From positions 1 through 64,000 of the forward strand of contig SEBU01000002.1 in the NCBI GenBank assembly GCA_004173475.1: DNA of 64,000 nt. The letters run 5' to 3'. The stretch comes from Gammaproteobacteria bacterium. GTDB lineage: Bacteria; Pseudomonadota; Gammaproteobacteria; Pseudomonadales; Cellvibrionaceae. A program made the position numbers and the translations under genes. Numbering within the stretch: position 1 is the stretch's first letter; every line of letters starts with the position of its first letter. This document shows, in pieces, positions 1 through 64,000 of this stretch. The notes beneath the pieces were generated by a model. It had not been told where the DNA came from. It saw only the letters and a program-made list of their open reading frames with translations, and did no database searches.

Positions 1-2949
1 CTGGGTACCGATGGCGATGCGGGCACCACCGTTACATACTCCTTAACCGACAATGCCGGTGGTCGCTTCGCGATCAACAGCACGACCGGTGTGATCACCG
101 TGGCCAATGGCAGCTTGCTCGATTATGAAAGTGCGACCAGCCACAACGTTACCGTGCTGGCCACCAGCAGTGATGGCAGTACGGCCAATCGAGCGTTTAG
201 CATTTCAGTGACCAACGTGAACGATGCCCCGGTGGCAACCGCAGCAACATATACCGGAAACGAAGATGCTGCGTTTATCACCGTTAATTTGGCGGGTACA
301 GACGTAGACGGCACGATAGCTAGCCTTAAAGTTTCATCTCTACCAACCGCTGCGCAAGGCGTGTTGTATTTGGCTGATGGCGTGACGGCAGTGACTACCG
401 CTATGAACTTAACGCCTGCTCAAGCGGCGGCGCTGAAGTTTGTTCCCAAGCTTAATTACAACGGCGAGTTTGATATTGCATTCACCGCAACAGATAACAG
501 CGGGGCGGTTTCATCGCCAGCGAATGCACACGTAGTTGTTAATGCTGTCAACGATGCACCCATAGCCAATAACGACCCAACGGCAAGTTCAAGTGTAGGG
601 GTGGGGCTGTTGTCTCAGTACTTCGCTTACAACGAAGGAGTTAATGGCGGAAACTTAACATCTATCGCGCAGATGAATGCTTTTATTAGTGGCCGTACGC
701 CGGACGCTACTTTTGTTGCGAAAACCTTTAACTATGGCTCTGACAATCTGTTCAGCAATGATTTAGGTCGCGGAACCAACTTGCAATCATTCCTGGGTTC
801 GGATGCCGCTTCCTTAAGTACTGATCCGGGCGACAGTACAGACGCGATTATTCGCATGTACGGTGCGGTTGAGCTAGCAGCGGGCACTTACAACTTCCAG
901 GTTCGTGGCGATGATGGTTATCAGATAAAAGTTGATGGAAAAGTCGTTGCGCTGGTTGATGCTATCCAATCGCCTACAGGTACAGTCCATTCGCAGTTCA
1001 CCTTAGCGGACAGCGGCTTGCATACCATAGAAATCCTATATTGGGATCAGGGTGGGCAGGCTGTATTTAAAATCGAACTGAGCGATAACAACGGAGTGAG
1101 TTACAACTTATTGTCTTCCAAGCCTACCTCCTACAATGCTGTTTACTCATTGAATGAGGACACTATATGGAGCGTGCCTGTATCGACTTTATTAGCGAAT
1201 GATACGGATGTTGATGGCGATACCTTGAGTATTGTCAGTGTGCAAAATGCGTTGCATGGCACCGTACAGATAGTGGGCTCAAACGTTGTATTTACGCCAG
1301 AGGCTAATTACTCCGGCATCGCCAGTTATACCTATACAATCAGCGACGGCAAGGGCGGAACGTCTACTGCTAAGGTAAATATTGATATTCAGCCTTTAAA
1401 TGATGCACCGCTTGCCGTGAACGATAATCTAACGGCAACTGAGGATGCATCAATTACTTACACAGCGGCACAGTTGCTGGGTAACGATTCCGATGTGGAC
1501 TCATCTGCGTTTACGATTTCCAGCGTAACTAGCGGTACAGGTGGTACTGCTGTGTTGAATGCTAACGGAACAGTGACTTTTACCCCGACGGCTAACTTCA
1601 ATGGCAACGCAACTTTCACTTATCGCGCGACCGATGGCAGCGCAATTTCCGCTCCTGCAACGGTAACTGTAGCGGTAGCGTCGGTTAACGATGCTCCATC
1701 AGGCACTAGTAGCTCGGTTGGCATTATCGAAGATCAAAGTCATACGCTAACCGTGGCCAACTTCGGTTTCACGGATACAGCTGACAACAATTCGTTATTA
1801 GCAGTGAGAATCAGCACTTTGCCAACTTCAGGAACCCTGTATTTGAACAATGTCGCGGTAACTGCGGGCACCTACATTTCTGTTGCGGATATTAGTGCGG
1901 GGAAACTTATTTATTTGCCATCAAATAATGATTCGGGCACCGCACGCACTTTCACCTTCCAGGTACAAGACGACGGCGGAACTGCAAACGGTGGGGTTAA
2001 TTTGGACGCAACACCCAATACCCTGACATTTAATATTGCTGATGTTCCCACCACTACCGATAAAACCGGTAATACAAACGCGAACACGTTTGCCGTTCTG
2101 GCGAACTCTGGTAATTTCTCTATTCTCGATAGTGGTGGTACAGACTCAATCAGCGTGACGACAGCAACGGGAGCTGTTTTCAACACACTCAACTTCGAGC
2201 ACGTAGGCAATAACCTAGAGTTTACTCAGGCAACAGCTGCTGGTTCTGCAAATGTTTCCGTTATTAACCAGTATGTTGCAGCGAACACAATTGAAACCTT
2301 GAGCTTTTCGTCAGGTGGCGATTATGCCGGTTTCCAAGTGGGCACAGCAGCTACAACGACATACACTCTAAATACGACTAACACCGGTACTTCGGGCAAC
2401 GACATTATTGTAGGCACTACAGCCGATGACACTATTAGTGGCGGTGGTGGCGCAGGTCGTGACATGTTATTCGGCGGAGCAGGGAACGACACAATTACCG
2501 CAGCCGGTACTGGTAACCACCTATTGGTCGGCGAACTTGGTAACGATACATTAATAGGCGGTGCAGGGTCCGATTGGCTTATCGGCGGCAAAGGTAACGA
2601 TAGCCTGACGGGTGGTGCGGGTGTTGATACTTTCGTATGGCAACTAGCCGACAAAGGAACAACCGCTGCACCGGCTGTTGATACCGTAAATGACTCTGAT
2701 GGCAGTGATAAATTGAACCTCAGCGATCTCTTGCAAGGAGAAAATAGCGGAAACCTGACTAATTACCTGCATTTCACCAGTGATGGTACGACTACCACAG
2801 TGTCTATCAGCTCAACGGGTGCGTTCGATGGTTCAAATTACGGTACCGCAACTGATCAAACGATCATATTGACCAATGTAAATTTAACCGGTGGTGATGC
2901 TGCTATTATTAATTTGCTTAAAACCAACAACAATTTAATTACCGATTAA
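1..2949 (+). CDS. RTX/cadherin-like type I-secreted adhesin, C-terminal part (5' end outside window)
   Basis: The frame is open from base 1, so the gene begins upstream and only about 980 C-terminal residues are visible. The protein is a chain of cadherin/Ig-like repeats separated by VNDAP-type linkers (near 211-235, 541-565, 1391-1425 and 1680-1700). A PA14-like domain interrupts the chain at about 600-1110 (GDDGYQIKVDG core). The C-terminus (about 2395-2640) carries RTX nonapeptides such as GGAGNDTI and GGKGNDSLTGGAG, followed by the aliphatic, Asp-rich tail typical of VC_A0849-type type I secretion targets. It is probably exported by an ABC-type secretion system and held in the outer membrane. 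Adjacent lapD and lapG indicate that it is a LapA-like substrate. The N-terminal retention module and LapG cleavage site are not in the window, so that assignment is inference. Confidence 0.9.
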   Translation: MGTDGDAGTTVTYSLTDNAGGRFAINSTTGVITVANGSLLDYESATSHNVTVLATSSDGSTANRAFSISVTNVNDAPVATAATYTGNEDAAFITVNLAGTDVDGTIASLKVSSLPTAAQGVLYLADGVTAVTTAMNLTPAQAAALKFVPKLNYNGEFDIAFTATDNSGAVSSPANAHVVVNAVNDAPIANNDPTASSSVGVGLLSQYFAYNEGVNGGNLTSIAQMNAFISGRTPDATFVAKTFNYGSDNLFSNDLGRGTNLQSFLGSDAASLSTDPGDSTDAIIRMYGAVELAAGTYNFQVRGDDGYQIKVDGKVVALVDAIQSPTGTVHSQFTLADSGLHTIEILYWDQGGQAVFKIELSDNNGVSYNLLSSKPTSYNAVYSLNEDTIWSVPVSTLLANDTDVDGDTLSIVSVQNALHGTVQIVGSNVVFTPEANYSGIASYTYTISDGKGGTSTAKVNIDIQPLNDAPLAVNDNLTATEDASITYTAAQLLGNDSDVDSSAFTISSVTSGTGGTAVLNANGTVTFTPTANFNGNATFTYRATDGSAISAPATVTVAVASVNDAPSGTSSSVGIIEDQSHTLTVANFGFTDTADNNSLLAVRISTLPTSGTLYLNNVAVTAGTYISVADISAGKLIYLPSNNDSGTARTFTFQVQDDGGTANGGVNLDATPNTLTFNIADVPTTTDKTGNTNANTFAVLANSGNFSILDSGGTDSISVTTATGAVFNTLNFEHVGNNLEFTQATAAGSANVSVINQYVAANTIETLSFSSGGDYAGFQVGTAATTTYTLNTTNTGTSGNDIIVGTTADDTISGGGGAGRDMLFGGAGNDTITAAGTGNHLLVGELGNDTLIGGAGSDWLIGGKGNDSLTGGAGVDTFVWQLADKGTTAAPAVDTVNDSDGSDKLNLSDLLQGENSGNLTNYLHFTSDGTTTTVSISSTGAFDGSNYGTATDQTIILTNVNLTGGDAAIINLLKTNNNLITD

Positions 2950-3004
2950 TTGTGTTGTTATCGCTCAGGGATGAGCTTCCGTGAAATCTAAAGCAGGTAC
3001 TTTT

Positions 3005-3334
3005 ATGTATATCAAGCGTAGTCCAGATGGAGCTATAAGCGCAGTGAGTCAAACTGCTACGCAAGAATTTAATGAATTTATTGCCGATGACTCTGGTGAG
3101 TTACACGCATTTTTTCATTCGTTAAAACCTGCTCAGGTTACATCACTTGAGCAGTCAGATCAGGCGATGGCGCGCGTACTGGAGGACGTTATTAATTTAT
3201 TGGTAGATCAAGGCACTATTCGCTTTACAGATTTGCCAGAAGCAGCGCAAGCAAAATTGTTATCTCGCCGCGAACTACGTGGTCAGCGCCAAGGTATGGA
3301 TTTGCTAGATGATGGGGATGATTTAAAAATATAA
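3005..3334 (+). CDS. Small acidic protein of unknown function downstream of adhesin
   Basis: This encodes about 109 residues from the ATG at 3005; an in-frame GTG at 2981 would add eight. The ATG is preferred because GCAGG lies 8 nt ahead of it. The protein is soluble, with no signal peptide. A central segment contains VLEDVINLLVDQGTIRFTDLP followed by AAQAKLL. This pattern recurs in small proteobacterial proteins that databases often label 'tryptophan synthase subunit beta-like', a name with no functional support that I know of. It lies 55 bp after the adhesin stop and probably shares its transcript. No catalytic motif is visible and the function is unknown. Confidence 0.75.
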   Translation: MYIKRSPDGAISAVSQTATQEFNEFIADDSGELHAFFHSLKPAQVTSLEQSDQAMARVLEDVINLLVDQGTIRFTDLPEAAQAKLLSRRELRGQRQGMDLLDDGDDLKI

Positions 3335-3404
3335 TTAAAAAAAACGAAACTAAGAAAGAAAAAATAGAAATAGAAAGATGCAAAAAAAAGAAAAGCAAAA
3401 ATCA

Positions 3405-3434
3405 AAGGCGCTCAAATTATTGAGCGCCTTTTTT
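3405..3434. terminator. Bidirectional rho-independent terminator
   Basis: A perfect 10-bp stem (AAGGCGCTCA / TGAGCGCCTT) with a 6-nt loop is followed by a T-run on the plus strand and preceded by an A-run that serves the minus strand. It sits between the convergent small acidic protein gene and lapD, so it can end both transcripts. Confidence 0.85.
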
Positions 3435-5341
3435 TATATTCCAGGCCCGGTAAAACCATCTATATCCAATTGAATTAATTTTTCTTTCTCATCGTTCGAA
3501 TGAACGCCTTCTGCAATCATTTGCATTCCGAGAGAATGGCCGATTTTACATAAGCCTGCTAAGAAATTTTGATTGCCGGTATTGTTATGAATGTCGCGAA
3601 CTATGGCTCCGTCAATTTTTAAATAGTGCAAACCTATATCTTGCAATTCGCGAATTTTTGTAAACTCCAAACCTACATGTTCGAGACCGATATGACAGCC
3701 CATTGCGCGTAACGCATTGGTAAAACTACGCAACTCTGCCATATGTCGTAAGGCGCATGATTCAGGAAATTCCAACCATAAGTTTTTGGCTTTCGTTAGA
3801 GATCCACCGATCATCGCCAAGGCGTCTTCGCGGAACATTGCGTTACACAATGAATCCGCAGAAATGTTAACAGCGATAGCATTATCTTTTTCAAGGGATT
3901 CAAGTGCAGTTTTGATCACTTCCAAATCTATGGTTGGCATTATTCCGAGCCGCGCTGCCCAAGGCATAAAATATCCGGCGGGCTGCCAGTCATCATCCAA
4001 TAGTAATCGCACAGGGGCTTCATAATGCAAAATAACTCCTGCCGGCGCGCGAACAGGAAAATGCGCCAACTGAATTCTTTTCATATGCAGCGCTTGATTA
4101 ATAGCTTCACGCCAATCACCCAAGTTACGGTGTGCAAGAGGTTGATTATTGCTAACAATTACAACGGCGCGATTACCTTTTAGCTCGGCTTGCGCCAAGG
4201 CTCCGTCTAATTTGTGTAAAAGTTCATTTCGCTTCTCGCCACTAGCGTAAGTACAAACCGCGATAGGCAATTGAATCGCTTTAAGATTTTGATTATCTAA
4301 TTGAGAGTTAATTTGTTCGGACAATTCAGCGCCAATAGGTTCTGCGGAAGATTTTCCTGAAATTACCAGCATGAAATCGCTGCCGTTTAAACGCCCAGCG
4401 TGGCTACCTTCGTAGCGACCAACGAATTGGTGTAACACCCTGGAAATTTGCAATAGCGTGTGATCGACCGCAGCGCGACCCAGATGATTATTTAATTCGG
4501 CGAGATTTAAAAACCGAATAATTGCAATAACACCCGAGCTGTCACTATCATCGCGATTTAATTTACTTTCTAACAGGTTCAAGAAATGATTTCTGTTGGG
4601 TAGTTCGGTCAGGAAATCCAGTTGCGATTCACGTCGTAATTTTTCCAGCTGCTGCGTTTCTTTTTCGAGCATGGTTTTTACGCTCAGCGAAAGCGCATTC
4701 ATCGCCCGTACCAAACGTTGGAATTCAGTTGTCTTAGGTTCATTTGACGTAACAAAGCGTCGCTCGCCGATTGCTTCGGCTTGTTTAATTACTGTATTTA
4801 AAGGGCTCGAAATAAATTTCAAAATTAATGTGCCAGCTATTCCGCTAATAACGGCTGCTACAGCAAACCAGGTGAGTAATTGCGATGTGCTTTCCCATAA
4901 AGCTTGCCATGCGTAGCGTGAATGACTTTTCACGACCAAAGTTCCGTATTGTTTCCAGCCATCTTGTACTTGGGCTATACCAGGTGCTGCGTCAAAATTT
5001 ACCAGCTTCATAAACCAGCCAGGTACTGTGAATGTTGCTTTGTCAGTTTTAATTTCTTCGTAGCGACGCGACACCAGAATATTTTTTTCCGGATCAATCA
5101 ATGAAATGACTTCGTAGTGCCCTGTGTCAAATTGCGCGCTTACTAACAATTCAAAAGTCACTGGGTCTTTTTCCATCTGCGACATGGAAAGCGCGAGCGT
5201 ATTCGCGTTATCCATATTTTTTATGCGCAACTGTTCTTCAAGATAACTCTTGGCAGACATGACACTTATTGTGAAGCTACCGCCCATTGCGAGTAATAGC
5301 ATCACGATGATTGCGATCCATAATTGTTTTATGAGTGACAT
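3434..5341 (-). CDS. lapD: LapD-type c-di-GMP receptor with degenerate GGDEF and EAL domains
   Basis: This 635-residue inner-membrane protein has TM1 at about 7-27, a periplasmic LapD/MoxY-type domain at about 30-150, TM2 at about 155-177, a HAMP segment, a GGDEF-like domain and an EAL-like domain. The GGDEF motif is replaced by NGSDF (about 319-323) and the EAL motif by EAPVRL (about 441-446). Both enzymatic sites therefore look dead, as in known LapD proteins, which bind rather than make or break c-di-GMP. In the established Lap model, ligand-bound LapD recruits the periplasmic protease LapG and so preserves the surface adhesin. The gene follows lapG with a 28-bp gap, and a large RTX adhesin lies opposite. 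Length matches the family. Confidence 0.92.
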   Translation of the reverse strand: MSLIKQLWIAIIVMLLLAMGGSFTISVMSAKSYLEEQLRIKNMDNANTLALSMSQMEKDPVTFELLVSAQFDTGHYEVISLIDPEKNILVSRRYEEIKTDKATFTVPGWFMKLVNFDAAPGIAQVQDGWKQYGTLVVKSHSRYAWQALWESTSQLLTWFAVAAVISGIAGTLILKFISSPLNTVIKQAEAIGERRFVTSNEPKTTEFQRLVRAMNALSLSVKTMLEKETQQLEKLRRESQLDFLTELPNRNHFLNLLESKLNRDDSDSSGVIAIIRFLNLAELNNHLGRAAVDHTLLQISRVLHQFVGRYEGSHAGRLNGSDFMLVISGKSSAEPIGAELSEQINSQLDNQNLKAIQLPIAVCTYASGEKRNELLHKLDGALAQAELKGNRAVVIVSNNQPLAHRNLGDWREAINQALHMKRIQLAHFPVRAPAGVILHYEAPVRLLLDDDWQPAGYFMPWAARLGIMPTIDLEVIKTALESLEKDNAIAVNISADSLCNAMFREDALAMIGGSLTKAKNLWLEFPESCALRHMAELRSFTNALRAMGCHIGLEHVGLEFTKIRELQDIGLHYLKIDGAIVRDIHNNTGNQNFLAGLCKIGHSLGMQMIAEGVHSNDEKEKLIQLDIDGFTGPGI

Positions 5342-5369
5342 AACGACTCCAATTAAAAACTTTTTGGGT

Positions 5370-6074
5370 TCAAAACCCTTCTTGCTTCATTCGTTCAAGC
5401 ACGTCGCGCCAGCGTGACAGACGTGCAGTGGGATCAATCTGAGGTTGGGCTTGATTACCAACCCACAAGCCCTCACTATTAAAACTAAATACCGGGCGTA
5501 AATCGGTACGCTTATCAGCCGCTTCAATGTTGGAAATCAGGCTATCCAAAATCAGGGGAATTGAATTTGGTTGTTCGTAGTAACCAAGCACCATATGAGC
5601 CTGAAATACTTTACTGGAAGAGCCGCCAATTTGTGCTTTTACGTAGATGAGACGTAACTGCTCGGGGGGAATTCCCAGCCGCAGGAGGGTAAAATATTTT
5701 GCGATAGTGTAGTCTTCACAATCACCTGCTTCACTACCTAATGTTTCAAGCGGCGTTGCCCAATAATCGCTGATTTTCCAGTGAACGATGTCGTCTTCGA
5801 ATCGGGTATTTTTATTAAAAAATTCATTAACAGCTTTATTTTTTTCTGCCGTTGATTTGGTTTTATTATTGTCCAGTAAGCTTTCCCATGCGTGGAGCTT
5901 GGTTACACCTTTTGTGCCGAAGCGTTTTTGCATGGTGTTTTCAAGCTTGTTTACAGTAATTTCTGCAAAACTCAAAAACCCGAACATCAACAGGCAGGTG
6001 AACATAACCCCGCGCAAATGGCGTTTCCAGAGGAGCCAGGAAATCCTGAGTTCGTTTGAGTGATGTTTTAGCAA
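5370..6074 (-). CDS. lapG: LapG periplasmic cysteine protease (transglutaminase-like)
   Basis: This 234-residue protein has an N-terminal hydrophobic export segment (about 21-38). The bacterial transglutaminase-like cysteine protease fold follows, with a visible triad: Cys119 in AGDCEDY, His160 in AHMVLGYY and Asp177 in LILDSL. The DYWATPLE and LRLIYVKA segments are characteristic of LapG. LapG cleaves LapA-type adhesins near their N-terminus, releasing cells from surfaces when c-di-GMP is low. It is the first gene of a lapG-lapD unit. The start shown gives a basic N-terminus before the hydrophobic stretch; a later start is possible. Confidence 0.93.
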   Translation of the reverse strand: MLKHHSNELRISWLLWKRHLRGVMFTCLLMFGFLSFAEITVNKLENTMQKRFGTKGVTKLHAWESLLDNNKTKSTAEKNKAVNEFFNKNTRFEDDIVHWKISDYWATPLETLGSEAGDCEDYTIAKYFTLLRLGIPPEQLRLIYVKAQIGGSSSKVFQAHMVLGYYEQPNSIPLILDSLISNIEAADKRTDLRPVFSFNSEGLWVGNQAQPQIDPTARLSRWRDVLERMKQEGF

Positions 6075-6157
6075 TGCCGCAGATCAATGTAAGCTTTTAA
6101 AAAGCTGAATTCTTGGATGTCTTGAGTATAGTCAAGCTTTTGCATCTGGCAGATTTT

Positions 6158-6292
6158 ATGATGTTGAATTTATTGGGATTTTCGATCCCTAATCGCAAGT
6201 TAGATGACCGTAACGATCCCAACAAATTTCCGGCAGTTAACGCTTACATGCAAGCGCTGAGAATGTTAGGTGTAACGCAAAATTATTCATGA
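6158..6292 (+). CDS. Possible small ORF in the lapG-YSC84 gap
   Basis: This is a 44-codon ORF with an ATG start in the roughly 300-bp gap between divergent lapG and the SYLF lipoprotein gene. The frame is open back to 6101. The product would be a short polar peptide (…PNRKLDDRNDPNKF…) with no signal peptide or known motif. There is no strong Shine-Dalgarno sequence before the ATG. It could be a real small protein, a gene remnant or chance. Otherwise the gap shows nothing beyond the expected divergent promoters. Confidence 0.2.
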   Translation: MMLNLLGFSIPNRKLDDRNDPNKFPAVNAYMQALRMLGVTQNYS

Positions 6293-6371
6293 ATGCCCAC
6301 CCAAACCTAAGATACGCTTGCCTCTATGCTTATGAACCTGCATTCTGCCAAAAACTATTTCGGAGCTTGAT

Positions 6372-6947
6372 ATGAGAAGAATAATACATGTTGTTTTAGG
6401 GCTCGCTGTTGTATGGCTTGTTTCAGGATGTACTACGACCAAAGGAGTGTCGACCCAGGAAAAACGTCAGGCCGCGTTGGACATGCGCACGCAGGTATTG
6501 TCAGATCTTTATAAATTAAACCCCGATGCGCGTGCACAGGTTGCCGCGTCGCCAGGTTACGCCGTGTTCAGTAATGCCAACGTGAGTTTATTGTTTGCCA
6601 GTTTTGGTGGTGGTTATGGCGTGGCGGAAAATAAACGTCTTAAGCAAACCGTATTTATGAAAATGGGCGAGGCGGGCATCGGCCTGGGGTTGGGTGTAAA
6701 AGATTTTCGTGCAGTATTTATTTTTAAAACCCAGGAGTCGCTTGAGGCGTTTATCAATAACGGTTGGGAATTTGGCGGCCATGTCGATGCAGCGGCTAAA
6801 GCGGGGGATAAGGGCAGGGCTGTGGGTGGAGAAGCTATGCTAAATGGTGTAACTATTTATCAAATAACCGAAAGTGGTTTGGCATTGCAGGCTACGTTCA
6901 AGGGAACAAAGTTTTGGAAGGATAACGAATTAAATCAGTCACCTTAA
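6372..6947 (+). CDS. YSC84/SYLF-domain lipoprotein
   Basis: This 191-residue protein has a lipoprotein signal peptide ending in LVSGC (Cys about 20). A SYLF/YSC84-type domain follows, recognisable from PGYAVFSNANVSLLFASFGGG, a glycine-rich GEAGIGLGLG block and a C-terminal sheet ending in KGTKFWKD. SYLF domains are associated with lipid binding, and bacterial members are secreted or periplasmic lipoproteins of unclear role. It has its own RBS (GGAG just before the ATG) and its own terminator, so it is probably monocistronic. Confidence 0.85.
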   Translation: MRRIIHVVLGLAVVWLVSGCTTTKGVSTQEKRQAALDMRTQVLSDLYKLNPDARAQVAASPGYAVFSNANVSLLFASFGGGYGVAENKRLKQTVFMKMGEAGIGLGLGVKDFRAVFIFKTQESLEAFINNGWEFGGHVDAAAKAGDKGRAVGGEAMLNGVTIYQITESGLALQATFKGTKFWKDNELNQSP

Positions 6948-6963
6948 ATATGTAATTAACAAA

Positions 6964-6991
6964 AAAATGGCCTCAACGCGCGGCCATTTTT
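6964..6991. terminator. Terminator between lipoprotein gene and lpxH
   Basis: A 9-bp perfect stem (AAAATGGCC / GGCCATTTT) has T and A runs on its two sides. It lies between two convergent genes and its right edge overlaps the end of lpxH, so it can work in both directions. Confidence 0.8.
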
Positions 6992-7712
6992 AAATATCCC
7001 AACTAATTAATTCCAACGATTTTTCATCTGCCACAATTGCCCAGGCTTTGTAGTGCCAGTCACCCAAAACAATTCGCTCTGCTTTTTCCCCGTTGATTTC
7101 AAACTCGTGGCGAGCGGGGCGATGAGTGTGGCCATGGATCAGACGTCTCACTCCAGCCTTCTGCATAACCTCGATAACTTCGCGCTGGTTTACATCCATA
7201 ATGTCTTCAGCTTTCAAGCTGTTCATCAACTGGCTTTTTTCACGTAATTGCGCCGCTAATGCACGGCGAGCGGCAAGTGATTGAGAGAGAACTTGCTGTT
7301 GCCACTGTGGTGAACGAACCTGCTGGCGAAATGCGATGTAATCTTTATCGTCGGTACATAATTGATCACCATGCAATAGCAAGGTAGGGCAATTAAATAA
7401 ATTTATAACTGTGCCTTCCGCTAATAAACTTGCACCGGCCTGTTCGGCAAATTTTTCGCCCATCAAAAAATCGCGGTTACCGTGCATTAAAAAAATTTGC
7501 GTGCCTGCGTCGCTTAATTTTTTTAATTCTTCGGCTACTTGTTTATTCAGCGGATCATCATCATCGTCGCCAATCCATGCATCAAAAAAATCGCCCAAAA
7601 TATACAGTTTTTCTGCACCTAAAGCCTGCGTGTGCAAAAAATGAAAAAACGCCCGCGTGAGCTGCGGGCGTGATTCGTGGAGATGCAAATCCGAAATAAA
7701 CAGCGTACGCAT
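6990..7712 (-). CDS. lpxH: UDP-2,3-diacylglucosamine diphosphatase
   Basis: This 240-residue metallophosphoesterase hydrolyses UDP-2,3-diacylglucosamine to lipid X and UMP in lipid A synthesis, at the cytoplasmic face of the inner membrane. All the metal-ligand motifs are present: ISDLHLHES at the N-terminus, GDFFDAWIGDD, HGNRDFLMG and HGHTHRPARH near the C-terminus. Length is typical for LpxH. The start is 3 bp from the ppiB stop, giving a ppiB-lpxH operon, an arrangement common in gammaproteobacteria. Confidence 0.95.
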   Translation of the reverse strand: MRTLFISDLHLHESRPQLTRAFFHFLHTQALGAEKLYILGDFFDAWIGDDDDDPLNKQVAEELKKLSDAGTQIFLMHGNRDFLMGEKFAEQAGASLLAEGTVINLFNCPTLLLHGDQLCTDDKDYIAFRQQVRSPQWQQQVLSQSLAARRALAAQLREKSQLMNSLKAEDIMDVNQREVIEVMQKAGVRRLIHGHTHRPARHEFEINGEKAERIVLGDWHYKAWAIVADEKSLELISWDI

Positions 7713-7714
7713 TT

Positions 7715-8218
7715 TTATTTAGCGTCGTCGAGCGTTACATTTTGAATGATTACTGTCTCGAGAGGAACATCTTGGTGGTGGCCTTTGCTACCGGTTTTTA
7801 CACCTTTAATTTTATTAACAACATCCATTCCCGCAGTCACTTTACCAAAAACAGCGTAACCCCAGCCTTGGCTGTTTTTAGCGGTGTGATTTAAAAAGCT
7901 ATTGTCTTTTACGTTGATAAAAAATTGCGAGCTTGCACTGTGCGGGTCGCTGGTGCGTGCCATAGCAAGGGTGCCCACCAAGTTTTTCAAACCGTTATCT
8001 GCTTCGTTTTGAATCGGAGGATATTTTTCTTTCTTCTCACTCATGTCCTCGCTCATTCCGCCGCCCTGGATCATAAAACCATCAATTACGCGGTGAAAAA
8101 TGGTGCCGTTGTAAAAACCTTCCTCAGCGTATTTTTTAAAATTGGCTGCGCTGAGAGGTGCTTTTTCAAAATCCAATTCTATGACTATGTCGCCGTAGTT
8201 GGTGTGTAGGGTAATCAT
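7715..8218 (-). CDS. ppiB: Peptidyl-prolyl cis-trans isomerase B (cyclophilin)
   Basis: This 167-residue single-domain cyclophilin has no signal peptide and is therefore a cytoplasmic prolyl isomerase that assists folding. The family core is present: [33 protein letters not shown] and [16 protein letters not shown], including the catalytic Arg of FHR. GGAG-like bases just ahead of the ATG support the start. It is first in a two-gene unit with lpxH and is divergent from tmk. Confidence 0.95.
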
Positions 8219-8381
8219 GGGAAACTCCTAAAACGATAGAGACTGATAATATCGATAAACGATGGTAAAAGATCGGCACGTAAAAAGCGGGTATGATACG
8301 CGTTCAATGAAGGCGAAGGGAACTTTCCAGCGTGTAAAAAGCTAATTCATTCAATTAAATTTAAAAAAATCGGAAGGGCAC

Positions 8382-9011
8382 ATGTTGCGCGGTAAATTTC
8401 TCTCCATAGAGGGTACGGAAGGTGTAGGAAAAAGCACCAATTTGGTGTTTGTGCGAGATTGGCTGCAAGCGAGAGGTATAGAAGTCGTGGTAACTCGCGA
8501 GCCAGGCGGAACTCCATTAGCGGAGGAAATTCGCAGCCTGTTACTGGCAAAGCGCGACGAGAAAGTCGACGAAACTGCAGAGCTCCTACTCGTATTTGCT
8601 GCGCGTGCGCAACATATTGCGCAGGTTATCAAGCCCACGCTTGAACGTGGCGCCTGGATTTTAAGTGATCGTTTTACGGACGCTACTTATGCTTATCAGG
8701 GCGGTGGTCGCGGATTAAATACAGACACCATTTCGCAGCTTGAAGTATTGGTGCAAAAGCAATTACGTCCTGACTTAACCTTAATTTTAGATATAGATGT
8801 AGAACAAGGTTTGAACCGCGCTCGTCAACGCGGTGAGCTGGATCGGTTCGAAAGTGAAGCGGTTAGTTTTTTTGAGCGTGTTCGTATCGCTTACCAACTA
8901 CGTGCAAAAGCGGCACCGGAAAATTATGCAATCATCAATGCGGGCCAAGAATTGATTAGTGTTCAGGCTGATATAAATGCCGCGCTAACCCGACTTTTGG
9001 ATGGCGCTTAA
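8382..9011 (+). CDS. tmk: Thymidylate kinase
   Basis: This 209-residue P-loop kinase converts dTMP to dTDP with ATP. The Walker A motif [10 protein letters not shown] is at residues 10-19, the DR motif lies in [18 protein letters not shown], and the LID-like segment is [12 protein letters not shown]. Length is normal for the family. In related genomes tmk is usually followed directly by holB. Here a pilin-like gene and an opposite-strand rluA separate the two. Confidence 0.96.
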
Positions 9012-9122
9012 AATATCATGTTTGCGTATCTAATGATCTGGACTAAAGTTTAAATAAGGCGTTATTTCTATCGTGCATTTAGAAATACACTGACGAAAAC
9101 TTAACCGGATGGAGTGATGCAC

Positions 9123-9545
9123 ATGAACACGAGACAATCAGGTTTTACCCTTATCGAACTAATTTCCGTCATTGTGATTGTGGGAATTTTGGCCGCAACC
9201 GCACTTCCTAAATTTGTCGATTTAACAACAGACGCGCGTGTCGCCAAGTTGAATGCAGCCGTTGGTTCTATGAAATCATCGGCAGCTATGGCGCATGGAA
9301 AATTTTTAGTGAATCCCGTAACGCCACAAATATTTGAAGGTGTTTCTGTCACCTTCGTTAATGGCTATCCAGATGCTGAATCCATTGTCGCTCTTGCTGG
9401 GTTGACCTCTCCGGATTACACAGCCACAACGACAGCAACTGTGGCTACTGTAACCGTGGCCCCAAATTGTACGGCTACTTACACGGAAGCCCCCTCGGCA
9501 ATATTGCCGCCTGTGGCCAATGTAGGCGTAATAACAGGTTGCTAA
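9123..9545 (+). CDS. Type IV pilin-like prepilin protein
   Basis: This protein of about 140 residues starts at the ATG at 9123, where GGAG sits 8 nt upstream; GTG and ATG codons at 9114 and 9117 are less well placed. It carries a class III signal, QSGFTLIELISVIVIVGILAA: prepilin peptidase would cut after the Gly and methylate the Phe, with Glu5 present. The mature part is small, Thr/Ala-rich, and has two Cys near the C-terminus that could form a disulfide loop. It resembles minor pilins or pseudopilins, but no assembly genes lie next to it, so its pilus or secretion system is unknown. Confidence 0.85.
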   Translation: MNTRQSGFTLIELISVIVIVGILAATALPKFVDLTTDARVAKLNAAVGSMKSSAAMAHGKFLVNPVTPQIFEGVSVTFVNGYPDAESIVALAGLTSPDYTATTTATVATVTVAPNCTATYTEAPSAILPPVANVGVITGC

Positions 9546-9561
9546 TATCGAGTGAACTTTC

Positions 9562-9589
9562 GCATCGCAGATTAATCAGTCTGCGATGC
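9562..9589. terminator. Hairpin between pilin and rluA
   Basis: A perfect 10-bp inverted repeat (GCATCGCAGA / TCTGCGATGC) with an 8-nt loop lies between two convergent genes and touches the rluA stop codon. There is no long T-run, so intrinsic termination is likely but not certain. Confidence 0.55.
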
Positions 9590-10242
9590 TAAAACTCTGC
9601 CAAACACTCCACTTCAATTTTATGACGCAATATCGGGTGTGTTAGTTGGATATGCTGTGCGTGCAGTAGTAGGCGTGGTGCTTGAGCTTGAATGTCAGGC
9701 GGCGAGTACAACTGATCTCCGAGTATCGGGTGCCCCAAGCTCAACATGTGTACCCGCAACTGATGTGTTCTTCCGCTGACCGGCTCCAGTAGAACTCGTG
9801 TGCAATTTCGTTGTTCATCGCGCTTTAATACCTTAAATCGCGTATGCGCTGGTTTTCCACTCTCGAAGCAAACTTTTTGTAAAGGTCTATTTGGCCAATC
9901 ACAAATTAATGGCAGCTTCACCTCACCTTCGTCGTCTTCTATAACTCCTGTAACAACTGCGACATACCGTTTGTGTATTCCGCGAGCTTCAAACTGTTTG
10001 GTGAGAATTTTTAAACTCATGTAGTTAAGCGGAAACATAACGATGCCCGAAGTGCCCTGGTCCAGCCTGTGTACAACCCGCGCGTTGGGGTTAAACTTGA
10101 GCGCACGGTTGATCAGACAGTCTTGTTTTTCTGGGCCTTTTCCTGGAACCGTCAGAAGTCCCGCGGGTTTATTACAAATCAAAAGATCGTCATCAAGGTG
10201 AAGAATGTCGAGATCGCTACTCGATAAAGCCGGATTGTTCAT
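9589..10242 (-). CDS. rluA: RluA-family pseudouridine synthase
   Basis: This 217-residue enzyme has the catalytic motif VVHRLDQGTSGIV, in which the Asp is essential. It also shows ICNKPAGLLTVPG near the N-terminus and GRTHQLRVHM near the C-terminus. The short length and lack of an S4 domain match E. coli RluA, which modifies 23S rRNA U746 and tRNA U32, better than RluC or RluD. The exact target is inferred. The gene is on the strand opposite tmk and holB and separates them. Confidence 0.85.
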   Translation of the reverse strand: MNNPALSSSDLDILHLDDDLLICNKPAGLLTVPGKGPEKQDCLINRALKFNPNARVVHRLDQGTSGIVMFPLNYMSLKILTKQFEARGIHKRYVAVVTGVIEDDEGEVKLPLICDWPNRPLQKVCFESGKPAHTRFKVLKRDEQRNCTRVLLEPVSGRTHQLRVHMLSLGHPILGDQLYSPPDIQAQAPRLLLHAQHIQLTHPILRHKIEVECLAEF

Positions 10243-10371
10243 GGGCGGAGCTTGCTAGAAAATAAGGGCGGCGATTATCGCAAATATACTCGCAAATTGC
10301 TAAAGCCAGCGGTTTGCTAAGTGACCGCTGCCATTGGTAAGCTTGCGCCCTCCGTTTTCCAAGGCACTCCT

Positions 10372-11373
10372 ATGTCTGATTTTCCGTCACATCCTTATCC
10401 CTGGCAGCTGCAAGAGTGGCAGCAATTGGGCCACCAGATATTCGCTAATAAGTTACCCCACGCGTTGATGTTTGCAGGAGCAAAAGGCATAGGGAAACGT
10501 CATCTGGCAGAGTCCCTTGCGCAACTACTTTTATGCCTTTCCCCTGTGGAAGGAACGCCTTGCGGAAAATGTCGTGGATGCATGCTAAACCGGGTTCGGA
10601 ATCACCCGGATTTGATCGTTGTCGCGCCTGAGGAGGGCGCCAAAGGTATCAAGGTTGATCAAATACGATCACTTATTGAGGATTTAGGTAAAACGGCGCA
10701 GCAGGGTGGTTATAAAGTTGTCGTGCTTGAACCAGCTGAAGCTATGAACGCCAACGCGGCTAATGCATTACTTAAATCGCTGGAGGAGCCTGCGGCCAAT
10801 ACCTTACTTATTTTGGTTTGCCATACGCCCAGTGCGGTTTTGCCAACTATCCGCAGCCGGTGCCAAATGCGACTTCTACCTACGCCCAATACTGAACAAG
10901 TTATCCATTGGCTTAAACCCTTGATGGTAGGCAATTCAACGCCTGTCGAAAAATTAGTGGAGGCGGCTGGGCGCGCGCCTCTAACAGCGCTTGCCTATCT
11001 GGAGGGTGACGCATTAGAGCGACGCGACGCCTGGCTGCTTAACTTGATTCGCCTCAGCTCCGGTCAGGTCACAGCAATTGAAGTTGCAGCGCAATGGCAG
11101 AAGGACGACGTTTTGGCATTGGTCGAATGGTTTTTGGTATGGCTGCATTCGCTGATGCGATGGCAGATTGGTGTAGAACAAATCCTAATTAACCAATTGC
11201 CGCAGAATCTTCGTGATCGTCTTGCAAAAGTACCAGCTTCGCTTTTGCATCGTTATGTCGAGAAAATTCTAATATCTAAGCGCCAGTTGCTCGGTAGTTC
11301 GAACCCCAACAAACAACTTTTATTGGAAGAGATGCTGTTGGATTGGGGCGCGCTTTTGCGCAGCGTTAAATAG
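10372..11373 (+). CDS. holB: DNA polymerase III subunit delta'
   Basis: This clamp-loader subunit is about 333 residues from the ATG at 10372, where AAGG lies 7 nt upstream; an in-frame GTG at 10321 would add 17. The AAA+ fold is visible: a P-loop-like GAKGIGKRHLAE, a zinc-binding module with CGKCRGC, NALLKSLEEP and TIRSRCQ, the SRC motif of clamp loaders. The delta' subunit is the stator of the loader that places the sliding clamp on DNA. It is followed by pilZ and tatD, the usual order in Pseudomonas-like genomes. Confidence 0.93.
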   Translation: MSDFPSHPYPWQLQEWQQLGHQIFANKLPHALMFAGAKGIGKRHLAESLAQLLLCLSPVEGTPCGKCRGCMLNRVRNHPDLIVVAPEEGAKGIKVDQIRSLIEDLGKTAQQGGYKVVVLEPAEAMNANAANALLKSLEEPAANTLLILVCHTPSAVLPTIRSRCQMRLLPTPNTEQVIHWLKPLMVGNSTPVEKLVEAAGRAPLTALAYLEGDALERRDAWLLNLIRLSSGQVTAIEVAAQWQKDDVLALVEWFLVWLHSLMRWQIGVEQILINQLPQNLRDRLAKVPASLLHRYVEKILISKRQLLGSSNPNKQLLLEEMLLDWGALLRSVK

Positions 11374-11483
11374 TTGTTCGATATCGACTAGAAACGTAAG
11401 TGCCAAATAGTCGGCAGGTCGCGCTAGACACGTCTAGACTAATACATTATGTTTCAGTCCAACTAATTTAGACGGATTACCTT

Positions 11484-11837
11484 ATGCAAGCGATAGGCGG
11501 CGGTGCCCGAAACGGCATACTTTCCCTCACCATCAAAGACAAAGCGGTACTCTATGCCGCCTATATGCCTTTCGTAAAAAACGGCGGCATGTTCATACCC
11601 ACAGGTAAAAGTTACAAATTAGGCGATGAAGTATTTATGCTACTTAGTCTTATGGATGAAGCCGAAAAAATACCCGTAGCCGGAAAAGTAATCTGGGTCA
11701 CCCCAAGAGGCGCCCAAGGAAACCGCGCAGCTGGCATAGGCGTACAATTCACCGACCAAGACAACACCGCCGTCACCAAAATTGAAACCTACCTTGCAGG
11801 TTCAATAGATTCGGATAAGCCGACGCACACGATGTAG
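11484..11837 (+). CDS. pilZ: Type IV pilus protein PilZ
   Basis: This 117-residue single PilZ domain lies downstream of holB. The N-terminus (GGGARNGILSLTIKDKAVLYAAYMPFVKNGGMFIPT) matches the founding PilZ proteins of type IV pili. Those lack the RxxxR and D/NxSxxG c-di-GMP-binding motifs, and I do not see those motifs here either. It probably acts with PilB and FimX-like partners in pilus biogenesis rather than as a c-di-GMP receptor. It is followed at once by a strong terminator. Confidence 0.92.
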   Translation: MQAIGGGARNGILSLTIKDKAVLYAAYMPFVKNGGMFIPTGKSYKLGDEVFMLLSLMDEAEKIPVAGKVIWVTPRGAQGNRAAGIGVQFTDQDNTAVTKIETYLAGSIDSDKPTHTM

Positions 11838-11851
11838 CTAATCTTTTCTGT

Positions 11852-11880
11852 AAAAAAGCCAGCATTGAGCTGGCTTTTTT
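11852..11880 (+). terminator. Rho-independent terminator after pilZ
   Basis: The stem AAAAAAGCCAGC / GCTGGCTTTTTT has a 5-nt loop and a clear T-run. It ends the holB-pilZ transcript, so tatD, which starts about 85 bp on, probably has its own promoter. Confidence 0.9.
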
Positions 11881-11963
11881 GTTTTTGAAAACACCGTAAA
11901 GCCTGCAAAGAATTTCGATATTCATCATGTATAATCCCCAAAACTTTTTAACGATGAAATCAA

Positions 11964-12773
11964 ATGCTTATTGACTCCCACTGCCACCTAGATCGTATAA
12001 ATATTGACCGTTACGACGGTAGTCTTGCTAATGCTATCGCCGCTGCCAATGAGCGCGGTATTCAGCAGATGCTTTGTATTAGCGTTACGCTGGATAATAT
12101 TCAGACGGTCATTGATATTGCTCAGACTCACCCATGTGTTGTTGCTTCTGTGGGTGTCCACCCATGTGATGTGAAAGAGGGTACGGCTACAGAAGAGCAA
12201 TTAATTCGCTGGGCGTCGCAGGAAAAGGTTGTGGCGCTGGGTGAAACGGGGTTGGACTATTACCATAAAACAGAAGGGCATTACGAAACTGAAAGCAAAG
12301 AATTGCAGCACGAAAGTTTTGCGTTGCATTTGAGCGCGGGGAAAAAAATTGGTTTGCCTGTGGTGGTTCATACACGCGAAGCAAAAGCTGACACGCTTGC
12401 ATTAATTAAAGCGCATGGCAGTTTGGAACATAGCGGTGTACTTCATTGCTTTACTGAAGATTGGGAAATGGCTAGGGCCGCGTTGGATTTAAATTATTAT
12501 ATTTCCATTTCCGGTATAGTGACATTTAAAAATGCGGAGCAAATCCGCGATGTTGTCCGCAATATGCCGATTGATCGTTTATTAATAGAAACTGATTCTC
12601 CATATCTTGCTCCCATACCTTATCGCGGCAAACCTAATGAGCCTAAATATGTTCGTGAGGTTGCACAATTTGTCGCGGATTTGAAAGGCATGAGCATCGA
12701 AAAACTCGGTGAACATACCTGCGATAATTTTTATCGTTTATTTAATAAAGCAAAGCAATATTTGCCTGCTTAA
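11964..12773 (+). CDS. TatD-family metal-dependent hydrolase (YcfH-like)
   Basis: This 269-residue TIM-barrel hydrolase has family metal-ligand motifs: DSHCHLD at the start, GLDYYHK, VVHTREA, HCFTEDW and LIETDSPYLAP. TatD-family proteins have metal-dependent DNase or exonuclease activity, but the role of the YcfH branch is not settled. It follows holB-pilZ, as YcfH-type genes commonly do, although a terminator lies between. Confidence 0.9.
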   Translation: MLIDSHCHLDRINIDRYDGSLANAIAAANERGIQQMLCISVTLDNIQTVIDIAQTHPCVVASVGVHPCDVKEGTATEEQLIRWASQEKVVALGETGLDYYHKTEGHYETESKELQHESFALHLSAGKKIGLPVVVHTREAKADTLALIKAHGSLEHSGVLHCFTEDWEMARAALDLNYYISISGIVTFKNAEQIRDVVRNMPIDRLLIETDSPYLAPIPYRGKPNEPKYVREVAQFVADLKGMSIEKLGEHTCDNFYRLFNKAKQYLPA

Positions 12774-12839
12774 ATACTATTCGTTATTTTCGCAATGCGC
12801 TCCTGCATGTGAGAGTTAAGATTTTTGAAGAGATTACAT

Positions 12840-13457
12840 ATGAACGTGCAACAAATCAAAACAATGCTCGATTTGCAAGATGCGATGAATAACAAGGTAA
12901 ATACAAATTGGCAGCAGCAGGGATTTCAATTCTACCGAGCTATTTGGGTTGAGTGTGCTGAGCTACTGGATCATTACGGTTGGAAATGGTGGAAGAAACA
13001 GTCGCCAGACATAGAGCAAGTTGCCTTGGAGTTGATCGACATTTGGCATTTTGGGTTGAGCATTCTTTTGCAAGGTGGAACAAACCCCGAGCTCATTGTT
13101 GCTCAAATACAGGATCAATTACGTATTGAAACTGACGAAAAAGATTTCCGTTTGGATTTGGAAAAATTTGTTGCTGCAACCTTATCAGATCGCCAATTTC
13201 ATATTGCCTTGTTTGGTCGTTTAATGGCTGGCATTGGCATGAGTTTTGACCAACTTTATCGTGGTTATGTTGGAAAAAATGTATTGAATTTTTTCCGCCA
13301 GGATAACGGTTATAAAGATGGTAGTTACCGTAAACATTGGCACGACGGCCGCGAAGATAATGAGCATTTAGTCGAGGCTGTACAAATTTTGGATGCTACC
13401 AAAATTGAATTTAAAGATGATTTGTATTCCGAGCTTAAAAAACGCTACCAGCAATAA
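12840..13457 (+). CDS. Dimeric all-alpha dUTP diphosphatase
   Basis: This protein of about 205 residues starts at the ATG at 12840, where GAAGAGA lies about 7 nt upstream; a TTG at 12825 is less likely. It belongs to the all-alpha (MazG-like) dUTPase family. The signature helix WVECAELLDHYGWKWWKK supplies the acidic metal ligands, and a second ELIDIWHF helix provides further acidic residues. The reaction is dUTP to dUMP plus pyrophosphate, which keeps uracil out of DNA and feeds dTMP synthesis. It is unrelated in fold to the trimeric Dut enzyme. Confidence 0.85.
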   Translation: MNVQQIKTMLDLQDAMNNKVNTNWQQQGFQFYRAIWVECAELLDHYGWKWWKKQSPDIEQVALELIDIWHFGLSILLQGGTNPELIVAQIQDQLRIETDEKDFRLDLEKFVAATLSDRQFHIALFGRLMAGIGMSFDQLYRGYVGKNVLNFFRQDNGYKDGSYRKHWHDGREDNEHLVEAVQILDATKIEFKDDLYSELKKRYQQ

Positions 13458-13515
13458 TTATTTTCAGTCCTCTTGAATAAGCAAAGTCTGCTTCCGAATC
13501 CATCCTGTTAAAGCA

Positions 13516-14124
13516 TTATTGCGGGGGCGAGTAGGCGCCTAATTCAGTAGGAGGGCTGGAATTTTTTGATACATCAGAAATCTTGCCTTCCAAAGGTAGA
13601 TTCGGATCTTTTTGCTGCGCCTGTGCGACTATAGCTTCTGGATTAATTTGGTCTGCAAATTCGCCCACTGCGAGAACATTCGCTTTCGATCCATCCGCTG
13701 TTTGATTCTTTCCTACGTCATCGCAAGGTTCTATACAGTTGTCCTGAACTTCTGGCAAATTTACTTCGCCGGCATAGTCACCGGTGGCTGCCATATCCGC
13801 GTTATTATTTTCAGGCTCCGGCGTTGTAGCTTCAACTTCAGTGACTTCATGTTTATCAGTTTTAATTTCATCTGTTTTAATTTCTTTCGTTTTATTTTGT
13901 ACGCGCGGGGTGTTTGCGGTGACAGTTAATTTGCTTTTTGATGCTCTATCGGACTCATTATTAATTGCTTCGTTGTTATTCATTTTCCTTTGAGGTGGTC
14001 TTTTTTCTAACGTCTCACTAATGTTCTTTGTTGCGGCCTTGTTGGATTCTTGAGAATTATTGTTCAATAATATAATGCCCACCAGTGTTACCAAAAACAG
14101 CGCAATATAGGGTTTATATTTCAT
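13516..14124 (-). CDS. Low-complexity membrane-anchored protein of unknown function
   Basis: This 202-residue protein has one N-terminal hydrophobic segment (about 6-21). A long polar, Asn/Lys/Glu/Thr-rich and probably disordered region follows, with an EIKTD/EIKTD internal repeat. Two similar blocks, GDYAGEVNLPE and GEFADQINPEA, flank a short segment with the cysteine pair CIEPC. It is likely anchored in the inner membrane with its bulk in the periplasm. No known domain is visible. It lies in a low-density accessory stretch beside a broken secreted-protein gene. Confidence 0.6.
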   Translation of the reverse strand: MKYKPYIALFLVTLVGIILLNNNSQESNKAATKNISETLEKRPPQRKMNNNEAINNESDRASKSKLTVTANTPRVQNKTKEIKTDEIKTDKHEVTEVEATTPEPENNNADMAATGDYAGEVNLPEVQDNCIEPCDDVGKNQTADGSKANVLAVGEFADQINPEAIVAQAQQKDPNLPLEGKISDVSKNSSPPTELGAYSPPQ

Positions 14125-14172
14125 TTTTGGTCACCGTGATAAAATACGAAAATTAATAATGTATATGCTGAT

Positions 14173-14213
14173 AAAAAGGCCTACCAAAAATGACGTTGTT
14201 TAGCGGGCCTTTA
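14173..14213 (-). terminator. Possible terminator of the frameshifted gene
   Basis: On the minus strand, AAAGGCC and GGCCTTT(TT) can pair across a roughly 24-nt loop and are followed by T residues. It lies just after the stop of the frameshifted secreted-protein gene. The large loop makes this moderate evidence only. Confidence 0.4.
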
Positions 14214-14222
14214 TTGAACATT

Positions 14223-14680
14223 CTAATCTATGAGCGTAACTGTGCAATTGGCGACATACTGGTTCCATGAAAGAACAGAAAATCCTTGATTTAAATCGCC
14301 ATGATTAGTCCAATTATTATAGTAGCCATCGGTCAAATAACACGCCCACGCGTTCATAACATGTTCGGTCACAGCATTGCCAGAAGTGCCAGCCGCGTCA
14401 CCGGCTTCTGCACGCCACGCATGGGTACTGGCGTTATAGTAGAATAACGACCCTCTTGATGCTGTGCGACCGATCCATCCCAATTGTACATGCCCATGCG
14501 AATTTCACATCCATCTCCGTCTGCACATAAGCTTACTACCGTGGCATAAGGAATAAGAACGGTTGATCCACGTTGGGCAATACTAGCCGTGTAACTAACT
14601 CTTGCTTGAGCATAGGCGGTTGAGGTGAGTAGGCTGAGAAGGGCTGATACAAAAATAATTTTTAACAATTTTAAATTCAT
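14223..14680 (-). pseudogene. Secreted protein gene split by a one-base frameshift
   Basis: Two overlapping minus-strand frames make one plausible protein of about 150 residues. The upstream frame (14680 down to about 14480) encodes a signal peptide ending in TSTAYA-Q and then a region rich in Tyr, Thr and Cys, up to RMGMYNWDG. The reading then continues convincingly in the -1 frame (about 14460 down to 14223) with SLFYYNASTHAWRAE and an aromatic C-terminal part ending NCTVTLID. A single missing base between about 14440 and 14480 explains the arrangement. It could be a real mutation, programmed slippage or a sequence error. The family is unrecognised. Confidence 0.6.
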
Positions 14681-15489
14681 GATAAATCCCTTACGAATGA
14701 GTTAAAAATGTACGGTGGCTAAGTGTTAAAAAACGTCTTGAGCCTCCTTACGTTCCTGATCAACTGAGAAACAATTAATCGCAGCCAATTCTCTACCTTT
14801 ATTTAAAGGAGTAAATAGCCACTCATCAGATTATGGCGTTACAAGTTATAATTTTTACATATATTTTCTGTATAAAATTTTTAAGAAATATAAAAAATTT
14901 TATACCTAACTCATCTTAATATCCCTCGCTATAAATTCACTGCTATTAAAAATTGATCAGATTTAAAATTTTACGAGCAGGTTGAAATATTTCATGTTTT
15001 GAGTGAGTGCTTATTTAATTCAGACGCCGATATATATTTCAATTTTTTAAATTGCCGTGGAGGTTTTTTTGAGCGTATAAGTTGAATGACTAGCGCAAAT
15101 TATTTTGCTTATGCAATTCCATGCAATGACTTAAGCAGTAGAAAAAGCAAATGAACCTAAGAACTTTTGCGCGGGGTGTTAGTTGTAATGACGCGCAGGG
15201 AAGATTAAAAGGACTGAGCTACATAGCAGGGACTCGATGTGGCTCTAAATGAAACTTATTGGATGCTCTCCCATCAGGGTCTAATGGGCCCTGATGCGAT
15301 CTCGGGGTTCAGGTGCCAACTTCGCAATATGGCTGATGGCATAAATGTGAATTTGAGGCGGTCTTTAACCATTAACAGGGTGAAATTTTTGGCCAAATGC
15401 CTATAATGCTCGCCCGTAAAAGTAATAATTCAGGCACACAATGCCTAAGTCTTTGTCCTCTCCCATACCACCCTTAATGGAGTCTCATC
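14681..15489. other. Long gene-free AT-rich interval upstream of mdh
   Basis: No ORF here looks coding in any frame. The left half (about 14830-15060) is very AT-rich with short A/T runs. The right half has more mixed composition and holds one perfect 8-bp hairpin (15272-15296). The mdh promoter and any long leader should lie near its right end. No tRNA or recognised riboswitch fold is apparent by eye. Confidence 0.6.
15272..15296. repeat. Perfect inverted repeat upstream of mdh
   Basis: CATCAGGG and CCCTGATG are separated by 9 nt, about 195 bp ahead of the mdh start. It might be a leader hairpin or a protein-binding palindrome. There is no T-run, so it is not an evident terminator. Confidence 0.4.
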
Positions 15490-16473
15490 GTGAAAGCACC
15501 CGTAAGAGTTACCGTCACTGGCGCCGCTGGCCAAATCAGCTATTCCTTACTATTCCGCATTGCCGCTGGCGATATGTTGGGCAAAGATCAACCAATTATT
15601 TTGCAATTATTGGAGATCACCCCAGCGCTTAAAGCCCTGCAAGGTGTTGCTATGGAATTGGATGACTGCGCGTTCCCATTATTGGCCGGAATTGTAACAA
15701 CTGATGACGCTAATGTTGCTTTCAAAGATACTGATTACGCATTGCTGGTAGGAGCGCGCCCACGTGGCCCGGGTATGGAGCGTAAAGATCTCCTCGCTGC
15801 TAACGCCGCTATTTTCTCTGTACAAGGTAAGGCGATTAACGACCACGCTTCGCGCAACATCAAAGTATTGGTCGTAGGTAACCCTGCTAATACCAATGCC
15901 TTGATTGCACAACGCAACGCACCGGATATCAACCCACGTCAATTCACGGCTATGACTCGTTTGGACCATAACCGTGCTCTGTCACAATTGGCGACTAAAA
16001 CCGGCAGCAGCGTTAACGACATCACTAAAGCATTGATCTGGGGCAATCACTCTTCTACTCAATATCCTGACTTGCACAACACCCTGGTTAAGGGTAAGCC
16101 TGCATTGAGCTTGGTTGATCAAGCCTGGTATGAATCAGATTACATTCCAACTGTACAACAACGCGGCGCTGCTATTATTGCTGCGCGTGGTGCTTCTTCA
16201 GCGGCATCTGCAGCGAATGCTGCTGCAAATCATATTCGTGATTGGGCACTTGGCACTCCAGCAAACGATTGGGTGAGCATGGGTGTATACAGTGATGGTA
16301 GCTACGGAATTGAAAAAGGTTTGATCTATTCGTTTCCGGTAACTTGCAAGAATGGCGATTGGGAAATCGTTCAGGGGTTGGATATTAATGATTTCTCGCG
16401 TGCAAAAATGCAAGCGACAGAAAAAGAGCTGCAAGAAGAGCGCGACGCAGTTTCAGATTTGTTACCAAGCTAA
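15490..16473 (+). CDS. mdh: Malate dehydrogenase (type 2, LDH-like family)
   Basis: This 327-residue NAD-dependent enzyme interconverts malate and oxaloacetate in the TCA cycle. The Rossmann motif [16 protein letters not shown] is at residues 10-25. The substrate-binding arginines lie in [13 protein letters not shown], and the catalytic Asp/His pair in RLDHNR and WGNHSS. This is the longer MDH type seen in many proteobacteria, distinct from the E. coli 312-residue enzyme. The start is GTG, with GGAG 8 nt upstream. It stands alone, with a strong terminator behind it. Confidence 0.95.
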
Positions 16474-16490
16474 TAAATTAGCAGTTCTAA

Positions 16491-16520
16491 AAAAAGCCGT
16501 CGAAAATCGACGGCTTTTTT
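16491..16520. terminator. Rho-independent terminator after mdh
   Basis: GCCGTCGA / TCGACGGC with a 3-nt A loop is flanked by A5 and T6. It can terminate both mdh and the convergent ybaK gene. Confidence 0.9.
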
Positions 16521-16541
16521 ATTTGCGGGTTATCAACGTTT

Positions 16542-17012
16542 TTATTCTTGCGTTAGCAATGCAAATTCTGCATTGGTTTGTTTCTTTAAATCCTCTGCTG
16601 ATAGTTCTATCTCCAGGCCGCGACGGCCAGCACTTACATAAATACTTGAAAAATGTAATGAAGATTCGTCAATAAATGTTTTTAGGCGTTTTTTCTGTCC
16701 CATCGGGCTGACGCCACCTAATACATAGCCCGTCATACGCTCTACGGCCAGTTTGTCTGCCATGGCCGCTTTTTTAAAGCCAGCCGCTTTTGCGATTTGC
16801 TTCATGCTCAGCATTTTTGCTACGGGAATTACTGCAACGGCATAATCTTTTGCATCCAGCATTACTACCAATGTTTTAAACACTCGTGCATCGTCTATTC
16901 CGAGCTTCTCTGAAGCTTCCAATCCGTAAGATTCGGCGGTGGGGTCATGTTCGTATTCATGAACTTTAAAATTTACCTTGGCTTTCTCAAGCAATTTAAT
17001 AGCGGGTGTCAT
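16542..17012 (-). CDS. ybaK: YbaK-type Cys-tRNA(Pro)/Cys-tRNA(Cys) deacylase
   Basis: This 156-residue single YbaK/EbsC domain hydrolyses mischarged Cys-tRNA(Pro) in trans, backing up prolyl-tRNA synthetase. Family features seen are the KTLVVMLDAKDYAVAVIP core, whose Lys is conserved, and TGYVLGGVSPMGQKKRL with its glycine-rich substrate loop. Length matches E. coli YbaK (159). A near-perfect palindrome lies 30 bp upstream of its start. Confidence 0.92.
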   Translation of the reverse strand: MTPAIKLLEKAKVNFKVHEYEHDPTAESYGLEASEKLGIDDARVFKTLVVMLDAKDYAVAVIPVAKMLSMKQIAKAAGFKKAAMADKLAVERMTGYVLGGVSPMGQKKRLKTFIDESSLHFSSIYVSAGRRGLEIELSAEDLKKQTNAEFALLTQE

Positions 17013-17042
17013 GTTTGCCTCAGTGTTAACCGAACAATAAAT

Positions 17043-17076
17043 ATAATTTTCATATCTTCCTTGATATGAAAATTAT
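17043..17076. repeat. Perfect 14-bp inverted repeat upstream of ybaK
   Basis: ATAATTTTCATATC and GATATGAAAATTAT are exact reverse complements around a 6-nt TTCCTT spacer. It lies between the end of the secreted CxxCH gene and the ybaK start, both on the minus strand. It could be a terminator hairpin of the former (no clean T-run) or an operator over the ybaK promoter. Confidence 0.6.
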
Positions 17077-17134
17077 TAAACAATCTATATCCTCCAGATA
17101 TTAAATGTTAACAATCATATTACACCACTTGGTG

Positions 17135-18565
17135 TTAACCTGAGCGTTTCCCAATCAAGATTGGTTTGGCAGTTTTGCTGTTACTTTTTTGAGTGTTTTT
17201 CAACTTAACATTAGACATTGTCGAAAAACTTATAGATAAGTTTGATGGATTAATGATAAAGCTTTCCATATCAACTTTTCGAGCGGGTAAAAATACCTCC
17301 TGCAATGCAGGGGATATAGGAAAAACACCATCAGATGCAAACTCACTAACGTGAGTAAATCCCAAAGTTTCTGGCCAGGTTTGTCCGTCTCCAACACTAT
17401 CAGAATTGGTTAATCCAAAAGCGGAAGGTTGGTGACAGCCACCACAGGTCATGGCGGTTGCCCGGTTGACAATTTGGTTGGTGCTCAGCGAGCTACCTAA
17501 TTGTCCAGATCTTATTTGAATCGCGTTTCTAAAATCCTGATTGATTCCCTGATCCAGATGGCTCATGAAATCGTTTTCTTCCAGCTCCAAACCGCTTGCA
17601 TGACTTTGACCATTGTTGTGACCATCACTTTGTATAGTCAGGCTAAATGTTGAAATATCTTCTATAAGCAAGCTTCCCATATAATTTAAAAACTGATTGC
17701 GGAAATCTACAGCAATACCTGCGAGTCGGCCGTTATTAAAAAACTCTCCGAAAGGGTTAGCTTTCACGGGAGCAGGTTTAATAATACTTTGACCTCTTTC
17801 GACTGTCGTTTTGAACTCCTTTAATACCCAGGTGAAACCCATGAATTGATTAGTACGAATCTGACCGGTTTTTGGAGCATAATTACGAATGTCAATAACG
17901 GGTCGGACATTATCTTCAGGCAGACCGTTGAAATAAAAAGCATCTAATAAACTAGCTCTTACACTCGCGTCAGATTCTGCCGATAAATTTTTCCAGAAAT
18001 TAACAATGGGGACACAACCCGCCGCTAAGCCGGGCGTAGGGTTTGGCATTTGCGCTTCAAAAATAATAAAATTTCGGCCGGGATTATTTGTTAAGCCAAA
18101 AATAATCCGGCTTTCACCGCAATCGGTAAAACTATTTTTATCGCGTAAATCAAAACGGTTAATGAGTGCGAGTGGAATATACGAACCTAAAAACTCCTCC
18201 GGTGTTTGTGCCTGCAATCCCTCCTGTATCCGGCACTCCAGTGGAAACTCATTTAATACTCCCGTGCATTTCGGTCCCCCCTCAACAAAGCCGGGCGCCG
18301 GATTTTGTGTGTCCCAAAAACGGGCAAACAATTGCACATTATCAATGGGGGATGACGGATTAGCCCTATTGAACTGATCAGCAAGCTGCGCAAAAACACG
18401 TGACAAACTGAAATTTGCACCATTTAATGTTGCTAGGTCATGAACAAATAATGAACGTTCGCTATCTATTTCCACATCAATATTTGTTTGGATCTCAGTA
18501 GTTTCTGCTGCATAAGTGTTTACATACGCAAGCATGCTGGTCATTAAGCATATTTTTTTAAACAT
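17135..18565 (-). CDS. Secreted protein with one CxxCH heme-binding motif, unknown function
   Basis: This 476-residue protein has a signal peptide (hydrophobic 5-19, cleavage after the AYAA region). A single CGGCH at about 374-378, in TAMTCGGCHQPS, would bind one c-type heme if the Ccm system acts on it. Several other Cys (about 100, 111, 149, 184) could form disulfides. The first 350 residues show no domain I recognise; INRFDLRD and SRIIFGL recall a family of secreted hypothetical proteins in myxobacteria and gammaproteobacteria. The last 35 residues are Ser/Lys-rich. It appears monocistronic. Covalent heme attachment is inferred from the motif alone. Confidence 0.65.
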   Translation of the reverse strand: MFKKICLMTSMLAYVNTYAAETTEIQTNIDVEIDSERSLFVHDLATLNGANFSLSRVFAQLADQFNRANPSSPIDNVQLFARFWDTQNPAPGFVEGGPKCTGVLNEFPLECRIQEGLQAQTPEEFLGSYIPLALINRFDLRDKNSFTDCGESRIIFGLTNNPGRNFIIFEAQMPNPTPGLAAGCVPIVNFWKNLSAESDASVRASLLDAFYFNGLPEDNVRPVIDIRNYAPKTGQIRTNQFMGFTWVLKEFKTTVERGQSIIKPAPVKANPFGEFFNNGRLAGIAVDFRNQFLNYMGSLLIEDISTFSLTIQSDGHNNGQSHASGLELEENDFMSHLDQGINQDFRNAIQIRSGQLGSSLSTNQIVNRATAMTCGGCHQPSAFGLTNSDSVGDGQTWPETLGFTHVSEFASDGVFPISPALQEVFLPARKVDMESFIINPSNLSISFSTMSNVKLKNTQKSNSKTAKPILIGKRSG

Positions 18566-19301
18566 AATAATTCCTCAAAAATTAATACACAGTTATTAAT
18601 CGGCAGAGCCGTACTTCAGGCTGTTTAATTTCTACAGGTTTTTATTTCTATGTTTTTTATAGGTAATTGTGGGCAACGCTTTTCCCTTCGTGCTTTTCCA
18701 CAAATTCCACGCTTGGCTTAATTTAAAAATTGCGATCAGGTAATAGCGGCAAAAATATTTGCAACTTTTTTACCGTTCAGGGATTTGAAATAAATTTATT
18801 GGTGGGAGTCTCCTTGCGTCAGCGACTACAAACGTCAGTGTTTCGCTTTAGATGCGTTTAAAGAAATTTCAGTTTTCCTGCTGATATCTTAATACCAGTC
18901 TTGGTAGCGTCAGCTTAAGCTAGGAATATGCCAGATTCATTGCAGTATTTATTCAACAAAATAATTTGGCGTAACTGTTATGTTATGTGGCGGATAAAAT
19001 TTAATCTTGAAAATTTTTTCAACAGTTTATTGAAAGTTGGAAATTTTTTTTGAGGCGGATTGAAAGAGGAGGGCTGGTAGACGACCGCTGCCTGACTGTT
19101 TGTAAAGCAAATTTATCGGTTATGTAACCTTTTGATGCGATTTTACGTGCGAAAATATATTCTAGAGTTAAGTGAGGTGCTCTTATAAATTAAAGTGTAA
19201 TTTTCGATTTTTATGTGATCTAAAACGGATGTAAGGTTATATAAAAAATCTGATGGGAAAGCTTGTGAGAAAATAAAAAAATCCGACTTAGCCGGTTTTT
19301 T
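18566..19301. other. Gene-free AT-rich interval
   Basis: About 740 bp with no credible coding frame. It contains many A/T runs and presumably the promoter for the minus-strand CxxCH gene at its left end. No RNA gene or known repeat is evident. Confidence 0.55.
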
Positions 19302-19302
19302 T
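19278..19302 (-). terminator. Possible minus-strand terminator
   Basis: Read on the minus strand, CCGGC-TAA-GTCGG (one G-U pair) is preceded by A8 and followed by a T-run. It lies immediately after the stop of the small minus-strand ORF ending at 19302, which gives weak support to transcription in that direction. Confidence 0.45.
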
Positions 19303-19804
19303 TAAACGAGGATTGTGATTTTTAAATCATTTAATTCGAAGGCGCCTACAAAATATTGCAAAACCACCCAGTAGTAATAAAAGCACGATGCGGGCTTATG
19401 TACAGACGGATAGGTGAAGGTGAGTTTGTCGATTGCTGCATCAACCCTACTGAAATAGAAAGCGTCCATGTTGATTTGACTTATTCCGGTTTCGGAATGA
19501 AAGCTTGCAAGCTCACTGGGGTACGACGGATGTGTCGTCATCAGGGGGCAGCGTAGCCACGGGTTTGATAAGAACCTACGTCCCCACCGGGTCCATAATC
19601 CGTTAAGAAAATCGCGTCGGCTCCAACAGATGTAACATTTATGCTCACGTATGTCGGCAGCATCCCAACAAAGCGAAGTGCTCTGAAACAGATACTTCCA
19701 TTTTGCCAGGTCAATATTACGCCCAACGCATGGTTACTTAGCGTACGGATATTTTCGCTTAAATCTCTATGATGCCCCCAAAATCTGCCATTACGGCTAA
19801 GCAA
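19302..19804 (-). pseudogene. Two abutting small minus-strand ORFs, possible decayed or bicistronic locus
   Basis: An 87-codon frame (19804-19541, TTG start) ends in TGA overlapping the ATG of a 79-codon frame (19541-19302). A terminator-like hairpin follows. The first product includes VSINVTSVGADAIFLTDYG and the second a Tyr/Trp-rich segment (CFYYYWVV). Neither shows a recognisable domain, signal peptide or strong RBS. They may be the remains of one gene broken by a frameshift, a pair of coupled small genes, or chance. Confidence 0.25.
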
Positions 19805-19871
19805 TGTATCAATATCATTTTTCTGTCATAAACATATGGTTTATTTCAGCACAACATTTTAGGGGACCATC

Positions 19872-20381
19872 ATGACAACCATCGCAAGAAAAATCCGGAT
19901 TGAAACATCCAGCCAGTTATTGGATGCAATCAGTTTTTTGAGTTCAGTTCAACGAGATATTTTGGACCTTTTTAATCAGTTCGGAAAATCCTCAAGTCAA
20001 AAGCAATTACTAGCCAGAAAAATTTGCACCGCCTTGATGATTGCTATGCAAGTTGAGGAAGAGGGTTTTTATCCGGTTGTTAAGAAAGCGATCAAGGAGA
20101 ATGGCAATATATCTGCAGCTATTATGAAGCATTCGATCATGAAGTATTTAATCAGCGAAATTGAGAGTCTTGATGAAGACAGCACTATTTTTGATATCAA
20201 GGTCAGCGTGCTAGGCGAACACGTCAAAGAGCATTTTATGGCCGAACAACTTAAGCTTTTCCCAAAAATTGTGGCGTCGCAAAAGGTCGATCTCTGGACG
20301 ATAGGTTCAAACCTGGCGTCGCGCAAAACGGAACTGGAAAGTTCAAGCAATTTGTCTTTCAGCGCGTTTTGTGCGAGATAA
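19872..20381 (+). CDS. Hemerythrin-like HHE-domain protein with altered metal ligands
   Basis: This 169-residue all-helical protein matches the HHE cation-binding pattern: KICTALMIAMQVEEEGFYPVV, then IMKHSIMKYLISEIE, then LGEHVKEHFMAEQLKLFPKI. In typical members the first motif reads H-x-x-x-EEE. Here that His is Ala58. The last motif keeps His117 and His121 but lacks the usual HH pair. Di-iron or oxygen binding may therefore be reduced or lost. The RBS (AGGGGA before the ATG) is good. It is followed by a small hypothetical gene and a PRC-barrel gene, which resembles stress-type clusters. Confidence 0.75.
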   Translation: MTTIARKIRIETSSQLLDAISFLSSVQRDILDLFNQFGKSSSQKQLLARKICTALMIAMQVEEEGFYPVVKKAIKENGNISAAIMKHSIMKYLISEIESLDEDSTIFDIKVSVLGEHVKEHFMAEQLKLFPKIVASQKVDLWTIGSNLASRKTELESSSNLSFSAFCAR

Positions 20382-20466
20382 CGTACAGAAGGCGAAAGCG
20401 CTTAAGTTTACATTTCTCATAGCTAACTTTTAATTGGTTATTGACTGACTGCATGAGGAGATTTAC

Positions 20467-20661
20467 ATGACTATACCAAATGACAACTATAATAATGCGT
20501 TGACTTCATTCAAACCTCGTCCATGGGGTGAGGATTTAAATAGCAATTCACAAGCATATACGCGCCCCGATCCAACCTCCAAAACAAATATCCCCTCTCG
20601 CGATTCAGCGTCTAGATCTGGCACAGGTTCGGGTGTTATACCTTGGAATTACGCCCTCTAA
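20467..20661 (+). CDS. Small hydrophilic protein of unknown function
   Basis: This 64-residue ORF has a strong Shine-Dalgarno sequence (GAGGAG, 6-7 nt before the ATG), which makes it likely to be translated. The product is rich in Asn, Ser, Pro and Thr, with no hydrophobic segment, and is probably disordered; KPRPWGEDL and VIPWNYAL are its only distinctive parts. It lies 85 bp after the hemerythrin-like gene and may be co-expressed with it. Confidence 0.6.
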   Translation: MTIPNDNYNNALTSFKPRPWGEDLNSNSQAYTRPDPTSKTNIPSRDSASRSGTGSGVIPWNYAL

Positions 20662-20816
20662 CGTCGATCAAGATTTATTGTTGTAATAAACGCCCTGGTC
20701 ATTTCCACAAATTTATATGAATGTCTTAAAAATAATTTATATTCATATTTAGGGATCTGTCAGGGCTAAAAACCTGCTTGATATTGCAATTCATAGTTGT
20801 CTAAGGGGCCATATTG

Positions 20817-21605
20817 ATGATGCATCTTCTCAGCGACTTAAATGATTTCGTCATAGACGCTAATGATGGCAAGATCGGTAAGGTTAAGGATTTTTATTTT
20901 GACGACAGACGATGGGTGATCCGCTACGTCGTTGTTGAAATTAATTCAGGTATAGGAAATCGTAAAATTCTTCTTTCTCCCTCGTTAATTAAACATCTAA
21001 ACCTTGAGGAAAAATCTATAGCGGTAGATATGTCAGTAGCTGAAATCAGCAGCAGTACCGCTATTGATACCACTTTTTCAGTTTCGCAATATGAAATTGA
21101 TTATCTTAGTTACTACGGTTACGCGTTTTTTGGGGACAATAAGACTGTAGAGAATAATGAGGATGACACAAATTCTGTTGAGCAAACTTCGCATAAAGCC
21201 GACGATGTTTTTGTCGCTATTGACAGTGTACGTCGTATGCATGGCGACCGTCATTTGCGCAGCTGCTGCGAAATTGTTAATTATCATATCCAGGCGAATG
21301 ACGGTGAGATAGGTCGTTTAAAGACGATGCTGATTGATGACGACAATTGGGCTATCCAATGCTTCGTTACCACAACAAGTGATTTGTGGTTTGGTCATCA
21401 GGTGCTTTTAAAACCTCAGGCCATCAAAGATATCAGTTGGGGAAATGCAAAAATATACGTTGGTATGACTCAACAACAAGTTAAAGAGGCGCCTTTATTT
21501 GACCTATCTCCTATTCAAAAACCACGTTACGAGTTAGGCGTTTATTTGCATCAAGAGCAGAACAGTTACGGCAAGACGGAGACAGACGCTCGACAAATTA
21601 ATTAG
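20817..21605 (+). CDS. Protein with two PRC-barrel domains
   Basis: About 262 residues from the ATG at 20817 (AAGGGG about 8 nt upstream; adjacent TTG and ATG codons are alternatives). Two PRC-barrel units are visible. The first has VIDANDGKIGKVKDFYFDD and VIRYVVVEI, the second HIQANDGEIGRLKTMLIDD and WAIQCFV. An acidic linker (about residues 105-130) joins them. There are no membrane segments, so it is cytoplasmic. PRC barrels occur in RimM, photosynthetic reaction centre subunit H and many stress-linked proteins. The specific role here is unknown. Confidence 0.8.
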   Translation: MMHLLSDLNDFVIDANDGKIGKVKDFYFDDRRWVIRYVVVEINSGIGNRKILLSPSLIKHLNLEEKSIAVDMSVAEISSSTAIDTTFSVSQYEIDYLSYYGYAFFGDNKTVENNEDDTNSVEQTSHKADDVFVAIDSVRRMHGDRHLRSCCEIVNYHIQANDGEIGRLKTMLIDDDNWAIQCFVTTTSDLWFGHQVLLKPQAIKDISWGNAKIYVGMTQQQVKEAPLFDLSPIQKPRYELGVYLHQEQNSYGKTETDARQIN

Positions 21606-21706
21606 TATTTCTCCCTCCTTATGATTATGTTTTTTATAGAAATAATTCCCAAGTCATAGCTTTGGTGATAGTTTAAAGTCGCTTACTACATCTATGGGAT
21701 TTATCT

Positions 21707-22633
21707 ATGCCTAGTGGTTTTGGAACCAAACTCGTTATCGCTATATCTTCACGCGCTTTATTTAATCTCGACGATAGCCATAAAATCTTTATGAGCGAAG
21801 GTCTGGACGCGTACGCGCGATATCAAATCGAACATGAAGATGAAATACTGCAGCCCGGAGATGCTTTTCCCTTGGTGCAAAAGCTATTGCATCTTAATAA
21901 GCGATTGGGCGGTGAGCCGCGCGTAGAAGTGATTCTTCTTTCACGCAACAGTGCGGATACAGGCTTGCGAGTTTTCAATTCCATTCAGCACTACGGCCTC
22001 AACATCACTCGTGCCGCCTTTAGCGGTGGCACTTCCCCTTATGAATATGCTACTGCTTTTGGTTGCCATCTGTTTCTCTCTACTCATGCAGAGGATGTTA
22101 AGCATGCGCTCGACCATGGCATTGCTGCTGCGACTTTATTGGCCTCAAAAAGCAAGACTCACAGTGAAGACCAAATCCGGTTTGCCTTCGATGGTGACGC
22201 GGTACTATTCTCGGATGAAGCAGAGCGCGTTTATAAGTTGGAAGGTTTGAGCGCATTCACGGAAAGTGAGAAAGCGTCTGCTAAACAACCTTTATCCGGC
22301 GGGCCGTTTAAGGAATTTTTAGCCGCTCTGCATGGGCTGCAACATGAATTTGGGCCACAAGATTGTCCGATCAGAACTGCTTTGGTCACGGCGCGCTCAG
22401 CTCCGGCGCACGAACGCGTAATACGAACATTACGAGCCTGGAACATACGTATCGACGAGTCGTTGTTTTTAGGTGGGCTATCAAAAGGAACCTTTTTAAA
22501 AGCGTATGGTGCTGATGTTTTCTTTGACGATCAACGAATCCATTGCGATTCTGCCAGCGAGCATGTCGCTACAGGTCACGTCCCGCATGGTATTGCGAAC
22601 CAGCTTTTAGATGCGTTTACGAAGCCAGAATAA
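21707..22633 (+). CDS. 5'-nucleotidase (cytosolic, PF06189-type)
   Basis: This 308-residue protein has no signal peptide. It matches the bacterial cytosolic 5'-nucleotidase family, HAD-like enzymes that release phosphate from nucleoside monophosphates. Landmarks are VIAISSRALFNLDDSH near the N-terminus, AAFSGGTSPYEYATAF, RFAFDGDAVLFSDEAERVY with the acidic pair of the HAD core, LVTARSAPAHERVIRTLR and DVFFDDQRIHC. It is probably monocistronic. Substrate preference cannot be read from the sequence. Confidence 0.85.
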   Translation: MPSGFGTKLVIAISSRALFNLDDSHKIFMSEGLDAYARYQIEHEDEILQPGDAFPLVQKLLHLNKRLGGEPRVEVILLSRNSADTGLRVFNSIQHYGLNITRAAFSGGTSPYEYATAFGCHLFLSTHAEDVKHALDHGIAAATLLASKSKTHSEDQIRFAFDGDAVLFSDEAERVYKLEGLSAFTESEKASAKQPLSGGPFKEFLAALHGLQHEFGPQDCPIRTALVTARSAPAHERVIRTLRAWNIRIDESLFLGGLSKGTFLKAYGADVFFDDQRIHCDSASEHVATGHVPHGIANQLLDAFTKPE

Positions 22634-22796
22634 AAATAATCGATTAAAACTAATAAAAATCCTGGATATGGTCTAAAGTTGTAAGAAACCTGCTTTTTGG
22701 GATATATGCAAATAAAATTGAATTTGATGTAATAGACGTCTATTCTCGAAAAGCATAAGGCTGAAGAGTTTTTATAACAGTTAGTCGCATCCGTGA

Positions 22797-23813
<1,017 letters not shown>

Positions 23814-23815
23814 AT

Positions 23816-23845
23816 AAAAAAAGCCGACGCGAGTCGGCTTTTTTT
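23816..23845 (+). terminator. Rho-independent terminator after cysB
   Basis: GCCGAC-GCGA-GTCGGC is flanked by A7 and T7, a standard intrinsic terminator directly after the cysB stop. Confidence 0.92.
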
Positions 23846-23930
23846 ATTTAATCTCTTTAAATTCAATCGGTTGAACGAATAAGTTAAAGTAAGTGACTAT
23901 CTTCCATGAGTTTCTGCTTGTCTAAATAGT

Positions 23931-23954
23931 TGTACAATTTTGTTGATTTGTATA
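23931..23954. promoter_or_regulatory. LitR/PplR1-like operator, upstream copy
   Basis: TGTACA, 12 bp, TGTATA. This fits the consensus I recall for the class II LitR protein PplR1 of Pseudomonas putida, T(G/A)TACA-N12-TGTA(C/T)A. It lies ahead of a gene set that itself encodes a class II LitR-like regulator and a photolyase. Confidence 0.75.
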
Positions 23955-23971
23955 GCTATTGGACGTATAAC
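23943..23971 (+). promoter_or_regulatory. Candidate sigma-70 promoter of the photolyase operon
   Basis: A -35-like TTGATT (23943-23948) and a -10-like TATAAC (23966-23971) are separated by 17 bp. The promoter elements are interleaved with the two operators, so bound regulator would block RNA polymerase. The start would fall near 23978, giving a short leader of about 30 nt. Confidence 0.5.
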
Positions 23972-23972
23972 T

Positions 23973-23996
23973 TGTACATTAATTAACTCTTGTATA
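23973..23996. promoter_or_regulatory. LitR/PplR1-like operator, downstream copy
   Basis: A second TGTACA-N12-TGTATA with the same half-sites and spacing, offset exactly 42 bp from the first (about four helical turns). It ends 11 bp before the first gene's ATG and would overlap the transcription start. Confidence 0.75.
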
Positions 23997-24007
23997 AGTA
24001 TAAACCA

Positions 24008-24964
24008 ATGAAAAAAATTCCACTCGGCGTGAGCCAATGTCTATTAGGTGAACCAGTCAGGTTTGATGGTGGGCACAAGCGCAATGCATTTCTTATTGAT
24101 GTTCTTTCTAATTATGTTGAATTCCAGCCGGTCTGCCCGGAAGTCGCAATCGGTCTAGGCATTCCCCGCAAGCCCATTAGGCTCATTGTCACTGATGGTG
24201 AGGATCGTATTCGAGGTATCGAAAATTCCGATTTGGATGTTACTGATGGTTTATATCGCGAAGCTGAGAAAGCGGCTGGTCAAATGCCCGATATTTGTGG
24301 CTATGTATTCATGCAAAAATCCCCGAGCTGCGCCGTGTTCGGGCTTAAACGTTACGGCACCAATGGCTATTCAATCGATAGCCGTGGACGAGGCGCTTAC
24401 GCAAAACGGTTTATGGAATTAATGCCGTTAATTCCGGTAGAAGAAGCAGGGCGTTTGGTTGATGCCGGATTACGTGAAAATTTTATCGCACGCATTTTTG
24501 CGCTCCAGGATTGGCGAGAAAATTTGCAGCATGAGCCAACTGCAAAAAAATTGGTCGAGTTTTATTCCCGCTATAAATATCAGGTTATGGCCCACCATGT
24601 GCCGAGCTATTTTTTAATTGGAAAATTATTAGCAAACTTGTCTGAGCATCCCATCGCGGATACAAATAATAAATTCATAAGCTTACTCATGTCCGCCCTC
24701 GGCCACCCCGCGACCCGCAAGGGAAACGCTAACGCCATGATGCATTTGCGCGGCTACTTGAAGCATCACATTAGTAGTTTGTCGAAACAAGAATTGAGTC
24801 AGCTTATTGAATCTTATGCGAAAGGAGTTGTGCCATTAGTAGTTCCGCTCACCTTACTAAAACACCATTTGATGACGTTGGATAATCCTTATTTGAAAAA
24901 CCAAACCTTCTGGTCGCCCTACCCGGAAGAGTTGGGTTTACGTAATGTCGTGTTGAGCGTTTGA
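24008..24964 (+). CDS. DUF523-DUF1722 (YbgA-like) two-domain protein
   Basis: About 318 residues from the ATG at 24008; a TTG at 23990 would lie inside the operator. The N-terminal DUF523 half shows GVSQCLLGEPVRFDGGHKR, PVCPEV and KSPSCAVFG, whose Cys residues match the cluster-binding cysteines of the TudS thiouracil desulfurase branch of DUF523. The C-terminal half is DUF1722/YbgA (SRYKYQVMAHH...GK). In E. coli ybgA neighbours phr, and here the gene heads a merR-phrB operon. A role beside photorepair, perhaps on thiolated bases, is inference. Confidence 0.8.
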   Translation: MKKIPLGVSQCLLGEPVRFDGGHKRNAFLIDVLSNYVEFQPVCPEVAIGLGIPRKPIRLIVTDGEDRIRGIENSDLDVTDGLYREAEKAAGQMPDICGYVFMQKSPSCAVFGLKRYGTNGYSIDSRGRGAYAKRFMELMPLIPVEEAGRLVDAGLRENFIARIFALQDWRENLQHEPTAKKLVEFYSRYKYQVMAHHVPSYFLIGKLLANLSEHPIADTNNKFISLLMSALGHPATRKGNANAMMHLRGYLKHHISSLSKQELSQLIESYAKGVVPLVVPLTLLKHHLMTLDNPYLKNQTFWSPYPEELGLRNVVLSV

Positions 24965-24965
24965 T

Positions 24966-25853
24966 ATGGAAGCCACTATTCCAATTCGCGAGATTTCACG
25001 TCTTACCGGCGTAAACAGCGTGACCCTTCGTGCCTGGGAGCGACGCTACGGTTTGATTAAACCTTTGCGAACTAATAAAGGCCACCGACTTTATCGCGCT
25101 GAAGATATCGAATTAATTAAAACAATTCAGGCGTGGCTTGCACGCGGTTTAGCCATTGGCAAAGTTAGCGAATTACTGGAATCTGGATCGCAATCGGCCG
25201 ATATGGATATTGAAAATACCTGGCAAGGTTTTCACGTTGAGCTTATGGCTATTATGAGTGAGCTGAATGTTGGAAAATTGGAAGCTTTTTTTAATCAATT
25301 ATTTTCCATCTATCCCGCAGCGATTATTGCCGACCAACTAATTACGCCTGCATTGGATAACTTATCGCAAAACGTTTTTGGTTCAAATGTAAAAAAATCG
25401 ATCCTCATTAATAGATTGTCTGAATATTTATTGATGTTAATTCAGCGCCAACGGCAGCAAGCCAATGGCAAGCGAGTGGCCATCATTCAATTAACGTCCG
25501 CAATTGATCCTACACTTAATGTGCTCATGCATTATGGTTTGGTGATGAGCCAATTTAAATCAGAAATAATTGGTTTGGTAACTGCTAACGAAGTCGTATT
25601 TGCTATTGAGCAGCTACAACTTGATGGCTTAATTATTTATAACGATTCCTGTTCAAGCCTTACAAATTTTGAAAGGGAATTAGCGCAACTGGGGCACCTA
25701 GTAAACATCCCCCTTGTAATTGGCGGCAAACTTGTTCAGGTACTCACTGCTGACTTTTCGTCTCACATTTATTTAGCAAGTGCGTCAGGGCAGCAAGCAG
25801 TATATTTACAGCTACATAAATTATTGGGTAATTCCAGCGAAGAGGAATTGTAA
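24966..25853 (+). CDS. MerR-family class II LitR-like light regulator
   Basis: This 295-residue protein has an N-terminal MerR HTH (about 6-75; SVTLRAWERRYGLIKPLR, then GHRLYRAEDIELI) joined to a CarH/LitR-like C-terminal region (about 90-285). The C-terminal part keeps the helical-bundle and Rossmann layout. It lacks the W...EH and ExHxxG-type motifs that hold adenosylcobalamin in class I LitR and CarH. It therefore fits class II LitR proteins, which control photolyase genes through a partner photoreceptor in Pseudomonas. It starts 1 bp after the upstream stop and overlaps phrB by one base. Probably it represses its own operon through the two upstream operators. Confidence 0.8.
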   Translation: MEATIPIREISRLTGVNSVTLRAWERRYGLIKPLRTNKGHRLYRAEDIELIKTIQAWLARGLAIGKVSELLESGSQSADMDIENTWQGFHVELMAIMSELNVGKLEAFFNQLFSIYPAAIIADQLITPALDNLSQNVFGSNVKKSILINRLSEYLLMLIQRQRQQANGKRVAIIQLTSAIDPTLNVLMHYGLVMSQFKSEIIGLVTANEVVFAIEQLQLDGLIIYNDSCSSLTNFERELAQLGHLVNIPLVIGGKLVQVLTADFSSHIYLASASGQQAVYLQLHKLLGNSSEEEL

Positions 25854-27277
25854 TGGTCGCATCACGTTTTAAACATATCGTCTGGTTTAGAAATGATTTG
25901 CGTATTTATGACAACCCAGCGTTATTTCGCGCCGCCGAGGAGCAGGAAGGTGTTTTAGCGGTTTATTTTATTTGCCATGAAATGTTGGAAAATCATGTCA
26001 CAGCATCTGTACGAATAGATTTTATTCGCCGCCACCTTTTGCAACTTAATAATGACCTTGCGGAATTGAATATTCCTTTAGTGGTTATTTCTACTGATAA
26101 AACTAAAGAAATAATTCCACAGTTAAAAAAACTAATAGATAAGTATCAGGTTGAGGGATTATTCTTAAACGCTGAATATCCTATCGACGAATTTAACCGC
26201 GACAAACAGGTTGCCGATGAGTTGCGCAAGCAAGAGATTGTGGTAAAGCGATCTCATGATCGAGTTATTATTCCGCCGGGGATGATCAGGAATGGCAAAG
26301 GTGAACCCTATAAAGTATTCACGGCGTTTAAAAAAAATTGGCTTCAACAGGCGAGAGCGCTAGCACTTGAGCCCTTGAAAAAGCCGAAAACGCAACCTCC
26401 GCATGGCGCTACTGTAATAACAGATGCAGAAATTAATAAACAATTCAAAACACTTGAGCAACGCGATTTATCCAAGCTGTGGCCTGCTGGTGAGAAAGAA
26501 GCGGCCAAACGGCTTAAAGCATTTATAAAAAATCATATTCATGATTACGACACAGGGCGAGACTTTCCAGACCTTGACGGTACATCTCAACTATCCCCTT
26601 ATTTAGCAATAGGCAGCATCTCACCGCGGCAATGTATAGCGGCAGCTTTGCATGCAAATCGTGGCGAATTGGATTCAGGCAATGCGGGCGTTACGACATG
26701 GATTGGTGAATTAATTTGGCGCGACTTCTATCAACATGTAGTGGTGGATTTTCCTGACGTTTGTAAATATAAAGCCATGCAAAAACACACCGAAGCTTTT
26801 CCCTGGCGTTACGATAAATCCTTATTTAATGCCTGGTGCGATGGTGAGACGGGTATACCCATAGTTGATGCCGCCATGCTGCAGCTAAAGGATACGGGAT
26901 GGATGCATAACCGATTGCGAATGGTTGTCGCTATGTTTCTGACCAAAAATTTGCAAATCGACTGGCGCATGGGCGAGCGATATTTTATGACGCAACTGAT
27001 TGATGGTGATTTTGCCGCAAACAATGGTGGGTGGCAGTGGAGCGCTTCTACCGGAACCGACGCGGCACCTTATTTTCGAATTTTTAATCCTGTGAGCCAA
27101 TCCCAGCGCTTTGATGCCGATGGAGCTTTTATCCGTCGGTATTTACCCGCACTAGCCAAAGTGCCTGCGAAAGTTATTCATAGCCCTCCGCCCACACCCG
27201 GTTATTCATTACCCATTGTTGACTTGTCGCTAAGTCGAAAGGAAACTATCGCGCTTTTTGGTGCACTAAAGAGTTGA
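25853..27277 (+). CDS. phrB: Deoxyribodipyrimidine photolyase (class I CPD)
   Basis: This 474-residue flavoprotein splits UV-induced cyclobutane pyrimidine dimers with blue-light energy. The N-terminal antenna domain starts with IVWFRNDLRIYDNPAL. The C-terminal FAD domain includes GELIWRDFYQHV, GIPIVDAAMLQLKDTGWMHNRLRM, FAANNGGWQWSASTGTDAAPYFRIFNP and a Trp-rich electron path. The TAATG overlap with the MerR gene indicates translational coupling. It is the last gene of the operon. Confidence 0.95.
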   Translation: MVASRFKHIVWFRNDLRIYDNPALFRAAEEQEGVLAVYFICHEMLENHVTASVRIDFIRRHLLQLNNDLAELNIPLVVISTDKTKEIIPQLKKLIDKYQVEGLFLNAEYPIDEFNRDKQVADELRKQEIVVKRSHDRVIIPPGMIRNGKGEPYKVFTAFKKNWLQQARALALEPLKKPKTQPPHGATVITDAEINKQFKTLEQRDLSKLWPAGEKEAAKRLKAFIKNHIHDYDTGRDFPDLDGTSQLSPYLAIGSISPRQCIAAALHANRGELDSGNAGVTTWIGELIWRDFYQHVVVDFPDVCKYKAMQKHTEAFPWRYDKSLFNAWCDGETGIPIVDAAMLQLKDTGWMHNRLRMVVAMFLTKNLQIDWRMGERYFMTQLIDGDFAANNGGWQWSASTGTDAAPYFRIFNPVSQSQRFDADGAFIRRYLPALAKVPAKVIHSPPPTPGYSLPIVDLSLSRKETIALFGALKS

Positions 27278-27365
27278 AATGTGTAACGCAGCTGGTGTAA
27301 AAAAACGGCAAGCTTTTATACTGCGTCAGTTAAGTATCTATTGGAAAACTTGCTAGAGGGGATTT

Positions 27366-28094
27366 ATGAATAAATTCAAATTTCAATATTTATGCGGTGC
27401 CGTGGTGTTGTCAATCTTAGCCTCGGTTGTTATGGCTGATGATAGCTATTCGGTTTCTGGTTCGGCCTATAGTCTAAAAACCGGAAAAGTGGTTTACCGG
27501 GAGTTATTCACCGGCTTAGATGGTAATAACGAAGTGCATGTGAATTACGCTAAACCGGATGGCGTTATTTTTGCTCGGAAAAAGCTGAATTACAACACGG
27601 AAGTATTTCAACCTGGTCTGGAATTTAACGATGAGCGCGACAATGAACTGGTATCAGCTGCATTCGATGGCGGCCGTTTATTGCTCACCCATAAAATAAA
27701 AGGTGATTCGCAAACGAAAACTATTTATGAAACCTCAAAGCTAATTATTGATGCGGGCGTTGACGCATTTATTCAGCAACAATGGGCGAGAATTACATCA
27801 AGCAAAAAAGTCGAGTTCGATGTGGCTGACGCGCGTCATTTAGGTGTTGAAAAATTTGTGATCAAAGAAATTGATTCCAGTGCGTCTCCTTTGGCATATA
27901 AAGGTGCTGGCGAAAAATGGAAATATTTTAGAGTAGATACTGCAAATAAATTGTCATCCATATTTGTGGAGCCTATTTATTATGCGTATGAGCCGGACGG
28001 AAAATACCTGATGCGTTATCAAGGGCGTTCAAATATAGATGATGATTCAGGCGATTCGTGGGACGTTCGAATTGAATACGAATATTTTAACTAA
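27366..28094 (+). CDS. Secreted protein of unknown function
   Basis: This 242-residue protein has a signal peptide (hydrophobic about 9-23, cleavage after VVMA). The mature part is beta-rich, opening with DSYSVSGSAYSLKTGKVVYRELF and ending with RIEYEYFN. A central KLIIDAGVDAFIQQQW segment is helical. The YSLKTGKVVYRE opening resembles periplasmic proteins of marine gammaproteobacteria without assigned function. GAGGGG precedes the ATG. It stands alone between phrB and the convergent sulfurtransferase gene. Confidence 0.65.
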   Translation: MNKFKFQYLCGAVVLSILASVVMADDSYSVSGSAYSLKTGKVVYRELFTGLDGNNEVHVNYAKPDGVIFARKKLNYNTEVFQPGLEFNDERDNELVSAAFDGGRLLLTHKIKGDSQTKTIYETSKLIIDAGVDAFIQQQWARITSSKKVEFDVADARHLGVEKFVIKEIDSSASPLAYKGAGEKWKYFRVDTANKLSSIFVEPIYYAYEPDGKYLMRYQGRSNIDDDSGDSWDVRIEYEYFN

Positions 28095-28118
28095 CGCGTA
28101 GTTGTTAGTGCGTTGAAG

Positions 28119-28163
28119 GTGATTGTCGATAGGTATCCTTCAAAAAAACCAATCGACGATCAC
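28119..28163. terminator. Hairpin between convergent genes
   Basis: GTGATTGTCGAT and ATCGACGATCAC pair over 12 bp with one G-T. The loop is about 21 nt and includes an A7 run. It is placed between the ends of the secreted-protein and sulfurtransferase genes, so it probably acts as a terminator or RNA stabiliser. Confidence 0.45.
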
Positions 28164-28184
28164 GACCGTGATATGTAAAAACGT

Positions 28185-29051
28185 TTATGTAATCTCAGGG
28201 CGCGGTAAATAACTGCACCAGTCACTCCAGCTTCCCGGATAAAGTTTTGCATCAATTCCGCATAGATGCAGTGAAAAGATATTAACGCACGCAGTAACGC
28301 CTGAACCGCAATATACCGTTAGATTATTATTCGTGGAAATCTGCTTCCAGTGGTCTTTCTGCCACTCAATCGGCTTAACAAAACCTTTCTCATCGGTGAC
28401 GTCCTGCCAGAAAAAATTCAACGCATTTGGAATGTGGCCGGCAATAGGATCTATAGGCTCTTCGAGGCCTTGATAGCGGCGGGCCTCGCGTGAGTCGATT
28501 AAGGTTAATGCTTCATTCGCAAGAATATTTTCGCGGTCTACAGTTTGGTTTGGTTGAATAGCGATTTTAAAATTTCCTTGCTTTAACGCAGGTTCACGTC
28601 TGTCCTGCGCACCATTAATTGCCACCCAGGAATTAAATCCACCATCCAGAATTCGCACGTCGGCGTGCCCCAAATGTTTTAACAACCACCACGCACGTGC
28701 CGCATAAGCCATCCGCGAATCATCGTAAACCACCACAGTGGTATGCTGATTAATGCCGAAGCTACGCAGTTTATTTTGCAGATGTTCAAAATCGGGTAGT
28801 GGATGGCGGCCGCCATGGATTTGTACTGCAGAAGAAAGGTCGCGCTCAAGATCAACATAGTAAGCGCCTGGAATATGACCCAGACGATATAGAGATTGGC
28901 CTTGAGTTTTATCCATCAAGTTAAAGCGGCAATCGAGCACAACAGTTGTTTTGCCTATCAGAGCGCGCAATTCAGTGGCGGTTATGAGGGACGGATGCAT
29001 AGGTAAGCTTAACAATTGGTTGATTAATGTGCCGATCTTGGCACTATTCAT
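28185..29051 (-). CDS. Two-domain rhodanese sulfurtransferase (SseA-like)
   Basis: This 288-residue cytoplasmic protein has two rhodanese domains. The inactive first has VVLDCRF, GHIPGAYYVDLERDLS and VVVYDDSRMAYAARAWW. The active second has the cysteine loop VYCGSGVTACVN, the CGSGVTA form seen in mercaptopyruvate sulfurtransferases such as SseA. It moves sulfane sulfur from 3-mercaptopyruvate or thiosulfate to acceptors. The start is not certain: a Met 18 codons further in is possible, and neither has a strong RBS. Confidence 0.85.
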   Translation of the reverse strand: MNSAKIGTLINQLLSLPMHPSLITATELRALIGKTTVVLDCRFNLMDKTQGQSLYRLGHIPGAYYVDLERDLSSAVQIHGGRHPLPDFEHLQNKLRSFGINQHTTVVVYDDSRMAYAARAWWLLKHLGHADVRILDGGFNSWVAINGAQDRREPALKQGNFKIAIQPNQTVDRENILANEALTLIDSREARRYQGLEEPIDPIAGHIPNALNFFWQDVTDEKGFVKPIEWQKDHWKQISTNNNLTVYCGSGVTACVNIFSLHLCGIDAKLYPGSWSDWCSYLPRPEIT

Positions 29052-29114
29052 AGCCGCTGTGAAGCGGAAATGAATAAGATTGGGTAGTTTTTACCAATTT
29101 AAGGAATTAGGCAA

Positions 29115-29399
29115 TTAGGTTTTAGCCCAGATTTCGGGCTCTTTACCCTCTAACTGATATGCAAAAGCAATAATGTAAGCGACCGCTAGATAAAGTGGCT
29201 CGGGGATTTCGTCGCCCAACTCAAGCTGTACTAGCAACTCAACCAATGCGCTGTTATCACACAAGGGCACACCATGTTCTTGAGCAATTGCCATAATATT
29301 TTCTGCAACCGCGCCTGTGCCTTTTGCCGTCACTGTGGGTGTACTTTTACCGTCATAAAACAGCGCGACGGCCTTCTGAATTTTATTATCTTTCGTCAT
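29115..29399 (-). CDS. FlhB C-terminal-domain-like protein (EscU/YscU/HrcU family)
   Basis: This 94-residue protein is homologous only to the cytoplasmic C-terminal domain of FlhB/YscU export-gate proteins: AVALFYDGKSTPTVTAKGTGAVAENIMAIAQEHGVPLCDNSALVELLVQLELGDEIPEPLYLAVAYIIAFAY, broken up here by no transmembrane part. The autocleavage NPTH motif of real FlhB is absent. It starts 2 bp after the FliK-like gene and forms a pair with it. Such stand-alone FlhB-like genes near ccmA occur in Pseudomonas-type genomes; whether they affect flagellar export is unclear. Confidence 0.85.
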   Translation of the reverse strand: MTKDNKIQKAVALFYDGKSTPTVTAKGTGAVAENIMAIAQEHGVPLCDNSALVELLVQLELGDEIPEPLYLAVAYIIAFAYQLEGKEPEIWAKT

Positions 29400-29401
29400 G
29401 A

Positions 29402-31315
29402 TCAGGTTGATACATCAATCAGTGAATAGCTTAACGCCATGGGTTTTTCCGGGGGTATGCCGCGCATGCATTGTAGATATTTTACTTTCATTCCTTCGCT
29501 CTCGAGTTGTTTGCGCAAGCCCTCGATTTGTTTATGAATTTGGGTAAATGTTTTTTCTTTTGCAGCCCACAGGGTTGCACTTACCTGTGTGTCAACTATG
29601 ACTAGTTGTGCACAGAATTCTCCGAGCGTTGGTAGATCAAATCGCAAAGTCACTGACCATTGCTTAATTTTATTCGCATTTTTTTCAGCCTGTGAATCTG
29701 ATTCATTTTTACCGTCTACCCATTCGCGATCGATACGCACGTGAAGTTGTTGCACCTCGTTGTGGTGTCTTACCGGAATTTCCAATTGCCAGGAGGCGTT
29801 AGGTGTCGAACTCTCCTTAGTATCCAGCTCGTGATTAATGGCATGTAGTTGTTGCAATTGAATTTTGACGAGGCTGTGAATACTATTTTGTTGTAGTAGC
29901 ACCAGTAATTGGTTTCGTAGTTCTTTATTGGATAATTCTTTAACCGGTTTTTGCATGAGCTGTTGTATAAAAACGCCAATGGCCTGACTTATATCCTGTT
30001 TACTGTTGTGTAAATGACTAAAGGCCGATGCTGAAGGGTTAAAAAAAGATCCACTAGTAATTTGTTGCAAAAGTTTTTGTGTTTGTTCATTGGTGGGTGG
30101 GCATGTTTCGCCAGATATATCTTGTGTAACGCGGTTTAGCAGAGTTAATAAAGAGCCTTTTACATCCAGGTTATAGGTCTTATGCAATTCACTATCTAAT
30201 TTAGACGCGTCTTTGGTCGACGTGCTTTGTACGACTTGATTTAACTTTTGCTCGAGAAAAACACCCGAATTTTTGAGGGCCTGGGCCAATGCTTTAGGTT
30301 GACCTAATGTCGCAGGGGAGCGTATTTTTTCAGCAACACTTTTTAATGCTTGTTCGAGACTGGGTGAAAATAACTGCGCTTTCAAACTTGGATTTAATTT
30401 TCCGAGTTGTGCAATAACGCCAAATAAAACATTCGGTACATCTTTGTGAGGAAGAAGATTACGCAAGTTTTCACTCACAAGTGTTTTCGCAGAAATGATC
30501 TCAGGTGAGTTTTTAACATTATCAAAAGCTGCAGAAAATTTTAGCGATATATCTTTAGGGTTGTATAAAGACGAGCTTGAAGGCGTTCTTGAGCTGGCGT
30601 CTTGAGTTGACGTAGTCGTTGAGGGACTATTTTTTTCCAAAATCAAGTTGTCGACTTTTGCTTGAAGTATTTTTACGTCAACGACCTGATTCGCTTTGGT
30701 GCTTAGTTCTGCAAGTGCGTTTTTTAAAAGCTCATTCAGCATTGCAATATTTTTAGCGTTGGGTACTGGAATACCTGAGGTTTGGGTTGAGGTTTGTTCC
30801 GCATCTGTCAGTAATTTTGATGCGAGAAGCGGGTTCTGAATGGGCGCCTGAATTTTTGCCGGGTTTCCAGTCGTGTCATTTCCATCAAGTTCCGGCATAT
30901 CGAGCAAAACCAATTTTTGCGGGCTTTGTAATTGCACGGGAATGTTTTGTCCCACAGCTAATGGGTGATCAGTGTAGGTAAGCTGCGGGCGATTGTTAAT
31001 CAACACATTCACCCATTTAAGCTCCGGCATTTTTATCAAATCTTGCTGCTGCATTAAACGTGATAGCTCTGCTTTGATAGCGGGAGAAATTTTGGTCGGG
31101 TCGGAAACTTGTTTGTTAATTTGCGTTAAGGCTGCAACGGTTTGTTTTAGGAGTATCTGTCGTTCCGGTTCAGTCACCGGTGTTGTTGAGGTCACAGTCG
31201 CCATCACTGTTTTTCCCAATACCAAATTCAACACGCGGCTCAAAGCAACGAGTTGTTCAGTATTTTTTTGTTCCAACGCCTTGATCAGGTTTTGGGGGAT
31301 ATTAGTAATGTCCAT
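29402..31315 (-). CDS. FliK-like flagellar hook-length control protein
   Basis: This 637-residue protein has a long Gln/Ser/Thr-rich, mostly helical N-terminal region. Its C-terminal domain (about 530-625; LRFDLPTLGEFCAQLVIVDTQVSATLWA) matches the FliK C-terminal export-switch domain. FliK normally measures hook length and switches FlhB specificity. The neighbouring FlhB-C-like gene fits such an interaction, but the rest of the flagellar cluster is not here, so this is probably a second, orphan FliK-like protein. It is divergent from ccmA. Confidence 0.75.
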   Translation of the reverse strand: MDITNIPQNLIKALEQKNTEQLVALSRVLNLVLGKTVMATVTSTTPVTEPERQILLKQTVAALTQINKQVSDPTKISPAIKAELSRLMQQQDLIKMPELKWVNVLINNRPQLTYTDHPLAVGQNIPVQLQSPQKLVLLDMPELDGNDTTGNPAKIQAPIQNPLLASKLLTDAEQTSTQTSGIPVPNAKNIAMLNELLKNALAELSTKANQVVDVKILQAKVDNLILEKNSPSTTTSTQDASSRTPSSSSLYNPKDISLKFSAAFDNVKNSPEIISAKTLVSENLRNLLPHKDVPNVLFGVIAQLGKLNPSLKAQLFSPSLEQALKSVAEKIRSPATLGQPKALAQALKNSGVFLEQKLNQVVQSTSTKDASKLDSELHKTYNLDVKGSLLTLLNRVTQDISGETCPPTNEQTQKLLQQITSGSFFNPSASAFSHLHNSKQDISQAIGVFIQQLMQKPVKELSNKELRNQLLVLLQQNSIHSLVKIQLQQLHAINHELDTKESSTPNASWQLEIPVRHHNEVQQLHVRIDREWVDGKNESDSQAEKNANKIKQWSVTLRFDLPTLGEFCAQLVIVDTQVSATLWAAKEKTFTQIHKQIEGLRKQLESEGMKVKYLQCMRGIPPEKPMALSYSLIDVST

Positions 31316-31580
31316 TGCTCAGCTTTTATCCGGTTTGAGTCTCAGTTCTGTTTCCTAATCGGTATGCAGTAATAACGCGTGAAAAAATGATATTGCTGCG
31401 GCTATAATCGCACCACAAATTTCCCCATAAAATAAAGTGCTCGGTATTTTTACATAAGCCTTTTTAGCCTAGACGCTTCACACACAATTTGCGTCGGCAT
31501 GGGTTGTTTGAGTATAGCGATCTCCAGGTCTAAAACCTGGATTCTTCATATAAAACCATAATATTCATTTGGAATTCTTT

Positions 31581-32243
31581 GTGACTGCTCCTGTGCTTTT
31601 TGAATTGCGTAATTTGGCGTGCGAGCGCGACGAACGTTTATTGTTCGTTCGGCTCAATGCGCGTTTTTACGCAGGGCAGGCAGTACAAATACTCGGCCCG
31701 AACGGTAGCGGCAAAACAACTTTGTTACGGATATTGGCTGGAGTAAATCGCGATTACCAGGGCGACATTTATTGGCAGGGCAAACCTGTAGTAGATATGG
31801 CATGGGAGTTCGCAAATGATCTGTTGTATCTTGGGCATTTGCCGGGCGTAAAAAAATCCCTGACACCTTTAGAAAATTTACGTTGGTACGCTGCGTTGCA
31901 GGGTAGTGTGGCGGATGCGCAACTACTTGACGCGCTGGTCCAGGTTAACCTTGCAGGTTATGAAGACACTCCATGCTACCAACTTTCCGCCGGTCAACTT
32001 CGACGTGTTGGTTTGGCGCGTCTATTTTTTAGCAAAGCGAGAATCTGGATTCTTGACGAGCCTTTCACGGCGCTTGATAAGTCAGGCATCGCACAACTTG
32101 AGAACCGGTTAATTGCCCACGCAGAGGCGGGCGGTTTAGTGCTGGTTACCTCCCACCAGGACATACGATTTCCACAATTGCAGACGTTAAATATGCAGGA
32201 TTTCGTTGAGTTTTCAACATTTGGGGAGACTGCCCATGGCTAA
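31581..32243 (+). CDS. ccmA: Heme exporter ATP-binding protein CcmA
   Basis: About 220 residues from the GTG at 31581 (GGAA 6 nt upstream; a TTG at 31569 is an alternative). It is an ABC ATPase with Walker A LGPNGSGKTTLLRILAG, signature QLSAGQLRRVGLARL and Walker B IWILDEPFTALD. With CcmB and CcmC it drives release of holo-CcmE in cytochrome c maturation (System I). It opens the ccm operon, and its end overlaps ccmB. Confidence 0.95.
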   Translation: MTAPVLFELRNLACERDERLLFVRLNARFYAGQAVQILGPNGSGKTTLLRILAGVNRDYQGDIYWQGKPVVDMAWEFANDLLYLGHLPGVKKSLTPLENLRWYAALQGSVADAQLLDALVQVNLAGYEDTPCYQLSAGQLRRVGLARLFFSKARIWILDEPFTALDKSGIAQLENRLIAHAEAGGLVLVTSHQDIRFPQLQTLNMQDFVEFSTFGETAHG

Positions 32244-32916
32244 ATCCCCCTCCTTGTTTACAGCCACCTTTCGTCGCGATTTGTTATTAGCGTTTCGCCA
32301 CAAAGGTGAAATGATTAATCCACTGGTGTTTTTCCTGATTGCTATCAGTATGATCCCGCTCGGGTTGGGGCCGGATAAAGAACTACTAATGCGAATCGCG
32401 CCGGGTATTTTATGGGTAATGGCGCTGCTGGCGACCTTGCTCTCGCTGGACAATCTATTTCGCAGTGACTTTGATGACGGCACTCTTGAGCAACTACTCA
32501 TATCCCCACATCCGCTTTATTTGAGTATGCTTGCCAAAGTGTTAGCTTATTGGATCGCAACGGGTTTGCCATTAATGCTTATGTCTCCGTTGTTGGGCGT
32601 GATGCTTTCACTTCCATCTGGAGCATTTATTGCTTTGTGCTCGTCGCTGCTTATAGGTACGGCTGCAATGAGTTTGATTGGTGCCGTGGGCGCCGCACTC
32701 ACAGTGGGGCTGCGCAAAGGCGGGCTTTTGATTTCGTTAATAGTTATGCCGCTTTACGTTCCGATCCTGATTTTCGGGGCTAGCGCCGTGGCTGAGGCAG
32801 CGCAGGGAAATCCGTTCACTATGCAACTTGCGGTACTGGGGGCGATCCTGATAATGGCCTTATTATTGGCACCGCTTGCCACTGCCGGTGCCTTACGCGT
32901 TAGCGTAAATGGTTAA
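32236..32916 (+). CDS. ccmB: Heme exporter membrane protein CcmB
   Basis: About 226 residues from the ATG at 32236 (GGGGAG 7 nt upstream), overlapping ccmA by 8 bp. There are six predicted membrane segments. The family pattern is clear in FRRDLLLAFRHKGEMINPLVFFLI, DDGTLEQLLISPHPL and GLRKGGLLISLIVMPLYVPILIFG. It is the membrane partner of CcmA in the complex that releases heme-loaded CcmE. Confidence 0.95.
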   Translation: MAKSPSLFTATFRRDLLLAFRHKGEMINPLVFFLIAISMIPLGLGPDKELLMRIAPGILWVMALLATLLSLDNLFRSDFDDGTLEQLLISPHPLYLSMLAKVLAYWIATGLPLMLMSPLLGVMLSLPSGAFIALCSSLLIGTAAMSLIGAVGAALTVGLRKGGLLISLIVMPLYVPILIFGASAVAEAAQGNPFTMQLAVLGAILIMALLLAPLATAGALRVSVNG

Positions 32917-32972
32917 TGCTGGGCTATAGCTGGGTTTTCTAAAAAACTAAGAATAACAAAAAGAGGTTATCT

Positions 32973-33737
32973 ATGAATTGGCAATGGTTTCATCGTTTGG
33001 GTTCTCCGCGCTGGTTTTACGAAAAAACCGACGCATGGGTCCCATGGCTAATCATTTTCGCGTGGGGTCTTTTATTGACAGGTACTATATGGGGGCTAGG
33101 TTTTGCTCCCATGGATGCAAAGCAAAAAGACAGCTATCGAATTCTTTACGTACACGCACCTGTCGCTTTTATTTCCATGGCTTGCTATTACCTCATGGCT
33201 ATTGCCGGTGCAATTGGTCTGATTTGGAAAATGAAATTACCCTACATGGTAATGAAATCCGCAGCGCCGATTGGGTTTGCCTTTACGGTAATTGTGCTTG
33301 CGACAGGTTCAATTTGGGGAAGACCAACCTGGGGAACCTGGTGGGAGTGGGATGGTCGTATGACGTCCTATTTGGTTTTATCTTTTTTATACCTCGGTGT
33401 CATAGCGCTACAAAATGCATTTCAGAGTCGTGATACCGCAGATAAAGCCAGCGCGATTCTAGCGCTCGTGGGCACTGTAAATATTCCGATCATTTATAAA
33501 TCGGTCGATTGGTGGTACACCTTGCATCAGCCGGCCACTTTAAAATTGGTTGGTAAATCAACTATCCACGTATCCATGTTGTATCCATTGTTTACGATGA
33601 TTGCAGGGTTCTACGTTTTTTTTACGCTGGTATTGATTTTGTTTACGCGCACAGAAATTCTACGCCGTGAAAGTAAAACCCAGTGGGTGAAAGATTTAGC
33701 GGCTGGAAACGCTCGCAAAGAAGAGGTTGCGCAATGA
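32973..33737 (+). CDS. ccmC: Heme-handling membrane protein CcmC
   Basis: This 254-residue polytopic protein has the tryptophan-rich WWD motif WGRPTWGTWWEWDGRMT (about 110-126), which presents heme at the periplasmic face. Conserved heme-ligand histidines lie in YVHAPVAFIS and in the last loop (WWYTLHQPATLKL). CcmC loads heme onto CcmE. AGAGG precedes the ATG, and the stop overlaps the ccmD start. Confidence 0.95.
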   Translation: MNWQWFHRLGSPRWFYEKTDAWVPWLIIFAWGLLLTGTIWGLGFAPMDAKQKDSYRILYVHAPVAFISMACYYLMAIAGAIGLIWKMKLPYMVMKSAAPIGFAFTVIVLATGSIWGRPTWGTWWEWDGRMTSYLVLSFLYLGVIALQNAFQSRDTADKASAILALVGTVNIPIIYKSVDWWYTLHQPATLKLVGKSTIHVSMLYPLFTMIAGFYVFFTLVLILFTRTEILRRESKTQWVKDLAAGNARKEEVAQ

Positions 33738-33928
33738 AATTTCAATTTGAGAGCCTGGATGCATTTCTTACGATGGGTGGACATGGGCCATTTGTTTGGG
33801 CCAGTTATGTATTGGTTTACATAATCATTATTTACTTAACGTTGAGCCCATTACTGGCTAAAAAAGCGTTTTTAAAACAGCAGAAAAAATTACTTCAGCT
33901 GCAAAAAGCATTACAAAGCAATTCTTAA
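33734..33928 (+). CDS. ccmD: CcmD, small heme exporter subunit
   Basis: This 64-residue protein starts at the ATG that overlaps the ccmC stop (ATGA). One membrane helix (HGPFVWASYVLVYIIIIYLTLSPLL) is followed by a basic, Lys/Gln-rich cytoplasmic tail, which is typical CcmD. It is needed for release of holo-CcmE from the CcmABC complex. Confidence 0.9.
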   Translation: MKFQFESLDAFLTMGGHGPFVWASYVLVYIIIIYLTLSPLLAKKAFLKQQKKLLQLQKALQSNS

Positions 33929-33956
33929 TAAATTCCAGCCTAATAGTTGACCATAT

Positions 33957-34427
33957 ATGCATCCAGTTCGAAAGCAACGCTTAATTTTTGTAATCGCGGG
34001 CGTAATAGCAACCAGTATTGCCATTGGCTTGGTTGTATATGCCATGCGCGAAAATATAAATCTTTTTTATCCGCCGAGTAAAATTGCCGCTGGTGACGTT
34101 CCGCATAATCGTATGATTCGTGGCGGAGGTTGTGTGAAGCCGGGTAGTGTGGTGCGCTCAAAAGAAAATTTGGATATTAATTTTATCCTTACCGATGGTG
34201 TAGCAGAAGTACCGGTAAAATTTTCTGGAATACTGCCGGATTTATTTGCTGAAGGTGAAGCCGCCGTAGTCAACGGAAAAATTGATGATAAAGGTATGTT
34301 TAATGCGGACCAAGTATTGGCAAAACATGATGAAAATTATACGCCACCGGAAGTTGCGAGTATGAAAGACGGTAACGATCACAAAAATGATCAGGTCATA
34401 TGTAAGGGGATGAATTATGGAGCCTGA
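33957..34427 (+). CDS. ccmE: Cytochrome c-type biogenesis heme chaperone CcmE
   Basis: This 156-residue protein has an N-terminal membrane anchor (about 9-28) and a periplasmic OB-fold. The heme-binding motif LAKHDENYTPPEV contains His124, which bonds covalently to heme, and the conserved Tyr128. It carries heme from CcmC to CcmF/CcmH. The stop overlaps the ccmF start by 11 bp. Confidence 0.95.
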   Translation: MHPVRKQRLIFVIAGVIATSIAIGLVVYAMRENINLFYPPSKIAAGDVPHNRMIRGGGCVKPGSVVRSKENLDINFILTDGVAEVPVKFSGILPDLFAEGEAAVVNGKIDDKGMFNADQVLAKHDENYTPPEVASMKDGNDHKNDQVICKGMNYGA

Positions 34428-36429
34428 TTTATTATTAATCGTGCCGGAATTAGGTCATTTTGCCCTCGTCCTTGCGCTCTGTTTAAGTTTTGCATTATTC
34501 GTTCTACCTATGCTTGGTGCGCAAACCGGTAATCAATTGTTAATGAACACGGGGCGTTCATTTGCCACTGGATTTTTTATTTTCGTCGCGATTGCATTTG
34601 CCTGTTTGGTTTATTCGTTCGCACACGATGATTTCTCTGTGAAGTATGTAGCCACCAATTCCAATAGCATGCTGCCTTACTATTATAAAATTTGTGCGGT
34701 TTGGGGAGGGCATGAAGGTTCGCTTTTATTGTGGATTTTGATGTTGTCAGGTTGGACATTTGCGGTGGCTGTATTTAGCAAGTCCTTGCCCCTTGATATG
34801 CAAGCGAGAGTTCTGTCAGTTCTCGGTTTTATCGCGGTGGGATTTTTGTTATTCATGCTGATAACCTCGAATCCATTTGATCGCATTCTTCCTATGCCTC
34901 CGCAAGATGGCAGTGATTTAAATCCACTGTTGCAAGACCCAGGTTTTGTTATTCATCCGCCTGTTTTGTATATGGGTTACGTTGGGTTTAGTGTAGTTTT
35001 TGCCTTTGCTATTGCGGCATTGATAACCGGGCGATTGGATAGTGCATGGGCGCGTTGGTCGCGGCCTTGGGCAACCATGGCGTGGGGATTTTTATCCGTT
35101 GGAATCGCACTTGGAAGTTGGTGGGCCTATTACGAACTCGGGTGGGGTGGCTGGTGGTTTTGGGATCCAGTAGAAAACGCATCATTTATGCCTTGGCTAG
35201 TGGGCACCGCGTTAATTCATTCGCTCGCAGTAACAGAAAAACGCAGTCTATTTAAAAGCTGGACGATATTATTGGCGATTTTTACGTTCTCGTTGAGCTT
35301 GCTCGGAACATTCCTTGTTCGCTCCGGTGTATTAACATCTGTCCACGCGTTTGCTAACGACCCTGAACGCGGATTGTTTGTATTGATATTTTTAGCGGTT
35401 ATCGTAGGGGGATCACTAGCACTTTATGCATTGCGTGCTCCCGTTGTAAAAAGTGAAGTCGGTTTCAGCTGGTTCTCACGCGAAACCTTGTTGATGGGAA
35501 ACAATATAATTTTAAGTGTGGTTATGCTGACAGTATTGTTGGGCACGCTTTATCCTTTAATTGCCGATGCGTTGCATTGGGGAAAAATTTCCGTCGGGCC
35601 ACCTTATTTTAATTTTTTCTTCCTACCTCTTATGGGACTTCTATGTTTGTTAATGGCGTTTGGTCCCGTTGCTAATTGGAAGCGCACAAATCTCCAACAA
35701 ATTCTTAAGTTGTTGTGGAAACCCTGGGTTATTAGTTTGGTATTTGCGCTCGTGTTTCCGTGGTTATATCGCGATGATTATAAAATTTCAGCCGCTATTG
35801 CGGTGTTCATTTCCAGTTGGATCGCAACGGCGCTGGTAGCAGACTTTTTCTATCGTTTACGTAATGCCGACAGTGTTATTAATGGTTTGAAAAAAATCAG
35901 TTTGAGTTACTACGCAATGGTTGTTGCGCATTTGGGTATTGCTGTTACCGTAATCGGAGTCGCGCTGACGAGTGTTTATAGTATTGAGCGTGATTTACGT
36001 ATGGAAGAGCACAATACTGTAGATATGCTCGGTTATGAATTTACGTTGCAATCTTTGCAAAAAGTTAAGGGGCCAAATTACATTGCCGATGAAGCATTCA
36101 TTACTGTCGCTTACAAAGGCAAAGCATTAAATGATATGCACCCACAAAAGCGCAGGTATTATGCGCGCGGTAATGTGATGACAGAAGTTGCACTGGATAC
36201 AGGGTTGTTCCGCGATATTTATGTTGCTATGGGCGAACCCGTAGCGGATAACGCTTGGGCTGTTCGGGTCCACGTAAAACCATTCGTACGCTGGATCTGG
36301 TTAGGCGCCTTGATGATGGCATTCGGCGCCGTGCTAGCTGTAGCGGATAAACGTTATCGCAAACGAGTTCAGGTAGCTGAAACTACCCCACCAAAGATTA
36401 TCAGCGCCGGTCTCGCAAGTAATGAATAA
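34417..36429 (+). CDS. ccmF: Cytochrome c heme lyase subunit CcmF
   Basis: This 670-residue polytopic protein is of normal CcmF length. The WWD domain is seen in LGWGGWWFWDPVENASFMPWL (about 240-260), and HEGSLLLWILMLSGW and the periplasmic histidines are present. With CcmH and CcmI it ligates heme to apocytochrome c. It overlaps ccmE at its start and ccmG by 8 bp at its end. The last few codons are partly repeated about 650 bp on, at the start of a second ccmG copy. Confidence 0.96.
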   Translation: MEPDLLLIVPELGHFALVLALCLSFALFVLPMLGAQTGNQLLMNTGRSFATGFFIFVAIAFACLVYSFAHDDFSVKYVATNSNSMLPYYYKICAVWGGHEGSLLLWILMLSGWTFAVAVFSKSLPLDMQARVLSVLGFIAVGFLLFMLITSNPFDRILPMPPQDGSDLNPLLQDPGFVIHPPVLYMGYVGFSVVFAFAIAALITGRLDSAWARWSRPWATMAWGFLSVGIALGSWWAYYELGWGGWWFWDPVENASFMPWLVGTALIHSLAVTEKRSLFKSWTILLAIFTFSLSLLGTFLVRSGVLTSVHAFANDPERGLFVLIFLAVIVGGSLALYALRAPVVKSEVGFSWFSRETLLMGNNIILSVVMLTVLLGTLYPLIADALHWGKISVGPPYFNFFFLPLMGLLCLLMAFGPVANWKRTNLQQILKLLWKPWVISLVFALVFPWLYRDDYKISAAIAVFISSWIATALVADFFYRLRNADSVINGLKKISLSYYAMVVAHLGIAVTVIGVALTSVYSIERDLRMEEHNTVDMLGYEFTLQSLQKVKGPNYIADEAFITVAYKGKALNDMHPQKRRYYARGNVMTEVALDTGLFRDIYVAMGEPVADNAWAVRVHVKPFVRWIWLGALMMAFGAVLAVADKRYRKRVQVAETTPPKIISAGLASNE

Positions 36430-36967
36430 GCAGCGGTTATTTTTATTTGTTCCGCTGATTATATTTATTGTGCTTGCTGCTTTTTTTTGGCGAGGTCTTT
36501 CGTTAGATCCAAATGCAATGCCCTCAGCTTTGCTAAATAAACCTGTTCCCGCTTTTGATTTAGCTGTGGTTCCCTCCCAGGAAAATCCGCAAGGTTTGGA
36601 AAAAGCAAATCAAGAAATGCTCAAGGGTAAGGCAAGCTTGTTAAATATTTGGGCGACCTGGTGTGCTCCATGTCGCCAGGAGCACGAGTTTCTTATTAAA
36701 CTTAAATCACAAGGTGTTCCTATCTACGGCGTTAATTACAAAGACAATAGTGATGACGCACAACGTTGGTTGGCTGAATTGCATAATCCTTATGTCTATG
36801 CCGTATTAGATAATGATGGTCGTTTGGGGTTAAATCTCGGTGTGTTTGGTTATCCCGAAACTTTTGTGGTTGATAAAGAAGGAGTGATTCGTTACAAGCA
36901 TCTTGGTGTTGTGAATGAGGAAAACTGGAATTCTACTCTAAAACCAATTTTCGATAGTTTAAATTAA
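36422..36967 (+). CDS. ccmG: Thiol:disulfide interchange protein CcmG/DsbE, copy 1
   Basis: This 181-residue membrane-anchored thioredoxin has a TM at about 6-22. The DsbE opening (RGLSLDPNAMPSALLNKPVPAF) is followed by the active site WATWCAPCRQEH (Cys81, Cys84) and GVFGYPETFVVDKEGVIRYKHLG with the cis-Pro. It reduces the CxxCH cysteines of apocytochrome c, with electrons from DsbD or CcdA. The CAPC dipeptide is slightly different from the usual CPT/SC of CcmG. A diverged copy follows. Confidence 0.93.
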   Translation: MNKQRLFLFVPLIIFIVLAAFFWRGLSLDPNAMPSALLNKPVPAFDLAVVPSQENPQGLEKANQEMLKGKASLLNIWATWCAPCRQEHEFLIKLKSQGVPIYGVNYKDNSDDAQRWLAELHNPYVYAVLDNDGRLGLNLGVFGYPETFVVDKEGVIRYKHLGVVNEENWNSTLKPIFDSLN

Positions 36968-37075
36968 ATATGTGTTCAGTATTTAGAATAAAATTTGTCG
37001 CGGTTTTAGCAAGTAATAGATTAAAAACAGTTATAAAATTTTTATCAGCACATTGTTAATCTGGATCTCGCAATA

Positions 37076-37609
37076 ATGAGTAAGCAGCGGTTATTTTTAT
37101 TTACTCCTCTAGGCATATTTGTTGTTTTAGTTGGGTTCTTTTTTCGCGGTCTGTCGCTCGATCCTAATGAGATGCCTTCGGCACTGTTAAATAAACCAGT
37201 GCCAAAATTTTCGCTGCCGCGGTTGGAAAATCCTCAAGAAACGCGCTCGGAAAATATTTTACAAGGTAAAGTGAGTTTGCTGAATGTGTGGGCGACCTGG
37301 TGCGTTACTTGCCGGCAAGAACACGCATTTTTAAATCAACTTAAAAATCAAGGCATGCATATTATTGGTCTTGATTATAAAGATAACAGTGCCGATGCCC
37401 AACGCTGGATTGCAGAACTGGGTAATCCTTATGATGAGATATTGGTTGATGAAGACGGAAGGGTAGGTTTGGATTTAGGTGTATTTGGTGCACCTGAAAC
37501 TTATGTGGTGGATAAGCAAGGTGTCATTCGTTACAAATACATTGGCGATTTAAACCAAAAAGTATGGGATGAAACCATTAAACCTATAGTTAATAGTCTG
37601 GAAATATGA
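37076..37609 (+). CDS. Thiol:disulfide interchange protein CcmG/DsbE, copy 2
   Basis: This 177-residue tandem paralogue of the preceding gene has the same anchor and opening (KQRLFLF, RGLSLDPNEMPSALLNKPVPKF). The active site is WATWCVTCRQEH (Cys76, Cys79), and the loop before it is shorter. The motif GVFGAPETYVVDKQGVIRYKYIG is intact, so the protein should be functional. The bases before both starts are nearly the same (CTCGCAA then TAATGA and AAGCAGCGGTTA), showing duplication from within the end of ccmF. Two redox variants may have different partners. Confidence 0.9.
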   Translation: MSKQRLFLFTPLGIFVVLVGFFFRGLSLDPNEMPSALLNKPVPKFSLPRLENPQETRSENILQGKVSLLNVWATWCVTCRQEHAFLNQLKNQGMHIIGLDYKDNSADAQRWIAELGNPYDEILVDEDGRVGLDLGVFGAPETYVVDKQGVIRYKYIGDLNQKVWDETIKPIVNSLEI

Positions 37610-37658
37610 AGATTTCGAACAGCGCTATATAAATATTTTTCGTTTTATTAAATGAATA

Positions 37659-37672
37659 TTGATTTAGATCAA
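37659..37672. promoter_or_regulatory. Perfect FNR/ANR box
   Basis: TTGAT-TTAG-ATCAA matches the FNR consensus TTGAT-N4-ATCAA at every fixed position. A -10-like TAGAGT at 37694-37699 would put the start near 37706, so the box centre falls at about -41.5, the class II activator position. Oxygen-limited activation of the next gene is inferred. Confidence 0.75.
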
Positions 37673-37738
37673 AGCTTCAGTAGGCCGGTTTTGTAGAGTG
37701 GCTACATCCCATACGGGATTTAATTACAGGAGCTGGGT

Positions 37739-37879
37739 ATGTATATAGATGCCGTTGTTGTGTCAGGATTAGTAATTGTTGCATTGGTGTGCGTTATGGG
37801 AGCTGTTATGGGTGTCTACGCCTATAAACATTTTCAGCAAGACGTGGCCGATGCGAAGAAAAGTTCGGCACCGAAGTAA
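37739..37879 (+). CDS. Small single-span membrane protein, probably anaerobically induced
   Basis: This 46-residue ORF has AGGAG 6 nt ahead of its ATG, a perfect FNR box about 70 bp upstream and a terminator directly after it. The protein has one membrane helix (about 6-30, VVVSGLVIVALVCVMGAVMGVYAY) and a short charged tail, KHFQQDVADAKKSS. I do not recognise the family; it is about the size of accessory oxidase subunits. The gene lies between ccmG copy 2 and two tRNA genes. Confidence 0.65.
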   Translation: MYIDAVVVSGLVIVALVCVMGAVMGVYAYKHFQQDVADAKKSSAPK

Positions 37880-37900
37880 CCGGTAAAAAAATTAAACATA

Positions 37901-37928
37901 AAAAAAGCCCCTGTAGGGGCCTTTTTTT
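37901..37928. terminator. Rho-independent terminator
   Basis: AAAAAAGCCCC-TGTA-GGGGC followed by C and T7. It ends the small membrane protein transcript and could also stop tRNA transcription from the opposite strand. Confidence 0.9.
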
Positions 37929-37951
37929 GGAGCGAATTCAGTGGGTAATAG

Positions 37952-38028
37952 TGGCGGACCGGACGGGGCTCGAACCCGCGACCTCCGGCGTGACAGGCCG
38001 GCATTCTAACCGGCTGAACTACCGGTCC
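37952..38028 (-). tRNA. tRNA-Asp (GTC)
   Basis: A 77-nt cloverleaf on the minus strand. The 7-bp acceptor GGACCGG / CCGGTCC has G73 and an encoded CCA. The D arm contains GTTCAGCCGGTTAGA, the anticodon loop CTGTCAC gives GUC, and the T arm is GCGGG-TTCGAGC-CCCGT. All stems pair well. The sequence closely resembles other gammaproteobacterial tRNA-Asp. Confidence 0.97.
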
Positions 38029-38094
38029 GCAAATAATAAACTTTTTAAGAAAACACCGCTGCCTTGTGAGCTGAGTGTTTACCTGAATAAGAAG

Positions 38095-38170
38095 TGGTGG
38101 GCGGTACAAGACTCGAACTTGTGACCCATGCCTTGTAAGGGCATTGCTCTACCAACTGAGCTAACCGCCC
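38095..38170 (-). tRNA. tRNA-Val (TAC)
   Basis: A 76-nt cloverleaf on the minus strand. The acceptor GGGCGGT / ACCGCCC has A73 and an encoded CCA. The D arm contains GCTCAGTTGGTAGAGC, the anticodon loop CTTACAA gives UAC, and the T loop is TTCGAGT. It lies 66 bp upstream of tRNA-Asp in transcription order, and the two are probably co-transcribed. Confidence 0.97.
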
Positions 38171-38367
38171 GATCAGGTGTCGCGCATTTTAATGATATGA
38201 AAGCCTAGGTCAACCTCTTTTTGAAGGAAATTTTTATTTTTTTCAATTTAAGGATGTTTTGATTAAATAACAAACTCATGCGCTGTTTTTTCGAACATGC
38301 GTAGCAATTCTTCACTAGTTCCCGTCACTCTTGTTATACTCGGCGAATCATTTTTTTGGGGTTTATC

Positions 38368-38931
38368 ATGGGGCTTTCGAACAATGGCTTGGCCGCCGTA
38401 AAAGATTCTATTTTAAAAATATTTCTCGTGTTAGCCATCTTATTGTGCATTTGCGAACAGGCTTTTGCTGCAATTGAAACACATGAATTTGACTCCGAGC
38501 TACAGCGTCAACGCTATCAAAGTTTTATAGAGGAGATGCGTTGCCCAAAATGTCAAAACCAAAATCTCGCTGGCAGTGATTCCCCAATTTCTGCCGATTT
38601 ACGTCGCGAGCTTTACGAAATGATTAAACAGGGAAAGTCTGATAAAGAGATTGTTGACTTTATGGTGGATCGCTACGGAGATTTTATTTTATATCGCCCG
38701 CGCGTTGCTCCTGTTACCTATGTGCTTTGGGGAGCACCAATTACTTTGCTGATTGTAGGTATCATTGTTTTAATAATTATTTTACGTCGCCGTCGCCAGT
38801 TAGCATTAATACAATCAACTCAGGAGTTGAGTGCGGGTGAACAAGCACGTTTAAATGTTCTGTTGGAATCAGCAGAAGTCCAAACCTCGGATAATAAAAG
38901 TAATAAATATGGCGAGGAGCCGCGCTCATGA
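38368..38931 (+). CDS. ccmH: Cytochrome c-type biogenesis thioredoxin-like protein CcmH
   Basis: About 187 residues from the ATG at 38368 (GGGG 6 nt upstream; a TTG at 38356 is less likely). It has a signal or anchor helix (about 15-35), a periplasmic domain with the redox motif MRCPKCQNQNLAGSDS (Cys59, Cys62), and a C-terminal membrane helix, VLWGAPITLLIVGIIVLIIIL. It binds apocytochrome and acts with CcmF and CcmI. It is separated from ccmG by the small gene and two opposite-strand tRNAs, so it must have its own promoter. It overlaps ccmI. Confidence 0.93.
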   Translation: MGLSNNGLAAVKDSILKIFLVLAILLCICEQAFAAIETHEFDSELQRQRYQSFIEEMRCPKCQNQNLAGSDSPISADLRRELYEMIKQGKSDKEIVDFMVDRYGDFILYRPRVAPVTYVLWGAPITLLIVGIIVLIIILRRRRQLALIQSTQELSAGEQARLNVLLESAEVQTSDNKSNKYGEEPRS

Positions 38932-40229
38932 TGATTTTGTGGATGTCTGTTTTCGGTTTATTGGTCTTGGCGTTTTTATTCATTGTATGGCCATTGTGGC
39001 GTTATCGTCACACACGCGTTTTGGCGGCAATAAATGATACTGAAGTTGATCAGCGGCTCGCAGAAAATGTGCGCATTTTTCGCGAGCATCTTGCAGAGCT
39101 TGATAATAATTTGGCCTCAGGCGCCATTGATGAAAAACAATTCGCTCAATTAAAGGTTGAGCTTGAGCGCAATTTGTTGGATGACGAAGCTAGCTTACGC
39201 GCACTTAATATTAAGTCTTCATCAAAATTTGGTATCAAAACAGCAACGGCTTTCTGTGCATCAGTGTTGCTGGGCGGTGTGCTGTTCTATGAAAAACAAG
39301 GTAGCGCGGCTGATGTACAAATTTATAGTCTGCAAACAGAAAAAATGCAGCAAGACTATAAAGATGTGATGGCAGACAAACAGCCTGATCCTGCTCGTGC
39401 ACGAGATTTGATTGAAAAGTACAAGTCGCGATTAAAAGACGAGCCAGATAATTTGCAACATTGGTTTTTATTGGCGCGCACGCAAATGGAAATTGGTAGC
39501 TACGCCGATGCTGTTAAATCTTACCAAGAGGTTTTAACCCGCGACTCCAAATCCGCAATGGTTATGGCTGAGCTTGCCCAAGCCATGTTTTTGCGCGACA
39601 GAAACCAAATGACTCCACCTATTGTAGATCTGGCGAAGAATGCCTATACACTGGATCCTAAAAATACCATGGCACTTGGTCTGCTGGGTATTGATGCTTA
39701 CAGCCGAAAAGATTATCGCGAGACAATTCGATACTGGCAGAAATCTATCGAATTAATGGGCCCAGATTCTTCAGGCAGTATCGCCTTATCCGCGGGAATC
39801 GAAAAAGCCAAGCAATCTTATATTGCCGAGGGCGGCAAGCTGGAGGATCTTCAAGCAAAATCGGCATACACAGTTAAGTTGGAGGTCAGTCTCGGTGCAG
39901 CACCAAAGGTGACTCAGGATCAGGTTGTTTTTGTTTACGCGCGTGCATGGCAAGGCTCGCCCATGCCCTTAGCGATTGCGAGAATCAAAGTGAGGGATTT
40001 ACCCACAACTATTCAGCTTGATGAGACTATGGCTATGTCGCCCGCTGCCAGTCTTGCAACTGCTACAGACATTGAGGTTATCGCCAGGGTTTCTCCATCG
40101 GGATCAGCTAAGGCAGAAATCGGAGATTGGCTTGGTAAAAAAGGGCCGATATCCATGAAATCTGTTCCTGAGGTTATTCAAGTGGAAATTAACGAGCAAT
40201 TCGCTGGCGATGCAGCGAAATCCAAGTGA
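38928..40229 (+). CDS. ccmI: Cytochrome c-type biogenesis TPR protein CcmI (CycH)
   Basis: This 433-residue protein has TM1 at about 3-22, a cytoplasmic segment (ENVRIFREHLAELDNNLASGAIDEKQF, the CcmI hallmark), TM2 at about 104-121, then a periplasmic TPR region (LQHWFLLARTQMEIGSYADAVKSYQEVL) and a beta-rich C-terminal domain. CcmI holds the C-terminus of apocytochrome c for heme ligation. It overlaps ccmH by 4 bp and ends the maturation gene set. Confidence 0.92.
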   Translation: MMILWMSVFGLLVLAFLFIVWPLWRYRHTRVLAAINDTEVDQRLAENVRIFREHLAELDNNLASGAIDEKQFAQLKVELERNLLDDEASLRALNIKSSSKFGIKTATAFCASVLLGGVLFYEKQGSAADVQIYSLQTEKMQQDYKDVMADKQPDPARARDLIEKYKSRLKDEPDNLQHWFLLARTQMEIGSYADAVKSYQEVLTRDSKSAMVMAELAQAMFLRDRNQMTPPIVDLAKNAYTLDPKNTMALGLLGIDAYSRKDYRETIRYWQKSIELMGPDSSGSIALSAGIEKAKQSYIAEGGKLEDLQAKSAYTVKLEVSLGAAPKVTQDQVVFVYARAWQGSPMPLAIARIKVRDLPTTIQLDETMAMSPAASLATATDIEVIARVSPSGSAKAEIGDWLGKKGPISMKSVPEVIQVEINEQFAGDAAKSK

Positions 40230-40252
40230 AATCTGCCATTTTGATGAATTAA

Positions 40253-40278
40253 TGCTCAACCCTTAATGGTGTTGAGCA
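40253..40278 (+). terminator. Hairpin after ccmI
   Basis: TGCTCAAC and GTTGAGCA form a perfect 8-bp stem with a 10-nt loop, 24 bp after the ccmI stop. There is no strong T-run, so it is a weak or attenuating terminator at best. Confidence 0.4.
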
Positions 40279-40487
40279 GAATTTACCCAGCTCCGTATGG
40301 TTTCCGCTTTTTCGCGCCTGATTTGGTCGCAAATGCCTTTCTTAAGCCGCCCGCAAACGTGTAGAATCCTGCCTTTTACTGGTTTCCAGGGTGTGTTGCA
40401 CTTTCACGAAATAATAATGAAATCAAGCAACTAGCCACCCAAGGCTTTTAACGAAAGACCATAACGAATCACGAGTGACACGGATCT

Positions 40488-43400
40488 ATGCGGCTAAAGT
40501 GCATCAAGCTGGCAGGCTTTAAATCGTTTGTTGACCCTACCACGGTCAACTTCCCCAGCAATCTTTGCGCTGTTGTTGGCCCTAATGGTTGCGGTAAGTC
40601 AAACATTATTGATGCCGTGCGTTGGGTAATGGGTGAGTCGTCCGCGAAAAATCTGCGCGGCGAAAACATGACGGACGTTATTTTCAACGGTTCAAGCGGT
40701 CGTAAACCCGTCGGCCAAGCGTCAATTGAACTTGTATTTGATAACAGCGATGGCACTCTGTTAGGTGAATACGCTGCATTCACCGAGATCTCCATCAAGC
40801 GCAAAGTAACGCGCGATGCTCAAAATCACTACTACCTTAACGGCACTAAGTGTCGTCGCCGTGACATCACTGATATTTTTCTTGGCACCGGCTTAGGTCC
40901 GCGCAGTTACGCAATTATCGAACAGGGCATGATCTCTAAATTGATCGAGGCCAAGCCTGAAGATTTGCGGGTTTACATTGAAGAAGCCGCCGGTATTTCC
41001 AAATACAAAGAGCGTCGTCGCGATACTGAAAGTCGTATGCGCCGCACGCAAGAAAACCTTGAGCGTTTGACCGATATCCGCGATGAACTTGAGCGTCAGT
41101 TGTCGCGTTTGCAGCGTCAGGCGCAATCTGCAGAAAAATTTACCGAATACAAAAAAGAAGAGCGTTTATTAAAGGCGCAGTTGCAAGCGCTTAAATATCA
41201 AATTTTGGATGAACAAGCTAAAGCCAAACAAATATCCATTCGCGATCTGGAATTGCGTATGGAATCCTTCGTGACCGATCAAGTTAACAAAGATACGCAA
41301 ATCGAAAAATATCGCAGCCAATACACAGAAATGGGCGATAAGTTCAACGAAGTGCAGGGCCGCTACTATGCAATTGGCGCCGACATAGCGCGTATAGAGC
41401 AAACTATTCACCACGCGAAAGAGCGCTCGCGCCAATTACAAACGGATTTGGATCAAACCCAACGCGATTGTAAAGAAGCCGAGGAAAATTTATTAATCGA
41501 TTCACAAAAAGCCGAAGGCTGGCAAGAAGAGTTGTTAACGATTGAACCTGATTTGGAATTGGTGAAAGCCGCCGAAGAAGGATCTAACGAAGTATTGCTT
41601 GAATCCGAAGAAGCCATGCAGCGCTGGCAAAATGAATGGGACACGTTTAATCAGCGCGCAGCCGAACCGCGCCAAAAAGCCGAAGTGCAACAGTCACGCA
41701 TTCAGCATCTCGAACAAGTACAACAACGTTTGTTGCAACGCATAGAAAAATTAAAAGAAGAAAAAGCGAATTTACAAATTGATGGCATTGACGAAGAAAT
41801 TGGTCAAGTTACTGAGCAACTTGCTGAATTAGATTTAGTTGCAGACGAAAAACGTAATCGTGTTGAGAGTATTACCGAACAGCTTGATCAGAAACGTAAT
41901 GACAACAGCCGCATTAGTAATGAGCTGGATCAAGCTCGTAGCCAATTGCAAACCATGCGCGGCCGTCATGCGTCACTTGATGCATTACAACAAGCTGCTC
42001 TTGGTGAAAAAAACAAAGCAGTCACCCAATGGCTTGCCACGCAAAACTTATCAAATCAAACACGCCTTGCTGAATCGGTAAGTGTTCAAGATGGTTGGGA
42101 CAGAGCGCTTGAAACAGTATTGGGTAATACGCTTCAAGCTGTGTGCGTCAATGGTTTAGATGCTGTCACTGGGGTAATTTCCAATCTAACCCAAGGTGAA
42201 TTAGTTTTATTCGATACCAGCGCAAAATCTTCAGCAATTGAACATAAAAAAGCTACACTTTTAAGCACCAAAGTAAAAGCGGATTGGGACGTTCAAGGTG
42301 TATTGAACGGTATATATGTAGCAGATGATTTACCAGCGGCCTTAGGTCTTCGCTCACAACTTGCGGCAAATGAATCAGTCATCACCAAAGATGGAATTTG
42401 GTTGGCAACCCATTGGCTAAAAGTGGCGCGTGACTCAGATGCAAGCTCAGGTGTAATTGCACGCAAGCAAGAAATTGAAGAGCTGTCAGCCAGAATTGCC
42501 GAGACTGAAGAAAAAGTTGAAAAACTTAGTGTTCAGCTTGAAGAAGGTCGCCAGCAGATAAAAGAGTTTGAACAAAATCGCGAGACCTTAAGGCGCGAAG
42601 CGGATGAACAAAATCGTCGTTACGGCGAATTGCGTTCGCAGTTGTCCGCTAAACAAGTTCGTGTTGAGCAAGTCAACATGCGTCGAGAGCGTGCAGAAAA
42701 TGAAATTCGCGAAGCGCGCGAGCAGCTTGAACAGGAAGCAGAACATCTTTCTGAAGCGCGCATGATTTTGAGTGAAGCCATTGATGCTATGGGGCAGGAT
42801 ACTGACCTGCGCGAAGACTTGTTAAAACAGCGCGATGACATTCGCACGGGCCTTGATCAAGCACGCCAACGCGCGCGTCATGATAAAGACAGAGCCCACG
42901 AGTTGGCGATGCGTTTTCAATCACTTAAAACGCAATTGGACGGTATACGTTTAGGTATTGGGCGTTTGCGCGAACAGACCGCGCGCTTGCAAGAACGTCG
43001 TGAACAGCTAATTGTATCGCTCAGCGAAAACCGTGATCCAATTGAAGAATATCAATCGGAATTGGAAGCAAATCTCGGCAAACGTTTGTCGGTGGAAGCT
43101 GCATTAACAGAAGCGCGTCGCGCATTGGAAACCGTAGAGCACGAGTTGCGTAATGCCGAGCAAGGCCGCAATCGCGCTGAGCAGGAAGTACAAGCCGTGC
43201 GTGCGCATCTTGAGCAAGAACGTTTGGCGGCACAACGTTTTGAAGATCAACGTAATGCAATTGTTGAGCAACTGGAAGAGGAAGATTTGAATCTGCAAAC
43301 CATCCTTGCAGAAATTCCGGAAGGCACAGAAATTAAACCAATTGAAGAAGAGTTGGAAGCTATAGCGGGTCGAATCACCCGTCTAGGCCCAATTAACCTC

Positions 43401-43997
43401 GCTGCGATTGATGAATATAAAACCGAATCTGAACGCAAAAATTATTTAGATGCGCAGAATGCAGATTTGCATGAAGCGCTTGAAACACTAGAAAATGCTA
43501 TACGTAAAATTGATCGTGAAACGCGCACGCGATTCAAAGAAACTTTCGATCAGGTAAACAAAAGTTTGCAGGAGCTTTTCCCTAAAGTATTTGGCGGCGG
43601 CCACGCTTATCTGGAACTTACCGGTGAAGATTTACTCGATACTGGTATTACCATTATGGCGCGCCCACCAGGCAAACGTAACAGCACGATTCATCTGCTT
43701 TCGGGCGGTGAAAAAGCGCTGACGGCGATTGCGCTGGTTTTTTCGATTTTCCGTTTGAATCCAGCACCATTTTGTATGCTGGACGAAGTAGATGCACCGC
43801 TCGATGATGCCAACGTGGGCCGTTACGCACGTATGGTTGAAGAAATGTCAGCACAAGTGCAATTTATTTATATTACCCACAATAAAAATGCGATGGAAAT
43901 GGCTCACCAATTATTGGGTGTAACCATGCATGAACCCGGTGTATCGCGCTTGGTAACTGTGGACGTCGATGAAGCCGCCGAATTGGCCGCTTCGTAA
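40488..43997 (+). CDS. smc: Chromosome partition protein SMC
   Basis: This 1169-residue SMC ATPase has Walker A GPNGCGKSN at about 31-39, a first long coiled coil, a hinge at about 510-640 (VQDGWDRALETVLGNTLQAV), a second coiled coil, and the C-terminal head with signature LLSGGEKALTAIAL (about 1070) and Walker B FCMLDEVDAPLDD. It condenses and aligns sister chromosomes with ScpA and ScpB, which are encoded elsewhere. It heads an smc-zipA-ligA cluster typical of Pseudomonas relatives. The window also holds a second SMC-like system. Confidence 0.97.
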   Translation: MRLKCIKLAGFKSFVDPTTVNFPSNLCAVVGPNGCGKSNIIDAVRWVMGESSAKNLRGENMTDVIFNGSSGRKPVGQASIELVFDNSDGTLLGEYAAFTEISIKRKVTRDAQNHYYLNGTKCRRRDITDIFLGTGLGPRSYAIIEQGMISKLIEAKPEDLRVYIEEAAGISKYKERRRDTESRMRRTQENLERLTDIRDELERQLSRLQRQAQSAEKFTEYKKEERLLKAQLQALKYQILDEQAKAKQISIRDLELRMESFVTDQVNKDTQIEKYRSQYTEMGDKFNEVQGRYYAIGADIARIEQTIHHAKERSRQLQTDLDQTQRDCKEAEENLLIDSQKAEGWQEELLTIEPDLELVKAAEEGSNEVLLESEEAMQRWQNEWDTFNQRAAEPRQKAEVQQSRIQHLEQVQQRLLQRIEKLKEEKANLQIDGIDEEIGQVTEQLAELDLVADEKRNRVESITEQLDQKRNDNSRISNELDQARSQLQTMRGRHASLDALQQAALGEKNKAVTQWLATQNLSNQTRLAESVSVQDGWDRALETVLGNTLQAVCVNGLDAVTGVISNLTQGELVLFDTSAKSSAIEHKKATLLSTKVKADWDVQGVLNGIYVADDLPAALGLRSQLAANESVITKDGIWLATHWLKVARDSDASSGVIARKQEIEELSARIAETEEKVEKLSVQLEEGRQQIKEFEQNRETLRREADEQNRRYGELRSQLSAKQVRVEQVNMRRERAENEIREAREQLEQEAEHLSEARMILSEAIDAMGQDTDLREDLLKQRDDIRTGLDQARQRARHDKDRAHELAMRFQSLKTQLDGIRLGIGRLREQTARLQERREQLIVSLSENRDPIEEYQSELEANLGKRLSVEAALTEARRALETVEHELRNAEQGRNRAEQEVQAVRAHLEQERLAAQRFEDQRNAIVEQLEEEDLNLQTILAEIPEGTEIKPIEEELEAIAGRITRLGPINLAAIDEYKTESERKNYLDAQNADLHEALETLENAIRKIDRETRTRFKETFDQVNKSLQELFPKVFGGGHAYLELTGEDLLDTGITIMARPPGKRNSTIHLLSGGEKALTAIALVFSIFRLNPAPFCMLDEVDAPLDDANVGRYARMVEEMSAQVQFIYITHNKNAMEMAHQLLGVTMHEPGVSRLVTVDVDEAAELAAS

Positions 43998-44032
43998 TAT
44001 TTAATAATTTTGAACACGAGACGGATAACTTT

Positions 44033-45118
44033 ATGAGCAACTGGCTGACCGGCATTATTGTTCTTCTTATCATTATCATTTTGGCAGACGGTTTCCGGAG
44101 AACCTGGAATGCACGCCGTAATCGTTTGGATGTTTCGCCCGCGTTAAAAAAGAGTCTCAAGAATCATCACGAGCACGATGACGAAGTGATTAATGAGGCT
44201 CCGCCAAGTTACATCAGTGAATTGCCAAATGGCGGTGCGCGAGTTGTAACAGTACGCGATCGATCCGATCGTCCGCAACGTGAAAGAAAACCCAGCGCGC
44301 GCGAACTAAAAGAACAGCGCCGCCGTGAAGCGGCTGTTAAACGTACCCCGGAACAAACACGTTTAAATCTCGAAGAATCCGTACCTATTTTAATGGAGTC
44401 GGTTGATCACCGGGACGCATCCCTGTCTGATGAAAACGGTCGTATAGAGCCAAGTTTTTCCGAAGAAAATAACTTCAAAGAAGATAGCACTGAACATCAT
44501 CCTGATGAGCTGGATGTTTACGAAGATCGTGCCGATGATGAAGGTGATTACGACGAAGGCTATGATGACGAGCATGATGAAGAACATGAAGAAGCTTATG
44601 ACGATGAAGAAGCTGATGACTATTCTGACGAAGATGAAGAAATAGCGGAAGAGGAAGCCAAGTCTGCTGCGCCCCAAGCTGAACCGGAAGAAGTTTTAAT
44701 TATTAATATTATGGCCGCTAAGGGCGACATGTTTAACGGCAGCGAATTATTGGATATCGTTTTAAAATGTGGATTGCGTTACGGCAGCATGGATATTTTT
44801 CACCGTTACGCCGATACAAAAGGTGAAGGAGCACTTTTATTTAGCATGGCAAATATGGTGCGACCTGGTACCTTCGATTTGGATGCGATGGATGAGTTTT
44901 CCACACCGGGTGTCAGTTTGTTTATGACCCTGCCGATTGAAGCAGACTCTATGCAATCTTTCGATTTAATGGTGGAAACAGCACAAGCAATTTCGCAGAC
45001 ATTGAATGGGGAATTGAAAGACGAGCAACGCAGTGCGATGACCAAGCAAACCCTTGAGCATTCACGTCAACGCATTCGCGATTTCGAACGCAAAAAATTA
45101 TTTCGTCGGCCACGTTAG
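44033..45118 (+). CDS. zipA: Cell division protein ZipA
   Basis: This 361-residue protein has an N-terminal membrane anchor (about 4-22, LTGIIVLLIIIILADGFRRTW), a basic stretch, then an unusually long Asp/Glu-rich linker (nt about 44,490-44,690) in place of the common Pro/Gln-rich one. The C-terminal FtsZ-binding domain is AKGDMFNGSELLDIVLKCGLRYG and on. ZipA tethers FtsZ to the inner membrane at the division site. It lies 35 bp after smc and before ligA. Confidence 0.93.
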   Translation: MSNWLTGIIVLLIIIILADGFRRTWNARRNRLDVSPALKKSLKNHHEHDDEVINEAPPSYISELPNGGARVVTVRDRSDRPQRERKPSARELKEQRRREAAVKRTPEQTRLNLEESVPILMESVDHRDASLSDENGRIEPSFSEENNFKEDSTEHHPDELDVYEDRADDEGDYDEGYDDEHDEEHEEAYDDEEADDYSDEDEEIAEEEAKSAAPQAEPEEVLIINIMAAKGDMFNGSELLDIVLKCGLRYGSMDIFHRYADTKGEGALLFSMANMVRPGTFDLDAMDEFSTPGVSLFMTLPIEADSMQSFDLMVETAQAISQTLNGELKDEQRSAMTKQTLEHSRQRIRDFERKKLFRRPR

Positions 45119-45144
45119 TCGTGTGATGCTGTGATTTATAAAAG

Positions 45145-47904
<2,760 letters not shown>

Positions 47905-47989
47905 AGTTTAAAAATACGCTCGAATCGTGGCGAGCGATTAATAATAATTTTTAATTTTGTAATTTATTTGATGAGTTGCGGAGGTGATT

Positions 47990-48415
47990 GTGGATCAGGA
48001 ATCAATTGTTTATGGTTGCATAAAAGATATTCCCGTTTTAACAAACGAGTCGGAGCGTCTGCGTATTAATCGCGATGCAATGCTTACCTTGCCTCATGCA
48101 GATGAATGGCCATTTTTATGTCAGGAAATGTTTTCAATTCCCGACACCCAAGCATTTAACAATTCTTATCAAACCGAAGTTATGCATTTCGGGGCTTCCT
48201 ACAAAGCAGTTGAATACGAATGGGATCAGTGGATCGCGCAATTCGAACAATTACTTAGCAAAATGTACTGGGTATCCGCCACCGTCCATTTGGAAACCGA
48301 ATTGTCCGGAACCCATACGTTTACTTGGGACGCGAATGGCAAAAGTCATATTCCTGGTTCAGGTAATATGCAAGTGCGTTGCGAGTGGAGTCATGAAGGG
48401 GCGTTTGGGATTTAA
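47990..48415 (+). CDS. Hypothetical protein
   Basis: About 141 residues from the GTG at 47990, placed 5 nt after GGAGG; a GTG at 47984 overlaps that Shine-Dalgarno sequence. The protein is soluble and Trp/Glu-rich (YEWDQWIAQFEQLLSKMYW, then SATVHLETELSGTHTFTWD), with no signal peptide. I recognise no domain. It stands alone between the transglycosylase gene and the repeat element before hemB. Confidence 0.6.
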   Translation: MDQESIVYGCIKDIPVLTNESERLRINRDAMLTLPHADEWPFLCQEMFSIPDTQAFNNSYQTEVMHFGASYKAVEYEWDQWIAQFEQLLSKMYWVSATVHLETELSGTHTFTWDANGKSHIPGSGNMQVRCEWSHEGAFGI

Positions 48416-48456
48416 CATTAAAAAATCTTTGCTTTAACAAGGTGTTTTATTTATTG

Positions 48457-48680
48457 GGGAGTCGTCATCCTCAGCTAGGCGCCCCCGCGTAGCGGGGATC
48501 CAGCGGGCTGGCGTTCCAGCTTTTTTTCAAGTCCGAATATGAGCATTTTTAATTCAAAACACTCTGTAGATAAACCTATAGTTGCTAGAATTTAATGTTA
48601 GAGATTAGTTATCTATATTTTAAATTTTAGAATCAACATCCAAGAGCTGGATCCCCGCCTAGCTGAGGATGACGACTCCC
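48457..48680. mobile_element. MITE-like palindromic element upstream of hemB
   Basis: A 224-bp element with near-perfect inverted ends: the left arm (48457-48504) reads GGGAGTCGTCATCCTCAGCT and on; the right arm (48646-48680) is its reverse complement apart from a 13-bp insertion, CCCCCGCGTAGCG, in the left arm. The middle, about 140 bp, is AT-rich and has no ORF. There is no transposase. Its terminal motif is shared with the element before ligA. It lies just 19 bp before the hemB start and may carry or alter the hemB promoter. Confidence 0.75.
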
Positions 48681-48699
48681 AAGTAAATTGGTAATACCT

Positions 48700-49677
48700 A
48701 TGACAAACAATCTAATCACTCCAGACTTCCGTTTCCGTCGCCTACGCAGAACAGCAGCACTTCGCGAATTAGTGCGCGAAACTCATTTGCGCATGAGCGA
48801 TTTTATCCTGCCAATTTTTATTGAAGAAGGCATCAACGAGCCGGTTCCAATCAAAACTATGCCGGATGTTTTTCGTTACCCTGAGTCGCAACTTGCCGAA
48901 GTAATAAATCGCGCCTGGAGCAAAGGCATTCGCGCTGTGCTTTTATTTGGTGTGTCCACTCATAAAGATGAGGTTGGTTCAGACACTTGGCATGACCATG
49001 GTTTATTAGCGCGCATGATTCAAACGGCGAAAGCAGCGCAACCAGAAATGTTAGTGATTAGCGATAACTGTTTTTGCGAATATACAACTCACGGTCATTG
49101 CGGTGTTGTCTTCAAGAATGACGTAGATAATGATGCAACGTTGTTAAATTTACAAAAGCAAGTTGTACTCGCTGCGCAAGCAGGCGTAGATATGATTGCA
49201 CCCTCGGGCATGATGGACGGAATGATCACAGCGATTCGTCAAGCGTTAGACGATGCGGGTTTCGCGCATATTCCTGTCATGTCCTACTCAACAAAATTTG
49301 CATCTGCTTTTTACGGGCCTTTTAGAGATGCCGTGGATAGCAGCTTCAAAGGCACGCGCAATACCTATCAAATGGATTTCTCAAATCCGCGTGAGGCACT
49401 GGCAGAGTCAATGCAGGACGAAGCTGAAGGCGCCGATATTCTGATGGTTAAACCCGGCACCGCTTATTTGGATATCCTCGCCCATATTCGCGCAAACTCA
49501 ACACGTCCATTGGCGGTTTATCATGTAAGTGGCGAATACGCCATGATTAAAGCGGGCGCTGCTGCTGGTGTAATTGATGAGAAAGCAATTGTTTTGGAAA
49601 CCATGACTGCGTTTAAACGAGCAGGTGCGGATTTGATTATTACTTATTATGCGGAAAGATTGGCGGATTGGATTTAA
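48700..49677 (+). CDS. hemB: Delta-aminolevulinic acid dehydratase (porphobilinogen synthase)
   Basis: About 325 residues from the ATG at 48700 (a TTG at 48688 lies inside sequence next to the repeat). It condenses two 5-aminolevulinate molecules to porphobilinogen in heme synthesis. The Schiff-base lysines are in MSYSTKFASAFYGPF and ILMVKPGTAYLD. The metal site is SDNCFCEYTTHGHCG, the three-cysteine zinc type as in E. coli, unlike the Mg-only P. aeruginosa enzyme. A terminator follows. Confidence 0.96.
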   Translation: MTNNLITPDFRFRRLRRTAALRELVRETHLRMSDFILPIFIEEGINEPVPIKTMPDVFRYPESQLAEVINRAWSKGIRAVLLFGVSTHKDEVGSDTWHDHGLLARMIQTAKAAQPEMLVISDNCFCEYTTHGHCGVVFKNDVDNDATLLNLQKQVVLAAQAGVDMIAPSGMMDGMITAIRQALDDAGFAHIPVMSYSTKFASAFYGPFRDAVDSSFKGTRNTYQMDFSNPREALAESMQDEAEGADILMVKPGTAYLDILAHIRANSTRPLAVYHVSGEYAMIKAGAAAGVIDEKAIVLETMTAFKRAGADLIITYYAERLADWI

Positions 49678-49703
49678 ATAATTTTTATTAGCATTTTTAT
49701 AAT

Positions 49704-49728
49704 GCCCGCCATTGTGCGGGCTTTTATA
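49704..49728 (+). terminator. Rho-independent terminator after hemB
   Basis: GCCCGC-CATTGT-GCGGGC followed by a short T-run, 27 bp after the hemB stop and 20 bp before the mksF start. Confidence 0.8.
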
Positions 49729-49747
49729 TTTTAAGTATGGTTGTTTA

Positions 49748-51277
49748 ATGTTCTTCAGCGATTCCCGTCAGCATTTTTTTAATCCGCTTACCGGTAAATA
49801 CCGTGAGTTGGTTGCCCAGTGTTTGAGTCTTCTGTATCAGCGCCTTTATACCGATCTGCGCGATTATGGTAATGCCATGAATCGTGAGCAGCTTATGGAT
49901 ATTATCAAAGAAGCGATAGCACGCGCCCCGATTTTAGACGCGGATAAAGATGATGAAGAATTTAACGCGCAAGGTGAATTAATTGAAAGTCAGGAAGGGC
50001 GTTTTAAAACTCAACGCGATCTGGCGAGTTTTATTATTAATAGATTAATAGATAACGGGTGGCTGGAAAAACAAGTTGATGAAACAACCTTGCAAAGTAC
50101 TTACGGCTTTAGTCGCATGGGGCGTTTATTTACGCAGCCATTTGCAGATAACCAGGCTAATCATTTTCGCACTCGCAATCGCAACACGCGTAACACTCGA
50201 AACAGCTTGCAAGCTTTCTATGAGCAAGGCGAGATTCACGACTTGCTAGACGCGTATGAATACTCCGAACGTATTATCAGCGACTTCACCGATGTTATTG
50301 CCGAGCTTGAAGAGCGTAAACGTCAGTTAGTACGCGAAGTAGAATCGCGTCAGTTAATTCAGCAGGCGAGTGACGAATTTTTCGATTTTATGGAAACAGT
50401 GTTTAAACCGGATCTTGAGGTTCGCTTATCTGCTGACAGTGTCGAAAAATATCGTGACCAGATATCCGATATTATTACTAAAATTCGTCGCAAGCGTAAG
50501 TATGGCCAAGGCGATGCCGAAACTTCTGAAAAGGATTGGCGCGCGGTGATGGAAATTCGTTTACGAAAAGCCATACCTCAGCGTGTGGTACAAGGCGTGT
50601 CTTTACTCGATACACTTTTGCAGGCAATTGAATCGCGTTTAAAAAATGCGTGCGAAATTATGTTGCCAGCATTGCGTCGTGCCCTCAACACCTTTACGCA
50701 ACGTGCCGATATTATCATTCGGCAGCTCAGTTATATTAATAGTCGCAGTCAGGACGATTTAATGGATGTCTATCGCTCGTTGGCACAATTACCAACCGGG
50801 CAACAGGATGAAATTTTTCAACAGAAGGGCGAGTCTCTCGCTGGAATGCAACTCGGTTTTATAGATCCTTCACAAATCCAGCTACGCGCAACGCGTCAGC
50901 AACAAGTTGTGCGGTCAGAAATCGATAGCGACAAAGCGTTGGATTTGGATGCGCAAAAGGAAATTTATATTCAGCAAGCGCTCGATAAAGCTTTTATCTT
51001 GCAGGGCAACGAAATTCGTAGCTATGTTCAAGAGTCCCTACTTAAAACCGGAAGTGTTAATAGTCGACATTTAAATGCAGCTACGATGCAAGAGCTTTTA
51101 AATCTATCGCACGCTATAGAAGTGGGTGCGGTGGATAATTTATCTTCCCGTTTTAAATTTAAGGTGCACCAGGAGCACGAATGGTTACATTCGCCTCCTC
51201 AAATTCAAAATGATCATTACTTCAAGCAGCGCGATCAATTTGTTATTTCGCTGATCGATGACGAGAAAGTGATATGA
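49748..51277 (+). CDS. MksF/JetA-like kleisin of a bacterial SMC complex
   Basis: About 509 residues from the ATG at 49748. It is largely helical, starting [25 protein letters not shown], with a winged-helix-like N-terminal part, a central helical region ([29 protein letters not shown]) and a winged-helix-like C-terminal part. By size, order and sequence style it is the kleisin of an MksBEF/JetABC system, which bridges the SMC heads. It overlaps the next gene by 4 bp. No good RBS is seen. The name is given as family level only. Confidence 0.8.
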
Positions 51278-52026
51278 GAAACGTATTTAGCGCCGTTCTA
51301 GAAGAACAGTTAGATAAATATAATTTATCTGTAGACGATTGGAGTGAATTAATTCAGCGCTTGCTGGATTATGGAGTGCTTTGCCGAGGTGATTCACAGG
51401 TTGAGGCTGAACTCTATGATCGCTTTTTGCGTATCCATGAGCTGGTAGACGATTATCTGGCTTTGATGGGTGTGCGCTTTCAACATGATACGCAATTTAA
51501 TTTTGTTCGTATCCTTCCGCCTGGGGCACGTTTACCAGGTTTAGAGGATGAAACTGATGAACCATTCAATGGTGGTTTTCGAAGCAGGTTAAATCAGCAT
51601 GAAGTTGCACTCATATTAGTCCTGCGTGCCGAATATGACAAAGCCTTGCGTGAGGGCATTATTGACGAGCAAGGTTGCGCAACACTTTCGCTTGAAGCCA
51701 TATCGCTATCGATGAAAAGTTTGTTGCGGCGTAATCTGCCAGAGAATATTGGTGAGCGCAGGCTCGCATTTAAACGGTTACGTCAATTGCGATTGATTAA
51801 TTATTTTGCAGAAGTTGATATGGATTCCGGCGAGAGTTGGATAAAAATCCGTCCCCTAATTATTAATTTGGTAAGTAACGAATGGCTTAACCAAATTCGT
51901 ACTCATCTTGCTGACAATTTATTGCTTGTTGAAGATGAGCCTGAAAAGGAAGAAATAGCTCCTGTTAAAGTAGCGAAAAAACCGGCGCCGCATTTAACCA
52001 AATCGATATTTGATACCGAATCCTAA
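51274..52026 (+). CDS. MksE/JetB-like accessory subunit (DUF4194-type)
   Basis: This 250-residue protein overlaps its upstream neighbour (ATGA). Winged-helix-like segments, [38 protein letters not shown] then [20 protein letters not shown], match the MksE/JetB (MukE-like) family, which dimerises and binds the kleisin and DNA. The C-terminus has a short acidic-basic tail. Middle gene of the three-gene operon. Confidence 0.8.
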
Positions 52027-52038
52027 GTATTTTTAACT

Positions 52039-55000
52039 ATGTTTCTTAAAAAATTTATTTATGTAAATTGGGGCAATGTACCCAACACTGAATTTGAATT
52101 CGGCCCCATCAACTTATTTTCAGGTGGTAATGGTTCAGGTAAAACAACGGCTGCCGACGCCATTCAAACAATCATGACCGCAGCGCATGATAATTTATTT
52201 CATTTTAATCCTGGGCAAGATGAATCCAGTCAGCGCGGTCGCGGCGGTAAGTTGGTACGCACACTTGCATCTTACGTATTGGGTTGTGATGACGGCGCCT
52301 ATTCGCGCCCGCAAGGTTGTGACGGTTATTTAGCGGCGGTGTTTCATCCAACCCAAGGCGAGAGCGGCGAGCCTTTTACAGCGCTAATTGGCATGCGAGC
52401 GTTTATCGAAACCGCGGGGCAGGGTGCTACACAGCAAAAAGTGGCGCGCCTGGATGATTGCCAATTTTTTATTCTGAATGATGTGTCATTGAATCTGAAT
52501 GATTTATTAAAAGAAGAGAAATCGCATAAATATGTTGTGCCGCTCGACCGGATTTACGCCGGCCTGCGTCGTCAATTTGGCCAGGAGCACATCGAGAAAT
52601 ACGATAAGAAGAAATCTTACTTATGCAGACTCTATGGTGTGTTGCGCGGTAAGAGCGATGCAGTTTCAGAGCGAGAGGCTATGAATGCTGCGCGCGCATT
52701 TTCACGTTTTATGGCCTATAAACCCATTAAAGGTATTGATGAGTTTGTCGCTAATGAAGTATTGGAGTACCGCGATTTAGGTGAAGCGATCCGTAATGTT
52801 TCTGCCATGCTCAAACGTATCCACAGCATGGAGGCAGATGCACGCAATTTGCGTCAGGCCATTGACCGCATGGCGATGGGACGTAACCTGAGCGACAATT
52901 TTATTAGTGGCTGGCTTGAGCAACAGGTTCTTTATTATTCGGTGGCAAAACGTCGCTTCGGAGATTGCCAGGCGCTATATTTAGATGCGAAGCACAAGCA
53001 ACAAGTATTACGTGAGAATGCTGCGAGCCATTCGCAAGCATTGGTACTGTGCGAAGCCAGGCGCGACGAAATCAATCAATTAATTTTAGCGGCTACTGCG
53101 CGTCGCTTGGGTGTTCCTGCGTTACGTGATAAAGACCAGCTCGAACAAGAGAAAAATATCCAGGAAAAAATTATCCATGAGCACGTACCGGAATTGCTTA
53201 AGCAAGACAAGCAGCTACGAATTAATACCGAGGCGGTGCAACAATGCGCGCAAGCGCTCCGCAATACATCAATTACGTTAGAAATCCCTGCGTTAAAAGA
53301 TGGCCATTTGCAGAAGCTGATTAAAACACTCACCGCTGATGCAGCACCCATTGATATTCATCAACTACTGAATCGCGATTGGATTGATGTTAGCCCACTC
53401 GCGCAACATTTGGATTCTGTGCTCGCACAACAGAAATCGCACAATTTGTTTGTGCACCATTTATTTTCTCTCGATGCGAGTTCTGCGGCTAATCATTTGA
53501 GCGCTAAAGTAAATTTACGCGATCAATTGGCGCAGGAGCGCGATAAGCGTCGCGCGAGCGCGGAACGTTTACAAAAATCTATTGAAACCAAACGCCGTGA
53601 AATTCAAATACTGGAAACACAGCAAGTTAATTATCCGCAATTTGTACGTACTGCGTTGGATGCTATTTCTCAGCAATGTCCTAAAGCAGACGCGCGTGTG
53701 CTATGCGATTATGTAAACGTTGTTGACCGTGATTGGCAAGCAGCAATAGAGGGTTATATTGGCGCCGCGCGCTTTGGCATTATTGTCGCACCGGAACATG
53801 AGGCCGAAGCTATTGCCATAGTGCGCAATATAAGCGGACAAGCGAATCGCGCACGTGTCATTCAGGGAGATAAGGCACGTAAAGATCTGGAAAAAACGGG
53901 TGATTCTCCAGCCAGTTCTATTCTGCATGTGATGACCTTTTCTCACGCAACAGCAGAAGCTTATTTAAAGGCAAGCTACGCCAATGTACAGCGTGTCGAT
54001 ACTGCGAACGAGCTGCGTAATACTCGTCGCGGCCTAACAAGGGACGCCATGGGCTCCGGTAACTACGCCATGTTCCGTTGTGATATGGCAGACGCGGATT
54101 TGGTATTTGGCCAAGGTGCACGCGAACGTGCGTTGGAAGCAAAGCGCAATGAATTTCATACACTCAATATGGAATTACAAACAGCTGCGAATTATGCGAA
54201 CGAAGCGCAGCATTTACTTTTAGCCATTGATAGATTAAAAGTGCTCGCTTATGCGGAGACCTTGCAAATTATGTTGGCGGCGCATGAGAGAATCACCGCC
54301 ATAGATTTAAATTTGCAGCAACTGGATTTAAGTGATACCAAAACATTGGATGACGAACTACATGAGCTTAAACAACGTTTACAAGAGCAACAAAAGCAAT
54401 TTAACGATATTAACAATGCGCAAGTTGATTGTCGTGCGGAGTTAAAAAATGCTGATTTATATTGCCAAAAGTTAAATGCCGAACAAGATAAAACTTTAGC
54501 AGTAGTCGATGAATGCGAAGCTAACCTGCAAACCATCGCTGGCTCATGGCCGGATTTTAATGTAGATGAGCGCTTGCACGCTGCAGATGAATCTATTGAA
54601 CAGCATCAAATTAACTACTTTGAAAATAGTTTGGTGTCAGTAAACGCGGAATTAAAATCTATTTTGCATCGATTGCAGCAAGCAATCATGCAGCATAACC
54701 AGTTTTGTTTAAGTGCTGATTCCATTTTATTTACTATGGACTACACCGACGAACTGGGTAGCGCGAACTTCCGTCATGTATGTGATATGCGTCGCCAGTT
54801 TGATTCACTTTATAATCGTGATAAAAACCATATTCTCGCTCAACGTCATCAGGAGATAGAATCTCTACGTTTAAGTTTCAATAATGCGTTTGTGTCTAAT
54901 CTTTGTCACTCGATCTACCAAGCGATTAATGATGGCAGTAAAACACTTGAAGAATTAAATAAAGAGCTGGAACATCATCGTTTCGGTGCCGATCGTGAGC

Positions 55001-55710
55001 GGTTCCGATTTGATTGGGAATGGGTTCCGGAATTTAAAGAATATTGGCAATTTTTTAAAGCCGTTATTGATAGCCCGAGCATCGGTGATGGTGAAACACT
55101 TTTCAATATGAAGCTGGATGAGAAACATCAAAAAGTGCGCGAGCGCTTAATGAGTATGTTGCTTGATGAAGACGAACAAAAAGCATTGCGTGAGTTAACG
55201 CGTATCGCTGATTATCGTAATTATCGTTGTTACGAAATTTACAAAGAACCGGAAGGAAAGGCGCCTATTGCATTAAGTCAATATGGCACTGGCTCAGGAG
55301 GTCAATTGGAAACGCCGGCCTACATCATTCGCAGTGCGGCTATTACATCGGCGTTTCGCTTCAATGAAGGCAATAGTCATTTGCGAATGGTGTTAGTAGA
55401 CGAGGCTTTTTCCAAAATGGATGAGCATCGTTCACGCGAAGTCATTAATTATTTGACCGAAAGTTTGGGCTTGCAATTAAACTTCATTATGCCAAGCAGC
55501 AAGTCTGGCCCTTTTATGGATTTAATTTCCAATCAATTTGTATTTAGCAAATGTCCCACAGCAGAGCCTGTTGGTGAACTAAAAACGCGCGTGGTATTGG
55601 ATCGACAAGTATGCGATCAGGAAAAGATTAGTAAGTTAATGGCCAATCACAGAAAAGCGATACGTCAGCAAGCGAGTCTGGATTTTATGATCGAAGTTGA
55701 GGGCGCGTAA
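52039..55710 (+). CDS. MksB/JetC-like SMC ATPase
   Basis: This 1223-residue protein has Walker A SGGNGSGKTTAADAIQT (about 28-44). Long coiled coils run to about 1000 with an apparent hinge near 540-640 (RDWQAAIEGYIGAARFGIIVA). The head signature is QYGTGSGGQLETP (about 1083) and the Walker B LRMVLVDEAFSKMDE (about 1115-1129). This is the MukB-like SMC of MksBEF/JetABC complexes. It lies 12 bp after the MksE-like gene. No JetD/MksG nuclease (Toprim-type) follows; the next gene is convergent and unrelated. Confidence 0.85.
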   Translation: MFLKKFIYVNWGNVPNTEFEFGPINLFSGGNGSGKTTAADAIQTIMTAAHDNLFHFNPGQDESSQRGRGGKLVRTLASYVLGCDDGAYSRPQGCDGYLAAVFHPTQGESGEPFTALIGMRAFIETAGQGATQQKVARLDDCQFFILNDVSLNLNDLLKEEKSHKYVVPLDRIYAGLRRQFGQEHIEKYDKKKSYLCRLYGVLRGKSDAVSEREAMNAARAFSRFMAYKPIKGIDEFVANEVLEYRDLGEAIRNVSAMLKRIHSMEADARNLRQAIDRMAMGRNLSDNFISGWLEQQVLYYSVAKRRFGDCQALYLDAKHKQQVLRENAASHSQALVLCEARRDEINQLILAATARRLGVPALRDKDQLEQEKNIQEKIIHEHVPELLKQDKQLRINTEAVQQCAQALRNTSITLEIPALKDGHLQKLIKTLTADAAPIDIHQLLNRDWIDVSPLAQHLDSVLAQQKSHNLFVHHLFSLDASSAANHLSAKVNLRDQLAQERDKRRASAERLQKSIETKRREIQILETQQVNYPQFVRTALDAISQQCPKADARVLCDYVNVVDRDWQAAIEGYIGAARFGIIVAPEHEAEAIAIVRNISGQANRARVIQGDKARKDLEKTGDSPASSILHVMTFSHATAEAYLKASYANVQRVDTANELRNTRRGLTRDAMGSGNYAMFRCDMADADLVFGQGARERALEAKRNEFHTLNMELQTAANYANEAQHLLLAIDRLKVLAYAETLQIMLAAHERITAIDLNLQQLDLSDTKTLDDELHELKQRLQEQQKQFNDINNAQVDCRAELKNADLYCQKLNAEQDKTLAVVDECEANLQTIAGSWPDFNVDERLHAADESIEQHQINYFENSLVSVNAELKSILHRLQQAIMQHNQFCLSADSILFTMDYTDELGSANFRHVCDMRRQFDSLYNRDKNHILAQRHQEIESLRLSFNNAFVSNLCHSIYQAINDGSKTLEELNKELEHHRFGADRERFRFDWEWVPEFKEYWQFFKAVIDSPSIGDGETLFNMKLDEKHQKVRERLMSMLLDEDEQKALRELTRIADYRNYRCYEIYKEPEGKAPIALSQYGTGSGGQLETPAYIIRSAAITSAFRFNEGNSHLRMVLVDEAFSKMDEHRSREVINYLTESLGLQLNFIMPSSKSGPFMDLISNQFVFSKCPTAEPVGELKTRVVLDRQVCDQEKISKLMANHRKAIRQQASLDFMIEVEGA

Positions 55711-55715
55711 AATAC

Positions 55716-56420
55716 TTACGCTTTATTTTCCCCGTTCTCCTCTTCAAGTGGGGCTATATCCGTAGCGCAAACACCTAGCATACTGGTATTTTCAGGCACA
55801 GGGAGTTTGGGGAAGTGGCGAGCCAATTTTTTGATAGTGGTTTGCTCTTCCAAAGGTTTGACAATATAGTCGTCCACGCCTTCTTCAATAGCGGAGCGAA
55901 TTTGTTTTGCTTCGGTGACTGCTGTAACCAAAATAAAACAGGTTTCTGAATATCGCTCTGCGGCTCGCATAGCATTGTGAACATCCAATCCATTCTTAAT
56001 AGGCATGTGCCAGTCGCATAGCACTAAATCGTAGATAGGATTCGCATCATAAAGCATGCTTATACCTTTTAAACCGTCGGTAGCAATATCTACAAAACGA
56101 ACGCCAACAGATTGCAGCAGCATTTGAAGTAATGATGCGATCATTTCGTCGTCGTCAACAATGAGCACTTTCATTTGCGCAGGTTCAAGTTGAACACGTC
56201 GTTGCGCACCAGTTAATTTCACGGGCTTTGCTGGCGTAGGACTTACCTCTACCGGTGTAAGTGCGCTAATTTTGGTGATGGCGCTATCAATTAAACTTAA
56301 GGTTTGTTGATTTTGTTCTTTGTTCGCTTGTTGATCAGGGTTATCAATATTTTTGGCTATCCAATCGCGTCTTTGCTGCAAGGTTTTGGTAACAATACTT
56401 ATTTCAGGTTTGGTAAACAT
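55716..56420 (-). CDS. CheY-like response regulator with helical N-terminal extension
   Basis: This 234-residue protein has about 90 N-terminal residues that look helical and unrelated to known output domains, then a receiver domain (about 89-205). KVLIVDDDEMIASLL supplies the acidic pocket, LVLCDWHMP the phosphoacceptor Asp, and DDYIVKPL the conserved Lys. There is no DNA-binding or enzymatic output, so it likely acts by protein contact. It is convergent with the MksB-like gene (5 bp apart) and divergent from the DUF815 ATPase. No cognate kinase is near. Confidence 0.85.
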   Translation of the reverse strand: MFTKPEISIVTKTLQQRRDWIAKNIDNPDQQANKEQNQQTLSLIDSAITKISALTPVEVSPTPAKPVKLTGAQRRVQLEPAQMKVLIVDDDEMIASLLQMLLQSVGVRFVDIATDGLKGISMLYDANPIYDLVLCDWHMPIKNGLDVHNAMRAAERYSETCFILVTAVTEAKQIRSAIEEGVDDYIVKPLEEQTTIKKLARHFPKLPVPENTSMLGVCATDIAPLEEENGENKA

Positions 56421-56600
56421 GATTTTCCTTGGTCAGTAAAAAATTTGATTGACGCCAATATTTGCTACTGACAGCAAATGGCATGCAATTTATCTATAAT
56501 GGCGCGGCAGGTTAAAAGGTTAAGCGTAATTCAATGTCTCACGTATTTTAAAAACTATAGCCTATTTTGAAATCGTCTCCAGCTGCTTGAGGAATTTTCA

Positions 56601-57461
56601 GTGTCACAATTAGATCAATTTCTTTCCCGCCTAGAGCAACTTATTGATCGGGTTGAACGTATATTGCCTGCGGTCATCCCGCCTATAGATTGGAGCAGCA
56701 GCGCATATCGTTGGCGTCTTATGCAAGATGGGCGAGGCCATCTGCATGCGGTAAAGAATCCGCATAAGATTCATCTAAATTCGCTGCTTAACGTAGAAAC
56801 TCAAAAGACGGCTATAGTGCGCAATACTGCACAATTTTTAGCCGGCCGGCCGGCCAATAATGTGCTGTTGACTGGCGCTCGTGGTACGGGTAAATCAACC
56901 TTAATTAAAGCGTGCTGGAACGAATTCTCTGGACAAGATTTAAAACTTATTGAAGTGGATAAAACCGAGTTAATTCAACTGGCCGATATTATTGACTTGG
57001 TTGGTGGTCGCCCCGAAAAATTCATTATTTTTTGCGATGATATGTCGTTTGAAGAGGGGGAGCTTGGCTACAAGGCACTTAAATCTGCGCTCGACGGTTC
57101 AATTGCAGCTCCGTCGGACAACATATTATTTTATGCGACATCCAACCGCCGCCATTTATTACCGGAAAAAATGCGCGACAACTTGGATGTGCGTTATGAA
57201 GATGGCGAAGTACGACCGAGTGACTCTATTGAAGAGAAGGTATCTTTGTCCGAACGTTTCGGATTATGGCTCAGCTTTTATAGTTTTTCCCAGGAAGAAT
57301 ATTTAAGCACAGCCCGATATTGGGTCGAATATTTGGGCGGCCGATGGGTTGAAAATTCGGAATTTGAAGCTCTTTTATGGCATCGCAGCCGCGGTGCGCG
57401 CAGCGGTCGTATTGCCTGGCAGTTTGCAAAAGATTATGTGGGCAGGTTTAGCCAAAATTAA
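56601..57461 (+). CDS. DUF815-family AAA+ ATPase
   Basis: This 286-residue protein has an N-terminal helical region, then Walker A TGARGTGKSTLIKACW (about 91-106), Walker B-like FIIFCDDMSFEEGE, and a sensor 1-type NILFYATSNRRHLLP. This is the pattern of the DUF815 family of AAA+ proteins, whose physiological role is not established. There is no signal peptide. It precedes ovoA by about 95 bp and may or may not be co-transcribed with it. Confidence 0.85.
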   Translation: MSQLDQFLSRLEQLIDRVERILPAVIPPIDWSSSAYRWRLMQDGRGHLHAVKNPHKIHLNSLLNVETQKTAIVRNTAQFLAGRPANNVLLTGARGTGKSTLIKACWNEFSGQDLKLIEVDKTELIQLADIIDLVGGRPEKFIIFCDDMSFEEGELGYKALKSALDGSIAAPSDNILFYATSNRRHLLPEKMRDNLDVRYEDGEVRPSDSIEEKVSLSERFGLWLSFYSFSQEEYLSTARYWVEYLGGRWVENSEFEALLWHRSRGARSGRIAWQFAKDYVGRFSQN

Positions 57462-57556
57462 TTGAGTATGGCCTGCGTTAATTTCATTTATCGCCAATTC
57501 GTGTGAAGCATCGCAACGACGGTGTTTATCCGAAAGTGGTGAAAAGGTGAGTGAAT

Positions 57557-59719
57557 ATGAATTCGATAAACAACACATTATGTAAAAAGCCTCACCTGGA
57601 CGATTTTTCTACTCATCAGTCATTGTTCACTCGCACTCCAAATCTGCGTGAAGGAAGTGCATTAGCATTGCGTCAAAGGTTGCACGAATATTTTGTAACT
57701 ACGTTTGATCGCTATGAATCTTTGTTTGAAACACTCGCGTGTGAAGAAGCTTATTACGAAAAATCTATTCCTCTGCGCCATCCATTAATTTTTTATTTCG
57801 GCCATACCGCTACCTTTTTTGTTAATAAATTATTATTAGCACGAATGATTGAAAAACGTATTAATCCGCGTTTCGAATCTATTTTTGCAGTGGGCGTAGA
57901 TGAAATGAGTTGGGATGACCTGAATGATGCTCATTATCGGTGGCCCACACCTCTAGAGGTAAAAGCTTATCGCGATCAGGTTCGTACTCTTGTAGTAAAT
58001 TTAATTGAGACTGCTCCGCTGCAACTGCCTGTCGATTGGAACAACCCCTGGTGGGCTATCATCATGGGTATTGAGCACGAGCGCATTCATTTAGAAACAT
58101 CTTCAGTTTTAATTCGCCAACATAAATTAGCCTATGTAAAAAGCCATCCGCAGTGGAAACCTTCCTATGAAACGAGCTGTGCGCCGCAAAATGAATTGCT
58201 AAATGTAGCTCAAGGCGAAGTTGTTTTAGGCAAAGAAAAGTCTAATCCCTACTATGGTTGGGACAATGAATACGGAACTCACAAAGCGCAGGTAAAAGAA
58301 TTCCAGGCGAGTAAATTTTTGGTAAGCAATCAAGAGTTTTTAACGTTCGTTGAAGCGGAAGGTTATAGAAGTAAGCAGTTTTGGGAAGAGGAGGGTCAGG
58401 CCTGGCTTTCATTTACTAAAGCTCAGCATCCTACCTTTTGGCATCTACGAAAGGGAAAATGGTTTTTGCGTTTAATGACGGAAGAAGTAAGCATGCCGTG
58501 GGACTGGCCCGCTGAAGTTAATTATCATGAAGCAAAAGCTTTCTGTAATTGGAAAAAATCTCTTACGGGGTTATCGGTTCGTTTACCTACCGAAGATGAG
58601 TGGTATCGTCTTTACGACGTTTCTAATTTGAAAAACTCAAGTACGCAAAAAATAAATGCTAACTTGCATCTTGATCATCATGCATCATCCTGTTCGGTCA
58701 ATAAATTTTCACACGGCGATTTTTACGATGTCGCCGGAAACGTGTGGCAGTGGACCGAAACACCTATCTACCCTTTCGAAGGGTTTGATGTTCATACTAT
58801 ATATGATGATTTTACTACGCCGACTTTCGATGAGCGCCACAATTTAATTAAAGGTGGTTCATGGATTTCATGCGGCAATGAAACTTTACGTGAAGCGCGC
58901 TACGCGTTTCGCCGTCATTTTTTTCAACATGCGGGTTTTCGCTACGTTGTTTCAGAGGAATTAAAGCCGGTGCCTGGATCTCACTACGAAACTGATAAAC
59001 TGTTGTCTGAATACGCTGAATTTCATTATGGTGATGAATATTTTGGTGTAGCTAATTTCCCTAAATCCCTGGTTGAATGTGCCATCGAAATGATGGGCGA
59101 TAGACCTAAGGCTAGAGCGTTGGACATTGGCTGCGCGTCTGGTCGCGCTACTTTTGAATTGGCCACACATTTTGATTCTGTAACCGGCATAGATTTTTCC
59201 GCCCGTTTTATTGGTCAGGGAGTTCTTCTTGCCAATGGTGAAACATTAAGGTACACCCTCACCGAAGAAGGGGAATTAGTGCAATACAAATCGCGTAGTC
59301 TTGCCGATTTAAATTTGCAAGCTGTGAAAGATAAAGTGGAGTTTTTCCAAGGCGATGCGTGTAATTTAAAGCCGCAATTAACCGGCTACGATTTTATCCT
59401 TGCCGCAAATTTAATTGATCGCTTATACAATCCGGCAAAATTTCTTAATTCTATTCATGAGCGCTTGAATATTGGTGGTGTGCTCATGCTTTCATCTCCC
59501 TATACTTGGCTGACCGATCATACTCCCCGTGAAGATTGGATAGGTGGTTTGAAAAAAGATGGGGAAAGTTTCACAACATTTGACGGTTTAAAAATGCTTC
59601 TGGGCGAACACTTTAAACTCCTGCAACAACCCATAGAGGTACCTTTCGTCATTCGTGAAACAAAGCGCAAATTTCAACATACGCTTTCCGAGGTGACTTT
59701 TTGGGAGCGAATTAAATAG
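57557..59719 (+). CDS. ovoA: OvoA, ovothiol biosynthesis sulfoxide synthase/methyltransferase
   Basis: About 720 residues from the ATG at 57557 (GGTGA 6 nt upstream). The three-domain order is that of OvoA. A DinB-like domain supplies non-heme iron ligands (His83 in FGHTATFF; His174 and His178 in IEHERIHLE). An FGE-like domain has RLPTEDEWYRL and GGSWISCGNE. A SAM methyltransferase domain starts at about 521 (ALDIGCASGRATFELA). OvoA joins cysteine and histidine to 5-histidylcysteine sulfoxide and later methylates 5-thiohistidine at the imidazole N. A PLP C-S lyase gene follows at once. Confidence 0.95.
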   Translation: MNSINNTLCKKPHLDDFSTHQSLFTRTPNLREGSALALRQRLHEYFVTTFDRYESLFETLACEEAYYEKSIPLRHPLIFYFGHTATFFVNKLLLARMIEKRINPRFESIFAVGVDEMSWDDLNDAHYRWPTPLEVKAYRDQVRTLVVNLIETAPLQLPVDWNNPWWAIIMGIEHERIHLETSSVLIRQHKLAYVKSHPQWKPSYETSCAPQNELLNVAQGEVVLGKEKSNPYYGWDNEYGTHKAQVKEFQASKFLVSNQEFLTFVEAEGYRSKQFWEEEGQAWLSFTKAQHPTFWHLRKGKWFLRLMTEEVSMPWDWPAEVNYHEAKAFCNWKKSLTGLSVRLPTEDEWYRLYDVSNLKNSSTQKINANLHLDHHASSCSVNKFSHGDFYDVAGNVWQWTETPIYPFEGFDVHTIYDDFTTPTFDERHNLIKGGSWISCGNETLREARYAFRRHFFQHAGFRYVVSEELKPVPGSHYETDKLLSEYAEFHYGDEYFGVANFPKSLVECAIEMMGDRPKARALDIGCASGRATFELATHFDSVTGIDFSARFIGQGVLLANGETLRYTLTEEGELVQYKSRSLADLNLQAVKDKVEFFQGDACNLKPQLTGYDFILAANLIDRLYNPAKFLNSIHERLNIGGVLMLSSPYTWLTDHTPREDWIGGLKKDGESFTTFDGLKMLLGEHFKLLQQPIEVPFVIRETKRKFQHTLSEVTFWERIK

Positions 59720-59783
59720 CTTCACGTTGTTTTTTTATGGTGTCAATGAAGTGATAACGAAAGTTATTTAAAAAGGTTATTTA

Positions 59784-60950
59784 ATGTTATTTGATTTCGA
59801 CGCTCCTATCTCCCGAGAAAATACGAACGCTGTAAAGTTTGATGGACGCCAGTATTATTTCGGTACAAAAGATGTAATACCTGCGTGGGTGGCGGATATG
59901 GATTTCGCGGTTCCTGAATGTATTACGCGCGCCTTGCAGGAGCGGCTTCAACACCCAGTGTTTGGATACACGCTTTACCCGGAAAGCCTTTATGAATCCA
60001 TTATTGAATGGTTCTGGCGCCGTCATGGCTGGAAGATTGAGCGTGAATGGATTTTAATGGCACCTGGAGTTGTTCCTTCGCTTTTTGCTGCAGTTCTGGC
60101 ATTTGCGAACGAAAGCGACGGCGTAATAGTGCAACCACCAGTTTACTTTCCTTTTTTTTCCGCGGTTACTACCAACCGCCGAAAATTAATCTTAAATCCT
60201 TTACGCGAAATCGACGGACGCTACGAGATTGATTTAGAGCATTTGGAAATGTGCGCGCAGCAGGGCGCTAAATTATTAATGCTCTGCACACCGCATAATC
60301 CAGTTGGTCGTGTATGGACGCAACAGGAATTAACATCCGTCTTAAATATTGCGCGTAAATATAATTTGGTAATTCTTTCGGATGATATTCATTGTGACTT
60401 AATCTACCCAGGCAACACGCACACTATGTTGGGGAAATTGGCGCAGCCTGGCGATAGAATTATCACAACGATTGCGCCCAATAAAACATTTAATATTCCA
60501 GGGCTAGGATTATCTGCTCTCGTTATTACCGATGCGGTTCAGCGAAACGCAATGAAACAAGCCTTTGAAACGCTACATGTAGGTAATACGAATCCGCTTA
60601 GTATCGCCGCCTTCGAAGCGGCTTATCGTGGCGGAGATGAATGGCTATACGAGCTAATGATTTACCTTCAAACCACACGTAATTATGTTAGCGATTACTT
60701 GCTAAAGAACATTCCGCAAATAAAGATGACGAAGTCTGAGGCAACCTATTTACTCTGGCTTGATTGTCGTGAGATGGGAATGTCGGATTCGCAGTTACGA
60801 GATTTTTTTATTCAGAAATGTAAAGTAGGAATGAATCCAGGAAAAGTTTTTGGTGAGGCGGGAGCGGGCTTTATGCGACTTAATATTGGAACGCGCAAGG
60901 CCGCTATAGAACAGATATTGCTATCCATTGACGATGCAATAAATAAATAA
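59784..60950 (+). CDS. PatB/MalY-type PLP C-S lyase, candidate OvoB
   Basis: This 388-residue fold-type I PLP enzyme has VIPAWVADMDFAVPECI (the PatB opening), TPHNPVGRVWT, an Asp in VILSDDIHCDL for the PLP ring nitrogen, the PLP lysine Lys234 in APNKTFNIPGL, and a C-terminal Arg in GFMRLNIGT. The family cleaves C-S bonds in cystathionine-type substrates. Placed 64 bp after ovoA, it is the likely sulfoxide lyase (OvoB) that releases 5-thiohistidine. That assignment rests on context; a plain cystathionine beta-lyase remains possible. Confidence 0.8.
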   Translation: MLFDFDAPISRENTNAVKFDGRQYYFGTKDVIPAWVADMDFAVPECITRALQERLQHPVFGYTLYPESLYESIIEWFWRRHGWKIEREWILMAPGVVPSLFAAVLAFANESDGVIVQPPVYFPFFSAVTTNRRKLILNPLREIDGRYEIDLEHLEMCAQQGAKLLMLCTPHNPVGRVWTQQELTSVLNIARKYNLVILSDDIHCDLIYPGNTHTMLGKLAQPGDRIITTIAPNKTFNIPGLGLSALVITDAVQRNAMKQAFETLHVGNTNPLSIAAFEAAYRGGDEWLYELMIYLQTTRNYVSDYLLKNIPQIKMTKSEATYLLWLDCREMGMSDSQLRDFFIQKCKVGMNPGKVFGEAGAGFMRLNIGTRKAAIEQILLSIDDAINK

Positions 60951-61036
60951 TTTTTTCGAAAATAGGTTTCATGCGCTATTGTAATAAATGAGAAAAATTT
61001 CATTCAGCTGCAATTGAACCTAACAGTAGAATTATT

Positions 61037-61786
61037 ATGTCAGATATTCATAAATCGTTGCGCTTAGGCGATCTTCTGGTTGAAAAAGGACTAATAACCG
61101 CTCCGCAATTGCGTCACGCCATTGACCTCCAAAAAGCGCGATATGATTCTCCTAAAATATCGTCTATCAATACCAAACATGAATTAGGCGAAATATTAAT
61201 TGAGCTTGGTTATATAAGTCGTCACCAACTCAACACAAATTTAAGTTGGCAGCGCCGGTTAAAAGCGACGACCGCCATGATGGTTTTTGTTGCGCCTTTA
61301 TTAACTGCAGCGTGTGGCGGCGGAGGTGGTTCGGGTGGCGGGGGAGGGGGTAATTCAAACAACCAACCCGCCAATACGGTGAGCTCTCAAATGGCTGCGG
61401 AAAATCCGCCACCTTCGAGCAGTTATTCAGTGAGCTCTGCGAAATCTTCTTCTTTGGCGCCAAAATCTTCTAGTGTTTCTGCGCCGAAATCTTCGTCAGC
61501 GAATTCTTCGATATCTTCTGAAAGTGTTGAGGGTCCAGTCCAGCTCCTATGGTCTGTGCCCACGGCCCGTGAAAATGGTGAATACCTCGATATATCGGAA
61601 ATCGGTGGTTATGAAATACGCTACAAGCTGGATGAAGATACAAACTATAAAAGCATTGTTATCAAAGATGCCTATGTCGATTCTTATTACTTCGACTATT
61701 TGAAAGGCGATTATCATTTTGAAATCGCGACTTTTGATAACACAGGCTTGTACAGTAAATTTGTTCCTGTGGGTCCGTCCAAATAA
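61037..61786 (+). CDS. MshEN-like/lipobox/poly-Ser/FnIII-like composite surface protein
   Basis: This 249-residue protein has an unusual layout. Residues about 10-70 hold two MshEN-type helical repeats (LGDLLVEKGLITAPQLRHAI and LGEILIELGYISRHQL), as in GspE/PilB N-termini. Then come a basic stretch, a hydrophobic helix and PLLTAACGGGG, which looks like a lipoprotein signal end (Cys about 93). A Gly-rich run, a Ser-rich linker with repeated PKSSS, and a beta-rich FnIII-like domain (GGYEIRYKLDED, then HFEIATFDNTGLYS) follow. The Ser linker style is typical of Cellvibrio secreted proteins. Function unknown. Confidence 0.7.
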   Translation: MSDIHKSLRLGDLLVEKGLITAPQLRHAIDLQKARYDSPKISSINTKHELGEILIELGYISRHQLNTNLSWQRRLKATTAMMVFVAPLLTAACGGGGGSGGGGGGNSNNQPANTVSSQMAAENPPPSSSYSVSSAKSSSLAPKSSSVSAPKSSSANSSISSESVEGPVQLLWSVPTARENGEYLDISEIGGYEIRYKLDEDTNYKSIVIKDAYVDSYYFDYLKGDYHFEIATFDNTGLYSKFVPVGPSK

Positions 61787-61984
61787 TACCCTTACTGTCC
61801 TTGCTCACTTGTCACCTAAATTAATACACCTATTTCAAAATCCAACCCGATTTTGAAGCTGTCTGAACGCCTCTGTTATTTAGATGCTAGTAATTTTCGC
61901 TAGCAGCAGCGAACTTTCATGCAAAAAAAAGCCTAAACGCCTACAATAGCCGCCTTTTTATTTGTCCCATTTCTGGCCTTATTT

Positions 61985-63319
61985 ATGACATCCAATTCCA
62001 ACGGTAACCCCACAATCGGCTTTGTTTCACTGGGTTGCCCCAAAAACCTGGTAGATTCCGAGCGCATCCTCACCCAATTGCGTACCGAGGGCTATAACAT
62101 CGTGCCTAGCTATAACGATGCTGACATGGTCATCGTGAACACCTGTGGTTTTATCGACAGTGCGGTGCAAGAATCCTTAGGAGCCATCGGGGAGGCGTTG
62201 GCTGAGAACGGTAAGGTTCTTGTTACAGGTTGTCTAGGGTCGAAAAAAGACGAAATTATCCAGATTCACCCCAATGTTCTAGGTGTTACCGGAGCTCATG
62301 CCTATGAGGAAATTCTCATTCAGGTGCACGAGCATCTTCCACCCAATCCTAAGCATGATCCGTTTACCGATCTGGTTCCTCCGCAAGGCATTAAATTAAC
62401 GCCACGTCATTACGCCTACTTGAAAATATCAGAAGGCTGTAACCATTCTTGCAGCTTCTGCATCATTCCGGATATGCGCGGGAAGCTGGTAAGCCGTCCT
62501 ATCGGGCAAGTAATGGGCGAGGCAGAGCGACTTGTTAAGGCTGGCGTGAAGGAAATTCTTGTGATCTCTCAGGACACATCAGCTTATGGTGTAGATATTA
62601 AACATCGCACGGATTTTTGGGACGGCCGCCCGTTAAAGACAGATATGTATCAACTAGCCGCTGCTCTCGGTGAGCTTGGCGTTTGGGTTCGCTTGCATTA
62701 TGTGTATCCCTACTTGCACGTGGACAACGTGATTCCATTGATGGCGCAGGGCAAGGTTTTGCCTTATCTGGATATTCCATTTCAACACGCAAGTCCTACC
62801 CTGTTACGCAAGATGCGTAGGCCAGGACAAGTTGAGCGAACATTAGAGCGGATTAAAAGCTGGCGTGAACAAGTCCCCAATTTAACGATTCGTTCAACAT
62901 TTATCGTTGGCTTTCCGGGTGAAACAGAAGATGATTTCCAGCAACTGTTGGATTTTTTGAAAGAAGCGCAGCTGGATCGGGTGGGTTGTTTCCAATATTC
63001 GCCGGTCGAAGGCGCCAAAGCCAACGAATTGCCAGATCACGTTCCCGATGAAATTAAACAAGAACGCTACGACCGTTTTATGCAATTGCAGCAGGAAATT
63101 TCCACTGAACGCTTAAAATTAAAAGTAGGGCAGACCTTACAAGTTTTAATTGATGAAGTGGACGAGGAAGGCGCTATTGGCCGCAGCTTTGCCGACGCAC
63201 CTGAAATAGATGGTTGCGTTTATTTGAACGGTGAAACAAATGTTAAACCGGGTGACCTGGTAAACGTCCTTATCGAACACTCAGACGAGTACGATTTGTG
63301 GGGAACTAAAATCGCCTAA
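61985..63319 (+). CDS. rimO: Ribosomal protein S12 methylthiotransferase RimO
   Basis: This 444-residue radical-SAM enzyme adds a methylthio group to an Asp of ribosomal protein S12. The N-terminal MTTase domain ([30 protein letters not shown]) carries three Cys for a second cluster. The radical SAM core has [14 protein letters not shown] (CxxxCxxC), and the C-terminal TRAM domain ends in [12 protein letters not shown], typical of RimO rather than MiaB. Monocistronic, with a hairpin downstream. Confidence 0.96.
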
Positions 63320-63322
63320 GCT

Positions 63323-63352
63323 TCGCCATTGGTTTTAACAAACCGGTGGCGA
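63323..63352 (+). terminator. Hairpin after rimO
   Basis: TCGCCATTGGTTT-TAAC-AAACCGGTGGCGA forms a 13-bp stem with two G-U pairs, directly after the rimO stop. There is no T-run, so it may stabilise the transcript or act as a weak terminator. Confidence 0.5.
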
Positions 63353-63384
63353 GTGATGTATACGGGAGTTAAAGTCGTTTGAGA

Positions 63385-64000
63385 ATGCCTACATCTTTTC
63401 TGCATGCGTTGTACCGCTCAATAATTCTACGCGTTTTATTTGTTGTCTTGATACTGCTGAGTATTCTTTGCCTCTGTTATTATTTTTGGGCATTGCCTTG
63501 GGTTAATCGCGCGGTCTCTGAAAATTATTTCGAGCAAACCGGGCATAAACTACAACATGACAAAATTAACCTGCAATTGTTTAAATGTAACCTTAGCATC
63601 GGGCATCTAAAAGATTCTGCAAATTTGTGGCAAGCCGACTCGGTGAATCTGAATGTCGGATGTTTACAATCATTTCATGAACGCGGCATCGTCATCAACG
63701 ACATTACCATCAAACAATTGCGACTTAACGCCACTCAAAATGAAAATGCATTGTGGAATTTTGATGATGTTATAAAGCATCAACAAATTCTGGCCAAAGA
63801 AGCAGCACAAAAAAAGAAAACGGATGAAAATCTTTCGGTAATCATAAAAAAACTCACCTTGGTTAATTCTACCCTCCATACGAATCTAGTGGCGTTAAAT
63901 AGCATTCCTATGGATGCGTCGCCATTGAATCTAAGCATTTCAAATATCAATTTTGCTGGTAAGGATGCGTCGAATTTTTCGCTCAATGCCGACTTAAATA
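63385..64000 (+). CDS. AsmA/DUF748-like membrane-anchored protein, 5' part
   Basis: The frame is open from the ATG at 63385 to the window edge (about 205 residues), so the 3' end is missing. An N-terminal membrane helix (about 15-36, ILRVLFVVLILLSILCLCYYFW) is followed by a periplasmic segment of short beta strands (INLQLFKCNLSIGHL, INDITIKQLRLNATQN). The basic block after KHQQILAKEAAQKKK is like the DUF748/AsmA family of envelope proteins. The role, likely in envelope lipid transport or integrity, is inferred from family style only. Confidence 0.65.
   Translation, partial: MPTSFLHALYRSIILRVLFVVLILLSILCLCYYFWALPWVNRAVSENYFEQTGHKLQHDKINLQLFKCNLSIGHLKDSANLWQADSVNLNVGCLQSFHERGIVINDITIKQLRLNATQNENALWNFDDVIKHQQILAKEAAQKKKTDENLSVIIKKLTLVNSTLHTNLVALNSIPMDASPLNLSISNINFAGKDASNFSLNADLN

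Follow-up and report, generated by a model that had tools for sequence, protein, structure and literature searches.

A conserved pair of predicted MerR operator sites interleaved with the putative promoter of a rudS-merR-phrB operon in a genus of Cellvibrionaceae

Two copies of the motif TGTACA-N12-TGTATA precede a rudS-merR-phrB operon in the analysed window, a stretch of 64,000 nucleotides from a gammaproteobacterium of the Cellvibrionaceae (assembly GCA_004173475.1, contig SEBU01000002.1, positions 1 to 64,000 of the forward strand). We consider it likely that the MerR protein encoded in the operon uses the pair as a tandem operator, which is interleaved with a sigma-70 promoter and where repression is released by a stimulus, most likely light. 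The observations reported here are the sequence of the pair, its conservation, its non-intact state where no MerR protein was found and the predicted fold of the MerR protein. The pair is real and conserved, and as an operator it is probably autoregulatory.

Site 1 (TGTACA-ATTTTGTTGATT-TGTATA, 23931..23954, + strand) and site 2 (TGTACA-TTAATTAACTCT-TGTATA, 23973..23996, + strand) both have exact half-sites and a 12-bp spacer. Half-sites, spacer length, positions and the offset of 42 bp were all as the first-pass annotation had given them, and the offset is indeed close to four DNA turns (4.0 turns at 10.5 bp). The motif also fits the consensus that had been given for PplR1 of P. putida, which PMC9758184 cites as T(G/A)TACA-N12-TGTA(C/T)A. 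The proposal that the sites are interleaved with a -35/-10 pair was borne out for a possible promoter: a putative -35 hexamer TTGATT (23943..23948, + strand) lies in the spacer of site 1, and a putative -10 hexamer TATAAC (23966..23971, + strand) follows after a 17-bp spacer and ends one base before site 2. Both elements were read from the sequence; the -10 hexamer is a weak match, with TAAAAC in many relatives, and the automatic promoter scan did not report a promoter for rudS-merR-phrB. Upstream, a LysR-type gene (22839-23813) is followed by a terminator-like hairpin (23811..23850, + strand; a pattern match only), which stands before the promoter. A PRC-barrel match was seen at 20814-21605, where by eye the second half resembles a repeat of the first.

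The listed start codon of rudS, TTG at 23990, falls inside site 2, and ATG at 24008 is preferred because the RudS-like frame opens after site 2 in relatives. The rudS-like gene (24008..24964, + strand) encodes a predicted tRNA 4-thiouridine desulfidase with a 2-thiouracil desulfurase domain (PF04463) and DUF1722 (PF08349). It is followed by merR (24966..25853, + strand), encoding a class II LitR-like regulator with a LitR/CarH-type predicted fold, and by phrB (25853..27277, + strand), encoding a deoxyribodipyrimidine photo-lyase (NCBIfam NF007955; score 516.6 bits, cut-off 506), the start codon of which overlaps the merR stop codon. Domain, fold and NF007955 matches agree in this respect, so that the earlier description of an operon for a LitR-like MerR protein and a photolyase stands. 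The operon probably serves the repair of sunlight damage, and RudS-LitR-PhrB has been named as a light-controlled operon (PMC11417400). No terminator-like site was found between phrB and the gene at 27366-28094, which may belong to the operon. The 242-residue protein encoded there, 3' of phrB, had no Pfam or NCBIfam match.

According to the mechanism that we favor, the operon's own MerR, a relative of class II LitR, would bind both sites as a tandem operator. The spacer of site 1 would carry the -35 element, and site 2, beginning one base after the -10 element, would cover the expected transcription start. Bound MerR would hide both promoter elements and thereby repress rudS-merR-phrB, merR itself included. 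A stimulus, most likely light, would release MerR, and RudS (tRNA 4-thiouridine removal) and PhrB (DNA photorepair) would rise together. Repression and its release by blue light are taken over from studied relatives; repression of the operon by MerR is supported indirectly, and light control of rudS-merR-phrB is plausible by the same analogy. If true, a single repressor would control both RudS and PhrB and so link the photoprotection of tRNA to that of DNA.

With a threshold of E<=1e-20 a MerR match was present in 47 of 144 family genomes and in 19 of 21 genus genomes including the window's own. Eighteen of the 19 genus proteins, the window's among them, group in a single fork of the tree (99/96), and their genomes are referred to as the clade; the protein of genome G017 nests in a Pseudomonas fork and was left out of the 18. 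Genome G032 was counted although its operon is split over two contigs, which were not joined (promoter via locus L098, MerR via locus L014). The composite TRTACA-N6-TTGnnn-TGTAYA-N17..19-TRTACA-N11..13-TGTAYA was present in 18/18 clade genomes; because it was drafted after viewing the clade loci it describes them and does not predict. Within site 1, TTG occupied positions 13-15 in every one of the 18. The offset was 42 bp in 14 genomes, 41 in three and 43 in one; the internal gap of site 1 was always 12 bp, and that of site 2 was 12 bp in 13, 13 bp in three and 11 bp in two. The N6 stretch is mostly A/T and variable like the bases farther upstream, and the six bases adjoining site 1 are partly conserved. 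In many clade genomes a TAAAAC/TATAAC-like hexamer ends one base 5' of site 2. Left half-sites of the clade tend to follow AAAACT or a similar sequence (23925-23930 and 23967-23972 in the window), and GGTTTT tends to come after site 2. Because these flanks recur, the half-site may extend beyond six bases, and the -10 hexamer may also serve as a flank of site 2.

A family-wide occurrence of the pair was not found. Among 28 loci of the family that belong to other genera, 13 of which reach about 1.5 kb upstream only, a site with a 12-bp gap and at most one mismatch was found in eight, and a pair was found in locus L031 only, at an offset of 49 bp.

Two genus genomes, G015 and G031, had no MerR match at E<=1e-20, yet rudS adjoins phr in both. 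In G031 no site with at most one mismatch and a gap of 11-13 bp was found in the stretch searched. G015 retains remnants, which follow the end of a LysR gene like that of the window, at an offset of 47 bp, with one half-site lost and one carrying a mismatch. Because the pair is intact in neither genome without a MerR match, these losses suggest that the operon's MerR is the protein that needs the paired sites. This conclusion rests on two genomes, and G021 partly counters it: there merR is apparently frameshifted (a 190-residue open frame with the rest in another frame, L064 2501-3820), while the operator pair is intact; G021 was nevertheless kept among the 18. A search of the window's own genome with its MerR protein at E<=0.001 found one other weak match, 30% identical, and a second regulator with the same specificity could still be an alternative binder of the sites. 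As a side observation, a short frame between rudS and phr of G015 (L267 2900-3320) resembles by eye the tail of the small gene after merR in L067.

The helix-turn-helix part of the MerR protein is close to that of LitR/CarH (PF13411, 2.2e-17; CarH structure 5c8d, 1.6e-14 over residues 6-62), and its residues are nearly invariant. The predicted C-terminal fold is of the cobalamin type, one of the marks of class II LitR. For the window's protein and two congeners no match to the B12-binding_2 domain (PF02607) was listed even with E values of up to 10 allowed, in a test where most matches above 0.1 are discarded by the HMMER filters, whereas two Pseudomonas relatives used as controls gave 7.7e-9 and 1.7e-5; for PmlR2 an internal B12-binding_2-like domain has been stated (PMC9758184). 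The cobalamin ligand motifs [DE]xHxxG and W-x9/10-EH were found in 0/18 clade proteins, a lack that fits class II LitR; outside the clade, alignment A1 held one protein with each motif (L012 and L069) and alignment A2 none in 30. Because these motifs are absent, an assignment of the window's MerR to class I LitR/CarH fails. The fold neighbours of the protein include the SCHIC domain of AppA, which ranked first. The AppA SCHIC domain binds heme. It was rejected as a clue to the ligand, since rank one reflects the shared fold and a fold search cannot name a ligand.

The first-pass annotation had also read the helical phasing of the sites as a sign of cooperativity. That the 42-bp offset places two MerR dimers on one face of the DNA for cooperative binding is possible, though in our view rather doubtful. 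The spacing of 41-43 bp is kept in 18/18 clade genomes, and two dimers of CarA bind cooperatively in Myxococcus xanthus (PMC9304148). However, Pseudomonas loci with the same type of operon and a MerR of the same family mostly have another spacing. A scan based on the MerR alignment gave at least 588 relatives, of which the best 80 were kept, with records near the window's genome possibly left out by the tool; 54 of these 80 were Pseudomonas by title. A pair with at most two mismatches in all was found in 50 of the 54, at offsets of 50 bp in 37, 49 in seven, 51 in three and 45, 46 and 52 once each; a single re-draw of each upstream stretch gave a pair in 0/54. Because 47 of the 54 Pseudomonas loci among the best 80 of at least 588 relatives thus keep 49-51 bp, or about 4.8 turns, a phasing of four turns is no general rule. 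Moreover, the geometry of a sigma-70 promoter would set 42 bp too, namely by a -35 element at position 13 of site 1, the 17-bp spacer, the -10 element, one base and site 2, and in 5/18 clade genomes site 2 has an internal gap of 11 or 13 bp.

The Pseudomonas loci argue for the preferred reading, a tandem operator of the operon's MerR, by analogy with a studied promoter. Thirty loci of the best 80 of at least 588 relatives, all Pseudomonas by title, had an exact pair at offset 50; in 30/30 TTGACT stood in site 1 in the same register as the -35 hexamer of the window, and the order was TTGACT, N16, mostly TATGAT, ten bases and site 2. The promoter P6650 of P. mendocina has TTGACT-N16-TATGAT as its -35/-10 elements, with Site 1 overlapping the -35 element and Site 2 between start point and start codon. 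The class II LitR protein PmlR2 was footprinted on these two sites and represses P6650, from which it is released by a LOV protein in blue light in vitro (PMC9758184). In Halomonas a pair was found in 0/15 loci. A Pseudomonas-like system occurs within the window's genus: the operon MerR of G017 falls inside the Pseudomonas protein fork (100/98), the offset is 48 bp, the -35 hexamer is TTGACT, and the system was perhaps acquired by transfer. In this genome the operon consists of rudS and merR, with a photolyase match elsewhere, and a short LOV gene lies beside a second MerR gene (L067 2978-3430 and 1834-2928), whose product groups with two Pseudomonas proteins adjoining LOV genes. Because G017 combines the 48-bp offset, TTGACT, a short LOV and a Pseudomonas-nested MerR, both formats can be compared inside one genus. 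The tandem operator is a readable mark of LitR-type promoters, with at least two formats, of about 50 and 42 bp.

A photoreceptor for the window's system was sought with the short LOV protein of G017 as query. A close short LOV (E<=2.4e-57) was present in 16 of 20 named control genomes, one of them (G144) with an internal stop, and in one of 21 genus genomes, G017 itself as the source of the query. The window's own genome had no short LOV match at E<=1e-8. At this threshold 10/21 genus genomes matched the query in some way, and all matches except the LOV of G017 were weak PAS matches in long frames; the six loci read (L240, L241, L244-L246 and L250) had no [ND]CR motif, the matches of G016, G027 and G029 and the second of G024 lying outside this reading. 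Two DNA patterns were discarded. The pattern GxNCRFLQ (0/21 genus genomes) is invalid as a test because short LOVs read DCRFLQ and only 1/20 named control genomes matched, and a looser LOV pattern gave background-like numbers among the matches listed. Pair format and short LOV do not go together strictly in Pseudomonas: in P. congelans (L187) a 50-bp pair, with one mismatch, occurs without a close short LOV, and P. aeruginosa PA7 (L116) has neither pair nor close short LOV. With no short LOV and no cobalamin ligand motif the light input is left without an account, and a format without LOV points to another kind of input for a widespread family of light regulators; the PmlR2 paper assumes unidentified photo-response mechanisms in LitR/CarH homologs (PMC9758184).

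The operators may be real while the signal is not light. MerR would then answer a different cue, such as near-UV or oxidative damage, or a ligand such as heme in its cobalamin-type fold, and the photolyase would be one output of a stress response. Besides the failure to find a short LOV or ligand motifs, this reading can draw on the curli regulator MlrA, which uses the same class of motif (PMC3509220), and on the AppA SCHIC domain among the fold neighbours. We consider it unlikely, for the cargo of a photolyase and a 4-thiouridine desulfidase suits light or near-UV, studied operons of the same type are controlled by blue light (PMC9758184, PMC11417400), and the genome does encode two short BLUF proteins.

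One of these BLUF proteins could act as an anti-repressor in the manner of BluF of E. coli, which frees BluR from its operator (PMC3509220). The first is a protein of 139 residues (L105 1495-1914, contig C15), and the second is a BLUF match elsewhere on this contig (104949-105224). We give this reading a small chance. BLUF proteins were found in 10/21 genus genomes and in 9/18 clade genomes only, and six of the nine clade genomes without one are at least 94% complete, so that neither LOV nor BLUF is a general part of the clade format. In addition, a stretch of 3.3 kb around the L105 gene contained no exact site with a gap of 11-13 bp.

A further reading, which we regard as quite improbable, is a stripped-down class II LitR switch with one promoter and one operon, without B12 and without a short LOV, to which a novel partner or ligand brings the light signal. 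Candidate inputs would be the flavin-bearing photolyase of the operon, as both sensor and anti-repressor, or a novel ligand bound by the cobalamin-type fold.

That the pair is a mere product of chance can be dismissed: the intergenic stretch of 195 bp is 70% A+T, but first-order Markov re-draws (n=20,000) gave at least one site once and two or more sites never, which together with the conservation in 18/18 clade genomes already refutes it. In the genome of 4.73 Mb the pattern TRTACA-N12-TGTAYA occurred at two exact places, both being these sites, and a reversed control pattern at none. With one mismatch allowed there were 17 places, the two sites and 15 others, against 20 for the control, so that the 15 are background. 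Within the window, a scan with two mismatches gave five matches against 4.2 expected, which is not significant alone; four of the five were the two sites on both strands. Across the 21 genus genomes 41 exact places were found against 17 for the control, 33 of them at the rudS-merR promoter and eight elsewhere, as assigned from listed coordinates. The eight places off the operon compare with 17 for the control, and exact matching in the genus gave no sign of a wider regulon that takes in further light genes. Hence the motif is not scattered at random, in keeping with the earlier expectation, but it does not spread before other light genes either.

The closest known system is PmlR2/PmSB-LOV at P6650 (PMC9758184), which has two TRTACA-N12-TGTAYA sites with site 1 over the -35 element, a photolyase and a LitR gene in the operon region and a LitR/CarH family protein, as in the window. 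The clade differs by its offset of 41-43 bp, as against mostly 49-51 bp in the Pseudomonas kind among the best 80 of at least 588 relatives, and by site 2, which begins one base after the -10 element in the window and about ten bases after it in the Pseudomonas kind. Further differences are the short LOV sensor, which was not found in the window's genome, and the exact-match regulon of one promoter, compared with 19 light-inducible genes in P. putida (PMC9758184). The RudS-LitR-PhrB operons of PMC11417400 consist of the same three kinds of genes; operators are not treated in its passages on them. BluR and MlrA of E. coli are MerR proteins with half-sites of the GTACA type like those of the window: BluR reads GTACA half-sites, covers the -35 region, which may be compared with site 1, and is a MerR-like protein released from its operator by BluF, and the MlrA site is TGTACA(12N)TGCACA. 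They differ in their cargo, in BluF being a BLUF-EAL protein and in having one site per promoter as described (PMC3509220). The label of light regulator in the first-pass annotation cannot be derived from the motif, since the curli regulator MlrA and BluR use the same type of motif. CarH, a class I LitR, and its paralogue CarA have a fold in common with the window's MerR, operators over the -35 or -10 element and TnnACA half-sites, which TGTACA fits on both strands; CarH, however, uses tandem 11-bp direct repeats and B12 photosensing (PMC9304148), as against half-sites that are inverted and separated by 12 bp in the window, where the MerR shows no cobalamin ligand motif. Literature on a 42-bp paired operator or on a class II LitR without LOV was not found among the papers listed from an open-access subset, which is weak evidence of absence. 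Compared with the Pseudomonas format, site 2 of the window lies about 8 bp closer to the promoter. Taken together, the paired operator itself is already known from PmlR2/P6650, and it is the 42-bp spacing format of the pair that is new.
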